In this document: one piece after another, positions 1 through 64,000 of the stretch
Numbering within the stretch: the stretch's first letter is position 1
Layout: each line of letters begins with the position of its first letter
Source: Arthrobacter sp. fls2-241-R2A-200
GTDB taxonomy: Bacteria; Actinomycetota; Actinomycetes; Actinomycetales; Micrococcaceae
NCBI RefSeq assembly: GCF_030209745.1
Contig: NZ_JARVRJ010000014.1
Span: 1-64,000, forward strand
Direction of reading: 5' to 3'
Length of the DNA stretch: 64,000 nucleotides
Notes under the pieces: model-generated
Told to the model about the DNA's origin: nothing
What the model saw: the letters and a program-made list of their open reading frames with translations, nothing else
Databases searched by the model: none
Position numbers and translations under genes: made by a program

Positions 1-54
1 CAGAGCATTCGACTGTTAATCGAAGGGTTACTGGTTCAAGTCCAGTCGGAGGAG
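1..54 (+). tRNA. tRNA-Asn (GTT), 5' end cut by the window
   Basis: The anticodon arm is intact: stem 8-12 pairs with 20-24 around a seven-base loop holding GTT at 15-17. A five-pair T arm (30-34 with 42-46) and the 3' acceptor strand (47-53) with a G discriminator at 54 follow. CCA is not encoded. The 5' acceptor strand and most of the D arm lie before base 1. Confidence 0.93.
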
Positions 55-60
55 CAACCG

Positions 61-100
61 AACCCCGTACCGGCCCAGGCTGGTGCGGGGTTCTCCTTTT
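61..100 (+). terminator. Rho-independent terminator after tRNA-Asn
   Basis: Bases 61-74 pair with 79-92 (AACCCCG arm against CGGGGTT, with G-U and one mismatch inside), closing a short loop, and a T-rich run at 91-100 follows. It lies directly after the tRNA. The next gene, on the other strand, ends here too, so it may serve both directions. Confidence 0.8.
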
Positions 101-101
101 C

Positions 102-509
102 CTACACGAAATCCATCTCCACTTGGAGGAAGCGTGCGGCTTCGCCAACCGCGGCGAGGAAAGCCTCTTGTTCAGTGGGGGGAGTCCTCGGGTCGCGTGG
201 ATGCCATTCATGGGGTGCGGAGTGCACCCGGGTGAATCCGCCACCTGGTGGGGCGTAGAAGATGCCAAACCGCTGTACGGGCCACTCAGGTGAGGTTTCG
301 GGCGCAACCAACAACGCGGCGTCGGTCTCGGGGTTGTACCACTGGGCGATGGGCCGCCGTCGATCATCCATGAACAGGCCGGCCGCGTAGAGGGCCGCCG
401 ACTGGGCGCTGGTGACCGAGCACAACCGGTCCCACCACAGCGGCAGGATGCGTTCATCCCGTCGCTGCCAAGGGGATGGAAGCGGCTGCAGGTCTTGCCA
501 TGGGGGCAC
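102..509 (-). CDS. Hypothetical protein, 135 aa
   Basis: I do not recognise this protein. It is rich in Trp, Pro and Arg, has no membrane segment or signal peptide, and reads like a small soluble globular domain. The GTG start at 507-509 is the only in-frame start giving this length; no clear ribosome site precedes it, so the true start could be internal. Codon use fits the neighbours. It lies tail-to-tail with the tRNA-Asn terminator and 59 bases downstream of another small minus-strand gene. Confidence 0.6.
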   Translation of the reverse strand: MPPWQDLQPLPSPWQRRDERILPLWWDRLCSVTSAQSAALYAAGLFMDDRRRPIAQWYNPETDAALLVAPETSPEWPVQRFGIFYAPPGGGFTRVHSAPHEWHPRDPRTPPTEQEAFLAAVGEAARFLQVEMDFV

Positions 510-568
510 GAGGCAATTTTATCGCCGGGCGTGGGTGCAGGAAAGGGGTGGACGAGCTTGGGGAAGAG

Positions 569-760
569 TTAGTCGCGGTTCCAAGGACCCGGGTTGACGC
601 GGTACAAAAGGGCGGCCCCGATGACGGCCCCCAATGCCGCCCCGAAGGGCGCTGCGCCTACCGTCCGGCCCAACAACGCACCGGCAATTGCTCCCAACAT
701 GGCGCCGAGGAAAAGGCCCCTGCCGTTGCGGTGCGGTTTCTTCATCGACTTCTTGGTCAT
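569..760 (-). CDS. Small glycine-zipper membrane protein, 63 aa
   Basis: A basic N-terminus (MTKKSMKKPHRNGR) is followed by a Gly/Ala-rich stretch with repeated small-xxx-small spacing (residues about 16-53), typical of glycine-zipper membrane proteins such as YMGG-type or Rv-type small proteins. It probably forms two close-packed helices in the membrane. ATG start at 758-760. No specific function can be given. It precedes the 135-residue hypothetical on the same strand. Confidence 0.6.
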   Translation of the reverse strand: MTKKSMKKPHRNGRGLFLGAMLGAIAGALLGRTVGAAPFGAALGAVIGAALLYRVNPGPWNRD

Positions 761-825
761 CGACCCAGCCTACGGGTTCGGCTGCCGTGTTGAGGGGCTC
801 AGGGGAGTGAACTGGGAGACGGGAC

Positions 826-2049
826 TTAGTGGATGGAGGGCACGGTGCGGGGGCGGACCACCAACCACAGTGCGGCCATGGAGCCGGAGATGCAGACTGC
901 TTGGACGGCGCCCATCGGAACTGCGGAGCCGACGCCGAGCCAACCAACCACCGGCGGTACGATCCCGGCCATCAGGAACTGCGCCGCGCCCAGCAAGGAC
1001 GCGGCTGTCCCTGCTTGCGCACCATGCTTGGCCAAGGACAGGACCTGGACGCAGGGGAACATGAATCCGGTGCAGCAGATGTAGAACCACAGTGGAATGA
1101 GGATGCCGAAGAGGCCGGCATGGACAAGATCCAGGCCGACAATCAGCAGGGCCATGAGCAGCATGGCAGCGGTTGCCCCAGCCACGATCCACTGTGGTGC
1201 AACCCGCCGTATCAACCGTGAACTGATCTGTACCCCGGCCACGATGCCCAAGGAATTGACCCCAAAAAGCAATCCGTATTGCTGCGGCGAAAAGCTGTAG
1301 ACGTTTTGGAACAGGAATGTCGACGCCGAGAGGTAGGCAAATAAGCCACCGAAGTTCAGGCTGCCAACCATTAGCATGCCTACAAAAATGCGGTCAGTCA
1401 GCACCGACTTATAGCGTTGCCGAACGGTGGCCGTGGACTTGCCCCGTTTCTCTGCCGGCAGCGTTTCCCTGATGAGGAAGATCGCGGCAATGATCACCAG
1501 GAAGCCGTAGCAGGCCAGGAAAACAAAGATGCCGGGCCACGCGAAGATCAACAGCAGTTGGGAGCCGATGATGGGCGCGAGGATCGGTGCGAGTCCATTG
1601 ACCAACGACATACGGGAGAACATGCGAACCATCGCGTACCCGTGGAAGAGGTCCCGGACCATGGCCATTGCCACGACGCCACCACCTGCGGCGCCGATCC
1701 CCATGAGCACCCGGAAAAGGGAAAGCAGGCCGATGTCCGTGGACAAGGCGGCCCCCAGGGATGAGCCGATGTGGACACCGGTGGCCAGAATCAGTGGAAG
1801 GCGCCGCCCAAACTTGTCACTGAAAGGCCCCACAACCAACTGACCCAGCCCAAAGCCCACAGTGGTGCCTGTCAGGGTTAGCTGAATAGCTGCCGCTGAG
1901 ACGTCAAAGCTCTTCTCCAACGCCGGGAATGCGGGGAGGTAGAGGTCCACGGTGAAAGGGCCCAAAGCGGTGAGGGCGCCCAACAGGACAATGTACACAA
2001 GCTTTTCGCGTCGGCTCAGGGAATCGCCTGGGGCGATGGAGGAGGTCAC
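826..2049 (-). CDS. MFS multidrug efflux transporter, Bcr/CflA type, 407 aa
   Basis: Proton-driven export of drugs or small metabolites across the cytoplasmic membrane. About twelve hydrophobic segments are visible. The TM1 signature DLYLPAF (residues 35-41) is typical of the Bcr/CflA drug-resistance subfamily, and motif A between TM2 and TM3 reads GPFSDKFGRR (74-83). I chose the GTG at 2047-2049 because the family starts shortly before TM1. ATGs at 2074-2076 and 2071-2073 would add nine or eight residues, and neither start has a clear Shine-Dalgarno. A TATGAT hexamer at 2077-2072 could be the -10 of a short or leaderless transcript, which would favour the GTG. Substrate unknown. Confidence 0.85.
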   Translation of the reverse strand: MTSSIAPGDSLSRREKLVYIVLLGALTALGPFTVDLYLPAFPALEKSFDVSAAAIQLTLTGTTVGFGLGQLVVGPFSDKFGRRLPLILATGVHIGSSLGAALSTDIGLLSLFRVLMGIGAAGGGVVAMAMVRDLFHGYAMVRMFSRMSLVNGLAPILAPIIGSQLLLIFAWPGIFVFLACYGFLVIIAAIFLIRETLPAEKRGKSTATVRQRYKSVLTDRIFVGMLMVGSLNFGGLFAYLSASTFLFQNVYSFSPQQYGLLFGVNSLGIVAGVQISSRLIRRVAPQWIVAGATAAMLLMALLIVGLDLVHAGLFGILIPLWFYICCTGFMFPCVQVLSLAKHGAQAGTAASLLGAAQFLMAGIVPPVVGWLGVGSAVPMGAVQAVCISGSMAALWLVVRPRTVPSIH

Positions 2050-2224
2050 GAAGATCAATTCTATGGCCCACATCATATTTATTAGCGGCAGCGATGGCGC
2101 GGCGCGGTTACAAGGCGAAAGTTGAAGAAGAACCTCAGTGATAGCTTTGTGGACAGGCGTGCGGGGAATAAACCCTCCGCGTTCGCCCGACACGATGCCC
2201 AGAGGAAGCAGTTAGGCGGAACCC

Positions 2225-3073
2225 ATGAGTGGACGTCATACCGGCAGGACCAGCCAAGGACCAGCCATTCGTACTTTGCCGAAGACCCTCAAGCTGGTTG
2301 CACGGCTGGCCCCGCGGCAAATCAACGACGAAATTGCTTTGGCCAAGGTGGAGCTCAAGCGCAAGGCGACCCAGCTTGGGGTCGCCGGAGCCTTCTTTGG
2401 CGTGGCGCTGGTTTTCCTGGCGCTATTGGTCATTGCCCTCGTTGCGGCCGCGATCCTGGCCCTTGCCACCATTATGCCGGGCTGGCTTGCGGCTTTGATT
2501 GTTGCAGCCTTTTTCCTGGTGATTGTGGCAATCGCGGGTTTGATAGGTCTGGCACGGTTCAAGAAAGCAATGCCCTTGATTCCGGAGGACACCATCCGGG
2601 GTATCAGGCACGATCTCGGAATCGCGAAAGAAGGGTCCGCATTCGACGCGTCGATCCTCGATCCGAATTCGCCCGCCGCCAAGGCAGCTAAGGCTGAGAA
2701 GGAAGCTGCCGCACAAAAGGCCAAAGCGGAAAAAGCAGCCAAGGAATCGACCAAGGAAGCGGATGCGGTCAAGGCCCCCACTGAGGCCGAATTGCGTTCC
2801 CGCTTGACCAGGCGCCGTGAGCACTTGACGGGTGTTCGTGACGAGCTCGGAGAGCAGCTGGACGTCAAGACACAGGGACGGGCCTTGTGGGAGAGCGCCA
2901 ACGGCAAGTTCCAGGAGGGCAGGGAATTTGCGGGCGCACGGATCTCCGGCCTCGGAGACTCGGTTCCCGGCGGCCTCTCGGCAAGAATTGCTGCCCGCTG
3001 GAAGGACCTTGCGGCCTTCGTAACTGCCGCTGCGGTCTTCATCGTTGCCGTGAGGAAGTTGCTGAAAAAGTAG
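2225..3073 (+). CDS. Actinobacterial Holin-X family / DUF3618-type membrane protein, 282 aa
   Basis: Residues about 50-108 form two hydrophobic segments of the actinobacterial Holin-X domain (a phage-holin-like fold found as a host gene, not a prophage mark). A charged Ala/Lys/Glu-rich coiled region (about 150-185) follows. The C-terminal part, including the start RSRLTRRREHL, resembles DUF3618 and ends in a third hydrophobic helix. ATG start with AGGCGGA seven bases upstream. It lies 44 bases before the phosphatidyltransferase gene and probably belongs to its envelope-lipid transcription unit. Role unknown, likely membrane organisation. Confidence 0.75.
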   Translation: MSGRHTGRTSQGPAIRTLPKTLKLVARLAPRQINDEIALAKVELKRKATQLGVAGAFFGVALVFLALLVIALVAAAILALATIMPGWLAALIVAAFFLVIVAIAGLIGLARFKKAMPLIPEDTIRGIRHDLGIAKEGSAFDASILDPNSPAAKAAKAEKEAAAQKAKAEKAAKESTKEADAVKAPTEAELRSRLTRRREHLTGVRDELGEQLDVKTQGRALWESANGKFQEGREFAGARISGLGDSVPGGLSARIAARWKDLAAFVTAAAVFIVAVRKLLKK

Positions 3074-3117
3074 TCACGTCCCGCTGCGGTGCACATTCAG
3101 GAAGAAAGGGGGACAGG

Positions 3118-3741
3118 ATGAAATTGATTGGAGCCGGTTCTCGGCCCGGCCGTCCCCAAGTGGACCACGACTTCATCTTCACGGTCCCCAACCTTCTTAC
3201 CGTGCTCCGATTCATGGGCGTCCCGCTGTTCATGTGGCTCGTGCTGGCCAGGCAGGAGTACGGGTTCGCGGTGTTGGTTCTGGTCCTCATGGGGAGCACG
3301 GACTGGGTGGACGGCTACATTGCGCGTCGTTTCAACCAAACGTCCAAACTGGGCCGGATCCTCGATCCGCTGGCGGACCGCGCGGCGCTCCTGGCGGTGG
3401 CAGTCACCTTGGTGATTGCCGGCGTCGTGCAGTGGTGGTATCTCGCCGCGCTCATGGTGCCGGACGCTGTTCTTGCCCTGGCGTCGCTGCTCTATTTCCA
3501 TGGACATCCCGACCTGCCGGTGAGCATTGTTGGCAAGATCCGTACGGCGCTGTTGTTGCTCGGCACCCCGCTTTTGGTCCTGTCCAAAATGCACCTCGCA
3601 TTGACGGACGTCTATTTTGTTGCCGCGTGGACGTTCCTGGGCTTGGGGCTGGTGGGGCATTGGATCGCCGCCTACAACTATTTCTGGGCTATCGTGCGCA
3701 AGGGTAAAGACTTGAAAAACGACGACGAAGGGCCCCGCTGA
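3118..3741 (+). CDS. CDP-alcohol phosphatidyltransferase, 207 aa
   Basis: Integral membrane enzyme that transfers a phosphatidyl group from CDP-diacylglycerol to an alcohol. The full family signature is present: D62, D65-G66, A69-R70, G79, D83 and D87. About six hydrophobic helices surround it. Substrate could be glycerol phosphate, inositol phosphate or phosphatidylglycerol (cardiolipin synthase type); sequence alone does not decide. The ATG at 3118 has a purine-rich site (GAAAGGGGGACAGG) just upstream; a longer frame reaching back into the previous gene is not credible. Its stop overlaps the next start by one base, so translation is coupled. Confidence 0.9.
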   Translation: MKLIGAGSRPGRPQVDHDFIFTVPNLLTVLRFMGVPLFMWLVLARQEYGFAVLVLVLMGSTDWVDGYIARRFNQTSKLGRILDPLADRAALLAVAVTLVIAGVVQWWYLAALMVPDAVLALASLLYFHGHPDLPVSIVGKIRTALLLLGTPLLVLSKMHLALTDVYFVAAWTFLGLGLVGHWIAAYNYFWAIVRKGKDLKNDDEGPR

Positions 3742-4646
3742 TGGTGTGGCTGGCGGTTTTCCTTGCCGTCCTCGGAGCCTTTTTCCTGGCCATCGGGGCC
3801 CAACGGCAAGGCAGTGCCGTGAAGGCAGACACAGGTGGCCTGGCACTGAGCTCCAATGGCTTCCTTCGGCTCCTGCGCAATCCCCGCTGGATGCTTGGTC
3901 TCCTCTTCTTGTGCCTGGGAATGGTGATGAACTCCATAGCCCTTGTGTCTGCGCCGCTGACTGTGGTCCAACCCATCGGGGCCATTGCCCTTGTGATCAC
4001 CACGGTGGTCAACGCCAAGGACCAGGGCTTGAGCATCAACCGTGCGACCGTGGTGGCCATCAGTACCTGCGTCACAGGGTCTGCGCTCTTTGTGCTGCTG
4101 GCCGTTTTTGTCACCCAGGAGAACCACCACGTCAGCGGCGAGGACGAGCTGACCATCGTGTTGTTGTTGGCTTTGGCCGTGGGGATCTTTGGCAGCTTGG
4201 CGGTGTTGTTCAAGCACCGGCTGAGTGCTTTTGTGTACATTGTGGGCGCAGGCGTCCTGTTCGGATTCGTTGCCGTGCTGACCCGCATCATCGGCAAGCA
4301 TCTTCTCGATCCCAACGGGCTGTTCCTGCTCAACGTGCAGTGGTACACCGTCATTGCAATCATCGCAGCCGGGGGACTGGGCTCGTGGTTTGTCCAGAGC
4401 GCCTATTCGGGCGGGCCGCCGGACTTGGTCATTGCGGGATTGACGGTCATAGACCCCATGGTGGGCATTGCCATTGGCATCATCATCCTTGGTGAGCTTC
4501 GTCCCGATGTGCACGCCGTGATGGCGATCGCCATGGCCGCGGCCGCTTCGCTTGCTATCGTGGGGGTTATTACCTTGAGCCGCCACCACCCGGAAGTCAC
4601 CAAGCGCAGGAAGGAAGCGAAGGCGAACTCCGGTCGGAAGGCCTAG
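3741..4646 (+). CDS. DMT-superfamily transporter (EamA/NIPA-like), 301 aa
   Basis: Nine to ten hydrophobic helices with an internal two-fold arrangement, as in drug/metabolite and NIPA-type magnesium transporters. The segment PLTVVQPIGAIALVITTVVN near residues 73-93 is typical of NIPA-like DMT proteins in actinobacteria. Overlaps the preceding gene by one base (TGATG). The C-terminus is basic (KRRKEAKANSGRKA). Substrate unknown; context with a phospholipid synthase and a GT4 glycosyltransferase would allow a lipid or polyprenyl-linked role, but that is only inference. Confidence 0.8.
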   Translation: MVWLAVFLAVLGAFFLAIGAQRQGSAVKADTGGLALSSNGFLRLLRNPRWMLGLLFLCLGMVMNSIALVSAPLTVVQPIGAIALVITTVVNAKDQGLSINRATVVAISTCVTGSALFVLLAVFVTQENHHVSGEDELTIVLLLALAVGIFGSLAVLFKHRLSAFVYIVGAGVLFGFVAVLTRIIGKHLLDPNGLFLLNVQWYTVIAIIAAGGLGSWFVQSAYSGGPPDLVIAGLTVIDPMVGIAIGIIILGELRPDVHAVMAIAMAAAASLAIVGVITLSRHHPEVTKRRKEAKANSGRKA

Positions 4647-4755
4647 GGCAAAGCAGCACCTTGCGCCCCCGCCCTGCGCGGACCGGCAAATCGGCGACAC
4701 CTCAGCATTGCCACCATCGATGCTGTCCGCACCGTGACCATCAGGAGTTCTCTAC

Positions 4756-5952
4756 GTGACCATTCCCGACACCGCCCAACCCCTCACCTTATTGATTGCG
4801 GCTGATACATATCCTCCGCACGTCAACGGTGCTGCCCAGTTCGGCTACCGCTTGGCCAAGGGGATGACGGCCCGAGGACACAATGTGCACGTCTTGGCGT
4901 GCCGGCCGGACACGGGCAAGAGTTTCACTGAGTTCCGCGATGAAGCCACGGTCCATCGACTCCGCTCGCACGGCGTGTTCACACACGAATATTTCCGCAT
5001 TTGCTTCCCTTGGGAAATCAAGAAGGAAATCAGCCTCCTGTTCGACAAAGTGCAGCCGGACGTGGTTCACATCCAAAGCCACTACATGATCGGCGAGCAG
5101 GTTCTTTACGAGGCCGTAAAGCGAGGCATCAGGGTGGTTGCCACCAACCACTTTATGCCCGAGAACCTGAATCCGTTTTTGCCCTTCCCGCAGTGGTTCA
5201 AGGACATTGTGGGCCGGATCTCCTGGAAAGACATGGGCAAGGTCATGGGCAAGGCGGACGTCGTCACCACCCCCACCCCACTGGCTGCCAAGGCGATGCA
5301 CCAGCACGCTTTCCTTCGCAAAGTCCTGCCCCTGTCCAACGGGATTGACTCGTCGGCGTACGAACTCCAGCCCGGAGAGACGCTTGAACCGCACAGCCAT
5401 CCCACGGTTCTGTTTGCAGGCCGCCTTGCCGAAGAGAAGCACGTCAATGTGTTGATCGATGCAATCGCCAAGACACCACGGGAGCTCAACGTCCATCTGG
5501 AAATCGTCGGCGGGGGCGAGGTCCGTCCTGCCCTTGAAGCCCAAGTGGCCAAGTTGGGGCTACGGGACCGCGTCAGGTTCCTCGGACTGGCCAGCGATGA
5601 CGAACTGCGCGAGGCGTACATCAAGGCGGATATCTTCTGCATGCCCGGGACGGCCGAATTGCAGTCTTTGGTCACCCTTGAAGCGATGTCCGCGTCCACC
5701 CCCGTGTTGTTGGCCAACGCCATGGCCCTTCCGCATCTGGTCCGCGATGGAGAGAACGGCTACCTGTTCACCCCGAATGACAGCAACGACCTGTCCGCGA
5801 AGATCACCGTGCTCGTTGAACTGCCGGAGGACCAGCTCAAGGCCATGGGAAAGCTCAGCCGCGAGATGGTGGAACCGCACAGCATCAACAGCACTCTTCA
5901 AACCTTCGAGGACCTCTATCGCGGTGCCTCGTACGAAGACATGGTGGTGTGA
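4756..5952 (+). CDS. GT4-family glycosyltransferase, 398 aa
   Basis: Retaining GT-B glycosyltransferase, cytoplasmic face of the membrane. The N-terminal domain opens with the DTYPPHVNGAA loop common to PimB-like and MgtA-like mannosyl/glucosyl transferases. The C-terminal nucleotide-sugar domain has FAGRLAEEKHV (about 218-229) and the E-x7-E pair E301/E309 in AELQSLVTLE. GTG start with AGGAG eight bases upstream. The position after a phosphatidyltransferase suggests glycolipid or lipomannan-type synthesis; donor and acceptor cannot be read from the sequence. Confidence 0.88.
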   Translation: MTIPDTAQPLTLLIAADTYPPHVNGAAQFGYRLAKGMTARGHNVHVLACRPDTGKSFTEFRDEATVHRLRSHGVFTHEYFRICFPWEIKKEISLLFDKVQPDVVHIQSHYMIGEQVLYEAVKRGIRVVATNHFMPENLNPFLPFPQWFKDIVGRISWKDMGKVMGKADVVTTPTPLAAKAMHQHAFLRKVLPLSNGIDSSAYELQPGETLEPHSHPTVLFAGRLAEEKHVNVLIDAIAKTPRELNVHLEIVGGGEVRPALEAQVAKLGLRDRVRFLGLASDDELREAYIKADIFCMPGTAELQSLVTLEAMSASTPVLLANAMALPHLVRDGENGYLFTPNDSNDLSAKITVLVELPEDQLKAMGKLSREMVEPHSINSTLQTFEDLYRGASYEDMVV

Positions 5953-6035
5953 CCGGAGCACTGCCCGGCAGCCATTAGTATTGCTAGAGTGCTTTGCCCA
6001 CTACCGTGATTAAGCGGTGGCTGGGCGGGTGCCTA

Positions 6036-6112
6036 GGGGCTATAGCTCAGCTGGTTAGAGCGCGGGACTCATAATCCTAAGGTCCTCGGTTCAAGTCCGA
6101 GTAGCCCTACCA
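6036..6112 (+). tRNA. tRNA with CAT anticodon (elongator Met or Ile2)
   Basis: A complete 77-base cloverleaf with encoded CCA at 6110-6112. Acceptor GGGGCTA (6036-6042) pairs with TAGCCCT (6102-6108), giving a terminal G-U pair; T stem CTCGG/CCGAG; anticodon CAT at 6070-6072. It is not the initiator, which has an unpaired first position. The acceptor stem closely resembles actinobacterial tRNA-Ile(GAT), so it could be the lysidine-modified tRNA-Ile2 rather than elongator tRNA-Met. Confidence 0.93.
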
Positions 6113-6121
6113 GATCCGGAT

Positions 6122-6163
6122 CGTCCCCCTTCCCTGCGTATGCGTGGGAAGGGGGACGTTTTT
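6122..6163 (+). terminator. Rho-independent terminator after the tRNA
   Basis: A perfect 13-pair stem (6122-6134 with 6146-6158, CGTCCCCCTTCCC type) and an 11-base loop are followed by five T at 6159-6163. Confidence 0.92.
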
Positions 6164-6227
6164 GTGTCCGGCCATGTAGTGCCGCTCCAAGCGGCGTCCA
6201 TTGCGGGAAGACGTGCATCTGCGATAT

Positions 6228-6243
6228 GTTACTGACCAGTAAC
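6228..6243 (+). promoter_or_regulatory. Palindromic operator upstream of acyl-CoA dehydrogenase
   Basis: GTTACTGACCAGTAAC: perfect six-base arms with a four-base centre, 38 bases before the acyl-CoA dehydrogenase start. The size and symmetry fit a TetR-family site. A 16-base sequence at 32678-32693, before the carboxylase operon, agrees at 12 of 16 positions. A common regulator, perhaps the TetR protein at 20951-21625, is inferred. Confidence 0.6.
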
Positions 6244-6281
6244 TTTCCCTGTGGTCCCTTGCCACCCTTGAAGGAGCGAAC

Positions 6282-7472
6282 ATGTCCAACGCTGCATTCG
6301 ACGCCGCCACCCTCCCGTATGCCGACGGGGACTTTTATGCCTTTGAGCAGATGTTGACGGGCAAGGAGCGCGATCGGCTCGCCGAGGTGCGCGAATTCCT
6401 GGCCCGTGAGGTGACCCCCATCGCCACTGACTGCTGGAACCGGGGCGAATTCCCCATGGATCTCATTCCCAAGCTTGGTGAGCTGGACCTTGTCAGCCCC
6501 GTGCGCCGCCAGGGATTCTCCAACTTGTTTGCCGGCATGCTCCACGCCGAGGTCACCCGCGCTGACGCGTCGATAGCCACCTTCATGGGTGTTCACGATG
6601 GCCTCTTCACCGGCTCGATTGAGGCGCTGGCGTCCCAAGAACAAAAGGATGCCTGGCTGCCGGACATTTACTCCTTGCAGAAGATCGGCGCCTTCGGCCT
6701 GACCGAGCCGTTGGGTGGTTCGGATGTCGCTGGCGGAACACGGACCACGGCGCAGCGGGACGGTGACAGTTGGATCCTCAACGGCGCCAAGCGTTGGATC
6801 GGCAATGCAACTTTCTCGGACTGGGTGGTCATCTACGCCAAGGACGTGGCCGATAGCCAGGTCAAGGCGTTCCTAGTGGACACCTCACTGCCTGGTTACT
6901 CGGCCAGCAAGATCGAGAACAAAATCTCGCTGCGCACCGTGCAGAACGCCGACATCACCTTGGACAACGTGGTGGTGCCGGACTTCTACAAGCTGGCCAA
7001 CGCCAACAGTTTCCGTGACACCAACAAGGTCCTCAAGGTGACCCGCTTGGCAGTTGCGTGGCAAGCGGTGGGACTTCAGATGGCCGCCTTTGACGTCGCG
7101 CGCCGGTACGCCGTTGAGCGTCAGCAGTTCGGCCGGCCGTTGGCAGCATTCCAGCTCGTGCAAAACCAACTGGTGCAAATTCTCGGTAACACGGTGGCCT
7201 CCACCGGGATGATGGTTCGCCTCGCCCAGCTTGAGGATGCCGGCGTTGCCAAGGACGAGCAGTCAGCCCTTGCAAAGGCATTTGCTACCGCTCGCATGCG
7301 TGAAAGCGTAGCCCTCGGACGCAGCATCCTTGGCGGCAACGGCATCGTCACGGACTATGGGATGGCGAAGGTCTTCGCCGACGCCGAGGCCATCTACTCC
7401 TACGAAGGCACCCACGAGATCAATACCTTGGTGACAGGGCGAGCCATCACCGGCGTTTCCGCGATTGTCTGA
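6282..7472 (+). CDS. Acyl-CoA dehydrogenase, glutaryl-CoA dehydrogenase-like, 396 aa
   Basis: FAD-dependent alpha,beta-dehydrogenation of an acyl-CoA in the cytoplasm, passing electrons to ETF. The family blocks are present: GAFGLTEPLGGSDV (FAD/substrate region), RRYAVERQQFGRPL and, near the C-terminus, AIYSYEGTHEIN with the catalytic base E375. The overall sequence and the position of this Glu resemble the glutaryl-CoA/short-chain group more than medium-chain enzymes. ATG start with AAGGAG at good spacing. Monocistronic: the palindrome at 6228-6243 lies upstream, and a convergent gene lies 31 bases downstream. Confidence 0.88.
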   Translation: MSNAAFDAATLPYADGDFYAFEQMLTGKERDRLAEVREFLAREVTPIATDCWNRGEFPMDLIPKLGELDLVSPVRRQGFSNLFAGMLHAEVTRADASIATFMGVHDGLFTGSIEALASQEQKDAWLPDIYSLQKIGAFGLTEPLGGSDVAGGTRTTAQRDGDSWILNGAKRWIGNATFSDWVVIYAKDVADSQVKAFLVDTSLPGYSASKIENKISLRTVQNADITLDNVVVPDFYKLANANSFRDTNKVLKVTRLAVAWQAVGLQMAAFDVARRYAVERQQFGRPLAAFQLVQNQLVQILGNTVASTGMMVRLAQLEDAGVAKDEQSALAKAFATARMRESVALGRSILGGNGIVTDYGMAKVFADAEAIYSYEGTHEINTLVTGRAITGVSAIV

Positions 7473-7503
7473 CGTAACGGCGAAATCCAAGGCCCCGGCT
7501 GGA

Positions 7504-8004
7504 TCATCCCAGCGGCAGCAGTATGGAGGGGCGCATGTCCTGCACCAAGTCCAAAGGATTGACGTACTCATCGCCGCGTCTCACCCCCCAATGCAGGCAT
7601 GGACTGCTGCCGCAGTGCCCGGAAACCGGCTCAGTGGAACCTATTAGCTGTCCTTTGCTGACAGGATCGCCAGGCTTGAGATTACTGGTCACCGGCTCAA
7701 AACTGCTCTTGAGGCCATTGCCGTGGTCAATGGTAAGGACTGACCGATCGACGACGACGCCGGCAAACGTCACCACGCCGTCCGCAGGCGCGGTGACGGG
7801 TTCGCCGTCGAGCACCGGCCCCAGATCCACGCCCCGGTGACCGCTCAACCACGGTTTGTCGGGCGGATCAAAGGTGCGCAGAACCGCAGGTTTGGGCGAG
7901 AGCGGCCAACTCCAATGTTCCCCCGTAGGGTGCACCGGACTGGACGGGCCCGCCGTGATGGCAATTGCGACGAATGCGGACAATAGGGGCTTCAAGAGGA
8001 GCAT
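7504..8004 (-). CDS. Secreted M23-family metallopeptidase, 166 aa
   Basis: Zinc endopeptidase of the LytM/M23 fold, expected to act on peptidoglycan outside the membrane. The hydrophobic N-terminus (MLLLKPLLSAFVAIAITAG) is a signal peptide. The catalytic domain shows GHRGVDLG (HxxxD zinc ligands) and CLHWGVR (the final HxG-type ligand). Two cysteines in GHCGSSPC may form a disulfide. I chose the ATG at 8002-8004 because GGAAGG lies eight bases upstream; a GTG at 8034 would add ten residues. Divergent from rpsB, a common arrangement in Arthrobacter relatives. Confidence 0.85.
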   Translation of the reverse strand: MLLLKPLLSAFVAIAITAGPSSPVHPTGEHWSWPLSPKPAVLRTFDPPDKPWLSGHRGVDLGPVLDGEPVTAPADGVVTFAGVVVDRSVLTIDHGNGLKSSFEPVTSNLKPGDPVSKGQLIGSTEPVSGHCGSSPCLHWGVRRGDEYVNPLDLVQDMRPSILLPLG

Positions 8005-8042
8005 CTGACAAGCCTTCCGCCTAGGCGCCCGCACCGCGATCC

Positions 8043-8076
8043 CGACCCTTGGCTATGTGGACAACGCCAAGGGTCG
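8043..8076. repeat. Inverted repeat in the M23/rpsB divergent region
   Basis: CGACCCTTGGC at 8043-8053 is perfectly complementary to 8066-8076, around a 12-base loop. No T run follows on either strand, so it is more likely an RNA hairpin or protein site than a terminator. Confidence 0.5.
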
Positions 8077-8396
8077 CGCGGTCAGATGGAGGGGGTCGCT
8101 GTAGTACACTTGTTGGAGCAGTTTGCTGTGCCCTCAAGCTTGTTCAGGATCGTGTCTCATTCAGATATGCGAGGGCGCCGAACTGACTACGCGTATCCAG
8201 CCCTCCACCAGCGAAGCCAACAAACTTCAGGCTGCGGAGGATTGTGCCTCCTGCGGTCCGGTTATCCGGATGGGAAGTGCAATGGATGCCAGGAGCCGCG
8301 CCCGTCCGGGTAAGGCTAAACAACCGTCAACTATTGGCAGGGTAAGAGCAGCCCCATGGGCGCTCTCATGAATGACCTGCCGGAAGGAGCGTCGGC
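8077..8396 (+). promoter_or_regulatory. Long leader and promoter region of rpsB
   Basis: About 320 bases without a credible gene lie between the hairpin and the rpsB start. A TACACT hexamer near 8105 could be a -10. A 75-residue open frame beginning at 8086 has no ribosome site and poor composition, and I do not call it. Local inverted repeats suggest a structured leader, as expected for autoregulated r-protein genes, but I cannot match it to a named leader motif. Confidence 0.4.
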
Positions 8397-9263
8397 ATGC
8401 CCGTCGTAACTATGCGCCAGCTGCTTGACAGCGGCGTCCACTTTGGACACCAGACCCGTCGTTGGAACCCGAAGATGAAGCGCTTCATCTTCACGGAGCG
8501 CAACGGCATCTACATCATCGACCTCCAGCAGTCGCTGTCCTACATTGACCGCGCTTTCGAGTTCGTCAAGGCTACTGTCGCCCACGGCGGCACCGTCCTG
8601 TTCGTCGGCACCAAGAAGCAGGCTCAGGAAGCAATTGCCGAGCAGGCTACCCGCGTTGGCCAGCCCTATGTCAACCAGCGTTGGTTGGGCGGTATGCTCA
8701 CCAACTTCCAGACCGTTGCCAAGCGCATCCAGCGCATGAAGGAACTCGAAGAGATCAACTTCGAGGACGTCGCAGGCTCCGGTTACACCAAGAAGGAGCT
8801 CTTGCTCCTCAAGCGTGAACTCACCAAGCTCGAGACCAACCTCGGCGGCATCCGCAACCTGACCAAGGCCCCCTCGGTCCTCTGGGTTGTTGACACCAAG
8901 AAGGAACACCTCGCAGTTGACGAGGCCAAGAAGCTGAACATCCCGGTTGTTGCCATCCTGGACACCAACTGCGATCCCGACGAAGTCGACTTCCCGATCC
9001 CGGGTAACGACGACGCCATCCGCTCCGTCAACCTGCTGACCCGCGTTGTTGCCGACGCCGTTGCTGAGGGCCTCATCGCCCGTAACCAGCGCGCAACGGG
9101 CACCACCGAAGCTCCGGAAGAGCCGCTGGCTGAATGGGAGCGCGAGCTCCTTGAAGGCAGCAAGGCTGAAGAAGCTCCGGCCGAGGCACCTGCCGCAGAA
9201 GCACCCGCAGCAGAAGCTCCCGCGACCGAAGCCGGCGCTGGCGAAGCCGAAGCCGCGAAGTAA
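8397..9263 (+). CDS. rpsB: 30S ribosomal protein S2
   Basis: Structural protein of the small ribosomal subunit. The N-terminal signature [20 protein letters not shown] and the central [15 protein letters not shown] block are diagnostic. After about residue 240 the protein continues into an Ala/Glu/Pro repeat tail ([13 protein letters not shown]-type), a low-complexity extension typical of Micrococcaceae S2. ATG start with GAAGGAG upstream. First gene of the translation cluster that continues with tsf. Confidence 0.98.
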
Positions 9264-9304
9264 ATCTTGACCTTCCCTGGTGCCGGTAACGGCTTCAGGG
9301 GCAA

Positions 9305-9347
9305 CTGACAGGATGGCAGCTCACCTTGTGGGCAGCCGTCCTGTCAG
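9305..9347 (+). promoter_or_regulatory. Hairpin between rpsB and tsf
   Basis: CTGACAGGA at 9305-9313 pairs with TCCTGTCAG at 9339-9347; the stem is extended inward by GGC/GCC after a bulge. There is no T run. Its place between two co-transcribed genes suggests partial attenuation or mRNA processing that sets the S2 to EF-Ts ratio. Confidence 0.5.
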
Positions 9348-9384
9348 TCCGTAAACACACAAATTTCTAGACAGAGGGGTTCCC

Positions 9385-10221
9385 ATGGCGAACTACACTG
9401 CTGCTGACATCAAGGCCCTGCGCGAGCGCACCGGCGCTGGCATGATGGACGTCAAGAAGGCTCTCGACGAAGCCAACGGTGACGCCGAGAAGGCCATCGA
9501 GATCATCCGCATCAAGGGCCTCAAGGGCGCTACCAAGCGCGAGGGCCGCTCCACCGCAGAAGGCCTGGTTGCTGCCAAGGTCAATGGTGGCGTGGGCGTC
9601 ATGATCGAGGTCAACTGCGAAACCGACTTCGTTGCGAAGGCTGACAAGTTCATCCAGCTGGCGGACAAGGTCCTCAACGTGGCTGTCGAGTCCGGCGCTG
9701 CCGACCTCGAAACCCTGCTGGCCACCGAGGTTGACGGAAAGCCGTTGTCCGAGGTTGTCATCGAAGAAGGCGCCGTTCTGGGCGAGAAGGTCGTCGTTCG
9801 CCGCATTTCACGCGTCGAGGGCACCACCGTTGATGCCTACCTGCACAAGACCTCCAAGGACCTCCCGGCCCAGGTTGGCGTTTTGTTCGCAGTCGACGGC
9901 GAAGGTGAAGCCGCTACCACTGCTGCGCACGATGTCGCTGTCCACGTTGCAGCCATGGCGCCGAACTACCTCACCCGCGAGGATGTTCCGGCTGAATTGG
10001 TTGAGTCCGAGCGCCGTATCGCAGAAGAGACCGCCAAGGCTGAAGGCAAGCCCGAAGCAGCACTTCCGAAGATCGTCGAAGGCCGCGTAACTGGCTTCTA
10101 CAAGGGTGAAGTCCTGGTTGACCAGGCGTTCGCCAAGGATTCCAAGAAGACCGTTGCACAGGTCCTCGAAGAAGCCGGCGTCAAAGCAACCGCAGTATCC
10201 CGTTTCCGCGTCGGAAACTAG
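9385..10221 (+). CDS. tsf: Translation elongation factor Ts
   Basis: Nucleotide-exchange factor for EF-Tu. The N-terminal UBA-like domain (MANYTAADIKALRERTGAGM) and the TDFVAK block of the core (EVNCETDFVAKADKF) are diagnostic. Length 278 aa is normal for actinobacteria. ATG start with AGAGGGG upstream. Ends just before a strong terminator at 10235-10265. Confidence 0.98.
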   Translation: MANYTAADIKALRERTGAGMMDVKKALDEANGDAEKAIEIIRIKGLKGATKREGRSTAEGLVAAKVNGGVGVMIEVNCETDFVAKADKFIQLADKVLNVAVESGAADLETLLATEVDGKPLSEVVIEEGAVLGEKVVVRRISRVEGTTVDAYLHKTSKDLPAQVGVLFAVDGEGEAATTAAHDVAVHVAAMAPNYLTREDVPAELVESERRIAEETAKAEGKPEAALPKIVEGRVTGFYKGEVLVDQAFAKDSKKTVAQVLEEAGVKATAVSRFRVGN

Positions 10222-10234
10222 CACGTCATGAGAA

Positions 10235-10265
10235 GGGGTGGTCACTTCGGTGGCCGCCCCTTTTT
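10235..10265 (+). terminator. Rho-independent terminator after tsf
   Basis: An eleven-pair stem with two G-U pairs (10235-10245 with 10250-10260) is closed by a TTCG tetraloop and followed by TTTTT. It ends the rpsB-tsf unit. Confidence 0.95.
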
Positions 10266-10341
10266 CATGCAACCGTCCGGTCAATAACTACCCGGGCCAT
10301 CAGCACGATAACCTAGCCAGAGTCCACCAACGGGAGGCACC

Positions 10342-11079
10342 ATGGAAACCGTCAACACTGCAATCCACCCCGAGAAGACCCGGCGGCGTGTACTTCTGAA
10401 ACTTTCCGGCGAAGTAATCGGTGGCGGCAAGCTCGGCGTCGACCCCGAAACCGTCCGGGCCATCGCCAAGCAGATCGCCGCGGCCGTGTCCGACGTCGAG
10501 GTGGCAATCGTCGTCGGCGGGGGTAACTTCTTCCGCGGTGCCGAACTGTCCCAGAGTGGTATGGACCGCTCCCGCGCTGACTACATGGGCATGCTGGGCA
10601 CGGTCATGAACTGCCTCGCCCTGCAGGACTTCCTGGAGCAAGCCGGTGTTGAGACCCGGGTCCAGAGCGCGATCACCATGGGCCAGGTAGCCGAGGCGTA
10701 CATTCCCCGCCGTGCCATCCGCCACATGGAAAAAGGCCGCGTGGTCATCTTCGGCGCAGGCGCCGGTTTGCCTTACTTCTCCACCGACACCGTAGCCGCC
10801 CAGCGCGCCCTCGAGGTGCACGCTGACGAGGTCCTCATGGCCAAGAGCGGCGTGGACGGCGTCTACACAGCGGATCCCAAGAAGGATCCAGCAGCAGAAA
10901 AACTCGATGTCCTCAGTTACGACGAAGCGTTGCGCCGCGATATCAGGGTCATGGACCAGACCGCGATGACCATGTGCAAGGACAACAACCTTTCCATGGT
11001 GGTCTTCGGCATGGAAGGCGAGGGCAACGTCACCCGCGCCATCCTGGGCGAAACGCTGGGAACCCGGGTAAGCCCCTAG
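10342..11079 (+). CDS. pyrH: UMP kinase
   Basis: Phosphorylates UMP to UDP in pyrimidine nucleotide synthesis; hexameric cytoplasmic enzyme of the amino-acid-kinase fold. Visible are LLKLSGE near the N-terminus, the [10 protein letters not shown] phosphate loop, the [11 protein letters not shown] segment, and the [14 protein letters not shown] signature. ATG start with GGGAGG upstream. Followed after about 100 bases by frr, the usual bacterial order. Confidence 0.97.
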
Positions 11080-11180
11080 CAAGGGCTAGGATATTTCTAG
11101 GACCGTCCGCCCCTCGTGGCGGCGCTTTAATGTGCAGTGCCGCTTCCAGCCAGGCGGCGACTAATTTTGAGGAGACACCC

Positions 11181-11738
11181 GTGATCGAAGAGACTTTGCT
11201 CGAAGCCGCCGAGAAGATGGACAAGGCGGTGGAGGTCGCCAAGGATGACTTCGCGACGATCCGCACGGGTCGGGCCAACCCCGGTCTCTACAACAAGGTC
11301 ATTGTTGAGTACTACGGCACGCCCACCCCGCTCCAGCAGTTGGCCTCCTTCGGCGTTCCGGATGCACGGACCATCTTGATCACCCCCTACGACAAGACCG
11401 CGCTGCGGGACATCGAAAAGGCCCTGAGTGACTCTGAGGTTGGCGCCAACCCGTCCAACGACGGCAACGTCATCCGCGTGACAATCCCTGAGCTCACCAA
11501 AGAGCGCCGCAAGGAATACGTGAAGATCGTCAAGGGCAAGGGTGAGGACGCCAAGGTCTCCATCCGCAGCATCCGCCGCAAAGCCAAGGACACCTTGGAC
11601 AAGCTTGTTAAGGACGGCGAAGCGGGCGAGGACGACGGCGCCCGCGGCGAGAAGGAACTTGACGCCCTGACCAAGCAGCACGTCGACAGCATCGACGAGC
11701 TGCTCAAGCGCAAGGAAGCCGAGCTGCTCGAGGTCTGA
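11181..11738 (+). CDS. frr: Ribosome recycling factor
   Basis: Splits post-termination ribosomes together with EF-G. At 185 aa it has exactly the family length. The RTGRANPGL motif (about residues 30-38), the [13 protein letters not shown] block and the C-terminal helix of the three-helix bundle are clear. I chose the GTG at 11181 because GAGGAG precedes it; the open frame reaches back into pyrH but that part is not coding. Its TGA overlaps the cdsA ATG. Confidence 0.97.
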
Positions 11739-12673
11739 TGAACCAGGCTGAGCCGGCGCCCGCAGAGCGGGCCCCGACACGCGATAGGCCCCGGCGTGCC
11801 AAGCGGCCACGGGAGAACCCCACGCCGAAGGCGGGCCGGAATCTTCCGGCGGCCATCGGCGTCGGGCTCGCCATGCTCGTGGCGGTCCTGGGTGGATTGC
11901 TGTTCCTTCCCCTGGGCTTCGTCCTGGTGACCACGGCCTTCGCAGTATTTGGGGTGTGGGAAGTCTTCCGGGCCCTGCAGGCCCAAGGCACCCGGCTACC
12001 GATCATCCCGGTCATGGTAGGGACACTGGTGATGCCGGTCTCGGCCTACTTCGGGGGCTTGGAGGGCCTGCTGTTTACCATGACGGCCTGCTCCGTGGCG
12101 GTGCTCGTTTGGCGTTCGGTGGAGAGTGCCGCAGGGGCGCCGCGGAGTGTTTTCGCCGGGGTTTTCACCTTGGCGTGGGTCCCTTTCCTGATCAGTTTCG
12201 CAGCACTGCCGCTCCATGCCACCGGAGGTGCGACGCCGATCGGCTTGTGGCCGAGCGGTATACCGCAAGGTGCTTGGCAGATCGCGACTCTCCTGCTGCT
12301 CGTGGTTTCAAACGACACTTTCGGCTACATCGTGGGTGCTTCGATCGGGAAGCACCCCATGGCGCCTAAAATCAGCCCCAAGAAGTCCTGGGAAGGCTTC
12401 GCGGGATCCGTGGGTGGTGCCATGGTGATTGGTGTCCTTTCCTGTATTTTCCTTCTCGACAAACCATGGTGGGTTGGCTTGGTGCTGGCCCTTGGCATGG
12501 TCGCCGCCGCAACTGCGGGGGACCTTGCTGAGTCCATGGTCAAGAGGGAATTGGGCGTCAAGGATATGAGCAGCATCCTGCCCGGCCACGGGGGCGTCAT
12601 GGACCGGTTGGACTCCATTGTTTTTGCGGCCCCCGTAGCTTATGTTTTGTTCGCGCTGCTCAGCGGCGTATGA
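11738..12673 (+). CDS. cdsA: Phosphatidate cytidylyltransferase
   Basis: Makes CDP-diacylglycerol from CTP and phosphatidate at the membrane, the precursor for all phospholipids, including the product of the phosphatidyltransferase at 3118-3741. The signature SMVKRELGVKD followed by LPGHGGVMDR is intact near residues 266-288. About eight hydrophobic helices follow a 35-residue basic, Pro-rich cytoplasmic N-terminus common in actinobacteria. Overlaps frr by one base (TGATG), so the two are co-translated. Confidence 0.95.
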   Translation: MNQAEPAPAERAPTRDRPRRAKRPRENPTPKAGRNLPAAIGVGLAMLVAVLGGLLFLPLGFVLVTTAFAVFGVWEVFRALQAQGTRLPIIPVMVGTLVMPVSAYFGGLEGLLFTMTACSVAVLVWRSVESAAGAPRSVFAGVFTLAWVPFLISFAALPLHATGGATPIGLWPSGIPQGAWQIATLLLLVVSNDTFGYIVGASIGKHPMAPKISPKKSWEGFAGSVGGAMVIGVLSCIFLLDKPWWVGLVLALGMVAAATAGDLAESMVKRELGVKDMSSILPGHGGVMDRLDSIVFAAPVAYVLFALLSGV

Positions 12674-12694
12674 GAACCCGATGAAGGATAATTA

Positions 12695-13279
12695 GTGTCC
12701 GTGGATATTCGACGCCAGATTCCCGCAACTTTCAATCGCGTGGAGCGCAGCAAATACGGCTACAACGCCAAACAAGTGGATGACTTCCTCAGCCGCGCCA
12801 AAACGTCGTTCGAGAATCCGGTGGGCGCCCCCGGCCACGTTGCCAGTGCAGACGTCCGTGCGGTTGCCTTCGACCCCGTCAAAGGTGGTTACGACGCCCA
12901 CACCGTCGATGCAGCCCTGGATCGACTGGAGGACGCCTTGGCCCGCCGGGAGCGCGACGACCTGATCGGGAAAGAGGGCGAAGAAGCCTGGCTGCGCCAG
13001 ATCGGCAAGCTATCGGGAATCCTGCGAGGCAGGCTCCACAGGCCCGACGGCGAACGGTTCCGCCGCCCGTCACACAAGCGGGCCCGCAGTTACAACGTCC
13101 AGGACGTTGACGCTTTGTGCGCAGAATTGGTCGGCTACCTCGAAAACGATCAGACCCTGAGCGTGGATACCGTGCGCAGGGCCGTATTCCGCGCGGCCCG
13201 TGGCGCCGACGGCTATGAGGAAGCCCAGGTGGACGCGTTCCTGGAGCGCGTGGTGGAGCTGATGGCGGCCATCGACTAG
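12695..13279 (+). CDS. DivIVA-domain repeat protein, 194 aa
   Basis: Three copies of a short DivIVA-type element are visible: YGYNAKQVDDFLSRA (near 20-34), GGYDAHTVDAALDRL (near 66-80) and the last, DGYEEAQVDAFLERV (near 172-186). A related SYNVQDVDALCAEL lies between. This is an actinobacterial relative of the Wag31/DivIVA N-terminal motif without the long coiled coil, so a small protein of polar growth or septation is possible. GTG start with GAAGGA upstream. Lies 21 bases after cdsA. Converges with the PHP gene. Confidence 0.8.
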   Translation: MSVDIRRQIPATFNRVERSKYGYNAKQVDDFLSRAKTSFENPVGAPGHVASADVRAVAFDPVKGGYDAHTVDAALDRLEDALARRERDDLIGKEGEEAWLRQIGKLSGILRGRLHRPDGERFRRPSHKRARSYNVQDVDALCAELVGYLENDQTLSVDTVRRAVFRAARGADGYEEAQVDAFLERVVELMAAID

Positions 13280-13287
13280 CGATCGGG

Positions 13288-14307
13288 CTACTTTTTGAGG
13301 CTGAGCCATTCCGTGAGCTGCTCCAGCGGCCAGGTGGTGACAATCCGTTCCTTGGGCACTCCAAGCGCCTCTGCCCGCTCGGCGCCGTATTGAAGGAAGT
13401 CGAGCTGACCAGGAGCATGGGCGTCGCTGTCGATGCTGAAGAGGCACCCGGCGTCGAGCGCTAGTTTTATCAGGTTATCGGGCGGGTCTTGCCGCTCGGG
13501 CCGTGAATTGATTTCGACGGCGACACCCCATTCGGCGCACTCGGTGAACACCTTGGCGGCATCGAACTCCGACTCCGGGCGTGTACCCCGGGATCCCTGG
13601 ACGAGCCGCCCGGTGCAATGGCCCAGCACATTGGTGTGTGGATCCCGGATGCCACCTAACATCCGCTGGGTCATGGTTTGCCTGTCCGCGCGCAGCTTGG
13701 AATGCACGCTGGCGACCACGACATCCAGGCGGGCCAGCATTTCCGGCGTTTGATCCAGGGTGCCGTCCTCGAGGATGTCCACTTCGATGCCCTTAAGCAG
13801 CCGAATGTCCTCCAGCGATGCGTTGATCCCTTCCACGATGCCAAGCTGCTTCTCCAGCCGCTCGACGCTCAGCCCGTTGGCGATGGTGAGGTTGGGGGAG
13901 TGGTCCGTGAGCGCGAGGTATTCCCGGCCCAGTGTGCGGGCTGCGGCGACCATGGCTTCGATGGGGGAGCCGCCGTCGGACCAATTGCTGTGGCTGTGCA
14001 GGTCCCCGCGCAGCGCTGTCCGCAAAGTACCGCCGCCAGCGGCCAGTGCTTCCTTGCCGCGCTCCCGCAGGTCGGCCAGGTAGTCCGGAACGGCGTCGGC
14101 CATAGCTTGGGTGATAACCTCACCGCTGCGGGCGGCCACGCCTTTAAGGCTGGTCACCCGCCCGGCGTCGACCAATCTCCGCAGTTCTTCCGGTGCGAGT
14201 TGCTGTATCGCATCTGCCGCTTTGCGGAAGGCCTGGACCTTGAACGACGGGGCCTGGCTCCGTTCGAGCCAAAAGGAAATTTCTTCGAGCGCCTCAATAG
14301 GGTCCAT
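13288..14307 (-). CDS. PHP-domain metal-dependent phosphoesterase (PolX-like), 339 aa
   Basis: Residues about 1-90 resemble the helix-hairpin-helix region of DNA polymerase beta/X. The rest is a PHP domain with metal-binding RGDLHSHSNWSDGG (H104, H106), LTDHS, GIEVDIL, ASVHSK and a C-terminal SIDSDAH. The polymerase palm is absent, so this is the stand-alone PHP form, perhaps a 3'-5' exonuclease or phosphatase. The ATG at 14305-14307 is preferred; a GTG at 14322 would add five residues. Confidence 0.85.
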   Translation of the reverse strand: MDPIEALEEISFWLERSQAPSFKVQAFRKAADAIQQLAPEELRRLVDAGRVTSLKGVAARSGEVITQAMADAVPDYLADLRERGKEALAAGGGTLRTALRGDLHSHSNWSDGGSPIEAMVAAARTLGREYLALTDHSPNLTIANGLSVERLEKQLGIVEGINASLEDIRLLKGIEVDILEDGTLDQTPEMLARLDVVVASVHSKLRADRQTMTQRMLGGIRDPHTNVLGHCTGRLVQGSRGTRPESEFDAAKVFTECAEWGVAVEINSRPERQDPPDNLIKLALDAGCLFSIDSDAHAPGQLDFLQYGAERAEALGVPKERIVTTWPLEQLTEWLSLKK

Positions 14308-14379
14308 GGGTCCATGATCCACGAACCGCGGCCGCCATCAAGAGAAGGCGGGGCTGGGGTGCGCCGGACAGGGCCATCG

Positions 14380-14979
14380 CTAGTGGTGATGTCCCTGATT
14401 CAGGGTGAGGTTCGTGTCTTGGCCTGGTGCGGGAGCTTGGCCGTGCTCTCCATGGGGAACAGCGTGCTGTCCCGCCAAAGAGGCGGCCAACCCGGGCGTC
14501 GCCACGGACGAAACAACGACGGCGGCGCCGAACGCCGCTGCCAGGAGTCGCCCACTCCGCGGCGGTGCGCCTGCACCGCCGTCGTTGGTCTTGTGTTGCC
14601 GCCGGAGCCACCCTGTGCCGGCAAGTGCCATGAGCACCAACCCGAACGCTGCAAGATCACTGACGCTCATGAACTTGGGAACAGAGCCCAAGCCAGTCGC
14701 TATGGCGGCGACATGGCCGACGGCGGCAAGGGTCAATGCCGGTGCGGCGTAACGGGTCAGGACCAATGCGTTCCGATGGAGCCCCCAGAGGGCCCACATC
14801 AGGAAGCACAGCCCTGCCAACAGGGTTGCCGCACCGGCAACGACGAGGCCGGGAGTGGGGGCGGATTGCCCCGTGAGGTATCCGGCAGCCAGGGAGAACT
14901 CAACCAGCCCGGCCGCCATGGCCGCGAAGTAGATGAAAAGCAATACTGCCGCTTTGACTGTTGGGCGTTGGTACTCCAC
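14380..14979 (-). CDS. Membrane protein with His-rich C-terminus, 199 aa
   Basis: Four hydrophobic helices lie in residues about 8-130, a further helix lies near 146-166, and a polar tail follows that contains several His (GQHAVPHGEHGQ and terminal HHH). The His-rich end could bind metal, but nothing more is shown. GTG start at 14977-14979 with GGAAGGGAG at good spacing. I do not recognise the family. Downstream of DUF4383 on the same strand, with a 38-base gap. Confidence 0.65.
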   Translation of the reverse strand: MEYQRPTVKAAVLLFIYFAAMAAGLVEFSLAAGYLTGQSAPTPGLVVAGAATLLAGLCFLMWALWGLHRNALVLTRYAAPALTLAAVGHVAAIATGLGSVPKFMSVSDLAAFGLVLMALAGTGWLRRQHKTNDGGAGAPPRSGRLLAAAFGAAVVVSSVATPGLAASLAGQHAVPHGEHGQAPAPGQDTNLTLNQGHHH

Positions 14980-15017
14980 GGTGCCGCTCCCTTCCGGTTC
15001 TCTGGTGGTGGGGCTAA

Positions 15018-15425
15018 TCAGGCGCGGGCTGTTGCGACTGTTGCTTTGTCCTGTGACAGGGCGACTCCGAGAAGGAGGACGGCGCTTGCAAGGTGCAGCA
15101 CGTTGTCCGCGCCGTTCAGGGCAATGATGTTCAGTGAGGTTCCCACGAGGAACAGGCCGAGGATGCCCACCAGGAGGTAGACCCCGCCGATGGTTGTGTT
15201 GACCGACTTGGCGGCGGTAACGCCGTTCATTCCGGAGTAGAGGAGTGCCGCACCGATAGCCAAGTGAATGATGTTGTGGAGCGGGTTCACATCAAAAATG
15301 ATCAAGGTGGCACCCTTGGTTGCGAAGAAGCCGGTTCCGGATGTGACGAAAAACCCGAGCAAACCTACCAAGAGGTAGACGGCTCCGAAGACGGTGGCGA
15401 TCAAGCGGTTGGGCGAAGTGCGCAT
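15018..15425 (-). CDS. DUF4383 membrane protein, 135 aa
   Basis: Four hydrophobic helices with the DUF4383 pattern: RLIATVFGAVYLLVGLLGF, then NPLHNIIHLAIGAALL, and a second copy GVYLLVGILGLF and NVLHLASAVLLL. The two NxxHxxxG-type repeats are the family mark. Function unknown; common in actinobacteria. ATG at 15423-15425 chosen because GGGAAGG lies nine bases upstream; the open frame extends 28 codons further without a site. A short palindrome (15447-15462) lies in the upstream region. Confidence 0.82.
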   Translation of the reverse strand: MRTSPNRLIATVFGAVYLLVGLLGFFVTSGTGFFATKGATLIIFDVNPLHNIIHLAIGAALLYSGMNGVTAAKSVNTTIGGVYLLVGILGLFLVGTSLNIIALNGADNVLHLASAVLLLGVALSQDKATVATARA

Positions 15426-15560
15426 TGGTCCAAACCTTCCCATGACGGCCGGTTGACCGGCCATTTCTGCTGAGCCCCGGACGGGACTCTCAGCAGTGAT
15501 TCGGACCATTGATCGCGGTGGATGGGTGGAAGCCGGATTTATTCTGTTTCCTTGGCGACC

Positions 15561-16064
15561 TCAGGCCTGCGAGCCCCGCCCTAACAGGGGTTGAACGCGG
15601 TAAGGGATCATCTCACGCATGGCCAGCGCCGTATCCGTGCGGTCCACTCCATCGCAGGCAAGGATCTTCCCGTTGATGCGGAAGAGGTCTTCGGCATCCA
15701 AGGCGACCACGCGCAGCAGCAAATCCGCGGATCCGGTAAGCCCGAACCCTTCGAGAATTTCCGGGATGTCGGCCAGGTCCTGGGCCAGCGAGGCCAGCTT
15801 TTGCTGCTGGACGTGTACAGAAATGAATGCGGTCAGGGGATAGCCGAGGGCTGCCGGATTGATCCGTCGTTCGAAGGATAGGAAGGCGTGTTTCTTCTCC
15901 AACTGTGCCATGCGGGCCTGGACGGTGTTTCGGGACAGCCCAAGCTTCTGCGCCAGGGCCACCACCGTCCCCCGAGGGTCTTTGGCCATGGCTGAAAGGA
16001 GCCGGGTATCAGTGCCATCCAAAGGTTGCATAATGCGCAAGATTAGCACGGTGGAGGCATCCAT
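15561..16064 (-). CDS. Lrp/AsnC-family regulator of the 2-oxoacid dehydrogenase operon, 167 aa
   Basis: The N-terminal winged helix (DGTDTRLLSAMAKDPRGTVV, then LGLSRNTVQARMAQLEK) and the C-terminal ligand-binding RAM/ACT-like domain (LTAFISVHVQQQ, GSADLLLRVVALD) are both complete. Divergent from the E1-alpha gene with 150 bases between, so it probably senses branched-chain amino or oxo acids and controls that operon, as BkdR-type Lrp proteins do. Two ATG starts are possible (16062-16064, 16029-16031). Neither has a ribosome site, and a TAATCT just before the second suggests a leaderless mRNA. Confidence 0.88.
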   Translation of the reverse strand: MDASTVLILRIMQPLDGTDTRLLSAMAKDPRGTVVALAQKLGLSRNTVQARMAQLEKKHAFLSFERRINPAALGYPLTAFISVHVQQQKLASLAQDLADIPEILEGFGLTGSADLLLRVVALDAEDLFRINGKILACDGVDRTDTALAMREMIPYRVQPLLGRGSQA

Positions 16065-16214
16065 TACCGTGCGTGATGATCAATTTTTCCATCGGTAGTT
16101 GTACCCGATGCTGGTTGTGAGTAGGGTCACAAATAACTCCGGTGAAGGCGCCGGAGGGCCGATCTGCGGCAGGATCACAAGTCCCGCCAACGCCGGCAAA
16201 ACCGAACCGGAAGG

Positions 16215-17420
16215 GTGCGATCACCTGTGTTAACGGATCAGGCGGGCAATCGGGCGCAAGGGTACGCTCCGACCCCGGAAACCCCAGGCAATGACGCTCG
16301 GAATCCACTGCGGACCGGTGGCGAGCTGCTTCAGCTGGTCTCACCGAAGGGCGAACGCATCAGTCATCCGGAGTTCGACGTCTGGGTCAAGGACGTTGGG
16401 GATGAACAGCTGTGTGGCCTGTATGAGGACATGACGGTCATCAGGCGTATCGACGCCGAGGCCACAGCCCTTCAGCGGCAGGGGGAGTTGGCCCTTTGGC
16501 CGCCACTCCTCGGCCAGGAAGCGGCCCAGATCGGTTCCAGCCGTTCACTGCACGACGACGACTTCGTCTTTCCCAGCTACCGCGAAAGCGGTGTGGCTTA
16601 CGTACGTGGTGCGCATTTGAGCGAAATCAGCAGGGTATGGCGAGGCAACTCGTCCTACGGTTGGGATCCCCAGCGCATCAATATGGCAACGCCCCAAATC
16701 ATCATTGGCTCGCAGAGCCTGCACGCTGCCGGATATGCCATGGGAGTCCAGCTCGAGGGCGCCACTACCGCTGTGATCGCGTACTTCGGAGACGGCGCCA
16801 CGAGTGAGGGCGACGTCAGCGAAGCCATGGTTTTCGCTGCCAGCTACCAGGCTCCAGTGGTATTTTTCTGCCAAAACAACCACTGGGCCATATCGGAACC
16901 TGTCCGCATCCAATCGCACATCGAATTGGCCGACCGGCCCAACGGCTTCGGCATTCCCAGCATGCGCGTTGACGGCAACGATGTGTTGGCCGTGATGGCC
17001 GCCACCCGCGTTGCCCTGGACAGGGCGAAGAAGGGTGGCGGTCCCACGTTCATCGAGGCCGTTACCTACCGGATGGGTCCGCACACCACCGCTGACGATC
17101 CCACCCGGTACCGGGATCCGATCGAGTTGGAGGACTGGGCTGCCAAGGACCCGATTGTTCGGCTGCGCAAGCTCCTGGAAACCAAGGGGCTGCTGACGGA
17201 CAGCGTGGAAGCAAAGGTTAAGGCCAAGGCCGACGCCGTTGCCGCTGAGTTCCGTTCCAGCTGCATAGGAATGCCGGACCCCAACCCGCTGGAGGTCTTC
17301 GACCACGTATACAGCACGCCCAACTCCTGGATTGAACGCCAAAAAGACCACTACACGCGGTATTTGAACAGTTTCGGCCAGGGCGATGCAGCCCAGCCAG
17401 TTCAGGAAGGTGGACGCTGA
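16215..17420 (+). CDS. 2-oxoacid dehydrogenase E1 alpha subunit (branched-chain type), 401 aa
   Basis: Thiamine-diphosphate decarboxylase subunit of a branched-chain 2-oxoacid dehydrogenase. The ThDP motif runs from G192-D193-G194 to N221-N222, and the phosphorylation-loop region YRMGPHTTADDPTRYR is of BCKDH type. GTG start at 16215; GTG 16227 is an alternative. First gene of a three-gene operon with one-base and four-base overlaps. An E3 dihydrolipoamide dehydrogenase gene is not in the operon and must be supplied from elsewhere. Confidence 0.9.
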   Translation: MRSPVLTDQAGNRAQGYAPTPETPGNDARNPLRTGGELLQLVSPKGERISHPEFDVWVKDVGDEQLCGLYEDMTVIRRIDAEATALQRQGELALWPPLLGQEAAQIGSSRSLHDDDFVFPSYRESGVAYVRGAHLSEISRVWRGNSSYGWDPQRINMATPQIIIGSQSLHAAGYAMGVQLEGATTAVIAYFGDGATSEGDVSEAMVFAASYQAPVVFFCQNNHWAISEPVRIQSHIELADRPNGFGIPSMRVDGNDVLAVMAATRVALDRAKKGGGPTFIEAVTYRMGPHTTADDPTRYRDPIELEDWAAKDPIVRLRKLLETKGLLTDSVEAKVKAKADAVAAEFRSSCIGMPDPNPLEVFDHVYSTPNSWIERQKDHYTRYLNSFGQGDAAQPVQEGGR

Positions 17421-18430
17421 TGTCCAAGCTCACATTCGCCCGCGCCATCAACGCCGGCCTGCGCAAATCGCTCGAGGACGATCCCAAAGTGGTTCTTTTG
17501 GGCGAAGACATTGGCTCCCTGGGCGGGGTGTTCAGGGTGACCGATGGTCTCCAGAAAGACTTCGGCAAGCACCGTGTCATCGACACTCCCTTGGCGGAGT
17601 CCGGCATCATCGGTGCTGCGGTCGGGCTGGCGTACCGAGGATTCCGACCGGTATGCGAGATACAGTTTGACGGTTTCATTTACCCCGCGTTTGACCAGAT
17701 CGTCAGCCAGGTCGCCAAGATGCATTACCGTACCCAAGGCCGCGTCAAGATGCCGATCACCATACGAGTTCCGTTTGGGGGAGGGATCGGTTCACCGGAA
17801 CATCACTCGGAATCTCCGGAAGCCTACTTCACCCACACGTCCGGATTGCGCGTGGTGGCAGTGTCCAACCCGCAGGATGCGTACACGATGATCCAGCAGG
17901 CCATCGCCTCGGATGACCCGGTTCTCTACTTCGAGCCCAAGCGGAGATACCACGACAAGGGGGATGTGGATGAGGCTTTGGACCTTTCCCGCGCCCTGTC
18001 CTTTGAGCGGGCCGCCGTCGTAAGCGCCGGCAAGGACGTGACGTTGGTCGCCTACGGCCCGCTGGTCAAGACAGCCAAGGACGCCGCGCTTGCCGCAGCC
18101 GATGAAGGCATTTCCGTTGAAGTCATTGACCTGCGGTCCTTGGCACCTGTCGATTACCCGCTGGTAGAGGCATCGGTACGCAAGACCGGTCGATTGGTCA
18201 TTACCCATGAAGCGGGGCAATCGGGCGGCCTGGGCGCGGAAATTGCGGCGAGCATCACGGAGCGTTGTTTCAATTACCTCGAGTCCGCACCTGTCCGCAT
18301 CACCGGCTTCGACGTCCCGTATCCGTACTCGAAGCTGGAAATGCACCATTTGCCGGACCTGGACAGGATTTTGGACGGCGTTGACCGGGCGCTGGGGCGC
18401 CCCAATTCATTGAGCGGTTTGGAAGGATGA
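17420..18430 (+). CDS. 2-oxoacid dehydrogenase E1 beta subunit, 336 aa
   Basis: Completes the ThDP active site with the alpha subunit. Typical blocks: VVLLGEDIGSLGGVFRVTDGL, IIGAAVGLAYRGFRPVCEIQF, MPITIRVPFGGGIGSPEHHSE and the C-terminal transketolase domain ending in RITGFDVPYPYSKLE. Length matches the family. The ATG overlaps the alpha TGA by one base, and its own stop overlaps the E2 start by four, so all three subunits are translationally coupled. Confidence 0.93.
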   Translation: MSKLTFARAINAGLRKSLEDDPKVVLLGEDIGSLGGVFRVTDGLQKDFGKHRVIDTPLAESGIIGAAVGLAYRGFRPVCEIQFDGFIYPAFDQIVSQVAKMHYRTQGRVKMPITIRVPFGGGIGSPEHHSESPEAYFTHTSGLRVVAVSNPQDAYTMIQQAIASDDPVLYFEPKRRYHDKGDVDEALDLSRALSFERAAVVSAGKDVTLVAYGPLVKTAKDAALAAADEGISVEVIDLRSLAPVDYPLVEASVRKTGRLVITHEAGQSGGLGAEIAASITERCFNYLESAPVRITGFDVPYPYSKLEMHHLPDLDRILDGVDRALGRPNSLSGLEG

Positions 18431-19854
18431 GCGCCACCATGATCAAGGAATTCAGGCTGCCGGACTTGGGAGAAGGTCTGACCGAGTCGGAAATCCTGAG
18501 TTGGAAGGTGGCCGTAGGGGACACGGTTACCCTCAACCAGGTCATCGCGGAGGTGGAGACGGCCAAGGCGGTAGTGGAACTGCCCTCACCGTTCGCCGGT
18601 GTGGTGGCCGCACTCCACGAGCAACCGGGAACAGTGGTGGAGGTCGGCAAGCCCATTGTCTCCTTCGAAGTGGATTCCGCTGAGGGCGGTTCCGCCCAAG
18701 CTGACACGAACGAACACGACGACGGCGGCGAAGTGCCCACAGCGGCAGCCAAACGCGAGCCGAACCTGGTGGGATACGGTGCAGTCCTGGAAAACACCGG
18801 GCGTCCTACGCGGAGGGCCCGGGGACAGGTGGCCCCAGCGCAGTCGCCGGTGCCGGCTTCGATGCCAACGCAAGTGCCTGTGCCAGCCCGAGCCGAAGTA
18901 CCAGCCCGAGTCGAAATACCAGCCCGAGTCGAACCTCCAGTTGCCTTGGAATCAGCGGGTGCCGAGCGCCCGCGCTCCACGCCGCCAGTTCGCAAGCTCG
19001 CCCGGGATTTGGGCATCGATCTGAGCGCGGTTCAGGGTTCGGGGCCCGGCGGCCTCATCACCCGGGAAGACATCCAGCAGTACACGGACGCTGAAGCCTC
19101 GCAGAAAACCGGGCAGGGAACGGCCACCCAAGCCTCTCCCGCCAGGCAGGGCGAGCGGGAGACGCGGACGCCCATCAAGGGTGTCCGCAAATTCACCGCC
19201 GCAGCAATGGTGCAGAGCGCTTTCACTGCCCCGCACGTAACCGAGTTCCTCACAGTTGATGTCACGGCGACCATGGAGCTTTTGGCCCGCCTGAAGGGCA
19301 GTAAGGCCTTTGAGGGCTACAAGCTGACGCCCCTGACCCTCGCAGCCAAGGCATTGCTGGTCGCGTTGCAGAATAACCCGTCGTTGAACTCACGGTGGGA
19401 TGAGGCCAACCAGGAAATCATCCAGTTCAACTACGTGAATCTGGGTATAGCTGCCGCGACGCCGCGAGGCCTCACGGTTCCGAACATCAAGGATGCGGAC
19501 CGCCTGACGCTGCGGGAACTCTCTGCGGCACTGACTGACCTGACGGACACGGCCCGTTCCGGAAAAACCCAACCGGCGGACCTCTCCGGCAGCACCATCT
19601 CCATCACCAACATCGGCGTCTTCGGCATCGATGCGGGGACTCCCATCCTCAATCCCGGCGAAGCTGCGATCCTTGCCTTGGGAAGCGTCCGGAAAGCGCC
19701 TTGGGTTGTGGAGGACCAGATCGTGGTCCGCCAGGTCATGTCCCTCAGCCTGTCCTTCGACCATCGCTTGGTCGACGGGGAACAGGGCTCCCGGTTCCTG
19801 GCTGATCTCGGTACCATCCTGGCCGACCCGGCCATGGTGTTGACCATGATCTAG
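18427..19854 (+). CDS. Dihydrolipoamide acyltransferase (E2), 475 aa
   Basis: Core of the branched-chain 2-oxoacid dehydrogenase complex. One lipoyl domain (residues 5-85) with the lipoylated K47 in VETAKAVVEL; a Pro/Ala/Val-rich linker with near-repeats of PARVE (about 150-175); a peripheral subunit-binding domain (about 185-219); and the acyltransferase domain with catalytic H446 and D450 in FDHRLVDG. The repeat linker is a swinging arm. Followed by a small hairpin and a convergent epimerase gene. Confidence 0.94.
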   Translation: MSATMIKEFRLPDLGEGLTESEILSWKVAVGDTVTLNQVIAEVETAKAVVELPSPFAGVVAALHEQPGTVVEVGKPIVSFEVDSAEGGSAQADTNEHDDGGEVPTAAAKREPNLVGYGAVLENTGRPTRRARGQVAPAQSPVPASMPTQVPVPARAEVPARVEIPARVEPPVALESAGAERPRSTPPVRKLARDLGIDLSAVQGSGPGGLITREDIQQYTDAEASQKTGQGTATQASPARQGERETRTPIKGVRKFTAAAMVQSAFTAPHVTEFLTVDVTATMELLARLKGSKAFEGYKLTPLTLAAKALLVALQNNPSLNSRWDEANQEIIQFNYVNLGIAAATPRGLTVPNIKDADRLTLRELSAALTDLTDTARSGKTQPADLSGSTISITNIGVFGIDAGTPILNPGEAAILALGSVRKAPWVVEDQIVVRQVMSLSLSFDHRLVDGEQGSRFLADLGTILADPAMVLTMI

Positions 19855-19879
19855 CCGGCCAGCTTCGCGCCGGACCGCC

Positions 19880-20752
19880 TCAGTCTTCGGTGGGGGTGGT
19901 CCGGTTCGGGTGGACATCCCGCCAGCTGTGCTGGGGTTCAAAACCCAGCACCTTGCGCGCCTTGTCGATCGACAGCATCGTTTCGTGTTCGCCCAACTCC
20001 TTGACCACCTCGACGCCGGGGAACACTTCGGCGGCCAGCGCGGCACTGCTGCGGGTCATCACGGTATCCGAGGCGGCAATGATGAAAGTTTCGAAACCCG
20101 GTGTCCCGTGTTCCAGGGCCTGGACCACGGCAAGTGCGCCGTCACGCGCGTCGATATAACCCCAGAGGTTCCATTTGCGCAGAGTCGGGTCCGAATCAAA
20201 GGACGGGAAGGCCTCATAGTCTTCCGGGTCCATGACGTTGGAGAACCTCAGCGCCGTGATGCTCAGGTTCGGGTCCCACCGCGTCAGTTGGATGGCCATC
20301 TGCTCTTCGAGGTGTTTCACCAGTGAGTAGGTACTCTCTGGCCGTGCTGCATACTCCTCGTCCACAGGGATGTACGGCGGTTCGACGTCGAAGGGCAGCC
20401 CGAGGACGGTCTCGCTGGAGGCGTACACCACCTTGGTGATCCCGGCCCTGCGGGCCGCCTGGAACACGTTGTACGTGGAGAGCATGTTGTTCTCGAAAAT
20501 CGCGGCGTCAGGAGCGAGCCCCGGGGCGGGAATTGCTGCAAGGTGCACAATGGCATCTATGCCGTTGTGCCTGTCGTCGAGGCCAAGGATCACGTCCAGG
20601 ACCTGTCCGTAGTTGCGGAGGTCCACGTTCACGTAACCCGGGCCGCGAGTTCCCATGCGATCCAGATTGAGTACGTCGTGGCCATCTTGGACGAGCCGCC
20701 TGACGACGCTCCTGCCCAATTTTCCGCTTCCCCCGGTGACGGCAATCCTCAT
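19880..20752 (-). CDS. NAD-dependent epimerase/dehydratase (extended SDR), 290 aa
   Basis: Rossmann start MRIAVTGGSGKLGRSVVRRL, LAAIPAPG, a Ser and the YSLVK catalytic pair near residues 143-147, and NVMDPEDYE mark an extended short-chain dehydrogenase acting on a sugar or nucleotide sugar. ATG at 20750-20752 is supported by GAGGAG seven to eleven bases upstream; the open frame reaches 31 codons further without a site. Single gene, convergent with the E2 gene. Substrate unknown. Confidence 0.86.
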   Translation of the reverse strand: MRIAVTGGSGKLGRSVVRRLVQDGHDVLNLDRMGTRGPGYVNVDLRNYGQVLDVILGLDDRHNGIDAIVHLAAIPAPGLAPDAAIFENNMLSTYNVFQAARRAGITKVVYASSETVLGLPFDVEPPYIPVDEEYAARPESTYSLVKHLEEQMAIQLTRWDPNLSITALRFSNVMDPEDYEAFPSFDSDPTLRKWNLWGYIDARDGALAVVQALEHGTPGFETFIIAASDTVMTRSSAALAAEVFPGVEVVKELGEHETMLSIDKARKVLGFEPQHSWRDVHPNRTTPTED

Positions 20753-20950
20753 CGTGAACTCCTCGCTTGTAGCTGCCCTAGCCAAGGGCCTGTTGTCCGG
20801 CGTCCGGCCATGCGCAATGAATGTCCAGTGCAGTGAATGGTGCAACGAATGGTCGGTCTTTCAACCCTAAACTTCGTGAGCACCCAAAACAGCCCTGTAG
20901 CTGGCCCTGTGAGTCCTAGGATGTGCAGCCGGGTGAGATCCCCGGCGGCG

Positions 20951-21625
20951 TCAGCGCCCTTCGCCGTCGTCGTCCTGTTCATCAGCGATCAGGGCATCAG
21001 CGGTGAGGGCCGAGTACGCCATCTGCTCCAGGATGGGCCGTGCCGTCTTGGCCGCGATCTTTCGCCCATGGTGGCGGACCGAGTGCGGCGTGGAATTGAT
21101 GAGGCCAAAAGCGGCGTGGGCACGAACCCGGAGCCCGGAAATGTCCGAGTCCGGGTGGATCCTTGCCAGCACCTCTACCCAGGTCTCCACGTAACTGCGC
21201 TGCAGGGACCTGACCTCGGCTTGGTCCGCGTCGGTCAGGCTTCCGAAATCGCGGTCCTGAACCCGAATGACGTCCGGGTGGGTCAGGGCGAAGTCGACTT
21301 GAAATTGAACCAAGGCCCGCAGGGCATCTTTTGGGTCGGAGGTTTCAGCTGCAACCCGGAGCCCGCCGTCGAGCAGGTCCCGGCTTACGCTCAAGAGGAG
21401 TTCGCCGAGGACTGCCTGCTTGCCCGGAAAGTGGCGGTACACAGCCGGCCCACTCACTCCAGCTGCCGCTCCGAGATCTTCGAGCGAAACCCGGCTAAAG
21501 CCGTTTTCGGCAAAAAGACCCGCCGCAGCGGACAACAAAGCCAGGCGTCGGACTTCCTTTGCCTGGCTCCTTTGGGTTGCCGTGGCGCGGATGCCCGCAG
21601 TGCGTGCTTCCGGCACTCCAGTCAC
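20951..21625 (-). CDS. TetR/AcrR-family regulator, 224 aa
   Basis: DNA-binding domain near residues 27-75 (RRLALLSAAAGLFAENGF, then LGAAAGVSGPAVYRHFPGKQ); the rest is a helical ligand domain. GTG at 21623-21625 with AAGGAGGAG directly upstream. It lies downstream of the RiPP operon on the same strand. In related genomes I would expect such a TetR next to the acyl-CoA carboxylase operon that now starts at 32754. The palindromes at 6228 and 32678 are its likely targets (inference). It may instead serve the RiPP cluster. Confidence 0.88.
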   Translation of the reverse strand: MTGVPEARTAGIRATATQRSQAKEVRRLALLSAAAGLFAENGFSRVSLEDLGAAAGVSGPAVYRHFPGKQAVLGELLLSVSRDLLDGGLRVAAETSDPKDALRALVQFQVDFALTHPDVIRVQDRDFGSLTDADQAEVRSLQRSYVETWVEVLARIHPDSDISGLRVRAHAAFGLINSTPHSVRHHGRKIAAKTARPILEQMAYSALTADALIADEQDDDGEGR

Positions 21626-21774
21626 TTTCTCCTCCTTGGCCCACCACGGGCCGGCTGGCAGGACACCGTCAAGGTTCCCGCCGGCCCTGCGAATCCACAT
21701 CCGCTCCTGCCCGAGGACGATCCTAGCCGGTGGCACCCGGGGTGCCCAGTTCCCACCCCGGCCGGGAGACGGAG

Positions 21775-21801
21775 CTAAATGAAAGGGGCTAAATGAAAGG
21801 G
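21775..21801. repeat. 14-base tandem duplication at the end of the YcaO gene
   Basis: CTAAATGAAAGGGG at 21775-21788 is repeated almost fully at 21789-21801. Each copy carries a TAG on the minus strand; the gene ends at the first, inside the 21789 copy. It looks like a replication slippage product. Confidence 0.7.
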
Positions 21802-23039
21802 TGCGGAAGCGGGTTGCCTGGTAGCCCGTTCCCGGCGGCAGCCGCACCAAGCACGTTCCACTCCAACGCCTCGGACATCCGAAGGGGCTGGAGAGTATCG
21901 CAGAAGATCTTCACCGCACACCAACCCATTTCCCTGATCGCTTGTGGCAGCCGCGGTGTCAGATCGATCAGCGTGTATCCAGCCAAGATGTCCGGCCAAG
22001 CTCCTTGCTGTCCGTCTGCGGCGCTAGCCTCCGCATCGGAGACGAGGGAGTGGCTTGCGCGGGGGATGCGATCCAGCCATGTACGGATTGCCGTGATACT
22101 GGCATCGGCTGCCCAGTAGCGAGCCCGGGCCATCTCACTGGTGATCGGCGGCGCCATGGGCCTCTCGCCCTCGGAATCTTTTAAGTTGATGAGCAAGGAC
22201 CTGATTTGCAGGGACTCTTGAACGGCACGCAGCACGCCGAGGAACCGGTCATGTTCCAGCCCTAGTCCCGCGCCCACAACCCCGTGCTTTGTGTCGATGG
22301 CAACGGCCATCCACACCGCGTGTCCGTGGGACTCGTCGAGGAGGACCAGTTCCAGTTCCACGCCTTGGGAGGCAGCAGCTTTGGCCACATCAAGCACCCG
22401 GGCGTCGGGGCCTGCGCTCCTCGGCCTGGGAGCTCCGCTAATGGGTTCGAACGCTGCATCGGCAAGTTCGAACCGCAGTGCTGCTTCGGGCCGGTCCCAC
22501 CCTCGCATTGCGGCGTGGCGTTCGATGATCTCCTTGGCAGCCGACTGTTCCGCGGTTGCCCGGCTGATGCCCGCAGCGGTCCCCGAAGGGCTCGGGTCAA
22601 AAAGATCCTGTGCCCCTGGCGTTGCAGCACGAGGGAAGTCCACCGCCGCCGCAGGTACAGCCACCGCTCTTTCTCTGCCGTCGCCGTCGTATCTTGTTGC
22701 TGCATAAACGTCCACGTTGGGTAGGGCTGAGATGTCTGCCCAGCTCACACCGCGGGGCGCGATGGGAAGTCCGGCACCGTTGGGCAGCCCAGGGTGCGGG
22801 ATGAGCGCTCGGCGCTCCACCGCTTCGCCGGTCGCCCGGGCGAACGTCGGGGCGCGCCTGACGCCTGCCGCACCCACCCAACTCATATCGATGCCGGCGT
22901 TCGATTCGTCCGGACGTTCCTGACCGATATCGACGGCGACCGTCCACAGCAGGCTATTCGTTCCGTCCGGGGGCAGAACCCGAACACTGCGTGCCAAGCC
23001 GAGGGCAGGGTTCAGTGTCTGGAGGTAATCAACTCCCAT
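21789..23039 (-). CDS. YcaO-domain protein of the RiPP cluster, 416 aa
   Basis: YcaO enzymes use ATP to activate a peptide backbone amide. Visible: ARATGEAVERRAL (E72, E75) matching the ATP/Mg-binding helix, the SGTAAG turn (152-157) followed by EQSAAKEIIERHA (E170, E173), and a C-terminus closing in PLPHPFI, the Pro-rich end seen in cyclodehydratase YcaOs. The usual ERDA reads ERHA. There is no E1-like/ocin-ThiF partner, no TfuA and no flavin azoline dehydrogenase in the operon. ATG at 23037-23039 has AAGGAT at good spacing and overlaps the dehydrogenase end; a TTG at 23048 is possible. Last gene of the operon. Its substrate is unclear because the precursor cores have no Ser or Cys and only a terminal Thr. 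Confidence 0.8.
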   Translation of the reverse strand: MGVDYLQTLNPALGLARSVRVLPPDGTNSLLWTVAVDIGQERPDESNAGIDMSWVGAAGVRRAPTFARATGEAVERRALIPHPGLPNGAGLPIAPRGVSWADISALPNVDVYAATRYDGDGRERAVAVPAAAVDFPRAATPGAQDLFDPSPSGTAAGISRATAEQSAAKEIIERHAAMRGWDRPEAALRFELADAAFEPISGAPRPRSAGPDARVLDVAKAAASQGVELELVLLDESHGHAVWMAVAIDTKHGVVGAGLGLEHDRFLGVLRAVQESLQIRSLLINLKDSEGERPMAPPITSEMARARYWAADASITAIRTWLDRIPRASHSLVSDAEASAADGQQGAWPDILAGYTLIDLTPRLPQAIREMGWCAVKIFCDTLQPLRMSEALEWNVLGAAAAGNGLPGNPLPHPFI

Positions 23040-24342
23040 AAGGATCAATCCTTAAGTCAGTCAGGCCGGCGGCCCGGATACCGGCTGCAAACATCTCCGA
23101 CAGTTGCTCACGTGCCAATTCCTTTTTCATGGGACGGCCGCGGCCGAATCGGCGCAGGGTGTTCCTGGCCAAGGCATCGGCGAGGTCTGACTGAATAGGG
23201 CTTGGGGGAACGAGGTCTGCGGGTACGAGGCTGCCGCCGCCCGAAGTCCCCTTTCCCGAAGCATCGCTTCCAGGACGCTTTCCTTCGGAAAGCCTGCCTC
23301 CGGAGCCGAGGGCGTGATCCGGCCCCAACCGAGCGACGCTCGCGGCACGTGCAACGCCGTTGGCAACCAGGGGCCAGAGCTCCTCAAGCTTTTGCCCATC
23401 ACCCCAGACGGTGTTACCTCCGGCGACGGCGGCGAGCCACGGCCCCAGCAGGAGGATGGATGCTTGGTTCTTGCGGATGCCCAGGGCCATGGACAACTCA
23501 TTCGCCAAGAACCACAGCGATGACGGCGCCGGGCCGCGGCCGCGTAATGACCAACCAGCGTGCGACTCCGCACTCAGCAGGGCCGCATCCAGACGCTGTT
23601 GGCTGGACAATCGGAAACCGCTCTCTGTCCCGGCCCGGAGGTTCGCACCAGCGGCTCCGAGCAGCCAGCGCCCCTGTGCCTCGGAGTAACCCAGCGCGGA
23701 CCCGCCTTCCACCATTGAGGTTAGGAGCCGGACAGCCGGTTCGAGCAGGCCCTCTGCCGCGAGCCACGGTGGTGCCTCAAGGAACCCGGGGTCGTAGGCG
23801 ACCATGGACGTGCTCAAGCCCTCCAGCAGGACCAGGTTCTTTGCCCTGTCCGGCCAGGGGTCGCCGTCGTCACTGCGGGGCGATTCGTAGCAGGCGCCGG
23901 CGTTGACCTCGGAACCCGTACCAAACGTGCTCGGGATCACGCCAAACTCTATGTGGCCCGCGAGCGGCCGGGGGAGGATTGCGACGCCGTTTCGGTCGCC
24001 TATGCGCCGCAGGAACGGCTCCACGGATGGATCGGACGCCATCGCTACAGCGAGCTTTGCGACGTCCATGGTGTTGCCGCCGCCGACCGCAAGAAGGCGT
24101 TCCACGCCGGACTGGTCCAACCGCCGCGCGAGCTTTGACGCCGTCTCAATACCGGCTGGCAACCCAGCGTCCTCGACCCACAGGAAGCCGCCCGGGTCGA
24201 GGATTTCCAGTCGGTCGCTCAAAGCCGGGTCAGCCACCAGTACGGTCCTGGTGGAACGAAAAGCCTGCGCCAGCCGGACGGCCGACCCCGCTCCGGCAAT
24301 CTGTGCGGGAGTGGCCGGCCTTTGAACCAGGGCGGAAATCAC
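23029..24342 (-). CDS. Daptide-type dehydrogenase / oxidative decarboxylase (iron-ADH fold), 437 aa
   Basis: The NAD-binding half keeps GGGNTMDVAKL (87-97) and STFGTGSE (138-145) of iron-dependent alcohol dehydrogenases. In the described daptides, such a protein oxidises and decarboxylates the C-terminal Thr of the precursor. The stretch where the family has its metal Asp and first His reads GLLEPAVRL (198-206), and the later His positions also look replaced, so the metal site seems lost or moved. A Gly/Ser-rich insertion lies near 360-380. GTG start overlaps the aminotransferase TGA (GTGA). Alternative: an unrelated polyol dehydrogenase relative. Confidence 0.8.
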   Translation of the reverse strand: MISALVQRPATPAQIAGAGSAVRLAQAFRSTRTVLVADPALSDRLEILDPGGFLWVEDAGLPAGIETASKLARRLDQSGVERLLAVGGGNTMDVAKLAVAMASDPSVEPFLRRIGDRNGVAILPRPLAGHIEFGVIPSTFGTGSEVNAGACYESPRSDDGDPWPDRAKNLVLLEGLSTSMVAYDPGFLEAPPWLAAEGLLEPAVRLLTSMVEGGSALGYSEAQGRWLLGAAGANLRAGTESGFRLSSQQRLDAALLSAESHAGWSLRGRGPAPSSLWFLANELSMALGIRKNQASILLLGPWLAAVAGGNTVWGDGQKLEELWPLVANGVARAASVARLGPDHALGSGGRLSEGKRPGSDASGKGTSGGGSLVPADLVPPSPIQSDLADALARNTLRRFGRGRPMKKELAREQLSEMFAAGIRAAGLTDLRIDPYGS

Positions 24343-25586
24343 GCGAATTGCCCGGCCAGGTAGTCCGTTACGACACTTTGGATCCGGTCGAACAGCACGT
24401 CCAACTCCGCGTCGGGATAGTTCAGCGCCGGCACGAACTGCACCGCCCCCGGAGAAGGCTGGACGACGGCGCCTCGCCGTCGGCACTCGCTGACGAGTTC
24501 GAAGACTTTGTCCGTCCCGATGAGCTCTCCTGCATCGTCGAAGAGCTGCACAGCGCGGAATGATCCGCGGCCGAACCCTTTGACCCGCGGTGAAAGGCTC
24601 TCCAGCCCGGAAACAAAGGCCGCAAGCCTCCTGCCCACGCGGGCTGCTGAGGTAGCTATGTCGAGGCGTTCGATTTCATCCAAAGTCGCCACAATGGCGG
24701 CACAGGACTGCGGGGACCCGGCTTGGGTCTCTCCGTGCCAGAACACCTGCTGTGCTTGGTCGAACGCGTCCACAACGCGGTCACCCAGGAGCAGCGCCGA
24801 CGCGGCACATGTTCCGTTGGTGAGGGCCTTGCTGAGGACCAGGACATCGGGCTGAATCCAGTCATGGCTGGCAAATCGTGGGCCCGTCCGGTGGAAGCCG
24901 GTGGCGACCTCATCGGCAACAATGAGGAACCCTTCGGATTCCCGGTAGGCGTACACGGCGTCGACGATGTCTTGTGGCACCGGTAGCGCGCCGGAACCCA
25001 GAACGGGTTCCATGATCACCGCGGCAATTTCCGGACCAAACCTCTTCATCACGATGTCCAGGGCCGCCAGGTCATCGTAGGGAATCTTGATGTTCAGCCG
25101 TTGATCCACCTGGTAGACGTCCTGGAAAAGATAGGAGCCCGTGACAGCCATCGCGCCCATGGTCACACCGTGGTAGCTGGCGGTGAAACTGACGATCCTG
25201 CGGCGTTTGGGATTCGAGTTGATGTCGTGGAACTGGCGGCTGAGCTTGACCACGGCATCAAGCGCAGAGCTGCCGGAGGTGGCGTAGAAGACCGAAGAGT
25301 ACTCATGGGGAAGAACGAACTCCAGCAAGCGGGTAGCAGCTTCGCGCGAGTAGGCACTGCCGCGGCGGAAGATCGGCAGGGTGGCCGCATTGAGGTTCGC
25401 TTCGTTGATCGCTTCTGCTATCGCCACGTTGCCGTAGCCCAAGCTTGCATTCCAGAGGCCACTGATGCCGCACAAAGCCTCTGTCCCATCCGCAAAGGTG
25501 ATGGTGTTGCCCCGAGCAGCCGTTGCTTCGGCATTGCCCCAATCCTTGGACGGGACGTAAAACTCGAAGTATTCACTGCTGGACAT
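24339..25586 (-). CDS. Daptide-type class III aminotransferase, 415 aa
   Basis: PLP-dependent, fold type I. Landmarks: ATSGSSALDAVVKLSRQ (phosphate-binding turn), SYHG, MEPVLGSG, D225 in VADEVATGFHRTG, and K253 in LVLSKALTNG, the Schiff-base lysine. In daptide biosynthesis the partner enzyme aminates the C-terminal ketone left by oxidative decarboxylation of Thr. ATG at 25584-25586 inside the methyltransferase 3' end (14-base overlap) gives a family-length protein. The operon place next to the dehydrogenase and the methyltransferase supports the role; by sequence alone it could be any omega-aminotransferase. Confidence 0.86.
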   Translation of the reverse strand: MSSSEYFEFYVPSKDWGNAEATAARGNTITFADGTEALCGISGLWNASLGYGNVAIAEAINEANLNAATLPIFRRGSAYSREAATRLLEFVLPHEYSSVFYATSGSSALDAVVKLSRQFHDINSNPKRRRIVSFTASYHGVTMGAMAVTGSYLFQDVYQVDQRLNIKIPYDDLAALDIVMKRFGPEIAAVIMEPVLGSGALPVPQDIVDAVYAYRESEGFLIVADEVATGFHRTGPRFASHDWIQPDVLVLSKALTNGTCAASALLLGDRVVDAFDQAQQVFWHGETQAGSPQSCAAIVATLDEIERLDIATSAARVGRRLAAFVSGLESLSPRVKGFGRGSFRAVQLFDDAGELIGTDKVFELVSECRRRGAVVQPSPGAVQFVPALNYPDAELDVLFDRIQSVVTDYLAGQFA

Positions 25587-26349
25587 CCGTGCTTTCCCCC
25601 ATCGCGTCTGGCCCAGGAGAGTGGGCCCTGAAAAGTTTGTAGTCGCCGATCGCACCGACCCGGTTCCGCGGCCCGACGTCGACCGCGTCCTTGAGGACCA
25701 ATCCCGCCTCGCGCAGTTCAGTCCTTAGATCGCTTTCGGTCAAAAGATGTGTCGTCACCGAATACTCCGCGATTGCCTGCCCGTCATCTGATCGTTCGAT
25801 CAACGTCGAGGAGAACGTTCCGCGGACGGCGTCGAACCTCTCCTCGATTGCCAGGTTCGGCGAAACTTCATGCACGTAGCTGTTCTGTCCGCCTAAATCG
25901 GGAATGCGCAACGAGAGCAGGAGCTCGCCCCCTGGGTTTAACCATTGGCGGATGTCGGCAAGGAGCGAGCGGCGCTGGTCGGCGTCGAAGAGACAGAATG
26001 AAGTGGTCCCGAGGACGACGCAGTCGAAGTGGCCACCCGGCTCCAAGCTCAGGATGTCAGCCAGGACGACGTTCGCTTTTGACGCAATGTTCTTGCGGTT
26101 TGGCCGTGCAAGTTCCTCGCTGAGTATGCGCAGGAGCTCCGCTGAGTTGTCCACGGCCGTGATGGATCGGACGAAGGGCAGGAGAGCCAGCGTTATCCGG
26201 CCGGAACCTGCCGCCAGTTCAAGTACACGGGCGTCCTTGCCCCTGAGTCTGTGGATGATCTCTCGCAGTTCAGAGGTGTCCGATTGGACGATCTCATGGT
26301 AGAGCTCGGCGCCCCTCCCGGTGTAAAGGGTTGCTTGGGCGCCGCTCAT
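25573..26349 (-). CDS. Daptide-type SAM methyltransferase, 258 aa
   Basis: Class I methyltransferase: motif I VLELAAGSGR (42-51), ITAVDNSAELL (motif II acidic end), VLADILSLE, and FDCVVLGTTSFCLFD (motif IV). In daptides the methyltransferase dimethylates the new C-terminal amine. Overlaps the 364-residue protein by four bases (ATGA) and the aminotransferase by fourteen. Length and order fit the core modification set of the cluster. Substrate assignment is by context. Confidence 0.85.
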   Translation of the reverse strand: MSGAQATLYTGRGAELYHEIVQSDTSELREIIHRLRGKDARVLELAAGSGRITLALLPFVRSITAVDNSAELLRILSEELARPNRKNIASKANVVLADILSLEPGGHFDCVVLGTTSFCLFDADQRRSLLADIRQWLNPGGELLLSLRIPDLGGQNSYVHEVSPNLAIEERFDAVRGTFSSTLIERSDDGQAIAEYSVTTHLLTESDLRTELREAGLVLKDAVDVGPRNRVGAIGDYKLFRAHSPGPDAMGESTDVQQ

Positions 26350-27440
26350 GTGATGATGACCGGAACGATGGTCAGCGCGGGATTCACGGGAACTGCAACT
26401 GCAGGGGGCGCTACGGCGTCCATGCCGGGGCTAACGTCGATGCCCAGATGGCTGAACAGCATTTGCAGCTCTTTGCTCCGGGCAATCTGCGCGGAGGGGG
26501 CAAGATCCTTGCCCGAAAGCTTCAGCCCGAGCCTGCCCTGCAGTTCCGCACCAAGCTCAACACCTGAAAGAACAGTTTCCACGGCCTGGGCGACGTCCTT
26601 GGGAACCTTGTTCAGCCGTCCCGTGCGTAGCTCCGTCACGAAATACTGTTCGTCGGCAACGATGACGAACACGCTATCCAGGCGGGACCGTTCCGCTGCG
26701 GGGTCGCCGTCGACCAACGAGGACCCGAAGCCCGAAATCCGGGCGTCAGCCGGGAACCGGCTTTGTGCGGCTCTAAGCACCTTTGCTGCCCCGAGAAAGC
26801 GCCCGATCCCGCTGTTTTCCCTCAGCATTTTCGCGTTCTCCTCACCGGCAACCGGGGAGTGAGTGGTGTACGCGCCGTCATTTACTTCAACGCCGCCCCC
26901 CGCCGGTCCCGAGAGCACCGGCGACGCTACCGCAGGGACAAACAGCCGCGCGGGATCATTGCCCAGTTGGCCACAGCTGTGCCAGAATTCCTGGTCCACG
27001 ACTGTGACGAGCTGGGTCAGCAGGAACCGCGGAAACACCCCGGTTTGGAAGGCCGTCGAGGCATCTGCTGCCACGGCCTCACGGTCAGCGTCTTCTTCGA
27101 TGGAGAAGGCCGTCGGGCAAGAGATCGCAACGTAGGGGGCCGTTGCATAGCCTTCAAGCTGGACTACGAAATTGGTCCCGATTCCGATCTCTCCGCCGTT
27201 CGTCGAGAATTCACCGTTGTAACCAACAACCCTTGAGCGGGTTAGTGCCTGCACGGCTTCGATGTGGGATTCCTCGACGAACACCAAGGACTCTTCAGAT
27301 CCGGGAAGCGACGTCATCGCCTCATCGCTAACGGCCCCCACCACGAGTGCATCATGGACTCCCGGGGCAGGCCGTGTTCCTTCAAGCCACAAACGCAGCC
27401 GTTCTGAAAACGCGGCCTCCTGCGTCAAATCTTCACTCAT
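26346..27440 (-). CDS. Probable RiPP recognition protein with core-like C-terminal tail, 364 aa
   Basis: I do not recognise the N-terminal 250 residues. Residues about 255-293 (VFVIVADEQYFVTELRTGR and following helix) resemble a PqqD-like RiPP recognition element, so this is my candidate for the leader-binding daptide B protein. The last 25 residues are hydrophobic, Pro/Val-rich and end in IVPVIIT, with Thr as the final residue like the two precursors. Either it is an adaptor with an unusual tail or it is itself a large-leader substrate. ATG with strong GGAGGGG site; 35 bases after the glycosyltransferase. The terminal ACA codon overlaps the next start. Confidence 0.7.
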   Translation of the reverse strand: MSEDLTQEAAFSERLRLWLEGTRPAPGVHDALVVGAVSDEAMTSLPGSEESLVFVEESHIEAVQALTRSRVVGYNGEFSTNGGEIGIGTNFVVQLEGYATAPYVAISCPTAFSIEEDADREAVAADASTAFQTGVFPRFLLTQLVTVVDQEFWHSCGQLGNDPARLFVPAVASPVLSGPAGGGVEVNDGAYTTHSPVAGEENAKMLRENSGIGRFLGAAKVLRAAQSRFPADARISGFGSSLVDGDPAAERSRLDSVFVIVADEQYFVTELRTGRLNKVPKDVAQAVETVLSGVELGAELQGRLGLKLSGKDLAPSAQIARSKELQMLFSHLGIDVSPGMDAVAPPAVAVPVNPALTIVPVIIT

Positions 27441-27475
27441 GGTTACCCCTCCTGAATATGTGCATTTCCATGTCT

Positions 27476-28543
27476 TTAGGTCTGAATTTCTTGAAGTCTC
27501 CGCGCCAACGCAGTTCGCATGTGGGCCACAGCTCCAGGGAATCGGTGGCTAAGAATCGCCCGAATGGCTCGGCGGTGGCTGCCGCTGACTACTGGCGCCG
27601 CAAGGCCCACCAGCCAGCCGTCCTTGCCGCCCGGAAACACGCCCAAGGCGAAGGCCGCACCCGGAGCTCCGGATGTGCCACCGGAGAACCCGGACATCCC
27701 ACGCGTAACGTGCGACTCTGCATCCGGTCTGGAGCCAGCCACGGTGAGCGGCATCATGGTTAGCGGGTCGTCCTCGATCTCCGAAGCCCACCGACGAAAG
27801 TCTTGGGTGAGTTCATCAGCCGGAATGTTCCGGTGCCACTCATCGAGCAATGAAACGGCTGCGTTCTCGCTGGAGGTGCTGGCCAGCGCCGTGACCATCG
27901 TGTAGTCCAGCGAATGCCGCCGGGTCGACCCGGAAATGGAAACAACCGCAGTTGGTTCATCGACGGGCTGCAGGGCAGCTCCCTGGCAGGTCATCCGCCA
28001 CCAGAGGTCCCAGTCCTCAAGACCGGCTCCCGCGCGGCACCAACCTCCAGCCCGCTCCAACAGCCCGGGACGGTGGGCCACGCGGCTTGGCTCTGCGTAG
28101 GGATCGAGGGTGGCAATGTCCGGATGCCACAGGAGGTTTCGGCCGCGAAGGAAGGTGGACTGTCCGTCCTCCCGTTGGTAGGTAGCGCCACTGGCCACGA
28201 ACTCTGAACCGCCGTCGAGTGCCTTGCCAAGGACCGCGAGATGGTCCCCCCGCCACAGGTCGTCGTGGTCGATGTAGGCCACGTACCCATCGCGGATGCC
28301 GAGGCTCAATTGGCGCCGGACCAGACCCGGATCACCCGTGTGCGGATAACGTAGCAGCTTCACGCGCCGGTCAGCTCGGGCGAAGCCGTGAACGACGTCG
28401 TCCGTATCGTCTGTGGAACCATCAGAGCCAACAAGAAGGTCGAAGTTGCCGTTGCTTTGGCCCAGGACGCTTTCCATGGTTGGGGCGATCGCTGTTGAGC
28501 GGTTGTAGGCGGGGCAAATGACGGTAAACCGGGGATGGCTCAT
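27476..28543 (-). CDS. Family 2 glycosyltransferase in the RiPP operon, 355 aa
   Basis: GT-A fold: FTVICPAYNRSTAIAPTMESV at the start (nucleotide-sugar loop), GSDGSTDDTDD (39-49), and DHDD (92-95) as the metal-binding DxD-type motif; EDWDLWWRM in the acceptor region is common in GT2 enzymes. The last 140 residues are not a standard GT domain. ATG overlaps the M50 stop (ATGA), so it belongs to the operon. A glycosyltransferase is not in the daptide set I know. The cores offer Tyr, Asn and Trp but no Ser or internal Thr, so the acceptor is unclear. Confidence 0.82.
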   Translation of the reverse strand: MSHPRFTVICPAYNRSTAIAPTMESVLGQSNGNFDLLVGSDGSTDDTDDVVHGFARADRRVKLLRYPHTGDPGLVRRQLSLGIRDGYVAYIDHDDLWRGDHLAVLGKALDGGSEFVASGATYQREDGQSTFLRGRNLLWHPDIATLDPYAEPSRVAHRPGLLERAGGWCRAGAGLEDWDLWWRMTCQGAALQPVDEPTAVVSISGSTRRHSLDYTMVTALASTSSENAAVSLLDEWHRNIPADELTQDFRRWASEIEDDPLTMMPLTVAGSRPDAESHVTRGMSGFSGGTSGAPGAAFALGVFPGGKDGWLVGLAAPVVSGSHRRAIRAILSHRFPGAVAHMRTALARRLQEIQT

Positions 28544-30153
28544 GGTCCCATCACCCTGCCCACGATATTTCCCGCCCATTGGGCCATGGTCTGACCTGGA
28601 ACTTCCCACACGGCTGTGCCGGTCCGCGGTGCCGTGCCGGCATAGTCAAGGCGAACGCAGAGCGCTTCTCGGGTCAGGTCCGACTCCTTCACGGCCACCG
28701 TCGCGGCCAACGGAACCGTGCAGGGGGCTGGCGCTCCGATTACGGTTGCTTTTCCGATTCTGCTGCCGGTCACGAGCCCGGGACCAAAGAGGTCCACTGT
28801 CCCGCCCGCAGAACCGGTGGAGCCGCCGAGTAATACAAGCTTTGGACCGTTGGCGTCGGTATAGAGTCCGGCGCGGACGTTGTTCGGGAAGGGAATTGCT
28901 ACCACGAGAACCACGGCGGCAGCGAGGAGGGCGAGGGCATATGCGGTGGCAGGGCCCTTGCGGATGCCGGACTTGCGCAGTTCGATCACGTGTCCCATTC
29001 CCCGCATGAGCAGCCATATGGCCAAGGCGCCTGCCAGGAATAATTGAATCCACGCGGCAGCCTTGCCAAGGGAAGAGAGGTAGCTGCCGGCAGCAGCGAC
29101 AACACCGATCAGGATAAGGAGCGGGAACACAGTGCAGAGGAGGCCGAAGAGAAGGCGGAGGGGAGTGGAAGGCAGCCCAGGCTCCCGGCCTGTGCGGAAA
29201 ACCAACGTCCGGGTCCACGCACGGAACTCGTGCATGCAGCGGGCTCGAAGATTCGGCTTGTCCAAAAACCCGATCAGCGCGATGTAGCCATCCAGCTTCA
29301 CGAACGGAATCAGGTTAAGCACACCGTAGAGGAAGCACAGCGCGCAGAAGGTGGCAGCGAGGGTGGCGAGGTCGCGGGGCAGCACGAAGGCGCCGATGCC
29401 GGCGACGGCTGCCAGGTTGCCTTGGGCGGTAATACCTGCGAGAGCAACCTTGGCGCGTTCGGCGGGTTTCAGTTTCCAGGCCTCGGTGACATCGCAAAAG
29501 AACGCCGGAACGAGATAGAACAGCATGAAGCCCACACGTCGAGACGTGCCCCCGTAGGCAACCAGGGTCGCTGCATGGGAAAGCTCGTGAACAAAAACAG
29601 CCAGATACAGGGCCAGGAGTAAGCAGAGGTATCCCGCCACAGTGGTGGTGTCGTGCAGGGCACTTTGCGAGTCCAGGAGCAGCGCAGCAACGGCGGCCAC
29701 TCCGACGGCATTGAGTGCGGCGACGCTCCACCAGAAGCCGCGGCTACGGATTATTCGTCCAATACCGGGCAAGCGGCCCAGCAGTCTTGACGGGTCCAAC
29801 AAGGTCAGCTGGATGGAAAAGGGTCTGCGGAATTGAAGGCGCCGGGTTGAAGGTGCGTCTATCCGTGCCAGAGCCGGATTCTTGCCCAAGGTATCGAGCA
29901 ACAGTTGCACTTCTTCCCCGGTCACGGGTTTCGTGACCGTTCCGGCCCGCCCTGCTGAGGCGGTGGCGCGGAGCCTATCCGCGATCACTTGGACGTCAAT
30001 GTCCGGTAACGACCGCTGCGCTTCCTCAACGATGCGCCCCAAAGTGTCCGGCAAACGTAGGACTGGGCCGGCAGCACTACTAACCAGGACTCGGCCCGCT
30101 TCATCGGCATCGGAGAGATGAATCTGGCTCAGCCAAGGGTACTGGCCGTTCAT
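28540..30153 (-). CDS. M50-family intramembrane metalloprotease of the RiPP cluster, 537 aa
   Basis: Zinc site H189-E190-x-x-H193 in VFVHELSHAATL, with the second ligand in PFVKLDG (LDG at 287-289); ten or so membrane helices. N-terminal residues about 12-62 resemble a PqqD-like domain (VLRLPDTLGRIV), common in peptide-processing M50 proteins. The 120-residue C-terminal domain after the last helix is probably extracellular. Described daptide clusters carry such a protease, thought to remove the leader. ATG overlaps the permease TGA. A frame extension of 19 codons upstream is not needed. Confidence 0.88.
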   Translation of the reverse strand: MNGQYPWLSQIHLSDADEAGRVLVSSAAGPVLRLPDTLGRIVEEAQRSLPDIDVQVIADRLRATASAGRAGTVTKPVTGEEVQLLLDTLGKNPALARIDAPSTRRLQFRRPFSIQLTLLDPSRLLGRLPGIGRIIRSRGFWWSVAALNAVGVAAVAALLLDSQSALHDTTTVAGYLCLLLALYLAVFVHELSHAATLVAYGGTSRRVGFMLFYLVPAFFCDVTEAWKLKPAERAKVALAGITAQGNLAAVAGIGAFVLPRDLATLAATFCALCFLYGVLNLIPFVKLDGYIALIGFLDKPNLRARCMHEFRAWTRTLVFRTGREPGLPSTPLRLLFGLLCTVFPLLILIGVVAAAGSYLSSLGKAAAWIQLFLAGALAIWLLMRGMGHVIELRKSGIRKGPATAYALALLAAAVVLVVAIPFPNNVRAGLYTDANGPKLVLLGGSTGSAGGTVDLFGPGLVTGSRIGKATVIGAPAPCTVPLAATVAVKESDLTREALCVRLDYAGTAPRTGTAVWEVPGQTMAQWAGNIVGRVMGP

Positions 30154-30890
30154 AGGAGGTCGGTTCGTTTGAGCCGGATCGCGGCTGCCGTGAAAAGAAG
30201 CACAAGCCACCCCAGGTAGGTAGCGTAGCCGGCACCTACCGGAAGCATGTCGAACGTGGCCGAAGGATCAAGGCTCATGGCTTGGCCCGCGGCGCCGGGA
30301 AGGAACTTGCCAACCACTGGTAGAAGGTTCACGAGGTTGGGCTCGAGGACCAAGGTCCATGCGACCAAAGCGACGACCACGGGCAGGGACTTCCGGCCCT
30401 GCCAGGCGACAAACTGGCCAAGATAGGCCGCAAAGACAATGGTGAAAAAGACTCCCGCAAGAGTGGTCCTACCGTCGGTATCGAGGATGAATTGTCCGCC
30501 CTTTGACCAAAGGCTCATCATCGCTACGGCTACCACGGATAGGGTTCCTGCGATGGCGAAAGCGATGGCGGGAAGCAGCAAAGCGAAGGCACGCAGGGTC
30601 AGCAAGCGCAGGGGGCCGCCGGAGAGGAAGGCGCTCCGTCCGATGGAGGAGTTGCCGAAGTCGCGCGTGACACAGATGATTCCAAAAATCATGGAAAACA
30701 GGCTCGCTCCGAACCCGAGGCCCACCAGCGAGGCAGTGGCCTTCTCTGAGCCGCCCGGCAATGACAGCCCTGCGGAGTCCATGCCTGTGGAGGTGCCATA
30801 GGCCGCGAGGACATTCATGGCGAATGCGCTGAGAAGCAGAACAGGCAACGACCAACCACGGGACATGCGGAAAACTTCAGAACGAATCAT
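30150..30890 (-). CDS. ABC transporter permease of the RiPP cluster, 246 aa
   Basis: Six hydrophobic helices in the ABC-2 arrangement, with GIICVTRDFGNSSIGRSAFLSG as the coupling-helix region. Pairs with the ATPase encoded just upstream (ATGA overlap). Expected to export the mature peptide or give self-protection. No exporter peptidase domain is present; cleavage is left to the M50 protein. Confidence 0.86.
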   Translation of the reverse strand: MIRSEVFRMSRGWSLPVLLLSAFAMNVLAAYGTSTGMDSAGLSLPGGSEKATASLVGLGFGASLFSMIFGIICVTRDFGNSSIGRSAFLSGGPLRLLTLRAFALLLPAIAFAIAGTLSVVAVAMMSLWSKGGQFILDTDGRTTLAGVFFTIVFAAYLGQFVAWQGRKSLPVVVALVAWTLVLEPNLVNLLPVVGKFLPGAAGQAMSLDPSATFDMLPVGAGYATYLGWLVLLFTAAAIRLKRTDLL

Positions 30891-31636
30891 GAGCGCTCAG
30901 CCACCCCTGCGGTGTCCCGGGCGGCGGTGTCGGGATCGTCGCCGACCAGCGACAGATACCAGCGTTCCAGTTCCGGGTCATCCATGCCGGGAATGGCGCC
31001 GTCGAACCGCAGGCTGCGGCGAACCACGATAGCCCGCTCCGCCAGGCGCCGTATTTCTGAGAGATTGTGGCTGGAGATCAGGGTCGTCTTGTTCTGGGCT
31101 GTTCGCGCTTCGATCTTCCTGCGAAGCCAACGCGTCGATTCGATGTCCAAACCGTTCATGGGCTCGTCGAGGACCAAGATCTCCGGGTCGCCCATCATCG
31201 CAGCTGCCAGGGCTGTTCTCTGCCGCTGGCCTGTGGACAGCTTCCGCACGCGACGGCCCGCGAATTCGGATAGCTCAAAGTCCGCCGTGGCGTTGGCGAC
31301 GGCGGTTCCGTCCAGTTTTTGGCCCAGCGCCTCGATGGTGAGGCACTCCCTGACCGTGAGATCCGGCGCGAGGCCGGCGGGATCGAAAACAAAGCCCATT
31401 GTCTTGCCGGGCTCCGTGACGGAACACGGATCCTGGCCCAAGATGCGGACGTGCCCTGCGCTGGGCTTGATCAATCCACACAGGGTTTTCAAAAGGGTTG
31501 ACTTTCCAGCCCCGTTCGGTCCCAGAAGACCGACGCATTCACCCCGGCCAATGGTGAGGGTAATTCCTGTGATTCCTGTTTTCCGGCCGTATCTTTTTTC
31601 CAGGTCCTTCACGGAAACGACCGGTTGCGTTGTCAT
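30887..31636 (-). CDS. ABC transporter ATPase of the RiPP cluster, 249 aa
   Basis: Complete nucleotide-binding domain: Walker A GPNGAGKST (39-47), signature LSTGQ (133-137), Walker B LVLDEP (154-159) and SSHNLSEI as the switch-His region. CcmA/DrrA-like exporter ATPase. ATG at 31634-31636 has GGAG ten bases upstream and lies five bases after the stop of the small membrane protein. Partner of the permease at 30150-30890. Confidence 0.9.
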   Translation of the reverse strand: MTTQPVVSVKDLEKRYGRKTGITGITLTIGRGECVGLLGPNGAGKSTLLKTLCGLIKPSAGHVRILGQDPCSVTEPGKTMGFVFDPAGLAPDLTVRECLTIEALGQKLDGTAVANATADFELSEFAGRRVRKLSTGQRQRTALAAAMMGDPEILVLDEPMNGLDIESTRWLRRKIEARTAQNKTTLISSHNLSEIRRLAERAIVVRRSLRFDGAIPGMDDPELERWYLSLVGDDPDTAARDTAGVAERS

Positions 31637-31641
31637 TGCCA

Positions 31642-31833
31642 CTAACTCCGCTTCCGCAGCAGTCCAATGAAAATGCCCAGCACTATCAGCAGGATGAGGC
31701 ATACCGCCAAAGAAATTCCGAGGAGGATCGGCTGGGTACCGTTGACCGCAAGCATCGCGGTCAATCCGCCCAGCGTTGCCACGAGGGCTCCAAGTATGGC
31801 TATGAGGGGGATGGCAGCCTTACCTTGTGTCAT
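31642..31833 (-). CDS. Two-helix membrane peptide, 63 aa (possible immunity protein)
   Basis: Two hydrophobic helices (about residues 6-27 and 34-56) with a short polar turn and a basic end (LLRKRS). ATG at 31831-31833; a GTG twelve bases upstream is an alternative, and a longer frame starting just after the second precursor would read through the hairpin at 31908-31944 and has poor codon use. Lies between the precursors and the exporter, where small immunity peptides of bacteriocin clusters often sit. Function unproven. Confidence 0.6.
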   Translation of the reverse strand: MTQGKAAIPLIAILGALVATLGGLTAMLAVNGTQPILLGISLAVCLILLIVLGIFIGLLRKRS

Positions 31834-31907
31834 TCGAGTCGTCACTCTTTTCTGCACTTTGATGTCAGTGGACCGTGATGAATTGCGGTCTTGGTCTTCA
31901 GGGTGTG

Positions 31908-31944
31908 CCTGTGGGGGCGGAAGCATAATGGCCGCCCCCACAGG
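31908..31944 (-). terminator. Strong hairpin after the precursor genes (partial terminator or stabiliser)
   Basis: A perfect 13-pair GC-rich stem (31908-31920 with 31932-31944) with an eleven-base loop, starting 12 bases after the second precursor stop. No T run follows on the minus strand. It would let precursor mRNA accumulate above that of the enzymes, as in many RiPP operons. Confidence 0.65.
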
Positions 31945-31955
31945 GACGGTCATTC

Positions 31956-32132
31956 CTAGGTGATGGCTACGCCGATGCCGATGCCGCCTGCGACGACGCC
32001 TGCAGCACCAACTCCGATCGCTACTCCGCCAAAGAATTCTCCCCAGTTCCAAGCCGCGTCGAGCGACTCCAGTGGTTCGATTCCGGCTACGAGGGTCATG
32101 AATTCGTTGTCTACATCAAGAGTGGTTTCCAT
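31956..32132 (-). CDS. Daptide-type RiPP precursor A2, 58 aa
   Basis: ATG at 32130-32132 with GGGGAGGTG at good spacing. Acidic leader (residues 1-26) ending in LESLDA, then a Gly/Ala/Val/Ile core. The last ten residues, GGIGIGVAIT, differ from those of the other precursor at one position. If cut after LDA the core is 32 residues, the same as in A1. The core has no Ser or Cys and Thr only at the C-terminus, the residue that daptide enzymes convert to a dimethylated diamine. Near the leader junction it carries AWNWGEFF. Gly-spaced helix suggests a membrane-active product. Confidence 0.85.
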   Translation of the reverse strand: METTLDVDNEFMTLVAGIEPLESLDAAWNWGEFFGGVAIGVGAAGVVAGGIGIGVAIT

Positions 32133-32183
32133 TTTCACCTCCCCAAAGGCCTTATATGGACAGTCCGGACTCGCCATTGAATA

Positions 32184-32330
32184 TCAGGTGATTGCGACGC
32201 CGATGGCGATGCCGCCGTAAATGAGGCCACCGCCAACAACTGCGCCTACGCCGATCCCGGCAACCCACTCACCCCATCCGGGTGCGTCAAGTTCTTCAAG
32301 CTGCTCAATCTGAGCCAGTTGGTTCTCCAT
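32184..32330 (-). CDS. Daptide-type RiPP precursor A1, 48 aa
   Basis: ATG at 32328-32330 with GGGGGGAGG nine bases upstream, one of the strongest ribosome sites in the window. Acidic leader (1-16: Glu/Gln/Leu-rich) ending in LEELDA, then a 32-residue hydrophobic Gly-rich core ending [10 protein letters not shown]. The whole peptide has no Cys or Ser; Thr48 is its only Thr. PGWGEW starts the core, parallel to AWNWGE in A2. First gene of the operon. Known daptide precursors share the Thr end and Gly-rich core. Confidence 0.86.
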
Positions 32331-32677
32331 GGTTCTTACCTCCCCCCAGAAATAGAACAATGCACTTATCCATTCATTGGACAAATGGAATCTAACAGCA
32401 GGGGTGAGCCAAGTCTTGCCCCCGATAATGGCCCGTTTCGTGTGACTTGCGTTCGCTGCTGCAGCATGGGACAGTCCCCGGCCCGTCCCGCGGCGAGCAG
32501 CGCTATGAGGCTAAAACGCGGGGGTTTTCAGCTCCTTGGGCTGTCCATCGCCTGGCGATTCCGTGGGCCTCACGCCGCTTGGTCCGCTCCATTTTTAGCT
32601 CTCAGCGAAATCGTCAAAGGGCGACACGGTGACCTTCAGGCCGCTGTGCCGGGCATCACAAGACGCTGGACATTTCA
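32331..32677. promoter_or_regulatory. Divergent intergenic region between precursor A1 and the carboxylase operon
   Basis: About 350 bases with no credible gene on either strand. The part next to A1 is richer in A and T than its surroundings and holds an imperfect 21-base inverted repeat at 32369-32389 (TCCATT and AATGGA arms), which could be an operator or overlap the RiPP promoter. No good -35/-10 pair could be fixed. The plus-strand open frame through here is non-coding read-through upstream of the carboxylase start. Confidence 0.45.
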
Positions 32678-32693
32678 GTTAATAGCCACTAAC
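32678..32693 (+). promoter_or_regulatory. Palindromic operator upstream of the carboxylase operon
   Basis: GTTAATAGCCACTAAC, a 16-base imperfect palindrome (six of eight pairs), matches the site at 6228-6243 at 12 of 16 positions. It lies 60 bases before the carboxyltransferase start. A shared TetR-type regulator for acyl-CoA catabolism is inferred. Confidence 0.5.
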
Positions 32694-32753
32694 CTAAATC
32701 CCACTGGGGTGCTACTTGGAGCACGGTCCGGGACCGGAATGGGACAGGGGTCA

Positions 32754-34364
32754 ATGGAGACGATTTCCAGCTTTGCAGGGGCGGCCAGCGGTACGTTCGA
32801 AACTAACCGGGAAGGGCAACTGAACCTGGTGAGGGAGCTGAAAGAGCGTTTGGCGACGGCGGCTCTCGGCGGCCCGGCCAAGTCGCGGGAGCGGCATGTT
32901 GCCCGTGGAAAACTCCTTCCGCGCGAACGGATCGATTACCTGCTGGATGAGGGCAGCCCATTCCTGGAGATTGCACCGCTTGCGGCAAACGGCATGTACA
33001 ACGACGATTCGCCGGGAGCCGGGGTCATCGCAGGAATCGGCCTGGTTCACGGCCGGCATGTCCTGGTCATCTCAAATGACGCCACCGTCAAGGGCGGCAC
33101 GTACTATCCCATGACGGTCAAGAAGCACCTCCGGGCCCAGGAAATCGCCATGGAGAATAAGCTTCCCTGTATCTACCTCGTGGATTCCGGGGGAGCCTTC
33201 CTGCCCAAGCAGGACGAGGTTTTTCCCGACAAAGAGCACTTCGGCCGGATCTTCTTCAATCAGGCACGGATGTCGGCGGCCAAGATTCCCCAAATCGCGT
33301 CAGTCATGGGCTCCTGCACGGCCGGTGGTGCTTATGTGCCCGCCATGAGCGACGAGACCGTGATCGTCCGGAACCAGGGCACGATCTTCCTGGGCGGTCC
33401 GCCCCTGGTGAAAGCAGCCATCGGTGAGATAGTCACGGCCGAAGAACTCGGTGGCGGGGATGTGCACTCCCGTATCTCGGGAGTCACCGACCACTTGGCC
33501 GAGAATGACCAGCACGCCTTGGAAATCGTCCGGGACATCGTGGCTACCTTGCCGAAGCCGGCGCAGCCGGCCTGGGATGTGCTCGACGTCGTCCTGCCGC
33601 CCGTCGTCGATCCCGCAGGGATCTATGGCGTGGTTCCTACGGATGTCAACGCCCAATATGACGTCCGCGAAGTCATCGCGAGGATTGTTGACGGCTCGGA
33701 GTTCCACGAGTTCAAGAAGAACTACGGCACCACGCTGGTGACCGGATTCGCGCACCTGCATGGGCACCCCGTGGGCATAGTGGCCAACAACGGCGTTCTC
33801 TTCAGCGAGTCGTCCCTCAAAGGCGCCCACTTCATCGAACTTTGCGACCAGCGCGGCATTCCCTTGATCTTCTTGCAGAACCTGTCCGGCTTCATGGTTG
33901 GCAAGGACTACGAGCAAGGCGGCATCGCGAAGAATGGGGCCAAAATGGTCACCGCCGTGGCCACGGCGCGGGTGCCGAAATTGACGGTGGTGATTGGCGG
34001 CTCGTTCGGTGCAGGCAATTACTCGATGTGCGGCCGCGCTTACTCGCCACGGTTCTTGTGGATGTGGCCTGCTGCCCGTATTTCCGTGATGGGCGGAAAC
34101 CAAGCCTCCAGTGTCCTCGCCACGGTGAAGCGCGACCAGTACGAGGCCGCCGGCCAGGAATGGTCCGCGGAGGACGAAGAAGCCTTCAAGGCCCCCATCA
34201 AGCAGCAGTATGAGGATCAGGGAAGCCCTTACTACTCCACGGCCCGGCTCTGGGACGACGGCATCATCGACCCAGCGGACACCCGCCGCGTCCTCGGAAT
34301 GGCTCTGGACGTCGTCTCCCGCCAACCATTGCCCGAGACCTCCTTCGGCCTCTTCAGGATGTGA
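32754..34364 (+). CDS. Acyl-CoA carboxylase beta subunit, methylcrotonyl-CoA type, 536 aa
   Basis: Biotin-dependent carboxyltransferase. The length, [43 protein letters not shown] and the late [22 protein letters not shown] block are characteristic of methylcrotonyl-CoA carboxylase beta rather than propionyl-CoA carboxylase. ATG at 32754 with AGGGG nearby; an ATG 15 bases upstream and a much longer open frame are less likely. It starts an operon for leucine/isovalerate breakdown and overlaps or abuts the biotin subunit gene. Confidence 0.9.
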
Positions 34365-34366
34365 TC

Positions 34367-36538
34367 ATGACGCTGTCACCAACCACAACAGTGCCACCAA
34401 TTGTGAAGACCGCCTTCACTGCGGTCCTTGTCGCCAACCGCGGTGAAATCGCCTGCCGCGTCATCCGCACGCTGAAAGCCATGGGTATCCGCTCCGTGGC
34501 TGTGTACTCGGACGTGGATAAAGATGCCAAACACGTGGCACTGGCTGACACCGCCGTTGCCATCGGCGGAACCACTCCGGCCGAGAGCTACTTGAGAATC
34601 GACGCCATTGTTGATGCTTGTCGGCGAAGCGGGGCCGAAGCCGTCCACCCCGGCTACGGGTTCCTGTCCGAGAACGTGGAGTTCGCCAAGGCGCTGGACG
34701 CTGCCGGCATCACGTTCATCGGGCCGGGGATTGGCGCCATTGAGGTGATGGGGGACAAGATCCGCTCCAAGAACCACGTGATGGCCCACGGCGTGCCGTG
34801 CACCCCCGGAATTTCAAAGCCCGGACTGACGGACCAGCAGTTGATCGAGGCCGCTCCGGAAGTCGGCTTTCCCCTGCTGATCAAGCCGTCTGCGGGTGGC
34901 GGCGGCAAGGGCATGCATGTGGTTGAGCGGGCTGAGGACATGGCCAGTACACTGAGCACCGCGCGGCGCGTTGCGGCCTCAGCATTCGGCGATGACACCC
35001 TTTTCCTGGAGCGGCTGATCCCAGCGCCGCGGCACATCGAGGTGCAGGTCCTGGCAGATAAGCACGGCAACGTTATCCACCTTGGCGAGCGCGAGTGTTC
35101 CTTGCAGCGCCGGCACCAAAAGGTTATTGAGGAGGCCCCATCTGCGTTGTTCGAGTCACTGACCGACGGCCGGGCACAGCGGGCCCGCATGGGGGAGGCC
35201 GCCTGCAACGCCGCCCGTTCGGTCAACTACACGGGCGCTGGGACCGTGGAATTCCTGGTTTCGGATGAGCACCCCGACGAGTTCTTTTTCATGGAGATGA
35301 ATACCCGCCTTCAGGTGGAGCACCCCGTCACGGAGATGGTGACCGGCGTCGACCTCGTTGAGTGGCAGGTGCGGATCGCCGCCGGCGAGGTGCTCACCGT
35401 GGCGCAGTCCGACGTCGAACTTAAGGGCCACGCTGTGGAGGCACGGGTTTACGCTGAGGTGCCCGAGCGGAACTTCATGCCGTCCATGGGGCGAATCGTG
35501 GCGCTCGCCGAACACGGTGCCCCGGATCCAGGGGTGTCCGGCGCCCAAGCGTCCCATGGAAATGTCCGCATCGACTCCGCCATGCGGGAGGACCTGGACA
35601 TCACCGGCGACTATGACCCGATGCTCGCGAAGGTCATTGCTTGGGGTGCGGACCGCGCCGCAGCGTTGGACACGCTGGACGATGCTCTGGGCAGGTATAC
35701 GCTGCTGGGCATTGACACCAACGTCGAATATCTCCGGTTGTTGATCAACGATCCGCAAGTCCGCGCCGGAGAACTCGATACCGGCTTGATCGAGCGCAAA
35801 CTGACGGCGATGAAGTTCCGGCACGCGGGCACTCACGAGCTCATTGCCGCCGCAGTCACGCTGTGGTTGGAACGCAGCGGAACAACGAAGGCCGGCAACG
35901 CGTGGGCACCACCGGACTCATGGCGGCTGGGTGGCGCCGGGGCATGGAGGGTGACCCTGGGCTTGCCCGGTGGCGATGCAGCCACTGTGTCCATCACCGA
36001 GGCGCACGGCAGCCTGATAGCGACCGTGGCCAATGCCCTGACCGGCAGCCTCTCGGCACCGATCGAACCCCGGTACCGGGTCTCGATCGCAGAGCGCACA
36101 GGCGATGGTATCCGGCTGGAGTTCGACGGCGGTGCGGCTGCCTATGCCGTGGGTACCAAACACCGTGTGACTGGTGAAGTGGAAGAGATTTTCCTGGGCA
36201 GCGACGGCTGGTCCTGCCGGTTCGAGGTCCTCAACCGGGCCGAGCGTTTACGGCGGATGCTTGCTGGCATTGAACGTGAAGAAGGTGCTGCCGATCCCGA
36301 GGTGCGCTCGCCGATGCCCGGAACCGTGGTGTCCGTGTCCGTGGCGGACGGTGATTCCGTCACCGAAGGCCAAGTGCTCCTCGCCGTAGAAGCCATGAAG
36401 ATGGAGCACCAACTGGTGGCATCGGTGGCCGGAACGGTTCACCTGACCAGCAAACGCGGGGACCTGGTCAAAGCCGATCAAGTGCTCGCCACGATTCATC
36501 AACCCGTTTCTGCTGAGAATAAGGAAGTCCAGCCATGA
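34367..36538 (+). CDS. Acyl-CoA carboxylase alpha subunit (biotin carboxylase + BCCP), 723 aa
   Basis: Biotin carboxylase domain (residues about 15-465) with LVANRGEIACRVIRT, PSAGGGGKGMH and FMEMNTRLQVEHPVTE; a linker; and a C-terminal biotin carrier domain with the biotinylated Lys (K678) in VEAMKMEHQ. Together with the preceding gene it forms the carboxylase. ATG at 34367 has AGGA seven bases upstream; a GTG at 34361 overlapping the previous stop is too close to the site. Its stop overlaps the dehydrogenase start (ATGA). Confidence 0.92.
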   Translation: MTLSPTTTVPPIVKTAFTAVLVANRGEIACRVIRTLKAMGIRSVAVYSDVDKDAKHVALADTAVAIGGTTPAESYLRIDAIVDACRRSGAEAVHPGYGFLSENVEFAKALDAAGITFIGPGIGAIEVMGDKIRSKNHVMAHGVPCTPGISKPGLTDQQLIEAAPEVGFPLLIKPSAGGGGKGMHVVERAEDMASTLSTARRVAASAFGDDTLFLERLIPAPRHIEVQVLADKHGNVIHLGERECSLQRRHQKVIEEAPSALFESLTDGRAQRARMGEAACNAARSVNYTGAGTVEFLVSDEHPDEFFFMEMNTRLQVEHPVTEMVTGVDLVEWQVRIAAGEVLTVAQSDVELKGHAVEARVYAEVPERNFMPSMGRIVALAEHGAPDPGVSGAQASHGNVRIDSAMREDLDITGDYDPMLAKVIAWGADRAAALDTLDDALGRYTLLGIDTNVEYLRLLINDPQVRAGELDTGLIERKLTAMKFRHAGTHELIAAAVTLWLERSGTTKAGNAWAPPDSWRLGGAGAWRVTLGLPGGDAATVSITEAHGSLIATVANALTGSLSAPIEPRYRVSIAERTGDGIRLEFDGGAAAYAVGTKHRVTGEVEEIFLGSDGWSCRFEVLNRAERLRRMLAGIEREEGAADPEVRSPMPGTVVSVSVADGDSVTEGQVLLAVEAMKMEHQLVASVAGTVHLTSKRGDLVKADQVLATIHQPVSAENKEVQP

Positions 36539-37698
36539 GCTCTTTTGAGTTGTCCGAGGAATACCAAGACCTGAGTGACTCCGTCCGTGAATTCGCAGAC
36601 GAAGTAGTTGCCCCCGTGTCCACCAAACACGACGAAGAGCACAGCTTCCCCTACGAAGTGGTCAAACAGATGGGCGAGATGGGCCTGTTCGGGCTGCCCT
36701 TCCCCGAAGAATTCGGTGGCATGGGTGGCGATTACTTCGCCCTCGCGCTGGCCCTGGAGCAGTTGGGCCGGGTGGACCAGTCAGTCGCCATCACCCTTGA
36801 AGCCGGGGTATCACTGGGGGCCATGCCTGTGTACCGTTTCGGTACCCAGGAACAAAAGGAACGCTGGCTGCCGGAGCTGGCATCGGCACGGTCCTTGGCC
36901 GGGTTCGGCCTCACGGAGCGCGAAGCGGGTTCTGACGCCGGGGGCACCAAAACCCAGGCCCGGCTCGAAAACAGCGAGTGGGTCATCAACGGAAACAAGG
37001 AGTTCATCACCAACTCCGGCACTGACATCACCACGTTGGTGACCGTAACAGCCGTCACCGGGCAGCAGGAGCGCGCCGACGGTAGCATCAAGAAGGAAAT
37101 TTCCACCATCCTCGTACCCACCGAGACGCCGGGATTCCGGGCCGAAAAGCCCTATAACAAGGTGGGCTGGAATGCCTCGGACACCCACCCCCTGACCTTG
37201 GACAACGTCCGGGTTCCAGAAGCGAACCTCCTAGGCCAGCGCGGCCGCGGTTACGCAAACTTCCTCTCCATCCTGGACGAGGGCCGGATTGCCATTGCTG
37301 CTTTGGCTACTGGCGCAGCCCAAGGCTGCGTGGACTTGTCCGTGAAGTATGCCAAGGAACGCAGCGCGTTCGGACAGAACATCGGCAAGTACCAAGCCAT
37401 CCAGTTCAAGATCGCCCGCATGCAGGCCAGGGCGCACACAGCCCGCCTGGCCTACTACGATGCGGCGGCCAGAATGTTGGCAGGTAAGCCGTTCAAGACC
37501 GAGGCGGCCATCGCTAAGATGGTCGCAGGCGAGGCGGCCATGGACAACGCACGGGACGCTACCCAAGTGTTCGGTGGCTATGGCTTCATCAACGAGTTCA
37601 CGGTTGCCCGGCACTACCGCGATTCGAAGATCCTTGAGATCGGGGAAGGCACCACCGAGGTCCAGTTGATGCTGATCGCCCGCGAGTTGGGTCTGTAA
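36535..37698 (+). CDS. Acyl-CoA dehydrogenase, isovaleryl/short-branched type, 387 aa
   Basis: FAD enzyme feeding the carboxylase step. Contains [15 protein letters not shown], the FAD-site stretch [20 protein letters not shown], and [12 protein letters not shown] before REYRD-like [19 protein letters not shown]. The operon with a methylcrotonyl-type carboxylase points to isovaleryl-CoA. Overlaps the upstream gene by four bases. Confidence 0.9.
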
Positions 37699-37718
37699 CC
37701 GTAGGGGAAGGATCACGG

Positions 37719-38468
37719 ATGATTGACAAGGTTGTTGCCAGTGCCGCCGAGGCGGTGCGGGACATCACCGATGGCGCGTCACTCGCCGTCGGGGGTTTCG
37801 GCTTGTGTGGTATTCCGGTCTCACTCATCGATGCTCTCCACCAGCAGGGCACCACGGATCTCGAAACTGTCAGCAACAACTGCGGTGTGGACGACTGGGG
37901 GCTGGGGATCCTCCTCAAAGACGGTCGCATCCGCCGCACCATCAGCTCGTATGTTGGCGAGAACAAGGAATTCGCCCGGCAGTACTTGGCGGGGGAGTTG
38001 GAGGTGGTCCTGACCCCGCAGGGAACGTTGGCTGAGAAGCTCCGCGCTGGCGGCGCGGGCATCCCCGCGTTCTACACAAAGGCCGGTGTGGGAACCCAGG
38101 TGTCCGAAGGCGGCCTACCGCAAAAGTACGACGCCGACGGGAATGTCGCCATTGCCTCCGCACCGAAGGAGGTGCGGTCATTCAATGAGGCAGACTACGT
38201 CTTGGAGGAATCCTTGACCCCGGATTTTGGGCTGGTCCATGCCTGGAAGGGGGATCGGCACGGCAACCTTGTGTTCCATGCGGCAGCCATGAACTTCAAC
38301 CCGCTCTGCGCCATGGCCGCTACCACCACCATCGCTGAGGTGGAGGAACTGGTGGAGCCGGGGGAGTTGGATCCCGGCCAAATCCACACGCCCGGTATCT
38401 TCGTCCAGCGGGTAGTGGTTGCTCCGGCCACGGAGAAGCGGATCGAGAAGAGGACGGTGGCACTGTGA
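37719..38468 (+). CDS. scoA: 3-oxoacid CoA-transferase subunit A, 249 aa
   Basis: Class I CoA-transferase alpha subunit: [16 protein letters not shown] near residue 28 and the [21 protein letters not shown] block. Moves CoA between succinyl-CoA and acetoacetate, the end product of leucine breakdown. GGAAGG site upstream of the ATG. Stop overlaps the subunit B GTG by four bases. Confidence 0.92.
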
Positions 38469-39217
38469 ACGACCACAGCTACCAAGACATTCCGCCCCGC
38501 CCCGAAGCCGTCCGGCACGAGTACCGGCGTGCCGACGTCGAACAGCACGAAACCAAGGGCTGGACCCGGAACGAACTGGCCGCCCGCGTTGCGCAGGAAC
38601 TGACCAACGGGCAGTACGTGAACCTTGGAATCGGAATGCCCACCTTGATTCCCAATTACATCCCGGACGGTGTGGAGGTCATTCTTCACTCGGAGAACGG
38701 CATCCTCGGGGTGGGACCCTACCCGGCCGAGGACAAAGTGGAACCGGACCTGATCAACGCGGGGAAGGAAACCGTGACCACGAACGCGGGAGCTGCGTTC
38801 TTCGACTCCGCCACGTCCTTCGGCATGATTCGCGGCGGCCATGTCGATGTTGCCGTGCTGGGAGCCATGGAGGTTGCCGCCAACGGGGACCTTGCCAACT
38901 GGATGATCCCCGGAAAGATGGTCAAAGGCATGGGCGGGGCCATGGATCTGGTGTTCGGGGCCAAGAAGGTCATCGTCATGATGGACCACGTGGACCGAAA
39001 CGGCAGACCGAAAATCGTGCAGGACTGTACCTTGCCGCTGACGGGAAAGGGGTGCGTGGACAGAATCATCACGGACCTTGCGGTGATCGACGTCGTGAAG
39101 GATGCCGGCAACCCGAGGCTGGTCCTCCGCGAGTTGGCCCCAAACGTGACCCTCGACGACGTCGTGGCTGCCACCGGTGCCGAGTTGTTCGAAGAAGACC
39201 AGGAGCTCACGGTATGA
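38465..39217 (+). CDS. scoB: 3-oxoacid CoA-transferase subunit B, 250 aa
   Basis: Class I CoA-transferase beta subunit: [16 protein letters not shown], the catalytic-Glu motif [12 protein letters not shown], and [20 protein letters not shown]. The N-terminal 35 residues are a longer lead than usual. GTG start in a GTGA overlap with subunit A; stop overlaps the MaoC ATG. Confidence 0.92.
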
Positions 39218-39699
39218 CCCGCGTTGTCGAGCAGCGCGGGTTGTACTTCGATGAGCTTGAGGAGGGCGTGATCTACGCTCATAAGCCCGGGCGTACGGTC
39301 ACGGAAACGGACAATGTCCTTTTCACCACCTTGACCATGAACACACAAGCACTACATTTGGACGCTGCTTGGAGCTCGTCGCAACCGTTCGGGCAACGGC
39401 TCATGAATTCCATGTTCACGCTGTCCACCATGGTGGGCCAGTCGGTCACCCAGCTGACGCAAGGGACGATCATTGCGCAGTTGGGCCTAACCGACGTCAG
39501 CTTTCCGCACCCGCTGTTCCACGGGGATACCCTGTACACGGAGACGGTGATTACCGGGAAACGGTTGTCATCGTCCCGGCCGGGCCAAGGTGTGGTGACC
39601 ATGGAGCACACCGGTCGCAACCAGGATGGGACCGTTGTTGCCTTGGCCAAGCGCACCTGCCTCATGTGGACCAAGGAAGCGCACGCAGCCCAATCCTGA
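39214..39699 (+). CDS. MaoC-like hotdog dehydratase, 161 aa
   Basis: Hotdog-fold acyl-CoA hydratase family: [23 protein letters not shown] and [15 protein letters not shown], with the variant hydratase Asp/His region around residues 47-56, then [14 protein letters not shown]. The position in the leucine operon suggests hydration of 3-methylglutaconyl-CoA or a mesaconyl-type substrate together with the lyase that follows. ATGA overlap with subunit B. Confidence 0.85.
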
Positions 39700-39736
39700 A
39701 CTTTTTTTCCCTGACACTCCAGCAGCTAGGAAACCC

Positions 39737-40603
39737 ATGCTTTCTCCCGACTCGACGTCCCCGGCGGCAGCCTTGCCTTTCACTATGGGCCCGGCCCTCT
39801 TGTTTTGCCCAGCGGACCGGCCAGAGCGATTCGGGAAGGCGGCCGACCGTGCCGATGCCGTGATTCTGGACCTTGAGGACGCAGTCGCTCCGGGCGATAA
39901 ATCCGCTGCCCGGCAAGCGATCCTCGAGCAAGTCGGCGACGGTGGTTTGGAACCAGGCAGGACCATAGTCCGCGTCAATCCAGTGGGGACGCCCGAGTTC
40001 GCACAGGATCTCGAATTGCTGGCCAAGACTCCTTACCGGACCGTTATGTTGGCCAAGGCCGAGGGTGCGGAGCAGCTCCGTGCTTTGGCGGAGTACCAGG
40101 TGATAGCTCTTTGTGAGACGGCGGCCGGGGTTGTGAACGCTCCGGCTATTGCGGCCGAACCCAACGTGGTTGGACTGATGTGGGGGGCGGAGGACCTGCT
40201 CGCTTCCCTGGGTGGCCTCTCCAGCAGGAACGACGACGGCGGGTACCGGGCTGTGGCCCTGAATTCACGCTCCGCTGTGCTGCTCGCCGCCAAGGCCGCA
40301 GGCAAGGAAGCTATCGACTCCGTGTATGTGAACATCCCGGACCTAGAAGGTCTGGCCGAGGAGTCCCGGGATGCCGTTGCCAGTGGCTTCGGCGCGAAGG
40401 CGTGCATCCATCCGAAGCAAGTAGCGGTGGTGCGGGAAGCTTACGCCCCGGCTCCGGAGGCAGTGGCTCACGCAACCGAGTTACTGGCGGCAGCATCCGC
40501 AGCCGGTACTGGCGTGTTCCAATTCAAGGGCCAGATGATCGATGGTCCCATCCTCAAGCACGCCCAATCGGTACTTCTCCGGGCCGGGCAACTGTCACCC
40601 TAA
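39737..40603 (+). CDS. HpcH/HpaI-family CoA-ester lyase (CitE-like), 288 aa
   Basis: TIM-barrel Mg-dependent C-C lyase of the citrate lyase beta/malyl-CoA lyase family: PADRPERFGKA, AVILDLEDAVAPGDK, RVNP and CIHPKQV. Likely cleaves a beta-hydroxyacyl-CoA. ATG at 39737 with AGGA eight bases upstream; open frame further upstream overlaps MaoC and is not used. Last gene of the operon, before a bidirectional hairpin. Confidence 0.88.
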   Translation: MLSPDSTSPAAALPFTMGPALLFCPADRPERFGKAADRADAVILDLEDAVAPGDKSAARQAILEQVGDGGLEPGRTIVRVNPVGTPEFAQDLELLAKTPYRTVMLAKAEGAEQLRALAEYQVIALCETAAGVVNAPAIAAEPNVVGLMWGAEDLLASLGGLSSRNDDGGYRAVALNSRSAVLLAAKAAGKEAIDSVYVNIPDLEGLAEESRDAVASGFGAKACIHPKQVAVVREAYAPAPEAVAHATELLAAASAAGTGVFQFKGQMIDGPILKHAQSVLLRAGQLSP

Positions 40604-40615
40604 GGCCCGCTCGCG

Positions 40616-40669
40616 CCGCCGAGATGCCATTTAGTGCCGGAACAATGACAATAACTGGCACCTCGGCGG
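40616..40669. terminator. Bidirectional hairpin between convergent operons
   Basis: CCGCCGAG (40616-40623) pairs with CTCGGCGG (40662-40669), extended by TGCCA/TGGCA after a single mismatch. It sits between two convergent stops. There is no long T run, so termination strength is uncertain. Confidence 0.55.
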
Positions 40670-40681
40670 GGACGCGAAGGG

Positions 40682-41803
40682 CTAGGCGCGTACCGTCGTC
40701 GGGAGTTCCGTCAGTTCAACGGCTGCGGGCCGCGGCGCTGTGCTCTGGATGGTTACGGCTTGGCCTGTTCGCGCCGATTCCAAGACGGACTCCATGACCT
40801 CAAGGGCGTGAAACGCCAGCTGGCCACCGGCACGAGGTTCTTCGCCGGGAGGGGTGGCCGCAAGGTCGGCAATGCCGAAACCTCGTCCCGAATCCACGTA
40901 GCCCGCGGAGACGGGGAGTGTCTCCCAGTCCTCGGCACCGAGGGCGAACAGCTGAACTTCGCCGTCGAAATAGTTTGGATCCGGGACCACCAGCGAACCG
41001 GTCTCGCCGTGGACCTCGATATTGGGGCTCTTGGTCTTGACGGCGTCGAAGCTCATGAACAGGGTGGACAGTGCCCCCGATTGATGGACCAGGACGCCCG
41101 TGACGTGGGAATCGATGTCAACGGGGACTTTCTGGCCCTCCCGCGGACCCGAGCCGATGGTCCGCTCGTTACGGGTGTGGCTTGCTGCGCCGATCACCGA
41201 CACCACCGGTCCCAGCAGTGTGACGAGTGCCGAGACGTAATACGGGCCCATGTCCAAGAGTGGCCCGCCGCCGGGCTGGTAATAGAAATCGGGGTTCGGA
41301 TGCCAGCGTTCGTGTCCCGGAGTCGCCATGGTGGCGGTGGCCGAAACCGGTGCCCCGATCAGGCCGTCGTCGATCGCCTTGCGGGCCGTCTGGATGCCGG
41401 TACCCAGAACAGTGTCAGGAGCGCAACCAACCACCACTCCGGCCGCCGCAGCTGCGTCGAGTACCTCCCTGGCTTCCGCCGTGGTGGCTGCCAATGGCTT
41501 CTCACCGTAGACGGACTTGCCGGCGGTGATGGCCTTGAGGGCGACGTCGGCATGCGCGGCGGGGATGGTGAGGTTCAGGACGAGGTCCACATCGTCCGCT
41601 GCAAGGAGATCATCCACAGAAAGCGCGCGAACGCCGTCGTAGGAATCCGCAACTGCCTTGGCACGGGCCGGGTCCAAATCCGCCACAGCCACCAAATTGA
41701 TGGAATCCAGGCGGCGGAAGTTGGTGAGGTACTGGGCGATGATGGCCCCGCAACCGATGATGCCCACGTTCACGGGCTGGTTTGCCTTTAGCGCGTTGCC
41801 CAT
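40682..41803 (-). CDS. Gfo/Idh/MocA-family oxidoreductase, 373 aa
   Basis: Rossmann N-terminus VNVGIIGCGAIIAQYL, GEKPLAATTAEA (the EKP motif that positions nicotinamide) and the DMGPYYVSALVTLLGP part of the C-terminal domain. NAD-dependent sugar dehydrogenase. Last gene of a sugar-catabolic operon; overlaps ThuA by 16 bases. With ThuA and the isomerase it probably oxidises a 3-keto or related sugar. ATG at 41801-41803 with AAGGGG upstream. Confidence 0.88.
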   Translation of the reverse strand: MGNALKANQPVNVGIIGCGAIIAQYLTNFRRLDSINLVAVADLDPARAKAVADSYDGVRALSVDDLLAADDVDLVLNLTIPAAHADVALKAITAGKSVYGEKPLAATTAEAREVLDAAAAAGVVVGCAPDTVLGTGIQTARKAIDDGLIGAPVSATATMATPGHERWHPNPDFYYQPGGGPLLDMGPYYVSALVTLLGPVVSVIGAASHTRNERTIGSGPREGQKVPVDIDSHVTGVLVHQSGALSTLFMSFDAVKTKSPNIEVHGETGSLVVPDPNYFDGEVQLFALGAEDWETLPVSAGYVDSGRGFGIADLAATPPGEEPRAGGQLAFHALEVMESVLESARTGQAVTIQSTAPRPAAVELTELPTTVRA

Positions 41804-42489
41804 AGCATTCCCCTTTCGATGATGGTGCGTACGTTCTGGTCCTGGAGGATTTCCACGCGATGTCCGGGAGTGGAGACGAAGATCCTGCCTTTGCCCCATT
41901 GCCGGGTCCAGATGGCCGGTGAGGTGACTTCGCGGTTCCATGGGTCCCATTCACGGACCTTTTGGGTGGTGGTGGCCAGAACGTCGATGTAGTCGTCTGA
42001 TAACACCCAGTACTGCTCGGTGACGAGATCGAAGTCGCCTATTCCCCGGGTGATGGGGTGTTCGGCGGCCGCGGGCAGCATATTCACGGTGTACGGAACG
42101 TAGTTGTCCGACTGCTCACCCGTCAGCTCGTCAGGGTGCTTGCCCGGGTGGCAGGCGAATTGGCCGCCGATCAAGTGGAGGTAGTCCGAGTTGTTGCGGT
42201 AGGAATCGGCGATGCCGCCGTGCCAGCCTGCAAGGCCCGTGCCGTTTTCGACGGCGGTGCGGAGCCCCTCGAACTCGTCCTTTTCGATAGTGGACATCGT
42301 CATGCACTGCACAATGAGGTCCACGCCGGCCATGTAGTCGGCGTCGGCGTAGATCTTGGGCGACTCTTCCACACGAACCTCGTAACCGTTCTCACGCAGG
42401 TAGGGGAGGAACAGTTCGGTGGCTTCCACCGGCTGGTGTCCGTCCCAGCCGCCGCGAACCACCAGTGCTGTCTTGCTGTTGCTTGTCAT
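41788..42489 (-). CDS. ThuA-domain protein, 233 aa
   Basis: ThuA fold (glutamine-amidotransferase-like, in known cases acting with a Gfo/Idh/MocA partner on 3-keto disaccharides). Marks: GLAGWHGGIADSYRNNSDYLHLIGGQF and the C-terminal WTRQWGKGRIFVSTPGH. ATG at 42487-42489 with GAAGGA upstream. The pairing with two oxidoreductases supports a disaccharide or glycoside substrate. Confidence 0.88.
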   Translation of the reverse strand: MTSNSKTALVVRGGWDGHQPVEATELFLPYLRENGYEVRVEESPKIYADADYMAGVDLIVQCMTMSTIEKDEFEGLRTAVENGTGLAGWHGGIADSYRNNSDYLHLIGGQFACHPGKHPDELTGEQSDNYVPYTVNMLPAAAEHPITRGIGDFDLVTEQYWVLSDDYIDVLATTTQKVREWDPWNREVTSPAIWTRQWGKGRIFVSTPGHRVEILQDQNVRTIIERGMLWATR

Positions 42490-42544
42490 TGCTTCCTTCG
42501 TTTCGGGGCGTCTCAGTGTGAGTCAGGGCTATGTGCGCGTCAGT

Positions 42545-43549
42545 TCAACGACTAGCGAAAGCGGCGTCAAAAGCCGCGGCGGGAGGTTGGATAGCTGCCA
42601 ATTTGCGGACCATGTCCAACGCCTGGGGAGCGCCGACCAAGCGGTCCATTCCTGCGTCCTCCCATTCGATGCTGGTGGGACCTGCATATCCGATCGCGTT
42701 CAGCGTGCGGAAAATCGGTTCCCAGTTCACATCGCCATGCCCGGCCGTGACGAAGTCCCAGCCACGCCGGGGATCTGCCCACGGTAGGTGGGACCCGAGG
42801 CGGCCGTTGCGTCCGTTGAGTTGGCGGACGGACTCCTTGACGTGGACGTGGAAGATCTTGTCCGCGAAGTCCTGGAGGAACATCACGGGATCCAGGTCCT
42901 GCCAGATGAAATGGGAGGGGTCGAAATTCACTCCGAATGATTCCCTGTGGCCGATGGCTTCCAAGGTTTGCTTGGTTGTCCAGTAGTCGTAGGCGATTTC
43001 CGACGGGTGGACTTCCAAGGCAAAACGAACACCAACCTCGTCAAAGACATCCAGGATGGGGTTCCAGCGCTCGGCGAAGTCTTGGTAACCCCGCTCGATC
43101 ATGGCGTCGGAGGCAGGCGGGAACATGGCGACGCACTTCCAAATGGACGAGCCGGAAAATCCGGTGACGGTCTCCACTCCGAGCCGTGCCGCAGCCCGGG
43201 CAGTTGTCTTCATCGCCTCGGCCGCACGCTGCCGCACCCCTTCAGGGCTACCGTCACCCCACACGGAGGGCGGGAGAATGTCCTGATGCCGCTCATCAAT
43301 GGGATCGTCGCAGACGGCCTGCCCGGTGAGATGGTTCGCGATGGCATGGACCTTCAATTCGTACTTCTCCAGGATGTCGAGCTTGCCCTGAAGGTAGGTG
43401 TCGTCATCAACAACGAGCTGCGGATCCAGGTGATCGCCCCAACAAGCGATCTCCAAGCCGTCGAAGCCCCACTCGCCTGCGAGCCGTGCCACTTCCTCGA
43501 AGGGAAGATCGGCCCATTGACCCGTGAAGAGCGTGATGGGTCTGTTCAT
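42545..43549 (-). CDS. Sugar phosphate isomerase/epimerase, 334 aa
   Basis: Xylose-isomerase-like TIM barrel: [39 protein letters not shown] and [10 protein letters not shown] contain the metal-binding Glu/Asp/His. AP-endonuclease-2 superfamily. ATG with AAAGGAG upstream. Third enzyme of the operon. Confidence 0.88.
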
Positions 43550-43560
43550 GATGTCTCCTT

Positions 43561-44820
43561 TCAGACGGTCTGCCAGCGACTTGAGTTTTCCGCGCTCGCC
43601 TCAACGGCTGCGAGCACTTTTTGCACCTGCAAAGCATCAGCGAACGACGGCGAGGGCTGCTCGCCCGCGCCGATGGCAGTGACGAGATCCACCACCTGGT
43701 GCGTGAATCCGTGCTCATAACCCAGGCCATGGCCAGTAGGCCACCAGTTACCCGTGTAAGGGTGGGACGGCTCAGTGACCATGATCTTCCGGAAGCCGGC
43801 GTCCGGTTCCAACGAGGATTCGTAGAACTGCAAGGAGTTCATGTCCTCGAAATCGAAAGCGATGGATCCCTTGGTGCCATTGAGTTCCAGGCGCATGGCG
43901 TTCTTGCGGCCCAAGGCGAAGCGGGTCGCTTCGAAGATGCCGATCGGCCCCGACGGCGTTGTGCCGGACGACACGGGCGAGCCCGCGCTGCCAGAGCCTG
44001 CGCCGCCCAAGCCTCCGGCAGCCCCGGCGTCGTCCGGTGCCTCAAAGCGGGCCGTGAACAACGCGGCGTCGTCCACCGTCACCGGGCCTTTGGGGCCGTC
44101 CGTGCCCCCACGTCCACCAAGTCCCACGAAGTCACCGCCCACCGGGCGCTCATTGACGAACGTTTCCATCAGTGCGGAGACTCCGGAGATGTTCAGCCCG
44201 GTGATCCATTGGGCGGCGTCGATGCTGTGGGCACCGATATCGCCCAGTGAACCCGAACCTGACTTCGACTTGTCCATGCGCCAGGTCAATGGTGCGTCGG
44301 CGTCGCTTAACCAATCCTGCAGGTATTGGGCCCGGACGTGCCGGATCTGACCCAGGCGGCCGTCGTCGACCATCCGCTTGGCAAGGGCAAGCGCCGGCGT
44401 CCGGCGATAACTGAACCCGCACATGGACAACACGCCGCGTGCAGCCGCGGCTTCGGCCACGGCGGTCATTTTCTCAGCTTCGGCAACGGAGTTAGCCAAG
44501 GGCTTTTCGCACAGGACGTGCTTTCCCGCTTCAAGGGCGGCGATCGCGATCTCAGCGTGCGTGTTACCGGGCGTGCAGATATCGATGAGATCGATGTCGT
44601 CCCGCTCAATCAAGCGTCGCCAATCCGTTTCCACAGAGTCCCAGCCGTACTTGGTGGCCGCCGCCCAGACGGCTTCTTCGTTCCGGCCGGCTACGGCGGC
44701 AAGGTGCGGTGTCAGCGGAAGGTCGAAGAAGCGGGGAGCGGTGCGCCAAGCATGGGAGTGCGCGGCGCCCATGAATGAGTAGCCCACCATGCCGACACGG
44801 AGGGGTTTGGATTCAGTCAT
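43561..44820 (-). CDS. Gfo/Idh/MocA-family oxidoreductase with Gly/Ser-rich insertion, 419 aa
   Basis: Rossmann domain [28 protein letters not shown] (EKP), and [18 protein letters not shown]. Residues about 262-294 are a low-complexity Gly/Ala/Ser/Pro stretch inside the C-terminal domain, not usual for the family. It is probably a flexible loop on the surface and does not break the frame. ATG at 44818-44820 with AAAGGAG. Inositol/sugar dehydrogenase type; substrate unknown. Confidence 0.88.
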
Positions 44821-44846
44821 CACATGCTCCTTTCTTATTGCCGCCA

Positions 44847-45740
44847 CTACTTGCTGAATCCGGCCGTCAGGCCACTCAGTAGCTGACGGCGGCCGAGCAC
44901 ATAAAGCACCAGGATGGGCAAGGTGCTGAGGACAACGGAGGCGAGCACTGCCGGGATGTTGACGCTGAACTCGCCTTGGAATGTCCACAACCCCAGGGGC
45001 AGGACGCGAAGCCCAGGGCTTTGGGTCAGCACGAGCGGGAGGAGGAACCCGTTCCACACCTGAAGCCCGTTGTATATAGCCACGGTGACAATTGCGGGCC
45101 TGGTCAGCGGCAACGCCAGCCGCCACAGGGTCTGCCACTCACTACAGCCGTCCAGACGCATTGATTCAAAGAGCTCGTTTGGTACGTCGCGAATGAAGTT
45201 GGACAGGATCAGAACCGTCAACGGAATGGCGAAAGCGATCGAGGGGAGCATGAGCGCCAGAAGGCTGTCGTACAAGTTGAACCGGATGATCATCAGGTAG
45301 ATCGGGATGATGGTGGCCTGGAGGGGGATTGCCAGGCCCATGAGGAACACGCCGTTCACCAGCTTGAGGAATCGGCCCTTGCCTCGGACGATCGCGAAAG
45401 CTGCCATGAAGGAGACCAGTACCGTGGGGATCACGGAACCTGCCGTGACGATGACACTGTTGAGGAAGTACCTGGCGAAGTCCGAATCCAGCACCAGTTG
45501 ATAATTTTCCAGGGTGGGAGACGACGGCGGCGCCAGCGGGTTCTGGCCGAAGTAGCCTGATTGCGTCTTCAAGCTGGTGATGACGATGTAGTAAACCGGA
45601 ATGATGATGATGGCGAGCCACATCCAGCCGCCGAGGCCTCCGACAATGTTCAGCCGCCGCATCCGGAATCCGAGGCCCTGCCGGGCTGTGGCCGGCGGGG
45701 TGGGCGTGGTTTCTTTGGCGCTGGTGAGGGTGGTGCTCAT
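44847..45740 (-). CDS. Carbohydrate ABC transporter permease (MalG type), 297 aa
   Basis: Six membrane helices with the EAA loop near ELFESMRLDGCSEWQTLWRLALPL. Inner-membrane channel half. ATG at 45738-45740 with GGAAGG upstream, just after the other permease. No ATPase gene is in the operon; a shared MsiK/MalK-like ATPase elsewhere is expected. Confidence 0.9.
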   Translation of the reverse strand: MSTTLTSAKETTPTPPATARQGLGFRMRRLNIVGGLGGWMWLAIIIIPVYYIVITSLKTQSGYFGQNPLAPPSSPTLENYQLVLDSDFARYFLNSVIVTAGSVIPTVLVSFMAAFAIVRGKGRFLKLVNGVFLMGLAIPLQATIIPIYLMIIRFNLYDSLLALMLPSIAFAIPLTVLILSNFIRDVPNELFESMRLDGCSEWQTLWRLALPLTRPAIVTVAIYNGLQVWNGFLLPLVLTQSPGLRVLPLGLWTFQGEFSVNIPAVLASVVLSTLPILVLYVLGRRQLLSGLTAGFSK

Positions 45741-45741
45741 C

Positions 45742-46683
45742 CTACAAACCTTCCAATTGGCTGCTCTGCTTGTCCTTGCCGCCAAGGCGCTGCAGGAACA
45801 GGGCCAGGACTAGGCCTATGACGACGAGGACAACGGCAATGACGCTCGCCGGCCCCATCAGGTTGGCCCGGAACCCGCGGAGGTACATGTCCAAGGCGAG
45901 GATCCGGGTGGAGTTCCCGGGGCCTCCGCCGGTGAGGACGAAGATCAGGTCGAAATACGTCAGGGATCCGACCACCATCAGGGTTGAGGAAGTGATGATG
46001 GTGTACTTCAGCTGCGGCAGCGTGATGCTGAAGAATTGCTTGACTGTTCCTGCCCCGTCAATTTGCGCGGCCTCATACAGGGACTTCGGGATCTGGCGGA
46101 CGCCACCTTGGTAGATGAGCGTGTGGAAGGGCACGAATTGCCAGGCAATGACGAAGATGACCAGGCCTACGGCGAGTTGCGGCACGCCCAGCCAGTCCTG
46201 GGCGAGGAGCGGCAGCCCCAAGCCCGTGGCCAGACCGAAATTTGGGTCGAGCAACGCCTTGTAGGCAATGGCTACGGCAGCAGAAGAGAGGAGCAACGGA
46301 AGGAAGTACAGGACTGCCAACGCCGCCCGGTAGCGCTGGCTTCCGGCGGTGAAGACTCCGAGCAGCAGGCTAATGGGGGTCTGGACCAGCCATGAAGCGA
46401 TCATGATGAGGAAGGTCAGCCCCAAGGAGTTATAGAGGCCCGGATCCGAAAAAACGGACAGCCAATTGCTCAGGCCGGCCGATCCAATAGCGCCGATACC
46501 GTCCCAGCTGGTGAAACTGAGGATGATCACACCAACGAGTGGAACGATGGCGAACACCACGAAGACGACCAGGGCGGGCAACGTCAGCCAGGCAAGGCCG
46601 CCACCTTTGTACCCGCGAGTGCCGACGGGCCCGCCTGCGGCCGCCATGGAGGACTTTTCTGCAGTGGAGACAGCGTTACTCAT
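45742..46683 (-). CDS. Carbohydrate ABC transporter permease (MalF type), 313 aa
   Basis: Six to seven helices; EAA loop in SLYEAAQIDGAGTVKQFFSITLPQL. Forms the channel with the following permease. The ATG overlaps the end of the binding-protein gene. N-terminal 30 residues are cytoplasmic and Ala/Gly-rich. Confidence 0.9.
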   Translation of the reverse strand: MSNAVSTAEKSSMAAAGGPVGTRGYKGGGLAWLTLPALVVFVVFAIVPLVGVIILSFTSWDGIGAIGSAGLSNWLSVFSDPGLYNSLGLTFLIMIASWLVQTPISLLLGVFTAGSQRYRAALAVLYFLPLLLSSAAVAIAYKALLDPNFGLATGLGLPLLAQDWLGVPQLAVGLVIFVIAWQFVPFHTLIYQGGVRQIPKSLYEAAQIDGAGTVKQFFSITLPQLKYTIITSSTLMVVGSLTYFDLIFVLTGGGPGNSTRILALDMYLRGFRANLMGPASVIAVVLVVIGLVLALFLQRLGGKDKQSSQLEGL

Positions 46684-48005
46684 TTGCCCAGGGTGGCATT
46701 CATGTTTTGGGCGAATTGCTGCGGCGTGATTGATTTCAGGAAGAGTTGATCGATGTTGTTCAGCAACGCCTCAGCGGCAGTCGGACTCAGCGCCTGGTCC
46801 CAAGACTGTTGGAAGTTGGGAGCGTTCTTGGCCATGTCGTAGACGAAGTTGAGGAAATCCTTGTCCGCCGAAGTGCTGAGTTTGTCCTCGATGCCGTTGA
46901 CGATGGGAACGGAACCGGTGTTGACGTAGGCCGTGAGGACCGTGTCGGTCAGGATCCCATCCTTGAAGAACTTCTTGGCTGACTCCTTCTCCGCATCGCT
47001 GGCCTTGGACGAGATGGACATGTATTGGGCCGGGTTTCCCACGCCATTCTTGGGGTCGCCCTTGCCGCCGGCGACGGTCGGGAAGTTGACGAAGCCCAGC
47101 TTTCCGTTCTGGACGAAGTTCTGCCCGTCCTTTTTCATGGAGCCATAGGTCCAGGAACCGTGCAGCATCATTGCTGCCTTGCCAGTGAACAGAAGTGCTT
47201 GATCGGCGTTGGAGTCTGCGGTGATGGAGGAGAAGCCCTTGATGAATCCATCGGCCGAAACGAGTTCCTGAATTTTGGTGCCGGTCTCGATCACTGCCGG
47301 GTCCATCCATGCGTTGGGTTTGCCTTCGAAAATGGCCTTGAACACGCCCGCGCCGCCGATGCGGTCCAACAGGTACTCCAGCCACATCATTGATGTCCAT
47401 CGCGACTGGCCTCCCAACGCGAATGGTGCCACTCCCATGCCATTGAAGGTCTTGACCAGCGACATGATGTCGTCCCACGTTTTGGGAGGCTGAACGCCGG
47501 CCTTGGCGAAGAGCTCCTTGTTGTAGAAGAGGACAATGGGGGCAATGTATTGGTTGGGTATGGCGTAGATCTTGCCGTTGACCGTGGCTGCACCAAAGAC
47601 GGAGGGGAAGAACTTGTTTTTCACGTCCGGGTTCTGGTCGAACCAGCTTGTTAGGTCATCCACCTGGTTGGCCTCGGCGTATGCCTTCAGAGTGCCGCCG
47701 CCCCAGCCATAGATGATGGTGGGAGCTTGCCCGGCACCGATGGCGGTCTTGATCTTGGTCTTGTAAGCATCGTTCTGGAAGAACGTGGTGGAAATCTTGT
47801 TGTTCGGGTTGGCCGAGTTGAAAGCGTCAACGGCCTTCTGCTCGATTGTCTGGTTAGGCTCGCCGGTCAAATACCACATGCTCGCCCCGCCGCCACTGGA
47901 GGAGCCGGGGCCGGAAGTCCCACAGGCTGTGGTGGTCACGGCGGCCAGGGGAACGAGGGCAGCAAGGGCGAGAAAGGAGCGCCGGGATGTTTGGGATTGC
48001 TTCAT
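46680..48005 (-). CDS. ABC sugar-binding lipoprotein, 441 aa
   Basis: Signal peptide with SRRSFLALAALVPLAAV and a lipobox Cys in TTTACGTS (about residue 28), so the protein is lipid-anchored outside the membrane. The rest is a family 1 solute-binding protein (GGQSRWTSMMWLEYLL, GKAAMMLHGSWTYGSM). GGAG site before the ATG. First gene of the operon, downstream of the operator at 48052-48073. Confidence 0.92.
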   Translation of the reverse strand: MKQSQTSRRSFLALAALVPLAAVTTTACGTSGPGSSSGGGASMWYLTGEPNQTIEQKAVDAFNSANPNNKISTTFFQNDAYKTKIKTAIGAGQAPTIIYGWGGGTLKAYAEANQVDDLTSWFDQNPDVKNKFFPSVFGAATVNGKIYAIPNQYIAPIVLFYNKELFAKAGVQPPKTWDDIMSLVKTFNGMGVAPFALGGQSRWTSMMWLEYLLDRIGGAGVFKAIFEGKPNAWMDPAVIETGTKIQELVSADGFIKGFSSITADSNADQALLFTGKAAMMLHGSWTYGSMKKDGQNFVQNGKLGFVNFPTVAGGKGDPKNGVGNPAQYMSISSKASDAEKESAKKFFKDGILTDTVLTAYVNTGSVPIVNGIEDKLSTSADKDFLNFVYDMAKNAPNFQQSWDQALSPTAAEALLNNIDQLFLKSITPQQFAQNMNATLGK

Positions 48006-48051
48006 TGCTTCTCCAATTTAAAGTCGCTTCAGGGAACTGGCATCTATTGGC

Positions 48052-48073
48052 AAATTCTCGAAATATTTCGAAA
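48052..48073. promoter_or_regulatory. LacI operator copy 1 (sugar operon side)
   Basis: Contains the perfect 14-base palindrome TCGAAATATTTCGA at 48058-48071, 47 bases upstream of the binding-protein start. The 22-base site recurs at 48203-48224 with three differences. Palindromes of this kind are typical of LacI-family regulators; the LacI gene is adjacent. Confidence 0.75.
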
Positions 48074-48202
48074 CAAGCGAATTAGATCACGACCTAAACT
48101 AATCGGGTTGGTGCGCACCGTCAAGGGTTTTTTCGAAGACTCGCCGGGCCCGGCGAGTCTTGTTGACCCGGTCCTGGGAATTCGTCAGAATGAAGCCACG
48201 AT

Positions 48203-48224
48203 AAATTCTCGAAAGATTGCGAAC
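48203..48224. promoter_or_regulatory. LacI operator copy 2 (regulator side)
   Basis: AAATTCTCGAAAGATTGCGA and two more bases match copy 1 at 19 of 22 positions. It ends four bases before the LacI ATG, so binding would block the regulator's own transcription or a leaderless start. Confidence 0.7.
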
Positions 48225-48228
48225 GCTC

Positions 48229-49275
48229 ATGGTCACTGCAGCTAGTGGGACGAAAGCCACGTTGGCGACCATCGCCCGCGAAGCCGGCGTCTCGGCCCCC
48301 ACCGTTTCCAAGGTCGTCAACGGACGTGACGATGTTGCCCCCAAAACCAGGGCGCGTGTGCTGGCTGCGCTCGAACAGGTGGGGTATCAATCGCCGGTAC
48401 AGCGCCGATCCGTCGCGGACCTTACCCCGGTGGTCGAGGTCGTCGTCGACGTCCTCGACTCCGGATACACGATCGAGGTGCTCGCCGGCATCCTCGCCTT
48501 TGCGGCGAGCGCCGACGTCGAGATTCTTGTGAGCGTGACGGACCCCTCCGGCCGCCCAAGCCCGGAACGTCGCGCCCAGCGGATCGCCGATGCAGGCAGG
48601 GCCGGCATGATCGTTGTGACGTCCGCCTTCAGTGAAGCGCAACTGCACGCGTTCCGGCGTCGTCACATTCCGGTGGTCGTCATAGACCCGCTCAATCCAC
48701 CCTCGGCAGATGTGGTGAGCGTGGGGACGACCAACTGGGCCGGCGGCAAGGCGGCAACTGAGCATTTGCTGGATTTGGGTCACCGGCGCATCGCCTATAT
48801 CGGTGGCATAGAGGCGGCCGAGTGCAATCAGGCCCGACTGCACGGATACATGGCCGCACTGATGGCGCGGGGCCTTCCCGTGGAGCCCCGGTACATTGTT
48901 TCCGGCGGGAAATTCCGGCGGGAGAGCGGTGTGGCGGGATTTCAGCAGTTGCTGGAGCTGGAACAGCGCCCAACGGCAATTTTTGCGGGAAGTGACAGCA
49001 TCGCCCTGGGTGTCCTCAGCGAAGCCGTGCGGCAAGGCGTGAGCATTCCCCGCGACATTAGCCTCATTGGATTCGACGGCACCAGGCAAGGGGAGGAGTC
49101 AGTCCCTCCGCTGAGTTCTGTCGCCCAACCGTTGGAGGAAATGGGTCGTGCGGCGCTGCGGTCGGTGCTGCGCCAAGCTCGGGGGGAAGTATTGGACTCC
49201 CACCGCGTGGAACTTGCCACGCAAGTGGTCGTTCGCGGTTCCACGGCGCCTCCTGCTGGGGAACAGCCAGCCTAG
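48229..49275 (+). CDS. LacI-family transcriptional regulator, 348 aa
   Basis: Helix-turn-helix ATLATIAREAGVSAPTVSKVVNG near residues 10-32 and hinge-adjacent LAALEQVGYQ, then a periplasmic-binding-like effector domain (IAYIGGIEAAECNQAR, AIFAGSDSIALGVL, DISLIGFDGT). Divergent from the sugar operon and probably its repressor. The ATG at 48229 has no ribosome site; a TTG at 48217 would add four residues. Leaderless translation is likely. Confidence 0.92.
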   Translation: MVTAASGTKATLATIAREAGVSAPTVSKVVNGRDDVAPKTRARVLAALEQVGYQSPVQRRSVADLTPVVEVVVDVLDSGYTIEVLAGILAFAASADVEILVSVTDPSGRPSPERRAQRIADAGRAGMIVVTSAFSEAQLHAFRRRHIPVVVIDPLNPPSADVVSVGTTNWAGGKAATEHLLDLGHRRIAYIGGIEAAECNQARLHGYMAALMARGLPVEPRYIVSGGKFRRESGVAGFQQLLELEQRPTAIFAGSDSIALGVLSEAVRQGVSIPRDISLIGFDGTRQGEESVPPLSSVAQPLEEMGRAALRSVLRQARGEVLDSHRVELATQVVVRGSTAPPAGEQPA

Positions 49276-49353
49276 GCAGAGCCCCTAGGGCCGCCGCCGT
49301 CGGGCTTGAACGGCGCGTTCGCAGCCCTGAGCCGAGGCTGGGATACTTGGACT

Positions 49354-50538
49354 ATGCAGCCGCGCAAGATCGTCATCCTCGGGTCCACCGGTTCCATCGG
49401 CACGCAGGCGATCGACGTCGTCGACGCCAGCCCGCACCTTTTCGAGGTGGTTGCCCTGAGCGCTGGCGGCGGCAACCTCGAACTCATCGCGCAACAGGCC
49501 GTCCACACACGGGCTCAGGCCGTCGGCATCGCCGAAGGGGACGCTGGGAGCTTGGAGCAACTGATCAACGCCGCCGCTGGCCAAGCAGGTTTGCGCAACT
49601 TCCGCCCGGAGATCTTCGTCGGCCCCAACGCCTCCACGCAGATCGCGGCCATTGAGTGCGACGTCGTCCTCAACGGCATCACCGGTTCCATTGGACTGGC
49701 GCCCACGCTCGCTGCCCTCGGCACGCGTGCCACGTTGGCCTTGGCCAACAAGGAATCGCTGATAGTGGGCGGTTCCCTGGTTAAAGCTGCGGCACATGAC
49801 GGGCAAATAGTCCCCGTTGATTCCGAGCATTCGGCGATCGCCCAGTGCCTGCGTTCAGGCACCCCCCGGGAAGTGGACAAACTGATCCTCACTGCTTCCG
49901 GCGGGCCGTTCCGGGGGCGTTCGCGGGAACAGCTTCGCGATGTCACACCGCAGGAGGCGCTCGCCCACCCCACCTGGGACATGGGCCTCATGGTCACCAC
50001 CAACTCGGCAAGCCTGGTCAACAAGGGCTTGGAAGTGATCGAGGCGCATTTGCTGTTCGACGTTCCCCTGGACAGGATCGACGTCGTAGTCCATCCGCAG
50101 TCAGTGGTCCACTCGATGGTCCAGTTCGTGGACGGCTCCATTATCGCGCAAGCTTCGCCTCCGGACATGCGGTTGCCGATTGCCTTGGGGCTTGGCTGGC
50201 CAGACCGGGTGCCCGGCGCCGCGACGCCCTGCGATTGGAGCCAAGCCACCAGTTGGACGTTCGAGCCGTTGGATAGCGTTGCGTTTCCCGCAGTGGACCT
50301 CGCCAAGGATGCCGCGAAGCAAGGCAGCACCTATCCGGCCGTGTTCAATGCTGCCAACGAGGAAGCCGTGACTGCTTTCCACGGAGGGCACATCCGCTTC
50401 ACGGACATCGTGGACACTGTGGAGTCCGTACTCAGCGAACATTCAGGTTCCTCGGAGCTAACAGTGGAGTCCGTGCTGGATGCTGAGAAGTGGGCACGCA
50501 CCCGGACCCATGATCGTTTAGCCACCAGCGCCCGTTAG
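49354..50538 (+). CDS. dxr: 1-deoxy-D-xylulose 5-phosphate reductoisomerase
   Basis: Second step of the MEP isoprenoid pathway. NADPH motif [19 protein letters not shown]; catalytic region [27 protein letters not shown] and ASGGPFRG; family-length 394 aa from the ATG at 49354. An upstream ATG at 49306 would add 16 residues without a ribosome site. The later MEP gene ispG follows at 52278. Confidence 0.96.
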
Positions 50539-50570
50539 CAGCATCTTTTTATGGAAGCAGTCCCATCGGT

Positions 50571-51902
50571 ATGAATCCCGTCCTTCTTTTCATCCTCGGA
50601 GTCGTCTTCGTCGCCCTCGGCGTCGCGATTTCCATTGCCCTTCACGAGGTGGGCCACCTGGTGCCCGCGAAACTCTTCAAGGTGCGCGTCACTAAGTACA
50701 TGATCGGGTTCGGCCCCACCATCTGGTCCACGAAGCGGGGCGAGACGGAGTACGGCTTCAAGGCCCTGCCTTTGGGCGGTTACGTCGCCATGATCGGCAT
50801 GTATCCACCGAACAAGGACGACGGCGGTGTCAGGCCTTCGAGTACCGGAATGTTTCAAACGCTCGCTACCGAAGCGCGGTCCATGGCACACGAGGAAGTT
50901 GGTCCCGCGGACGAGGCCCGCGTTTTCTACAAACTTCCCGTGTGGAAGAAGATCATCATCATGTTGGGCGGGCCCGCCATGAACATGCTCATCGGGTTGG
51001 TCTTGCTGGCCGTGCTCTTGATGGGTTTTGGTGTTGCCACTGCCACCACCACGATCGCAGACGTCTCCAAGTGCCAGGTGGCTGCCGGGAAAACGGTGGA
51101 TCCCAATTCCAGCGACTGCAAACTTACGCCCGCTGCGGCCGCTGGACTCCAACCGAATGACACCATCAAATCCTTCGACGGTAGGCCGGTCACCAGTTGG
51201 GACGAGCTCACCGGCTGGATCCGGGCATCGGCCGGGAAGGCCGTCGCCATCACGGTGGAACGCAACGGCTCCGAAGTCACGACGTCCGTGACGCCCGTTT
51301 TGTCTTCCAGGCCAGTGGTTGGTGCCGATGGCCGGCAAGAACAGGATCCCAGTGGTGCCCTGAAGTACCAGGAGGTCGGCTTCCTCGGGATCGGCGCCCA
51401 AAGCGCCTTGGTGCCGCAACCGGCGTCCTCCGTCTTGCCCATGGCGGGGCAGAACATCGCCCAAATATCCGGCGTCATCTTCAATCTGCCGGCCCGGGTG
51501 GTGGGAGTCGCGAAAGCGGCGTTCAGCGCCGAGCCGCGGGATCCAAACGGCCCTATCAGCGTGGTGGGTGTCGGGCGGGTTGCCGGCGAGGTAGCGGCCA
51601 TGGAACAGGTGCCCTTGCAGGCCCGCATCGGTACCCTTGTGGGGTTGCTGGCCGGCCTCAATTTCGCCTTGGCAATCTTCAACCTGGTGCCGTTGCTGCC
51701 TCTCGACGGCGGACATGTGGCCGGAGCGCTGTACGAAGGAGCCCGGCGTCGTGTGGCCAAATGGCGAGGCAAACCGGACCCTGGCGCGTTCGACATCGCG
51801 AAGTTGTTGCCGGCAACCTACGTCGTGGCCGCATTACTGATGGCCATGAGCGCGTTGCTGATCTATGCCGATATCGTCAAGCCCGTGAACATCTTCGGCT
51901 AA
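50571..51902 (+). CDS. Site-2 protease, M50 family (RseP type), 443 aa
   Basis: Intramembrane zinc protease. HEVGH (residues 26-30) in helix 1, GFGPTIWS, a PDZ domain (about residues 175-250, with PAAAAGLQPNDTIKSFDG), and LVPLLPLDGGHV with the third zinc ligand. Role probably in anti-sigma-factor or membrane-protein turnover. It lies between dxr and ispG, as in most actinobacteria. Confidence 0.94.
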   Translation: MNPVLLFILGVVFVALGVAISIALHEVGHLVPAKLFKVRVTKYMIGFGPTIWSTKRGETEYGFKALPLGGYVAMIGMYPPNKDDGGVRPSSTGMFQTLATEARSMAHEEVGPADEARVFYKLPVWKKIIIMLGGPAMNMLIGLVLLAVLLMGFGVATATTTIADVSKCQVAAGKTVDPNSSDCKLTPAAAAGLQPNDTIKSFDGRPVTSWDELTGWIRASAGKAVAITVERNGSEVTTSVTPVLSSRPVVGADGRQEQDPSGALKYQEVGFLGIGAQSALVPQPASSVLPMAGQNIAQISGVIFNLPARVVGVAKAAFSAEPRDPNGPISVVGVGRVAGEVAAMEQVPLQARIGTLVGLLAGLNFALAIFNLVPLLPLDGGHVAGALYEGARRRVAKWRGKPDPGAFDIAKLLPATYVVAALLMAMSALLIYADIVKPVNIFG

Positions 51903-51924
51903 AGCGGCGGGATAGGCTAGTCCC

Positions 51925-52218
51925 ATGACTGTTTTTGCCGTTGAGTACGTATACGTCGCAGAATCCGATGCCGTCCGTGATGAGACCCGGCCAGCCCACC
52001 GTGCTTGGCTCGGTGACTTGGCTGAGGCTGGACAGCTGTTGGCCAGTGGCCCGTACGGTGACGGTGCCGGAGCGCTCCTGGTGTTCAAGGCTGCAGGCGA
52101 AGCCGCCCTTACCGATCTCCTCATGAAGGATCCGTTCGCTGAGGCCGGGGTCATTGCCGGCATCCGTACCACCGAGTGGTCTCCCGTCATCGGCCTTCTG
52201 GCTGAGCACGCTTCCTAA
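51925..52218 (+). CDS. YciI-family protein, 97 aa
   Basis: Small dimeric alpha/beta-barrel: [38 protein letters not shown] and DPFAEAGV. The DPF motif and conserved His are family marks. Biochemical role generally unknown. ATG 22 bases after the site-2 protease stop. Same strand as the isoprenoid genes. Confidence 0.88.
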
Positions 52219-52277
52219 AAGGCTCTTCACCCCAACGATTCACCACACAACGATTCACCCCAACCCAAGGAGTCCAC

Positions 52278-53444
52278 GTGACCTCGGTCAGCCTGGGAAT
52301 GCCAGCCGCCCCACCCCCCGTCCTGGCACCGCGCCGCAAGACTCGCCAAATCAAGGTAGGGTCCGTTGGCGTTGGATCAGACTCACCCATCAGTGTGCAG
52401 TCCATGACCACGACTCCCACCACGGACATCAACGCAACACTGCAGCAGATCGCCGAACTGACGGCTTCCGGTTGCGACATTGTCCGCGTTGCGTGTCCCT
52501 CTGCCGACGATGCCGAAGCGTTGCCGATCATCGCGCGCAAATCCCAGATCCCGGTCATTGCGGACATCCACTTCCAGCCGAAGTACGTCTTTGCCGCCAT
52601 CGAAGCCGGATGCGCGGCCGTCCGCGTGAATCCGGGAAACATCCGTAAATTCGATGACCAAGTCAAAGAGATCGCGGCCGCAGCCAAGGATCACGGCACC
52701 TCCATCCGGATCGGCGTCAATGCCGGTTCCCTGGAGCCGGGCATCATGAAGAAATACGGCAAGGCCACTCCGGAAGCCCTGGTTGAATCAGCCGTCTGGG
52801 AAGCCTCGCTCTTCGAAGAGCACGGCTTCCACGATTTCAAGATTTCCGTCAAGCACAACGACCCCGTGATCATGGTGGCCGCTTACGAGATGCTCGCCGA
52901 AAAGGGCGATTGGCCCCTGCACTTGGGTGTCACGGAAGCGGGGCCGGCGTTCCAAGGCACCATCAAATCCGCCACCGCCTTCGGTGCGTTGCTCTCCCGC
53001 GGAATCGGCGACACCATCCGTGTTTCGCTCTCAGCTCCGCCGGTGGAGGAAATCAAGGTTGGCAACCAGATCCTGCAGTCCTTGAACCTGCGCCCACGCA
53101 AGCTTGAAATCGTCTCTTGCCCGTCCTGTGGCCGCGCGCAGGTTGACGTGTACACGTTGGCCGAGCAGGTGACCGCCGGTTTGGAAGGCATGGAGGTCCC
53201 GCTCCGGGTCGCTGTCATGGGCTGCGTTGTCAACGGTCCTGGCGAAGCACGTGAAGCTGATCTCGGTGTCGCCTCCGGAAATGGCAAAGGCCAGATTTTC
53301 GTCAAGGGCGAAGTCATCAAGACTGTGCCCGAGAGCCAGATTGTTGAGACACTGATCGAAGAAGCCATGCGCATCGCTGAAGAGATTGGGGAGGCCGGTG
53401 GCGAAGATGCTGTCAAAGGTGGCCCCGTGGTTAGCGTCTCGTAA
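52278..53444 (+). CDS. ispG: 4-hydroxy-3-methylbut-2-enyl diphosphate synthase
   Basis: [4Fe-4S] enzyme of the MEP pathway (also called GcpE). [20 protein letters not shown] near the start, and cluster cysteines in [10 protein letters not shown] and [13 protein letters not shown] start with AAGGAG eight bases before it. 388 aa, family length. Confidence 0.97.
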
Positions 53445-54282
53445 CGGGACCGGCCTGGGAGTCAGGGTGCTCGGCAGCGCCGACACCCCGGCTCTTCGCG
53501 CTCTGGCGCAGGAAGATCCGGTGGCGAACGTCTTTATCCTGGCGCAACTTGACAGTACCGGGACGGCGGCTCCAACCAGCGCCGGCGCAAGTATTTTTGG
53601 AGTGTTCGACGACGGAAACCTTCTGGGCGCCTGCTGGGCGGGGGCCAACTTGGTTCCGATCCAGCTGGACCCGGCGTTGGCGCGGCACGTGGCGGGCGCG
53701 GCCCATCAGACGGGCCGCCGCTATGCCTCGATCTTCGGGTCCGCTGAGTCCGTGCTGGCCCTGTACTCCGTTTTCGAACAGTTGGGCCACCCGGCGCACG
53801 AGGTCCGGTCATGCCAGCCACTCCTTGCCATATCGGGAAGCCCGGCCATCGGCGCGAACCCGGCGCTGACCGTTGCTACCATGGAGGATTTTGACCGCCT
53901 CCTGCCGGCCTGTGCGGCGATGTTCGAGGAGGAAGTCGGCTACTCGCCGTTTCTCGGTGGCCAGGAGTTTTACAGTCGACGGGTGGCAGGCCTCATCAGG
54001 CAAGGGCACTCGTTGGTACATATCCAGGACGGCACCGTGGTCTTCAAAGCCGAGCTCGGTGCTGTGACTCCGGACGTCACCCAAGTTCAGGGTGTATGGA
54101 TGAATCCTGGATTACGTGGCCACGGCCGGAGCGCCGGGTACATGGCCGCCGTCGTGAATCTCTCCCGCACGTTCGCCCCGGTGACGAGCCTGTACGTGAA
54201 CGATTACAACGCCAAAGCACGGGCCGCTTACGAGCGTGTTGGTTTCGAACAAGTTGGTACCTTCGCGACGGTGCTCTTCTAG
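53407..54282 (+). CDS. GNAT N-acetyltransferase with DUF4081, 291 aa
   Basis: The N-terminal domain (DUF4081) ends near residue 130; the GNAT acetyl-CoA fold shows [21 protein letters not shown] (pyrophosphate loop) and [21 protein letters not shown]. The ATG at 53407 lies inside the end of ispG; a GTG- or ATG-like start at 53386 is also open. Substrate unknown. Common after ispG in Arthrobacter. Confidence 0.85.
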
Positions 54283-54290
54283 GCCCATCG

Positions 54291-54344
54291 GGCTACATGG
54301 GGGAAGCGGGCTACATGGGAGAAGCGGGCTACATGGGGGAGTCG
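54291..54344. repeat. Three tandem 18-base repeats at the TetR stop
   Basis: GGCTACATGGGGGAAGCG, then a copy with one change, then a copy with two changes (54291-54308, 54309-54326, 54327-54344). On the minus strand each unit carries the TAG stop after SPM. Short unit and high identity suggest recent slippage. Confidence 0.85.
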
Positions 54345-54940
54345 AGGTCGCCGGTGAGGTACCGCTGGATGTTTGGGGCCACCATGCGGATCACTTCCTC
54401 TTGCGTTGCGGAGGCGATCGGCTCCAAGCGCACCACATAGCGGACTAGCATCAGGCCCACCACCTGCGTGGCCACGAGGTTGCCGCGCATCCTCACCTCT
54501 TGGGCAGGGCCTGGAAGCCCCACCATCAAGCGCGTCAGGATGGTCCTGTTCACCATCTCCCGCATGAGGGCCGTCTTCGCCGTGGAGCCCAGCGTTCCGC
54601 GGACAAACGCGATGAGGCCATGGTGCGCCGGGCCCTCCCAGAGGAGCAGCACCGCCCGGACGATCGCCTCCGCGCGCCTGCTTGGGCTGGAGGTTTCGAC
54701 GTCGGCAAGGAACACCGCCGGGTCCGCCGGCAACTCGACGCTGGAGGCGAACAACTCGTCCTTCCCCTTGAAGAAGTGGTGCACCATGGCCGGATCGACG
54801 GCGGCTTCCCGCGCTACTTGTCGGAGGCTGGTGCCGTCAAAGCCCTGCTCGGCGAACAACTTGCGCGCGGCAGCAAGGATGTCGTCACGGGAGTGATCGC
54901 CGGCGCTGCGACGGCCTCGTCGGACCCCCTGGAAGCTCAC
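54329..54940 (-). CDS. TetR-family regulator of the ABC exporter, 203 aa
   Basis: Helix-turn-helix near residues 15-60: RDDILAAARKLFAEQGFDGTS and VAREAAVDPAMVHHFFKGKDE. GTG start in a GTGA overlap with the permease, so ATPase, permease and regulator form one unit. It probably binds the palindrome at 56530-56549 and represses its own operon. The gene ends inside the 18-base repeats. Confidence 0.9.
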   Translation of the reverse strand: MSFQGVRRGRRSAGDHSRDDILAAARKLFAEQGFDGTSLRQVAREAAVDPAMVHHFFKGKDELFASSVELPADPAVFLADVETSSPSRRAEAIVRAVLLLWEGPAHHGLIAFVRGTLGSTAKTALMREMVNRTILTRLMVGLPGPAQEVRMRGNLVATQVVGLMLVRYVVRLEPIASATQEEVIRMVAPNIQRYLTGDLDSPM

Positions 54941-55692
54941 TTGGTTTGCCGACGCAGGGTCAGGGATGCGAGGACGAGCACCACGAGCACGATTCCGGCC
55001 ATGACCAGCGTGTCTTGCCACATGGAGGAAGTCGCCTCGGAATTGGTTGCGATCTCCTTCAGCGCATCTACCGAGAACGTCAAGGGAAGAACCCCGGAGA
55101 TCGCGTCCAGGACGTCGTTCATGTGGTCCCGGGCCACGAAAAGGCCGCAGAGGAGGATCTGGGGCACCACCACCACTGGCATGAATTGGACGGCTTGGAA
55201 CTCCGTGCGTGCGAACGCCGAGCAAAACAGGCCGAGCGCGACGCCAAGGACCGCGTTGATCACCGCGATCAGTACAACCAGCCCTGGGCTGCCTTGGATA
55301 TCCAAGTTGAAAACCCAGTAGGCCACGGCGGTGGCCACCACGGACTGCAGTGCCGCCATGATGGAAAACGCGAGCGCGTAGCCGAAGAGCAGATCTGCCT
55401 TGTGGATGGGCGTCGTCAGAAGGCGTTCCAGGGTGCCGGACGTCCGTTCACGCAGCATGGTGATCGAGGTGACCAGGAACATCACGACGAACGGGAAGAT
55501 TGCCAGCATCATCAGGCCGACCCGGTCGAATGTCCGTGGCACGCCGGGCGGAAGGGTCTCGTTTTCGTACAGGAAGTAGACGGCAGTCAGCAGCAAGGCC
55601 GGCACCACGAGGATGAGTGCCACGCTGCGGTGATCGTGCCGGAGTTGTCCCAAGACGCGGGTGGTGGTTGCCAGGGTCATTCGGGGGTTCAT
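54937..55692 (-). CDS. ABC-2 type exporter permease, 251 aa
   Basis: Six helices; RERTSGTLERLLTTPIHKADLL is the ABC-2 coupling motif. Exports drugs or lipids with the ATPase. ATGA overlap with the ATPase. Substrate unknown. Confidence 0.9.
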   Translation of the reverse strand: MNPRMTLATTTRVLGQLRHDHRSVALILVVPALLLTAVYFLYENETLPPGVPRTFDRVGLMMLAIFPFVVMFLVTSITMLRERTSGTLERLLTTPIHKADLLFGYALAFSIMAALQSVVATAVAYWVFNLDIQGSPGLVVLIAVINAVLGVALGLFCSAFARTEFQAVQFMPVVVVPQILLCGLFVARDHMNDVLDAISGVLPLTFSVDALKEIATNSEATSSMWQDTLVMAGIVLVVLVLASLTLRRQTK

Positions 55693-56507
55693 CGTGCCAC
55701 CGGACTTTCGTTGTGCCCATCATCGAGGTTGGTTCGGTCGGAGGTTTTGATCATGGTCAGGAATGCCTTCTCCAGGTCATCGCTTCTGCCACGCTCAGCG
55801 AGCTCGGCCGGTGTCAGGTGAGCCAGGAGCAACCCGTCCCGAAGGAGCAGCAATGATGAACAGTGCGATGCTTCCTCCATGACGTGGCTTGACACCAAAA
55901 GCGTGGTCCCGTCAGCCGCCATGGCGGTGAAGCGTTCCCAGAGTTCGGCGCGAAGAACCGGGTCCAGTCCCACCGTGGGTTCGTCGAGCACCAGCAGCTT
56001 GGGATGGGAAACCAATGCGCAGGCCAAGGAAACGCGGCTGAATTGGCCTCCGGAAAGGTCCGCCGCTTTCTGTTTCGCGAATGACTCCAGCCCGACGGCG
56101 GCAATCGCCTCGGCAGCATCGGCGGACGTTGCCCCGTGCATCGCTCCGAAGTACTTGACGTTGGCTTCGACGCTGAGGTCGCCGTAGACGCTGGCGCCTT
56201 GGGTGACGTAGCCGACGTCGTTCCTGAGCGGGGCGCTCCCTGCCGGAAGGCCGAGCACATCGATGGATCCGGCGGTGATCCTTTGGACCCCTACGATGGC
56301 GCGCATAAGAGTGGTCTTGCCGCTTCCCGACGGGCCGAGAAGTCCGGTGATCTGCCCGGCGTCGACGGTGAAATCCAGCCCGCGGAGGATCTTGGTGCGT
56401 CCGCGCGAGATATGGAGGCCAGCTACGGCGATGGCTTCCTTCTGTCCAACGCCGGCTCCTGGGGCCGCTTCGGCTGGTCGGACGTTGTGGTGTGCGATGT
56501 GGGACAT
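55689..56507 (-). CDS. ABC exporter ATPase, 272 aa
   Basis: Walker A GPSGSGKTT, signature LSGGQ, Walker B LLVLDEPTVGLDP, and the SSHVMEEA switch. ATG at 56505-56507 with GGAGG seven bases upstream; the open frame upstream is not coding. The palindrome at 56530-56549 lies 22 bases upstream. Confidence 0.92.
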   Translation of the reverse strand: MSHIAHHNVRPAEAAPGAGVGQKEAIAVAGLHISRGRTKILRGLDFTVDAGQITGLLGPSGSGKTTLMRAIVGVQRITAGSIDVLGLPAGSAPLRNDVGYVTQGASVYGDLSVEANVKYFGAMHGATSADAAEAIAAVGLESFAKQKAADLSGGQFSRVSLACALVSHPKLLVLDEPTVGLDPVLRAELWERFTAMAADGTTLLVSSHVMEEASHCSSLLLLRDGLLLAHLTPAELAERGRSDDLEKAFLTMIKTSDRTNLDDGHNESPVAR

Positions 56508-56529
56508 GCCGGCCTCCGTGAATGCACGT

Positions 56530-56549
56530 AATTCATCACCTGATGAATT
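56530..56549. promoter_or_regulatory. TetR operator before the ABC exporter operon
   Basis: AATTCATCACCTGATGAATT: perfect eight-base arms with a four-base spacer, 22 bases before the ATPase ATG on the minus strand. The operon encodes its own TetR, so autorepression is the simple reading. Confidence 0.78.
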
Positions 56550-56678
56550 AAAAAGATATGCCTGCCAGCGGCAACGGTCAAGGGGAATGCGACGACGTTG
56601 AGCCAGCGAGAAATCGTCTTCTTGAAAATGTGGCCGCAATCACATAAGTTCGTCCCAAGCCGTGTCGTTGGGGCGCGG

Positions 56679-56809
56679 ATGGTTGATGGGGGATTCATGA
56701 CAATGACCTTGAAGGGTGCCGCGGGCAGCCACACCATCCTGGAGCTCGGCAGTAACCAACGCATCCCAGTCGCAGGTGATTCCGTTCCGCTGGAGGGAAC
56801 GGAAGACTA
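56679..56809 (+). CDS. Possible small protein, about 35-43 aa
   Basis: In-frame ATGs at 56679, 56697 and 56703; the last has GGGGGA nine bases upstream. Codons favour G or C in the third position in about three of four cases, which looks coding. No known family; the TAG is at 56808-56810. A terminator-like hairpin follows at 56844-56920. A TTG at 56598 would give a longer protein. Confidence 0.4.
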
Positions 56810-56843
56810 GTCACACGACAGAGCCTGCGGCCGATCGGCCGCT

Positions 56844-56920
56844 GAGCCACGCCATCGCAGGATGACCAGCCGGAAGCGGCCAGGGGCTTCCAGACGCGAC
56901 GGCGTGGCTCTTCTGTTGTT
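56844..56920 (+). terminator. Hairpin before proS (possible terminator or leader structure)
   Basis: GAGCCACGCC (56844-56853) pairs perfectly with GGCGTGGCTC (56901-56910). The 47-base loop contains its own hairpin (GGAAGC/GCTTCC), and TTCTGTTGTT follows. It can end the small-gene transcript or act in the proS leader; no T-box consensus was seen. Confidence 0.5.
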
Positions 56921-57004
56921 GCCGGCGTCTGCGCCACGTGCGGAACCGGTAGATTGGTAGGCAGTTGATTTCGCCACATTTGCCATAGAAACGGATACGA
57001 ACAC

Positions 57005-58816
57005 GTGGTCCTTCGTCTTTCCCAGCTGTTCCTGCGCACCTTGCGCGAAGATCCCGTCGACGCCGAGGTCGCAAGCCACAAGCTCCTGGTCCGGGCCGGC
57101 TATATTCGCCGCGCCGCGCCCGGCATCTACACGTGGCTTCCCTTGGGCCTGAGCGTCCTGCGGAAGGTCGAGGAGATCATCCGCCAGGAAATGGCCGCCA
57201 TCGGGGCCCAGGAAGTCCACTTCCCGGCGTTGCTGCCGCGCGAACCTTACGAGGCCACCAATCGGTGGACCGAGTACGGCGAAGGTCTTTTCCGTCTGCA
57301 GGACCGCAAGGGTGCGGACTACCTCCTTGCCCCCACGCATGAGGAAATGTTCACGCTCCTGGTGAAAGACCTGTACTCGTCCTACAAGGACCTGCCGCTG
57401 AGCCTTTACCAGATCCAGAACAAGTACCGCGACGAAGCCCGTCCCCGGGCAGGCCTCCTGCGCGGACGCGAGTTCATCATGAAGGACTCCTACTCGTTCG
57501 ACATCGACGACGCCGGCCTGGACGCCAGCTACGCTGCCCACCGTGCCGCTTATGTGAAGATCTTCGAGCGCCTCGGCCTGGAAGTTATTCCCGTGGCTGC
57601 CACGGCGGGCGCCATGGGTGGATCCAAGAGCGAGGAATTCCTGTTCCCGACCGAGATCGGTGAGGATACCTTCGTCCGTTCAGCCGGTGGCTACTATGCC
57701 AACGTCGAGGCGGTCACCACTGTTGTTCCGCCGGAGATCGACTTCACCAACGCGCCCGCCGCCCAGGTGATGGACACTCCGAACACCCCGACCATCGATA
57801 CCCTGGTGGATGCGGCGAACCGCCTGGCTCCGCGCAGCGAGTCCGACGGCGGCGCTTGGGCCGCTGCTGACACGCTCAAGAATGTGGTTCTTGCCGTGAC
57901 GCTGCCCACCGGTGAGCGCCAGATCGTTGTTATCGGCGTGCCGGGCGACCGTGCGGTGGATCTCAAGCGGGTAGAGGCCAACATCGGTTCCTTCTTGCCG
58001 ATTGCCGGTGAAATCGGGCTGGAAGCTGCCAACGAAGAAGACCTCAAGAAGCTGCCTTGGCTCGTCAAGGGCTACATCGGCCCCGGCCTGTCCTTGGCCG
58101 AACCTGTTCTGGGCCTTGAAGGCTCGTCCAAGGTGCTTTACCTGGTGGACCCCCGGGTTGTCTCCGGTACCAGCTGGGTCACCGGCGCCAATGCTGGGGG
58201 CAAGCACGTCTTTGGGTTGGTGGCTGGCCGTGACTTCACGTGGGATGGCGTCATCGAATGCACCGAAGTCCGGGCAGGGGATCCCGCGCCTGACGGCTCC
58301 GGTCCGTTGGAAACCGCCCGCGGCATCGAAATGGGCCACATCTTCCAGCTGGGCCGCAAGTACGCGGAGGCCCTGGACTTGAAGGTACTGGACCAGAACG
58401 GCAAGCAAGTGGTGGTCACCATGGGCTCCTACGGCGTCGGTGTAACGCGCGCGGTAGCCGCCTTGGCTGAAGCAAACCATGACGATCGCGGCCTCGTATG
58501 GCCCCGGACGGTCGCCCCTGCGGACGTCCACGTTGTGGCAGTGGGCCGCGGTGAGGAAATCTTTGCGGCGGCTGAGAAGATTTCCGCCGAGCTGGAGGCA
58601 GCAGGACTCGACGTCATTTACGATGACCGCCCGAAGGTATCACCCGGGGTAAAGTTCGGTGATGCCGAGCTGGTCGGTGTGCCGACCATCCTGGCTGTTG
58701 GGCGTGGGCTCGTGGACGGTGTGGTGGAGGTCAAGGACCGCCGCACCGGCGAAGCCGAGAACGTTGCCGTAGACAAGGCCGTGGACTACGTGGTCAACGC
58801 CGTTCGAAGCCGTTGA
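57005..58816 (+). CDS. proS: Proline-tRNA ligase
   Basis: Class II aminoacyl-tRNA synthetase. [20 protein letters not shown] start, motif 2 [23 protein letters not shown] region, an editing (INS) domain between about residues 225 and 400, and motif 3 [21 protein letters not shown] start; 603 aa is the length of the bacterial type with the editing domain. Confidence 0.97.
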
Positions 58817-59610
58817 TTTCCGGCTTCGAATCAATCGAGCTGACCACCCTCATCCTCATCGTGGTGGCAGGATTCGCAGCCGGATGGGTTGACGCCGTGG
58901 TAGGAGGCGGGGGGCTGATCCAGCTCCCCGCCCTGCTGTTGGTTCCTGGCATCACGCCCGTCCAGGCTCTGGCGACGAACAAAATGGGGTCGATTTTTGG
59001 CACCACCACCAGTGCCGCCACGTACTATCGCCGGGTGGGCCCGGACCTGAAGACTGCAGTTCCGATGGCCGTTATCGCGTTGGCCGGCAGCTTCTGTGGA
59101 GCCATCCTGGCCGCTTCGCTGCCCGCGAGCGTGTTTAAGCCCATCATTGTGGTGGCCCTGATCGCCGTCGCCATTTTCACTGCCCTTCGGCCCAGCGCCG
59201 GCGAGCTCACAGCGTTGCGCCACGAGGGCCACAGGCATTATGTCGTGGCGTGTCTCATTGGGGCGGTGATCGGTTTCTATGACGGAATGATCGGGCCGGG
59301 CACCGGTTCCTTCCTGGTTATTGCCTTGGTTTCGGCCATGGGGTACGCGTTCCTGGAGGCCAGCGCCAAGGCCAAAATCGTCAACATGGCCACTAACGCC
59401 GGTGCCCTGATTTTCTTCCTGCCCCACGGCGCTTTGATGTGGGGTGTGGGGCTGGTCCTAGGGCTTGCCAACATGGCCGGGGGCTATTTGGGCGCCAGGG
59501 CGGCGGTGTCCCAGGGGAGCAAGTTTGTGCGGATCGTGTTTTTGATCGTGGTCGCTGCGCTGATCATCAAACTTGGCCTTGACGTCTGGAACGACAACGT
59601 CGCCAGGTGA
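58813..59610 (+). CDS. TSUP (TauE/SafE) family transporter, 265 aa
   Basis: Eight hydrophobic helices with the two-fold [22 protein letters not shown] and later [15 protein letters not shown] repeats of the sulfite/sulfonate exporter family. TTG start overlaps the proS stop by four bases; no better start nearby. Substrate unknown. Confidence 0.85.
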
Positions 59611-59656
59611 CGTGTTGGGCGGCATCCTGGTGCCGTTTGGCCTGCCTCGGGTTTGG

Positions 59657-60679
59657 TCAGGCTGCCTCGCCCGGGGCGGGCAGGGCGTGGGCCGGCGGAA
59701 GCCCGTCCAGGGTCTTGCCTGCCAATGTGCTGGCCACCCAGAGCGAACGGGCTAAGTCTGCCTCGTGTCCGGCCTTCCCGGCATAAGCCACAGCATTTTC
59801 CACCTCCCGGGCAATGGTCCACTGCCGGGCCGTTTCGGGGTCCAGGCCCGCGGCCACACTGAAGTCGTGGCAGCGCTCCAAGAGACCCTCCTCAGGACTG
59901 TTCCGCGGCAGCTCCCGGATCCGGTTCCACAAAATCGGAGCCACCGCGAACTCTGCCTCACCGATTTGGGGCTGCGGGTCGATGGCCAGGTACGCGCCTC
60001 GCCGCGCTTGCTCATCAGGCATCGTGGCGAGGATGTTCATGAAATGAAGGTCCGTGTGAACGAGCACGTCCCTGCCTGAGCGGCGACCCACGGCTCCCCG
60101 CGTCTGGCACACTTCCAGCGCCGCTTCGAGAAGCCACCTGGGAAACGGCCGGTCCAAGCGCTCCCAATCCGCGGGCAATTCATCGCTCCATCGCTCGGCA
60201 GTGGCCGCAACGTGATCCAGGTCAGCCCACTCAGGGCGGTGATCCGGCTCAATGGAGAGCTGGCGCATAATGGCGCCCCAAACGTCCCGGGCCTCATCCA
60301 GGGTCGTGTCTTGGAGCCGGCGCGAGGCGTCAAGCCGTTCGAGCACGGCCGAGCAGTCTGAGGCTTCCGATGCCAGGAGCCGTACTGCTCCGCGTCCTTC
60401 CCACAGTGCCAGCGCGTGCTTTTCCGCCATCGCTTCCTCGTGCGGAAAGGCAATTTTCAAGGCAGCGCGTTGACCGCCTTGGCGGACCACCGGAACTACG
60501 AGTGAGCCGTGGCCATTCCACGGCTCTTGGCCGGGGACGAGGTCTATGCTGAGATCCCAGCGATCCAGCGCCCCGGCGATCAGCCCTGGCAGGCTGGCCA
60601 GCCAGTCCCGTCCAGCAGAGCTCCGGTTGTAGCGGGCATGCAAATCACCAGGAATGGGCACGATCGCTCGAAGGTTCAC
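59657..60679 (-). CDS. Aminoglycoside/hydroxyurea antibiotic kinase-like protein, 340 aa
   Basis: APH-fold phosphotransferase: LVVPVVRQGGQRAALKIAFP (ATP Lys), catalytic HTDLHFMNIL and metal-binding AIDPQPQIGEAEF, typical of the APH(6)/hydroxyurea kinase group. GTG start at 60677-60679. Could detoxify an antibiotic or act on a housekeeping substrate; resistance is not shown. Confidence 0.82.
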   Translation of the reverse strand: MNLRAIVPIPGDLHARYNRSSAGRDWLASLPGLIAGALDRWDLSIDLVPGQEPWNGHGSLVVPVVRQGGQRAALKIAFPHEEAMAEKHALALWEGRGAVRLLASEASDCSAVLERLDASRRLQDTTLDEARDVWGAIMRQLSIEPDHRPEWADLDHVAATAERWSDELPADWERLDRPFPRWLLEAALEVCQTRGAVGRRSGRDVLVHTDLHFMNILATMPDEQARRGAYLAIDPQPQIGEAEFAVAPILWNRIRELPRNSPEEGLLERCHDFSVAAGLDPETARQWTIAREVENAVAYAGKAGHEADLARSLWVASTLAGKTLDGLPPAHALPAPGEAA

Positions 60680-60713
60680 GCGATCAGCCTAACTCCGGGC
60701 CAGCGCACAGCCC

Positions 60714-61442
60714 TTAGAAAACGCCGCTGGCCCCCAGCAGGGTTCCGATGGAGAACGTCGCGGCCAGGGCCAAAGCCCCGCCGAGAACAACGCGGACCGC
60801 AGCCCGCAGCCGAGGTGCCCCGCCGATCCAGGCGCCGACAGCGCCAGTGATAGCCAGTGCGATCAAAACCGCGGCGAATGTGAGCGGGACGCGCATACCG
60901 GCTGGTGGCAGGAGCATGGCAAGCAAAGGCAGCACCGCCCCCAAGGTGAACGCCACAGCAGAAGCGAACGCGGCGCTCCAAGGACTGACGATGTCGTCCT
61001 CATGGATGTTGAGTTCCGCTGAGAGGTGGGCCGCCAAGGCATCGTGTTCCGTGAGTTCCTCTGCCACGGCGCGGGCTGTTTTGGGGCTGAGGCCCTTGCT
61101 CTCGTAGATGGCCGTCAACTCGTCGAGTTCCTCCTCGGGTTGCTCGGCGAGTTCACGGCGCTCCTTCTCGATCAGCGCTCTTTGGGTATCGCTTTGGCTG
61201 CTGACCGAAACATATTCGCCCAAAGCCATGGAGATTGCGCCACCCACCAAGCCGGCTACACCGGCCGCCAAGATGTTTCCCGTGTTCGTGGTGGCGCCAG
61301 CAACGCCTACCAGGATGGAGGCGACGGAAACAATACCGTCGTTGGCGCCGAGGACGCCGGCACGCAGCCAGTTCAACCTGTGCGCCAAATCATCCCGATG
61401 GGGCTCGTTCTCATGCTTAGCGGTGGTTTCGATGGAGGCCAT
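60714..61442 (-). CDS. VIT1/CCC1-family membrane transporter, 242 aa
   Basis: Iron/manganese transporter family: LRAGVLGANDGIVSVASILVGVAGA and ALGEYVSVSSQSDTQRALIEKER (metal-binding loop), then three hydrophobic helices at the end. Five helices in all. ATG at 61440-61442. Single gene. Confidence 0.88.
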   Translation of the reverse strand: MASIETTAKHENEPHRDDLAHRLNWLRAGVLGANDGIVSVASILVGVAGATTNTGNILAAGVAGLVGGAISMALGEYVSVSSQSDTQRALIEKERRELAEQPEEELDELTAIYESKGLSPKTARAVAEELTEHDALAAHLSAELNIHEDDIVSPWSAAFASAVAFTLGAVLPLLAMLLPPAGMRVPLTFAAVLIALAITGAVGAWIGGAPRLRAAVRVVLGGALALAATFSIGTLLGASGVF

Positions 61443-61543
61443 GCATCAAGCCAAGCACCAGCCAGCCCTCAAGGCCAGCATGGCTAGGCTCGCCTACTTT
61501 CGCTTACCCTTGCTTATCTTTGCCCGTCTCTCCCGGAGTCTGC

Positions 61544-62683
61544 CTACCGCGACGGGCTTGCAGAGGTTGTCGGCAACGTGGGCAAGGAACCCGGCTGGAG
61601 GTTTATCCCCGGCAACTCAGGCAGGGCCGCTCCCCATTGCTGTCCTCGCCGTGCGGTCTCCAGCAAGTTTTCCAGGGCCCAATCCCGGGCTGGCCCGGAG
61701 GACAAAGCGACCAGGTCACCCCAGACGGCCAGGGACCCAATTTCCAGCGCGCCCAGGGACGCCGCAGGGTCCCTGCTGAACCCTGCGTCAAGGCGGTAGC
61801 CAGCCTCCGGCATGGGAACCTCGGTACACTCCGCACGGGTCAAGTCTTCAGCCTGTTTGAGTTGTGATTCGTGGTCCTGCAAGCCTTTTGCGGCCGATGA
61901 CGCATCGGCTCCGCCTAAGCGTTTGAGGGCGACTTGGTACAGGTAGACGGCCCGGTGGCCCGCAGCCACGCTGGCCGCCAAGGCTGCAGCTGTGGACGCA
62001 TGGGCGGACTCGGGCGGGGGAGTGGCCGACGGGCAGGAAGCAATGGCGGCGGGGCTGCTGGACGGTTCATTGGACGCCGCCGTCGACAACGACGTCGACG
62101 ATGAGGGCGCCAGGGACGGGGCCGGCAACTGCCAAAGGGTAGCCAGTTTGCCGGACTCCAGTAGCTGCGCGGATCCGACGGCGGCCAGCAGCCGCGCGAT
62201 CCCGCCGTCGGCCTTGCGTGCGTCGTCCATCCGACGTCGGCCGCTGGCGGCCAGGTCCGACACGAGATCCGCCGTGGTAGCAGCGGGCGCACCTGGGCCA
62301 GTGGCAGTGCCCGTCGAAGCTCCGCTCGGCGAACGCCCATCCGGCTTGACTCCATCCGGCAAGTCTCCATCCGGGCCAAGGAGGGCGCTGGCATGGGTTG
62401 TCAGCAAAGTCACAACATCTTTTAGCGCGACCTCTTTCGCGTCGCTCCCTCCACCGGCGGGGCTCCCGGTGAGGGCTAAACGTGCCGATGACTCACGAAG
62501 CCGCACGGCGTCCGTCAACGCGCTGATGCGCGCAGTAGCCGAGAAGGAGAGTGGGGCGGGAGCGGCGGATTCACGCGGAACCAGAACCATTCCCGTGCCC
62601 AGAACGAGGAGTGCCACCAAGGACAGGAGGAGGACTTGTCCCCACCTCTGCCCAGTTTGTCTTTCGCTGCTCTGCCCGTTCAC
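61544..62683 (-). CDS. DUF4439 (ferritin-like) protein, 379 aa
   Basis: One N-terminal membrane helix (about 15-35), a Pro/Ser/Ala-rich linker, and a C-terminal helical DUF4439 domain (about 225-345, AAGHRAVYLYQVALKRLG and LQDHESQLKQAEDL). Anchored outside the cytoplasm. The Ser/Ala/Pro-rich stretch near 195-225 is low complexity. GTG start. Role unknown. Divergent from rimP. Confidence 0.78.
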   Translation of the reverse strand: MNGQSSERQTGQRWGQVLLLSLVALLVLGTGMVLVPRESAAPAPLSFSATARISALTDAVRLRESSARLALTGSPAGGGSDAKEVALKDVVTLLTTHASALLGPDGDLPDGVKPDGRSPSGASTGTATGPGAPAATTADLVSDLAASGRRRMDDARKADGGIARLLAAVGSAQLLESGKLATLWQLPAPSLAPSSSTSLSTAASNEPSSSPAAIASCPSATPPPESAHASTAAALAASVAAGHRAVYLYQVALKRLGGADASSAAKGLQDHESQLKQAEDLTRAECTEVPMPEAGYRLDAGFSRDPAASLGALEIGSLAVWGDLVALSSGPARDWALENLLETARRGQQWGAALPELPGINLQPGSLPTLPTTSASPSR

Positions 62684-62788
62684 AACTCACCATCGTGTCA
62701 TGGTGGCGGTAAGGTCCGTGCACCAAGCGCCTCCGAAAATCGTTAGGCTAGTAGTCACAACAACATCTATCGGGAGGCGGCGAGCATC

Positions 62789-63400
62789 GTGAGTGACTCG
62801 GAAGCCACGGCTTCAACGGACCGGACAACATCGAACTCGTCGGCCACCATCCACAACCCGGAGGAAAGCAGGCTCAAAGCGCTGCTTGAGCCCGCCGTCG
62901 TCGCCAGCAGGCTCTTCCTCGAAGATGTAGCCATCCATGTTGCGGGATCGCACCGGACCGTCCACGTCGTCGTCGACCTGCCGCAAGAGCAAACCGGTGG
63001 TGTCAGTCTCGATGCCATCGCGGAGGTCTCCAAGGCATTGTCGGATATTCTGGACAACGATCCCCACGATGACGGACGTCCATACGACCTCGAAGTTTCT
63101 TCGCCCGGCATTGGGCGTCCGCTGACTGAACCCCGCCACTGGCACCGCGCCCGCGGTCGCATGGTCCGGGTCAATGTCAAACAAGGCGAGAACATTCTGG
63201 GCAGAATTGCGTCCGTTGGGACCTCGGACGTCACGCTCATTCCCGAGCATGAAGTCAAGAAGGGCATGAAGCCCAAGCAAGGTGACCCCATCACCATTCC
63301 TTTCGACAGGATCCGCCAAGGAAAAGTCGAGATAGAGTTCAGCCACCTCCCCGAGGCTGCGCTGGAAGACGAACACAATGGACCTTCTGAGGAGGCCTAA
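62789..63400 (+). CDS. rimP: Ribosome maturation factor RimP
   Basis: Needed for 30S subunit assembly. VAIHVAGSHRTVHVVVD, LEVSSPGIGRPLTEPRHW are diagnostic. N-terminal 25 residues and the acidic end are extra. GTG start with GGGAGG upstream. Overlaps nusA by one base (TAATG), the usual order. Confidence 0.96.
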   Translation: MSDSEATASTDRTTSNSSATIHNPEESRLKALLEPAVVASRLFLEDVAIHVAGSHRTVHVVVDLPQEQTGGVSLDAIAEVSKALSDILDNDPHDDGRPYDLEVSSPGIGRPLTEPRHWHRARGRMVRVNVKQGENILGRIASVGTSDVTLIPEHEVKKGMKPKQGDPITIPFDRIRQGKVEIEFSHLPEAALEDEHNGPSEEA

Positions 63401-64000
63401 TGGATATTGACATGAGCGCACTGAGACTCCTGGAGCGTGAGCGTGAAATCCCGCTGGATCTCCTGATTCCCACCATCGAACAAGCATTGCTGGTGGCTTA
63501 CCACAAGACGCCCGGTGCCTTCGAGAAGGCCAGGGCGGAGTTGGACCGCAAGAGCGGCCACGTGACCATTTGGGCCACCGAAATTGACGACGACGGCGAG
63601 CCGATCGGCGAGTTCGAGGACACCCCGGCGGGTTTCGGCCGGATTGCGGCAAGCACGGCGCGCCAAATCATCCTCCAGCGCCTCCGCGACGTTGAAGATG
63701 ACAACGTGCTCGGCGAGTTCAAGGGCCGCGAAGGTGAACTCGTGGCCGGAATGATCCAGCAGGGCAACAACCCGCACATGGTCCAGGTCAACCTCGGCAC
63801 CGTGGAGGCACTCCTGCCGCCGCCCGAGCAGGTTCCCGGCGAAAAGTACACGCATGGAAGCCGTCTGCGCGCCTTCGTCATTGACGTGCATCGCGGGGCA
63901 AAGGGTCCTTCGATTACGTTGTCCCGCTCGCACCCGGGCCTTGTTCGCAAGCTCTTCGAAATGGAAGTTCCGGAGATTGCGGACCACTCGGTCGAGATCG
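63400..64000 (+). CDS. nusA: Transcription termination/antitermination factor NusA, 5' part
   Basis: Starts MDIDMSALRLLEREREIPLD and carries the N-terminal RNAP-binding domain through ARQIILQRLRD, then the S1 domain (LVAGMIQQ, NLGTVEALLPPPEQ) and the start of the first KH region (LSRSHPGLVRKLFEMEVPEI). The frame stays open to the end of the window after 200 codons; the rest lies beyond base 64000. Confidence 0.96.
   Translation, partial: MDIDMSALRLLEREREIPLDLLIPTIEQALLVAYHKTPGAFEKARAELDRKSGHVTIWATEIDDDGEPIGEFEDTPAGFGRIAASTARQIILQRLRDVEDDNVLGEFKGREGELVAGMIQQGNNPHMVQVNLGTVEALLPPPEQVPGEKYTHGSRLRAFVIDVHRGAKGPSITLSRSHPGLVRKLFEMEVPEIADHSVEI

Follow-up and report, generated by a model that had tools for sequence, protein, structure and literature searches.

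Two short open reading frames on the minus strand head a biosynthetic operon in the window, the 64,000-nucleotide stretch of Arthrobacter sp. fls2-241-R2A-200 DNA analysed here. Both A1 (32184..32330, 48 aa) and A2 (31956..32132, 58 aa) had been picked out in an earlier note and are present at these coordinates, each with GGGGAGGT shortly 5' of its ATG, which bears out the strong ribosome sites described there. The leaders end as described, with LEELDA in A1 and LESLDA in A2, and the common C-terminus GGI(A/G)IGVAIT is confirmed, the A2 tail being GGIGIGVAIT. The claimed core composition is likewise found, in that Ser and Cys are absent from both cores and the sole Thr is the final residue. 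The single Tyr of A1 occupies position 21 of a predicted 31-residue core, and the predicted A2 core, also of 31 residues, has no Tyr.

Behind the precursors, on the same minus strand, lies a gene for a 63-aa hydrophobic protein (31642..31833; 87% identical in the loci L006 and L007), which has no Pfam match and possibly has an immunity or export role; judged by eye, similar small hydrophobic proteins are encoded in L049 (about 12654-12836), L098 (13845-14075) and L099 (5992-6222). There follow, all on the minus strand, the ABC transporter ATPase T1 (30887..31636; PF00005; start by inspection); T2, taken from its position and conservation as the putative permease partner of T1 (30150..30890; no family match); the RiPP leader peptidase DapP, with an HELSH motif (28540..30153; NF041824, 333.5 bits against a cut-off of 300; start by inspection); a 355-aa GT2 glycosyltransferase whose start overlaps the DapP stop (27476..28543; PF00535, 58 bits); DapB, the RRE protein of the oxidative decarboxylase (26346..27440; NF041823, 130.9 bits, cut-off 150); the SAM methyltransferase DapM (25573..26349; NF041820, 165.9 bits, cut-off 175); the class III aminotransferase DapD (24339..25586; NF041821, 443.2 bits, cut-off 450; start by inspection); the Fe-ADH-type dehydrogenase DapC (23029..24342; NF041822, 169.6 bits, cut-off 300; PF00465); and a YcaO protein, a candidate DapY, with the C-terminus PLPHPFI (21789..23039; PF02624, 56.1 bits). 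T2, DapP, the glycosyltransferase, DapM and DapC each begin inside the stop of the preceding gene, as in a single operon, and the gene order is the same in L006 and L007.

DapP and, narrowly, A1 (NF041808, 25.2 bits against a cut-off of 25) pass the curated NCBIfam cut-offs, and DapB, DapM, DapD, DapC and A2 (NF041808, 13.9 bits) have daptide models as their best matches but fall below them. These matches support the daptide identity of A1 and A2, and the window locus is almost certainly a daptide system. The class itself is already known; the window cluster is a real, divergent and new variant of it.

Two observations at the edges of these genes may be added. The C-terminus of DapB (window 26346-26400) reads ...PALTIVPVIIT and resembles a daptide core tail, as does PALTIVPAVIT in L006 and L007, and the 24 further DapB-like ORFs in the comparison all end in a residue other than Thr; the tail could make the decarboxylase its own substrate, or could be a chance product of the ATGA overlap with dapM. 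Beyond YcaO, and adjoining it on the same strand, lies an NAD-dependent epimerase gene (19880-20845), possibly for a sugar-nucleotide enzyme. No homologous ORF was found in the L007 stretch, which reaches 4.4 kb beyond its YcaO; the L006 stretch stops inside its YcaO.

Conservation of the precursors and the position of the leader cut

The same A1/A2 pair is held by L006 and L007, near-copies of the locus in MAGs labelled Pseudarthrobacter and Arthrobacter. Between the window and L006, the A1 and A2 cores together show 19 synonymous and 1 non-synonymous codon differences, the A1 leader 3 and 0, and the A2 leader 4 and 6, and the remaining cluster proteins are 61-87% identical; judged by these codon counts, both cores and the A1 leader are under strong constraint. 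L073, L098 and L099 hold related precursor pairs, likewise with cores of 31 + 31 residues, and the pattern.W.....G.G.G....G...YGGIAIG.A.T is invariant across the five distinct A1 cores of the window, L006, L073, L098 and L099. A1 and A2 are genuine daptide precursor genes.

For wider comparison, 35 daptide clusters with 71 distinct cores were assembled from protease searches (matches to about 1e-50), glycosyltransferase searches and plasmids (four of seven plasmid matches read). Eight clusters carry the glycosyltransferase (GT+: the window, L006, L007, L073, L098, L099, L049 and L050); GT- denotes no match to the GT2 profile at 1e-4 and covers the GT2 family alone. Five scan matches were judged by eye not to be precursors and discarded (window 53217 and 56283, L048 7189, L070 14421 and L077 11391), and L075 and L076 (protease-like match only), L008 (no daptide precursor) and one duplicate within L086 were omitted from the counts; L051-L053 are short fragments that belong to other loci. 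A terminal Thr is found in all 71 distinct cores, collected by a scan limited to ORFs with Thr, Ser or Cys as the last residue.

Characterised daptides are cleaved after P(-1), the Pro behind 'EA', and L(-7) and M(-4) are essential in the published leader register (Ren et al., 2023, PMC10036551); azuritides are cleaved after ELExxxxx although P1 varies (Dommaraju et al., 2025, PMC12338566). By inspection, the window leaders fit a register of L(-7), L(-4) and P/A(-1). In view of these published sites, a later cut is preferred to the one after LDA that the earlier note had considered, which is probably one residue too early: A1 would probably be cut after LEELDAP and A2 between LESLDAA and WNWGE, giving cores of 31 + 31 residues, with 32-residue cores the less likely outcome. 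Equality of the two lengths, as described there, holds for either cut (32/32 after LDA, 31/31 one residue on), but not as a special trait: equal-length pairs occur in all eight GT+ clusters (31 + 31 in six, 29 + 29 in two) and also in 7 of the 21 GT- clusters having at least two precursors, and so are not a diagnostic signature. Since residue -1 of A2 is Ala, and since a P(-1)A variant of MpaA1 showed reduced decarboxylation (PMC10036551), A2 may be the poorer substrate of the two.

Proposed C-terminal chemistry and related daptide systems

In the daptide pathway, the terminal Thr is converted to a ketone by DapB and DapC, to an amine by DapD and to a methylated amine by DapM; where a YcaO protein is present the end becomes a dimethylimidazoline, and the precursors of one cluster may receive different ends (Dommaraju et al., 2025, PMC12338566). 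We infer, from homology, a C-terminal amine chemistry of this kind for A1 and A2. The window YcaO has a PxPxP end (PLPHP), and a PHP-type end is common to most other daptide-cluster YcaOs. An imidazoline end is proposed for the window because of the work on YcaO daptides of Thermobifida fusca and Streptomyces azureus (PMC12338566), and we think it quite likely that one or both peptides would carry it.

Among characterised systems, the mpa daptides of Microbacterium paraoxydans share with the window the leader register, the terminal Thr, the hydrophobic core, the enzymes B, C, D, M and P, ABC export and multiple precursors per cluster (Ren et al., 2023, PMC10036551). The window differs in having two precursors, longer cores and an additional YcaO and GT2, mpa having been selected for primary enzymes only, and in that four of its five Dap enzymes score under the NCBIfam cut-offs. 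The T. fusca and S. azureus systems share both the daptide enzymes and YcaO, whereas the tfDap and saDap gene lists consulted name no glycosyltransferase and the window has a GT2 (Dommaraju et al., 2025, PMC12338566).

Core tyrosine and the GT2 glycosyltransferase

Tyr at core position 20 or 21 is found in 8 of 8 GT+ clusters and in none of the 27 GT- clusters (Fisher 4e-8, kinship ignored). Counted by hand-lumped lineage the contrast is 4/4 against 0/11 (p 7e-4), and by distinct core 8/16 against 0/55; for Tyr anywhere in the core, the lineage counts are 4/4 and 3/11 (p 0.026). The hypothesis of a link between Tyr and glycosyltransferase was set down after the window, L006, L007, L049 and L050 (GT+) and L039-L048 (GT-); in the 20 clusters read thereafter, Tyr20/21 occurs in 3/3 GT+ and 0/17 GT- clusters, L077 among the latter having been seen partly beforehand as L051. 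The exact position 20/21 was fixed once part of the data was known, the ranges tried having been positions 19-22 and 8-12 residues from the end, and then 20/21. Tyr lies 8-12 residues from the end in 1 of 55 GT- cores, in a preliminary register with some cores cut 3 residues early, and L067 (GT-), with Tyr23 of 34, is an exception under the earlier, looser wording 'near C-terminal third'.

A single GT+ clade is rejected both on the D tree (34 rows; p-AU 2e-105), from which L098 is absent owing to an incomplete gene, and on the P tree (35 rows; 2e-4), long branches being flagged in the analysis. Glycosyltransferase and Tyr20/21 change together in 3/3 (D) and 2/2 (P) supported independent pairs, for which a tree-aware sign test gives p 0.25 and 0.5, not significant, fewer than six pairs being unable to reach 0.05. 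A1 and the glycosyltransferase may also have been co-inherited, or have moved together, for other reasons.

At the level of individual cores, A1 of L049 and L050 likewise has Tyr21, and the GT- clusters L080 (GFGEW, WDWGHFF) and L040 (GFWDTAAG), with similar core starts, have no Tyr. Further Tyr residues occur as Tyr5 in A1 of L098 and L099 and as Tyr7 in A2 of L073, Ser/Thr are also present in A1 of L049, L050 and L073, and A2 is without Tyr in the window, L006, L007, L098 and L099. For the window, Tyr21 of A1 is the obvious candidate acceptor because the cores lack Ser and Cys and their sole Thr is terminal and consumed by the pathway, a scarcity that is informative because a glycosyltransferase and a YcaO sit in the cluster. 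The enzyme very probably acts on A1 or A2, and the association points, with somewhat less assurance, to Tyr21 of A1 as its acceptor.

Glycosyltransferases are listed among the secondary enzymes of daptide clusters, an account in which none is characterised and no acceptor is assigned (Ren et al., 2023, PMC10036551). A family-wide search with the window enzyme at 1e-40 returned the window only (1/395), the glycosyltransferases of L049 and L050 falling below that limit, and no relatives were found on plasmids at 1e-20 in the plasmid collection. When 118 genomes of the class were searched with the glycosyltransferase only, seven had a match, the window's own genome included; in the two best of the others (178 and 89 bits) the gene lies inside a daptide cluster whose A1 ends in ALYGGIAIG(V/I)AIT and has Tyr21. 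For the four weaker genomes (61-71 bits), two of which were examined, no daptide cluster was established; the six other genomes were G1341, G1355, G1372, G1349, G455 and G1348, and gene neighbourhoods were examined in the first four, for G1349 at one of its two places.

A genome-contig scan with the glycosyltransferase, which covered close relatives only, gave three loci, namely L006, L007 and L008. The last is Streptomyces cacaoi NBRC 12748, in which the cacaoidin cluster is present (PMC8068269); it has two GT2 genes with 33-36% identity to the window enzyme over the alignment, and a small Tyr-containing ORF between the first GT2 gene and an ABC transporter gene, and by gene order these genes are taken as Cao8, Cao16 and CaoA. 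Cacaoidin is a RiPP with a disaccharide O-linked to Tyr, and the attachment of its rhamnose by Cao8 and Cao16 is its authors' proposal, unproven (PMC8068269). Like the product proposed for the window, it is a RiPP with an O-glycosylated Tyr; unlike it, cacaoidin is a class V lanthipeptide with lanthionine chemistry, and its cluster holds three glycosyltransferases and rhamnose genes (PMC8068269). In the glycosyltransferase tree, a clade of daptide enzymes with Cao8 and Cao16 appears in 6% of bootstrap trees (p-AU 0.272) and is neither supported nor rejected; a RiPP-only clade gains no backing from this tree.

Taken as a pathway, DapB would bind the leader and, with DapC, oxidatively decarboxylate the terminal Thr to a ketone, which DapD would transaminate and DapM would then methylate. 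Ring closure of the mono-methylated amine to a dimethylimidazoline may be the work of the YcaO, the GT2 would put a sugar on the phenol of the single Tyr of A1 at core position 21, DapP would cleave after LDAP or LDAA, and the ABC pair would export the two hydrophobic 31-residue peptides. The catalytic steps, the leader cut and export we infer from homology; for the whole, we incline towards a YcaO-tailored daptide of two peptides, of which A1 is O-glycosylated on Tyr21. By this association a candidate acceptor is named for daptide-cluster glycosyltransferases, the window cores offering hardly any other. If true, it would provide a second kind of tyrosine-glycosylated RiPP, give a membrane-active peptide class a glycosylated form, and define a small GT2 group working on the tyrosine of hydrophobic peptides. 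The broader proposition we hold at even chances: a daptide subgroup in three actinobacterial families and more than one cluster lineage, with paired peptides, one of them O-glycosylated at Tyr20/21 by a dedicated GT2, and an amine or imidazoline end, whose glycosyltransferase may have passed between clusters for daptides and those for class V lanthipeptides.

Alternative explanations and further daptide clusters

The alternative that survives best, which we nevertheless regard as unlikely, keeps the daptide pathway and directs the GT2 to another site, whether Trp, the new N-terminus, Asn or the leader. In its favour, window A2 has no Tyr, whichever A1 or A2 core is taken from the six clusters window, L006, L007, L073, L098 and L099 has Trp among its first three residues, and an N-linked sugar on Trp is known in the lanthipeptide NAI-112 (PMC8068269). 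However, the Trp position varies among A1 cores, N-terminal Trp is common in GT- clusters too, and the presence of the glycosyltransferase tracks Tyr20/21 rather than Trp; retention of Trp also has a separate reason, in that Trp3 of T. fusca DapA1 is required for decarboxylation (PMC12338566).

Rather more doubtful is the explanation that the GT2 leaves the peptides alone and serves self-protection or the cell envelope, the product then being a plain pair of Dmp or imidazoline daptides. The predicted structure of the enzyme, a weak model (pLDDT 67.9), matches GT2 structures, with SpsA best, and the solved enzymes closest to it in sequence and fold are of the polysaccharide type, with no peptide-acting glycosyltransferase among them. 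Against this stand the overlap of its start with the DapP stop, the location of the gene within the operons of L006 and L007 and beside DapP in L049 and L050, and the fact that its presence tracks a residue inside the peptide core. That A1 and A2 are accidental or decayed reading frames that yield no product, as their shortness and the low score of A2 might suggest, is very improbable given the 19-to-1 ratio of synonymous to non-synonymous core differences, the good ribosome sites and the related pairs in other families. A glycocin was considered as well and set aside, as neither core has Cys or Ser and Thr is terminal only.

A second daptide cluster lies on another contig of the same genome (L039, 12143-12673, G000:C26), with close look-alikes in L041-L048. 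Like the window cluster, it has daptide enzymes, a YcaO and the terminal Thr; unlike it, it has three precursors (cores of 25, 23 and 24 aa), contains Ser/Thr and has no GT2 match. With two daptide pathways in the same genome whose leader motifs resemble each other, one may ask whether cross-talk occurs between them. A further daptide-like cluster, in L074, has two protease genes and precursors at 6855-6950 and 7170-7283 with leaders ending in LDAA like that of window A2; its cores, WVIIIPIIIIIT and LLIPLIPFIPLFFPLILT, are very short and nearly all aliphatic.
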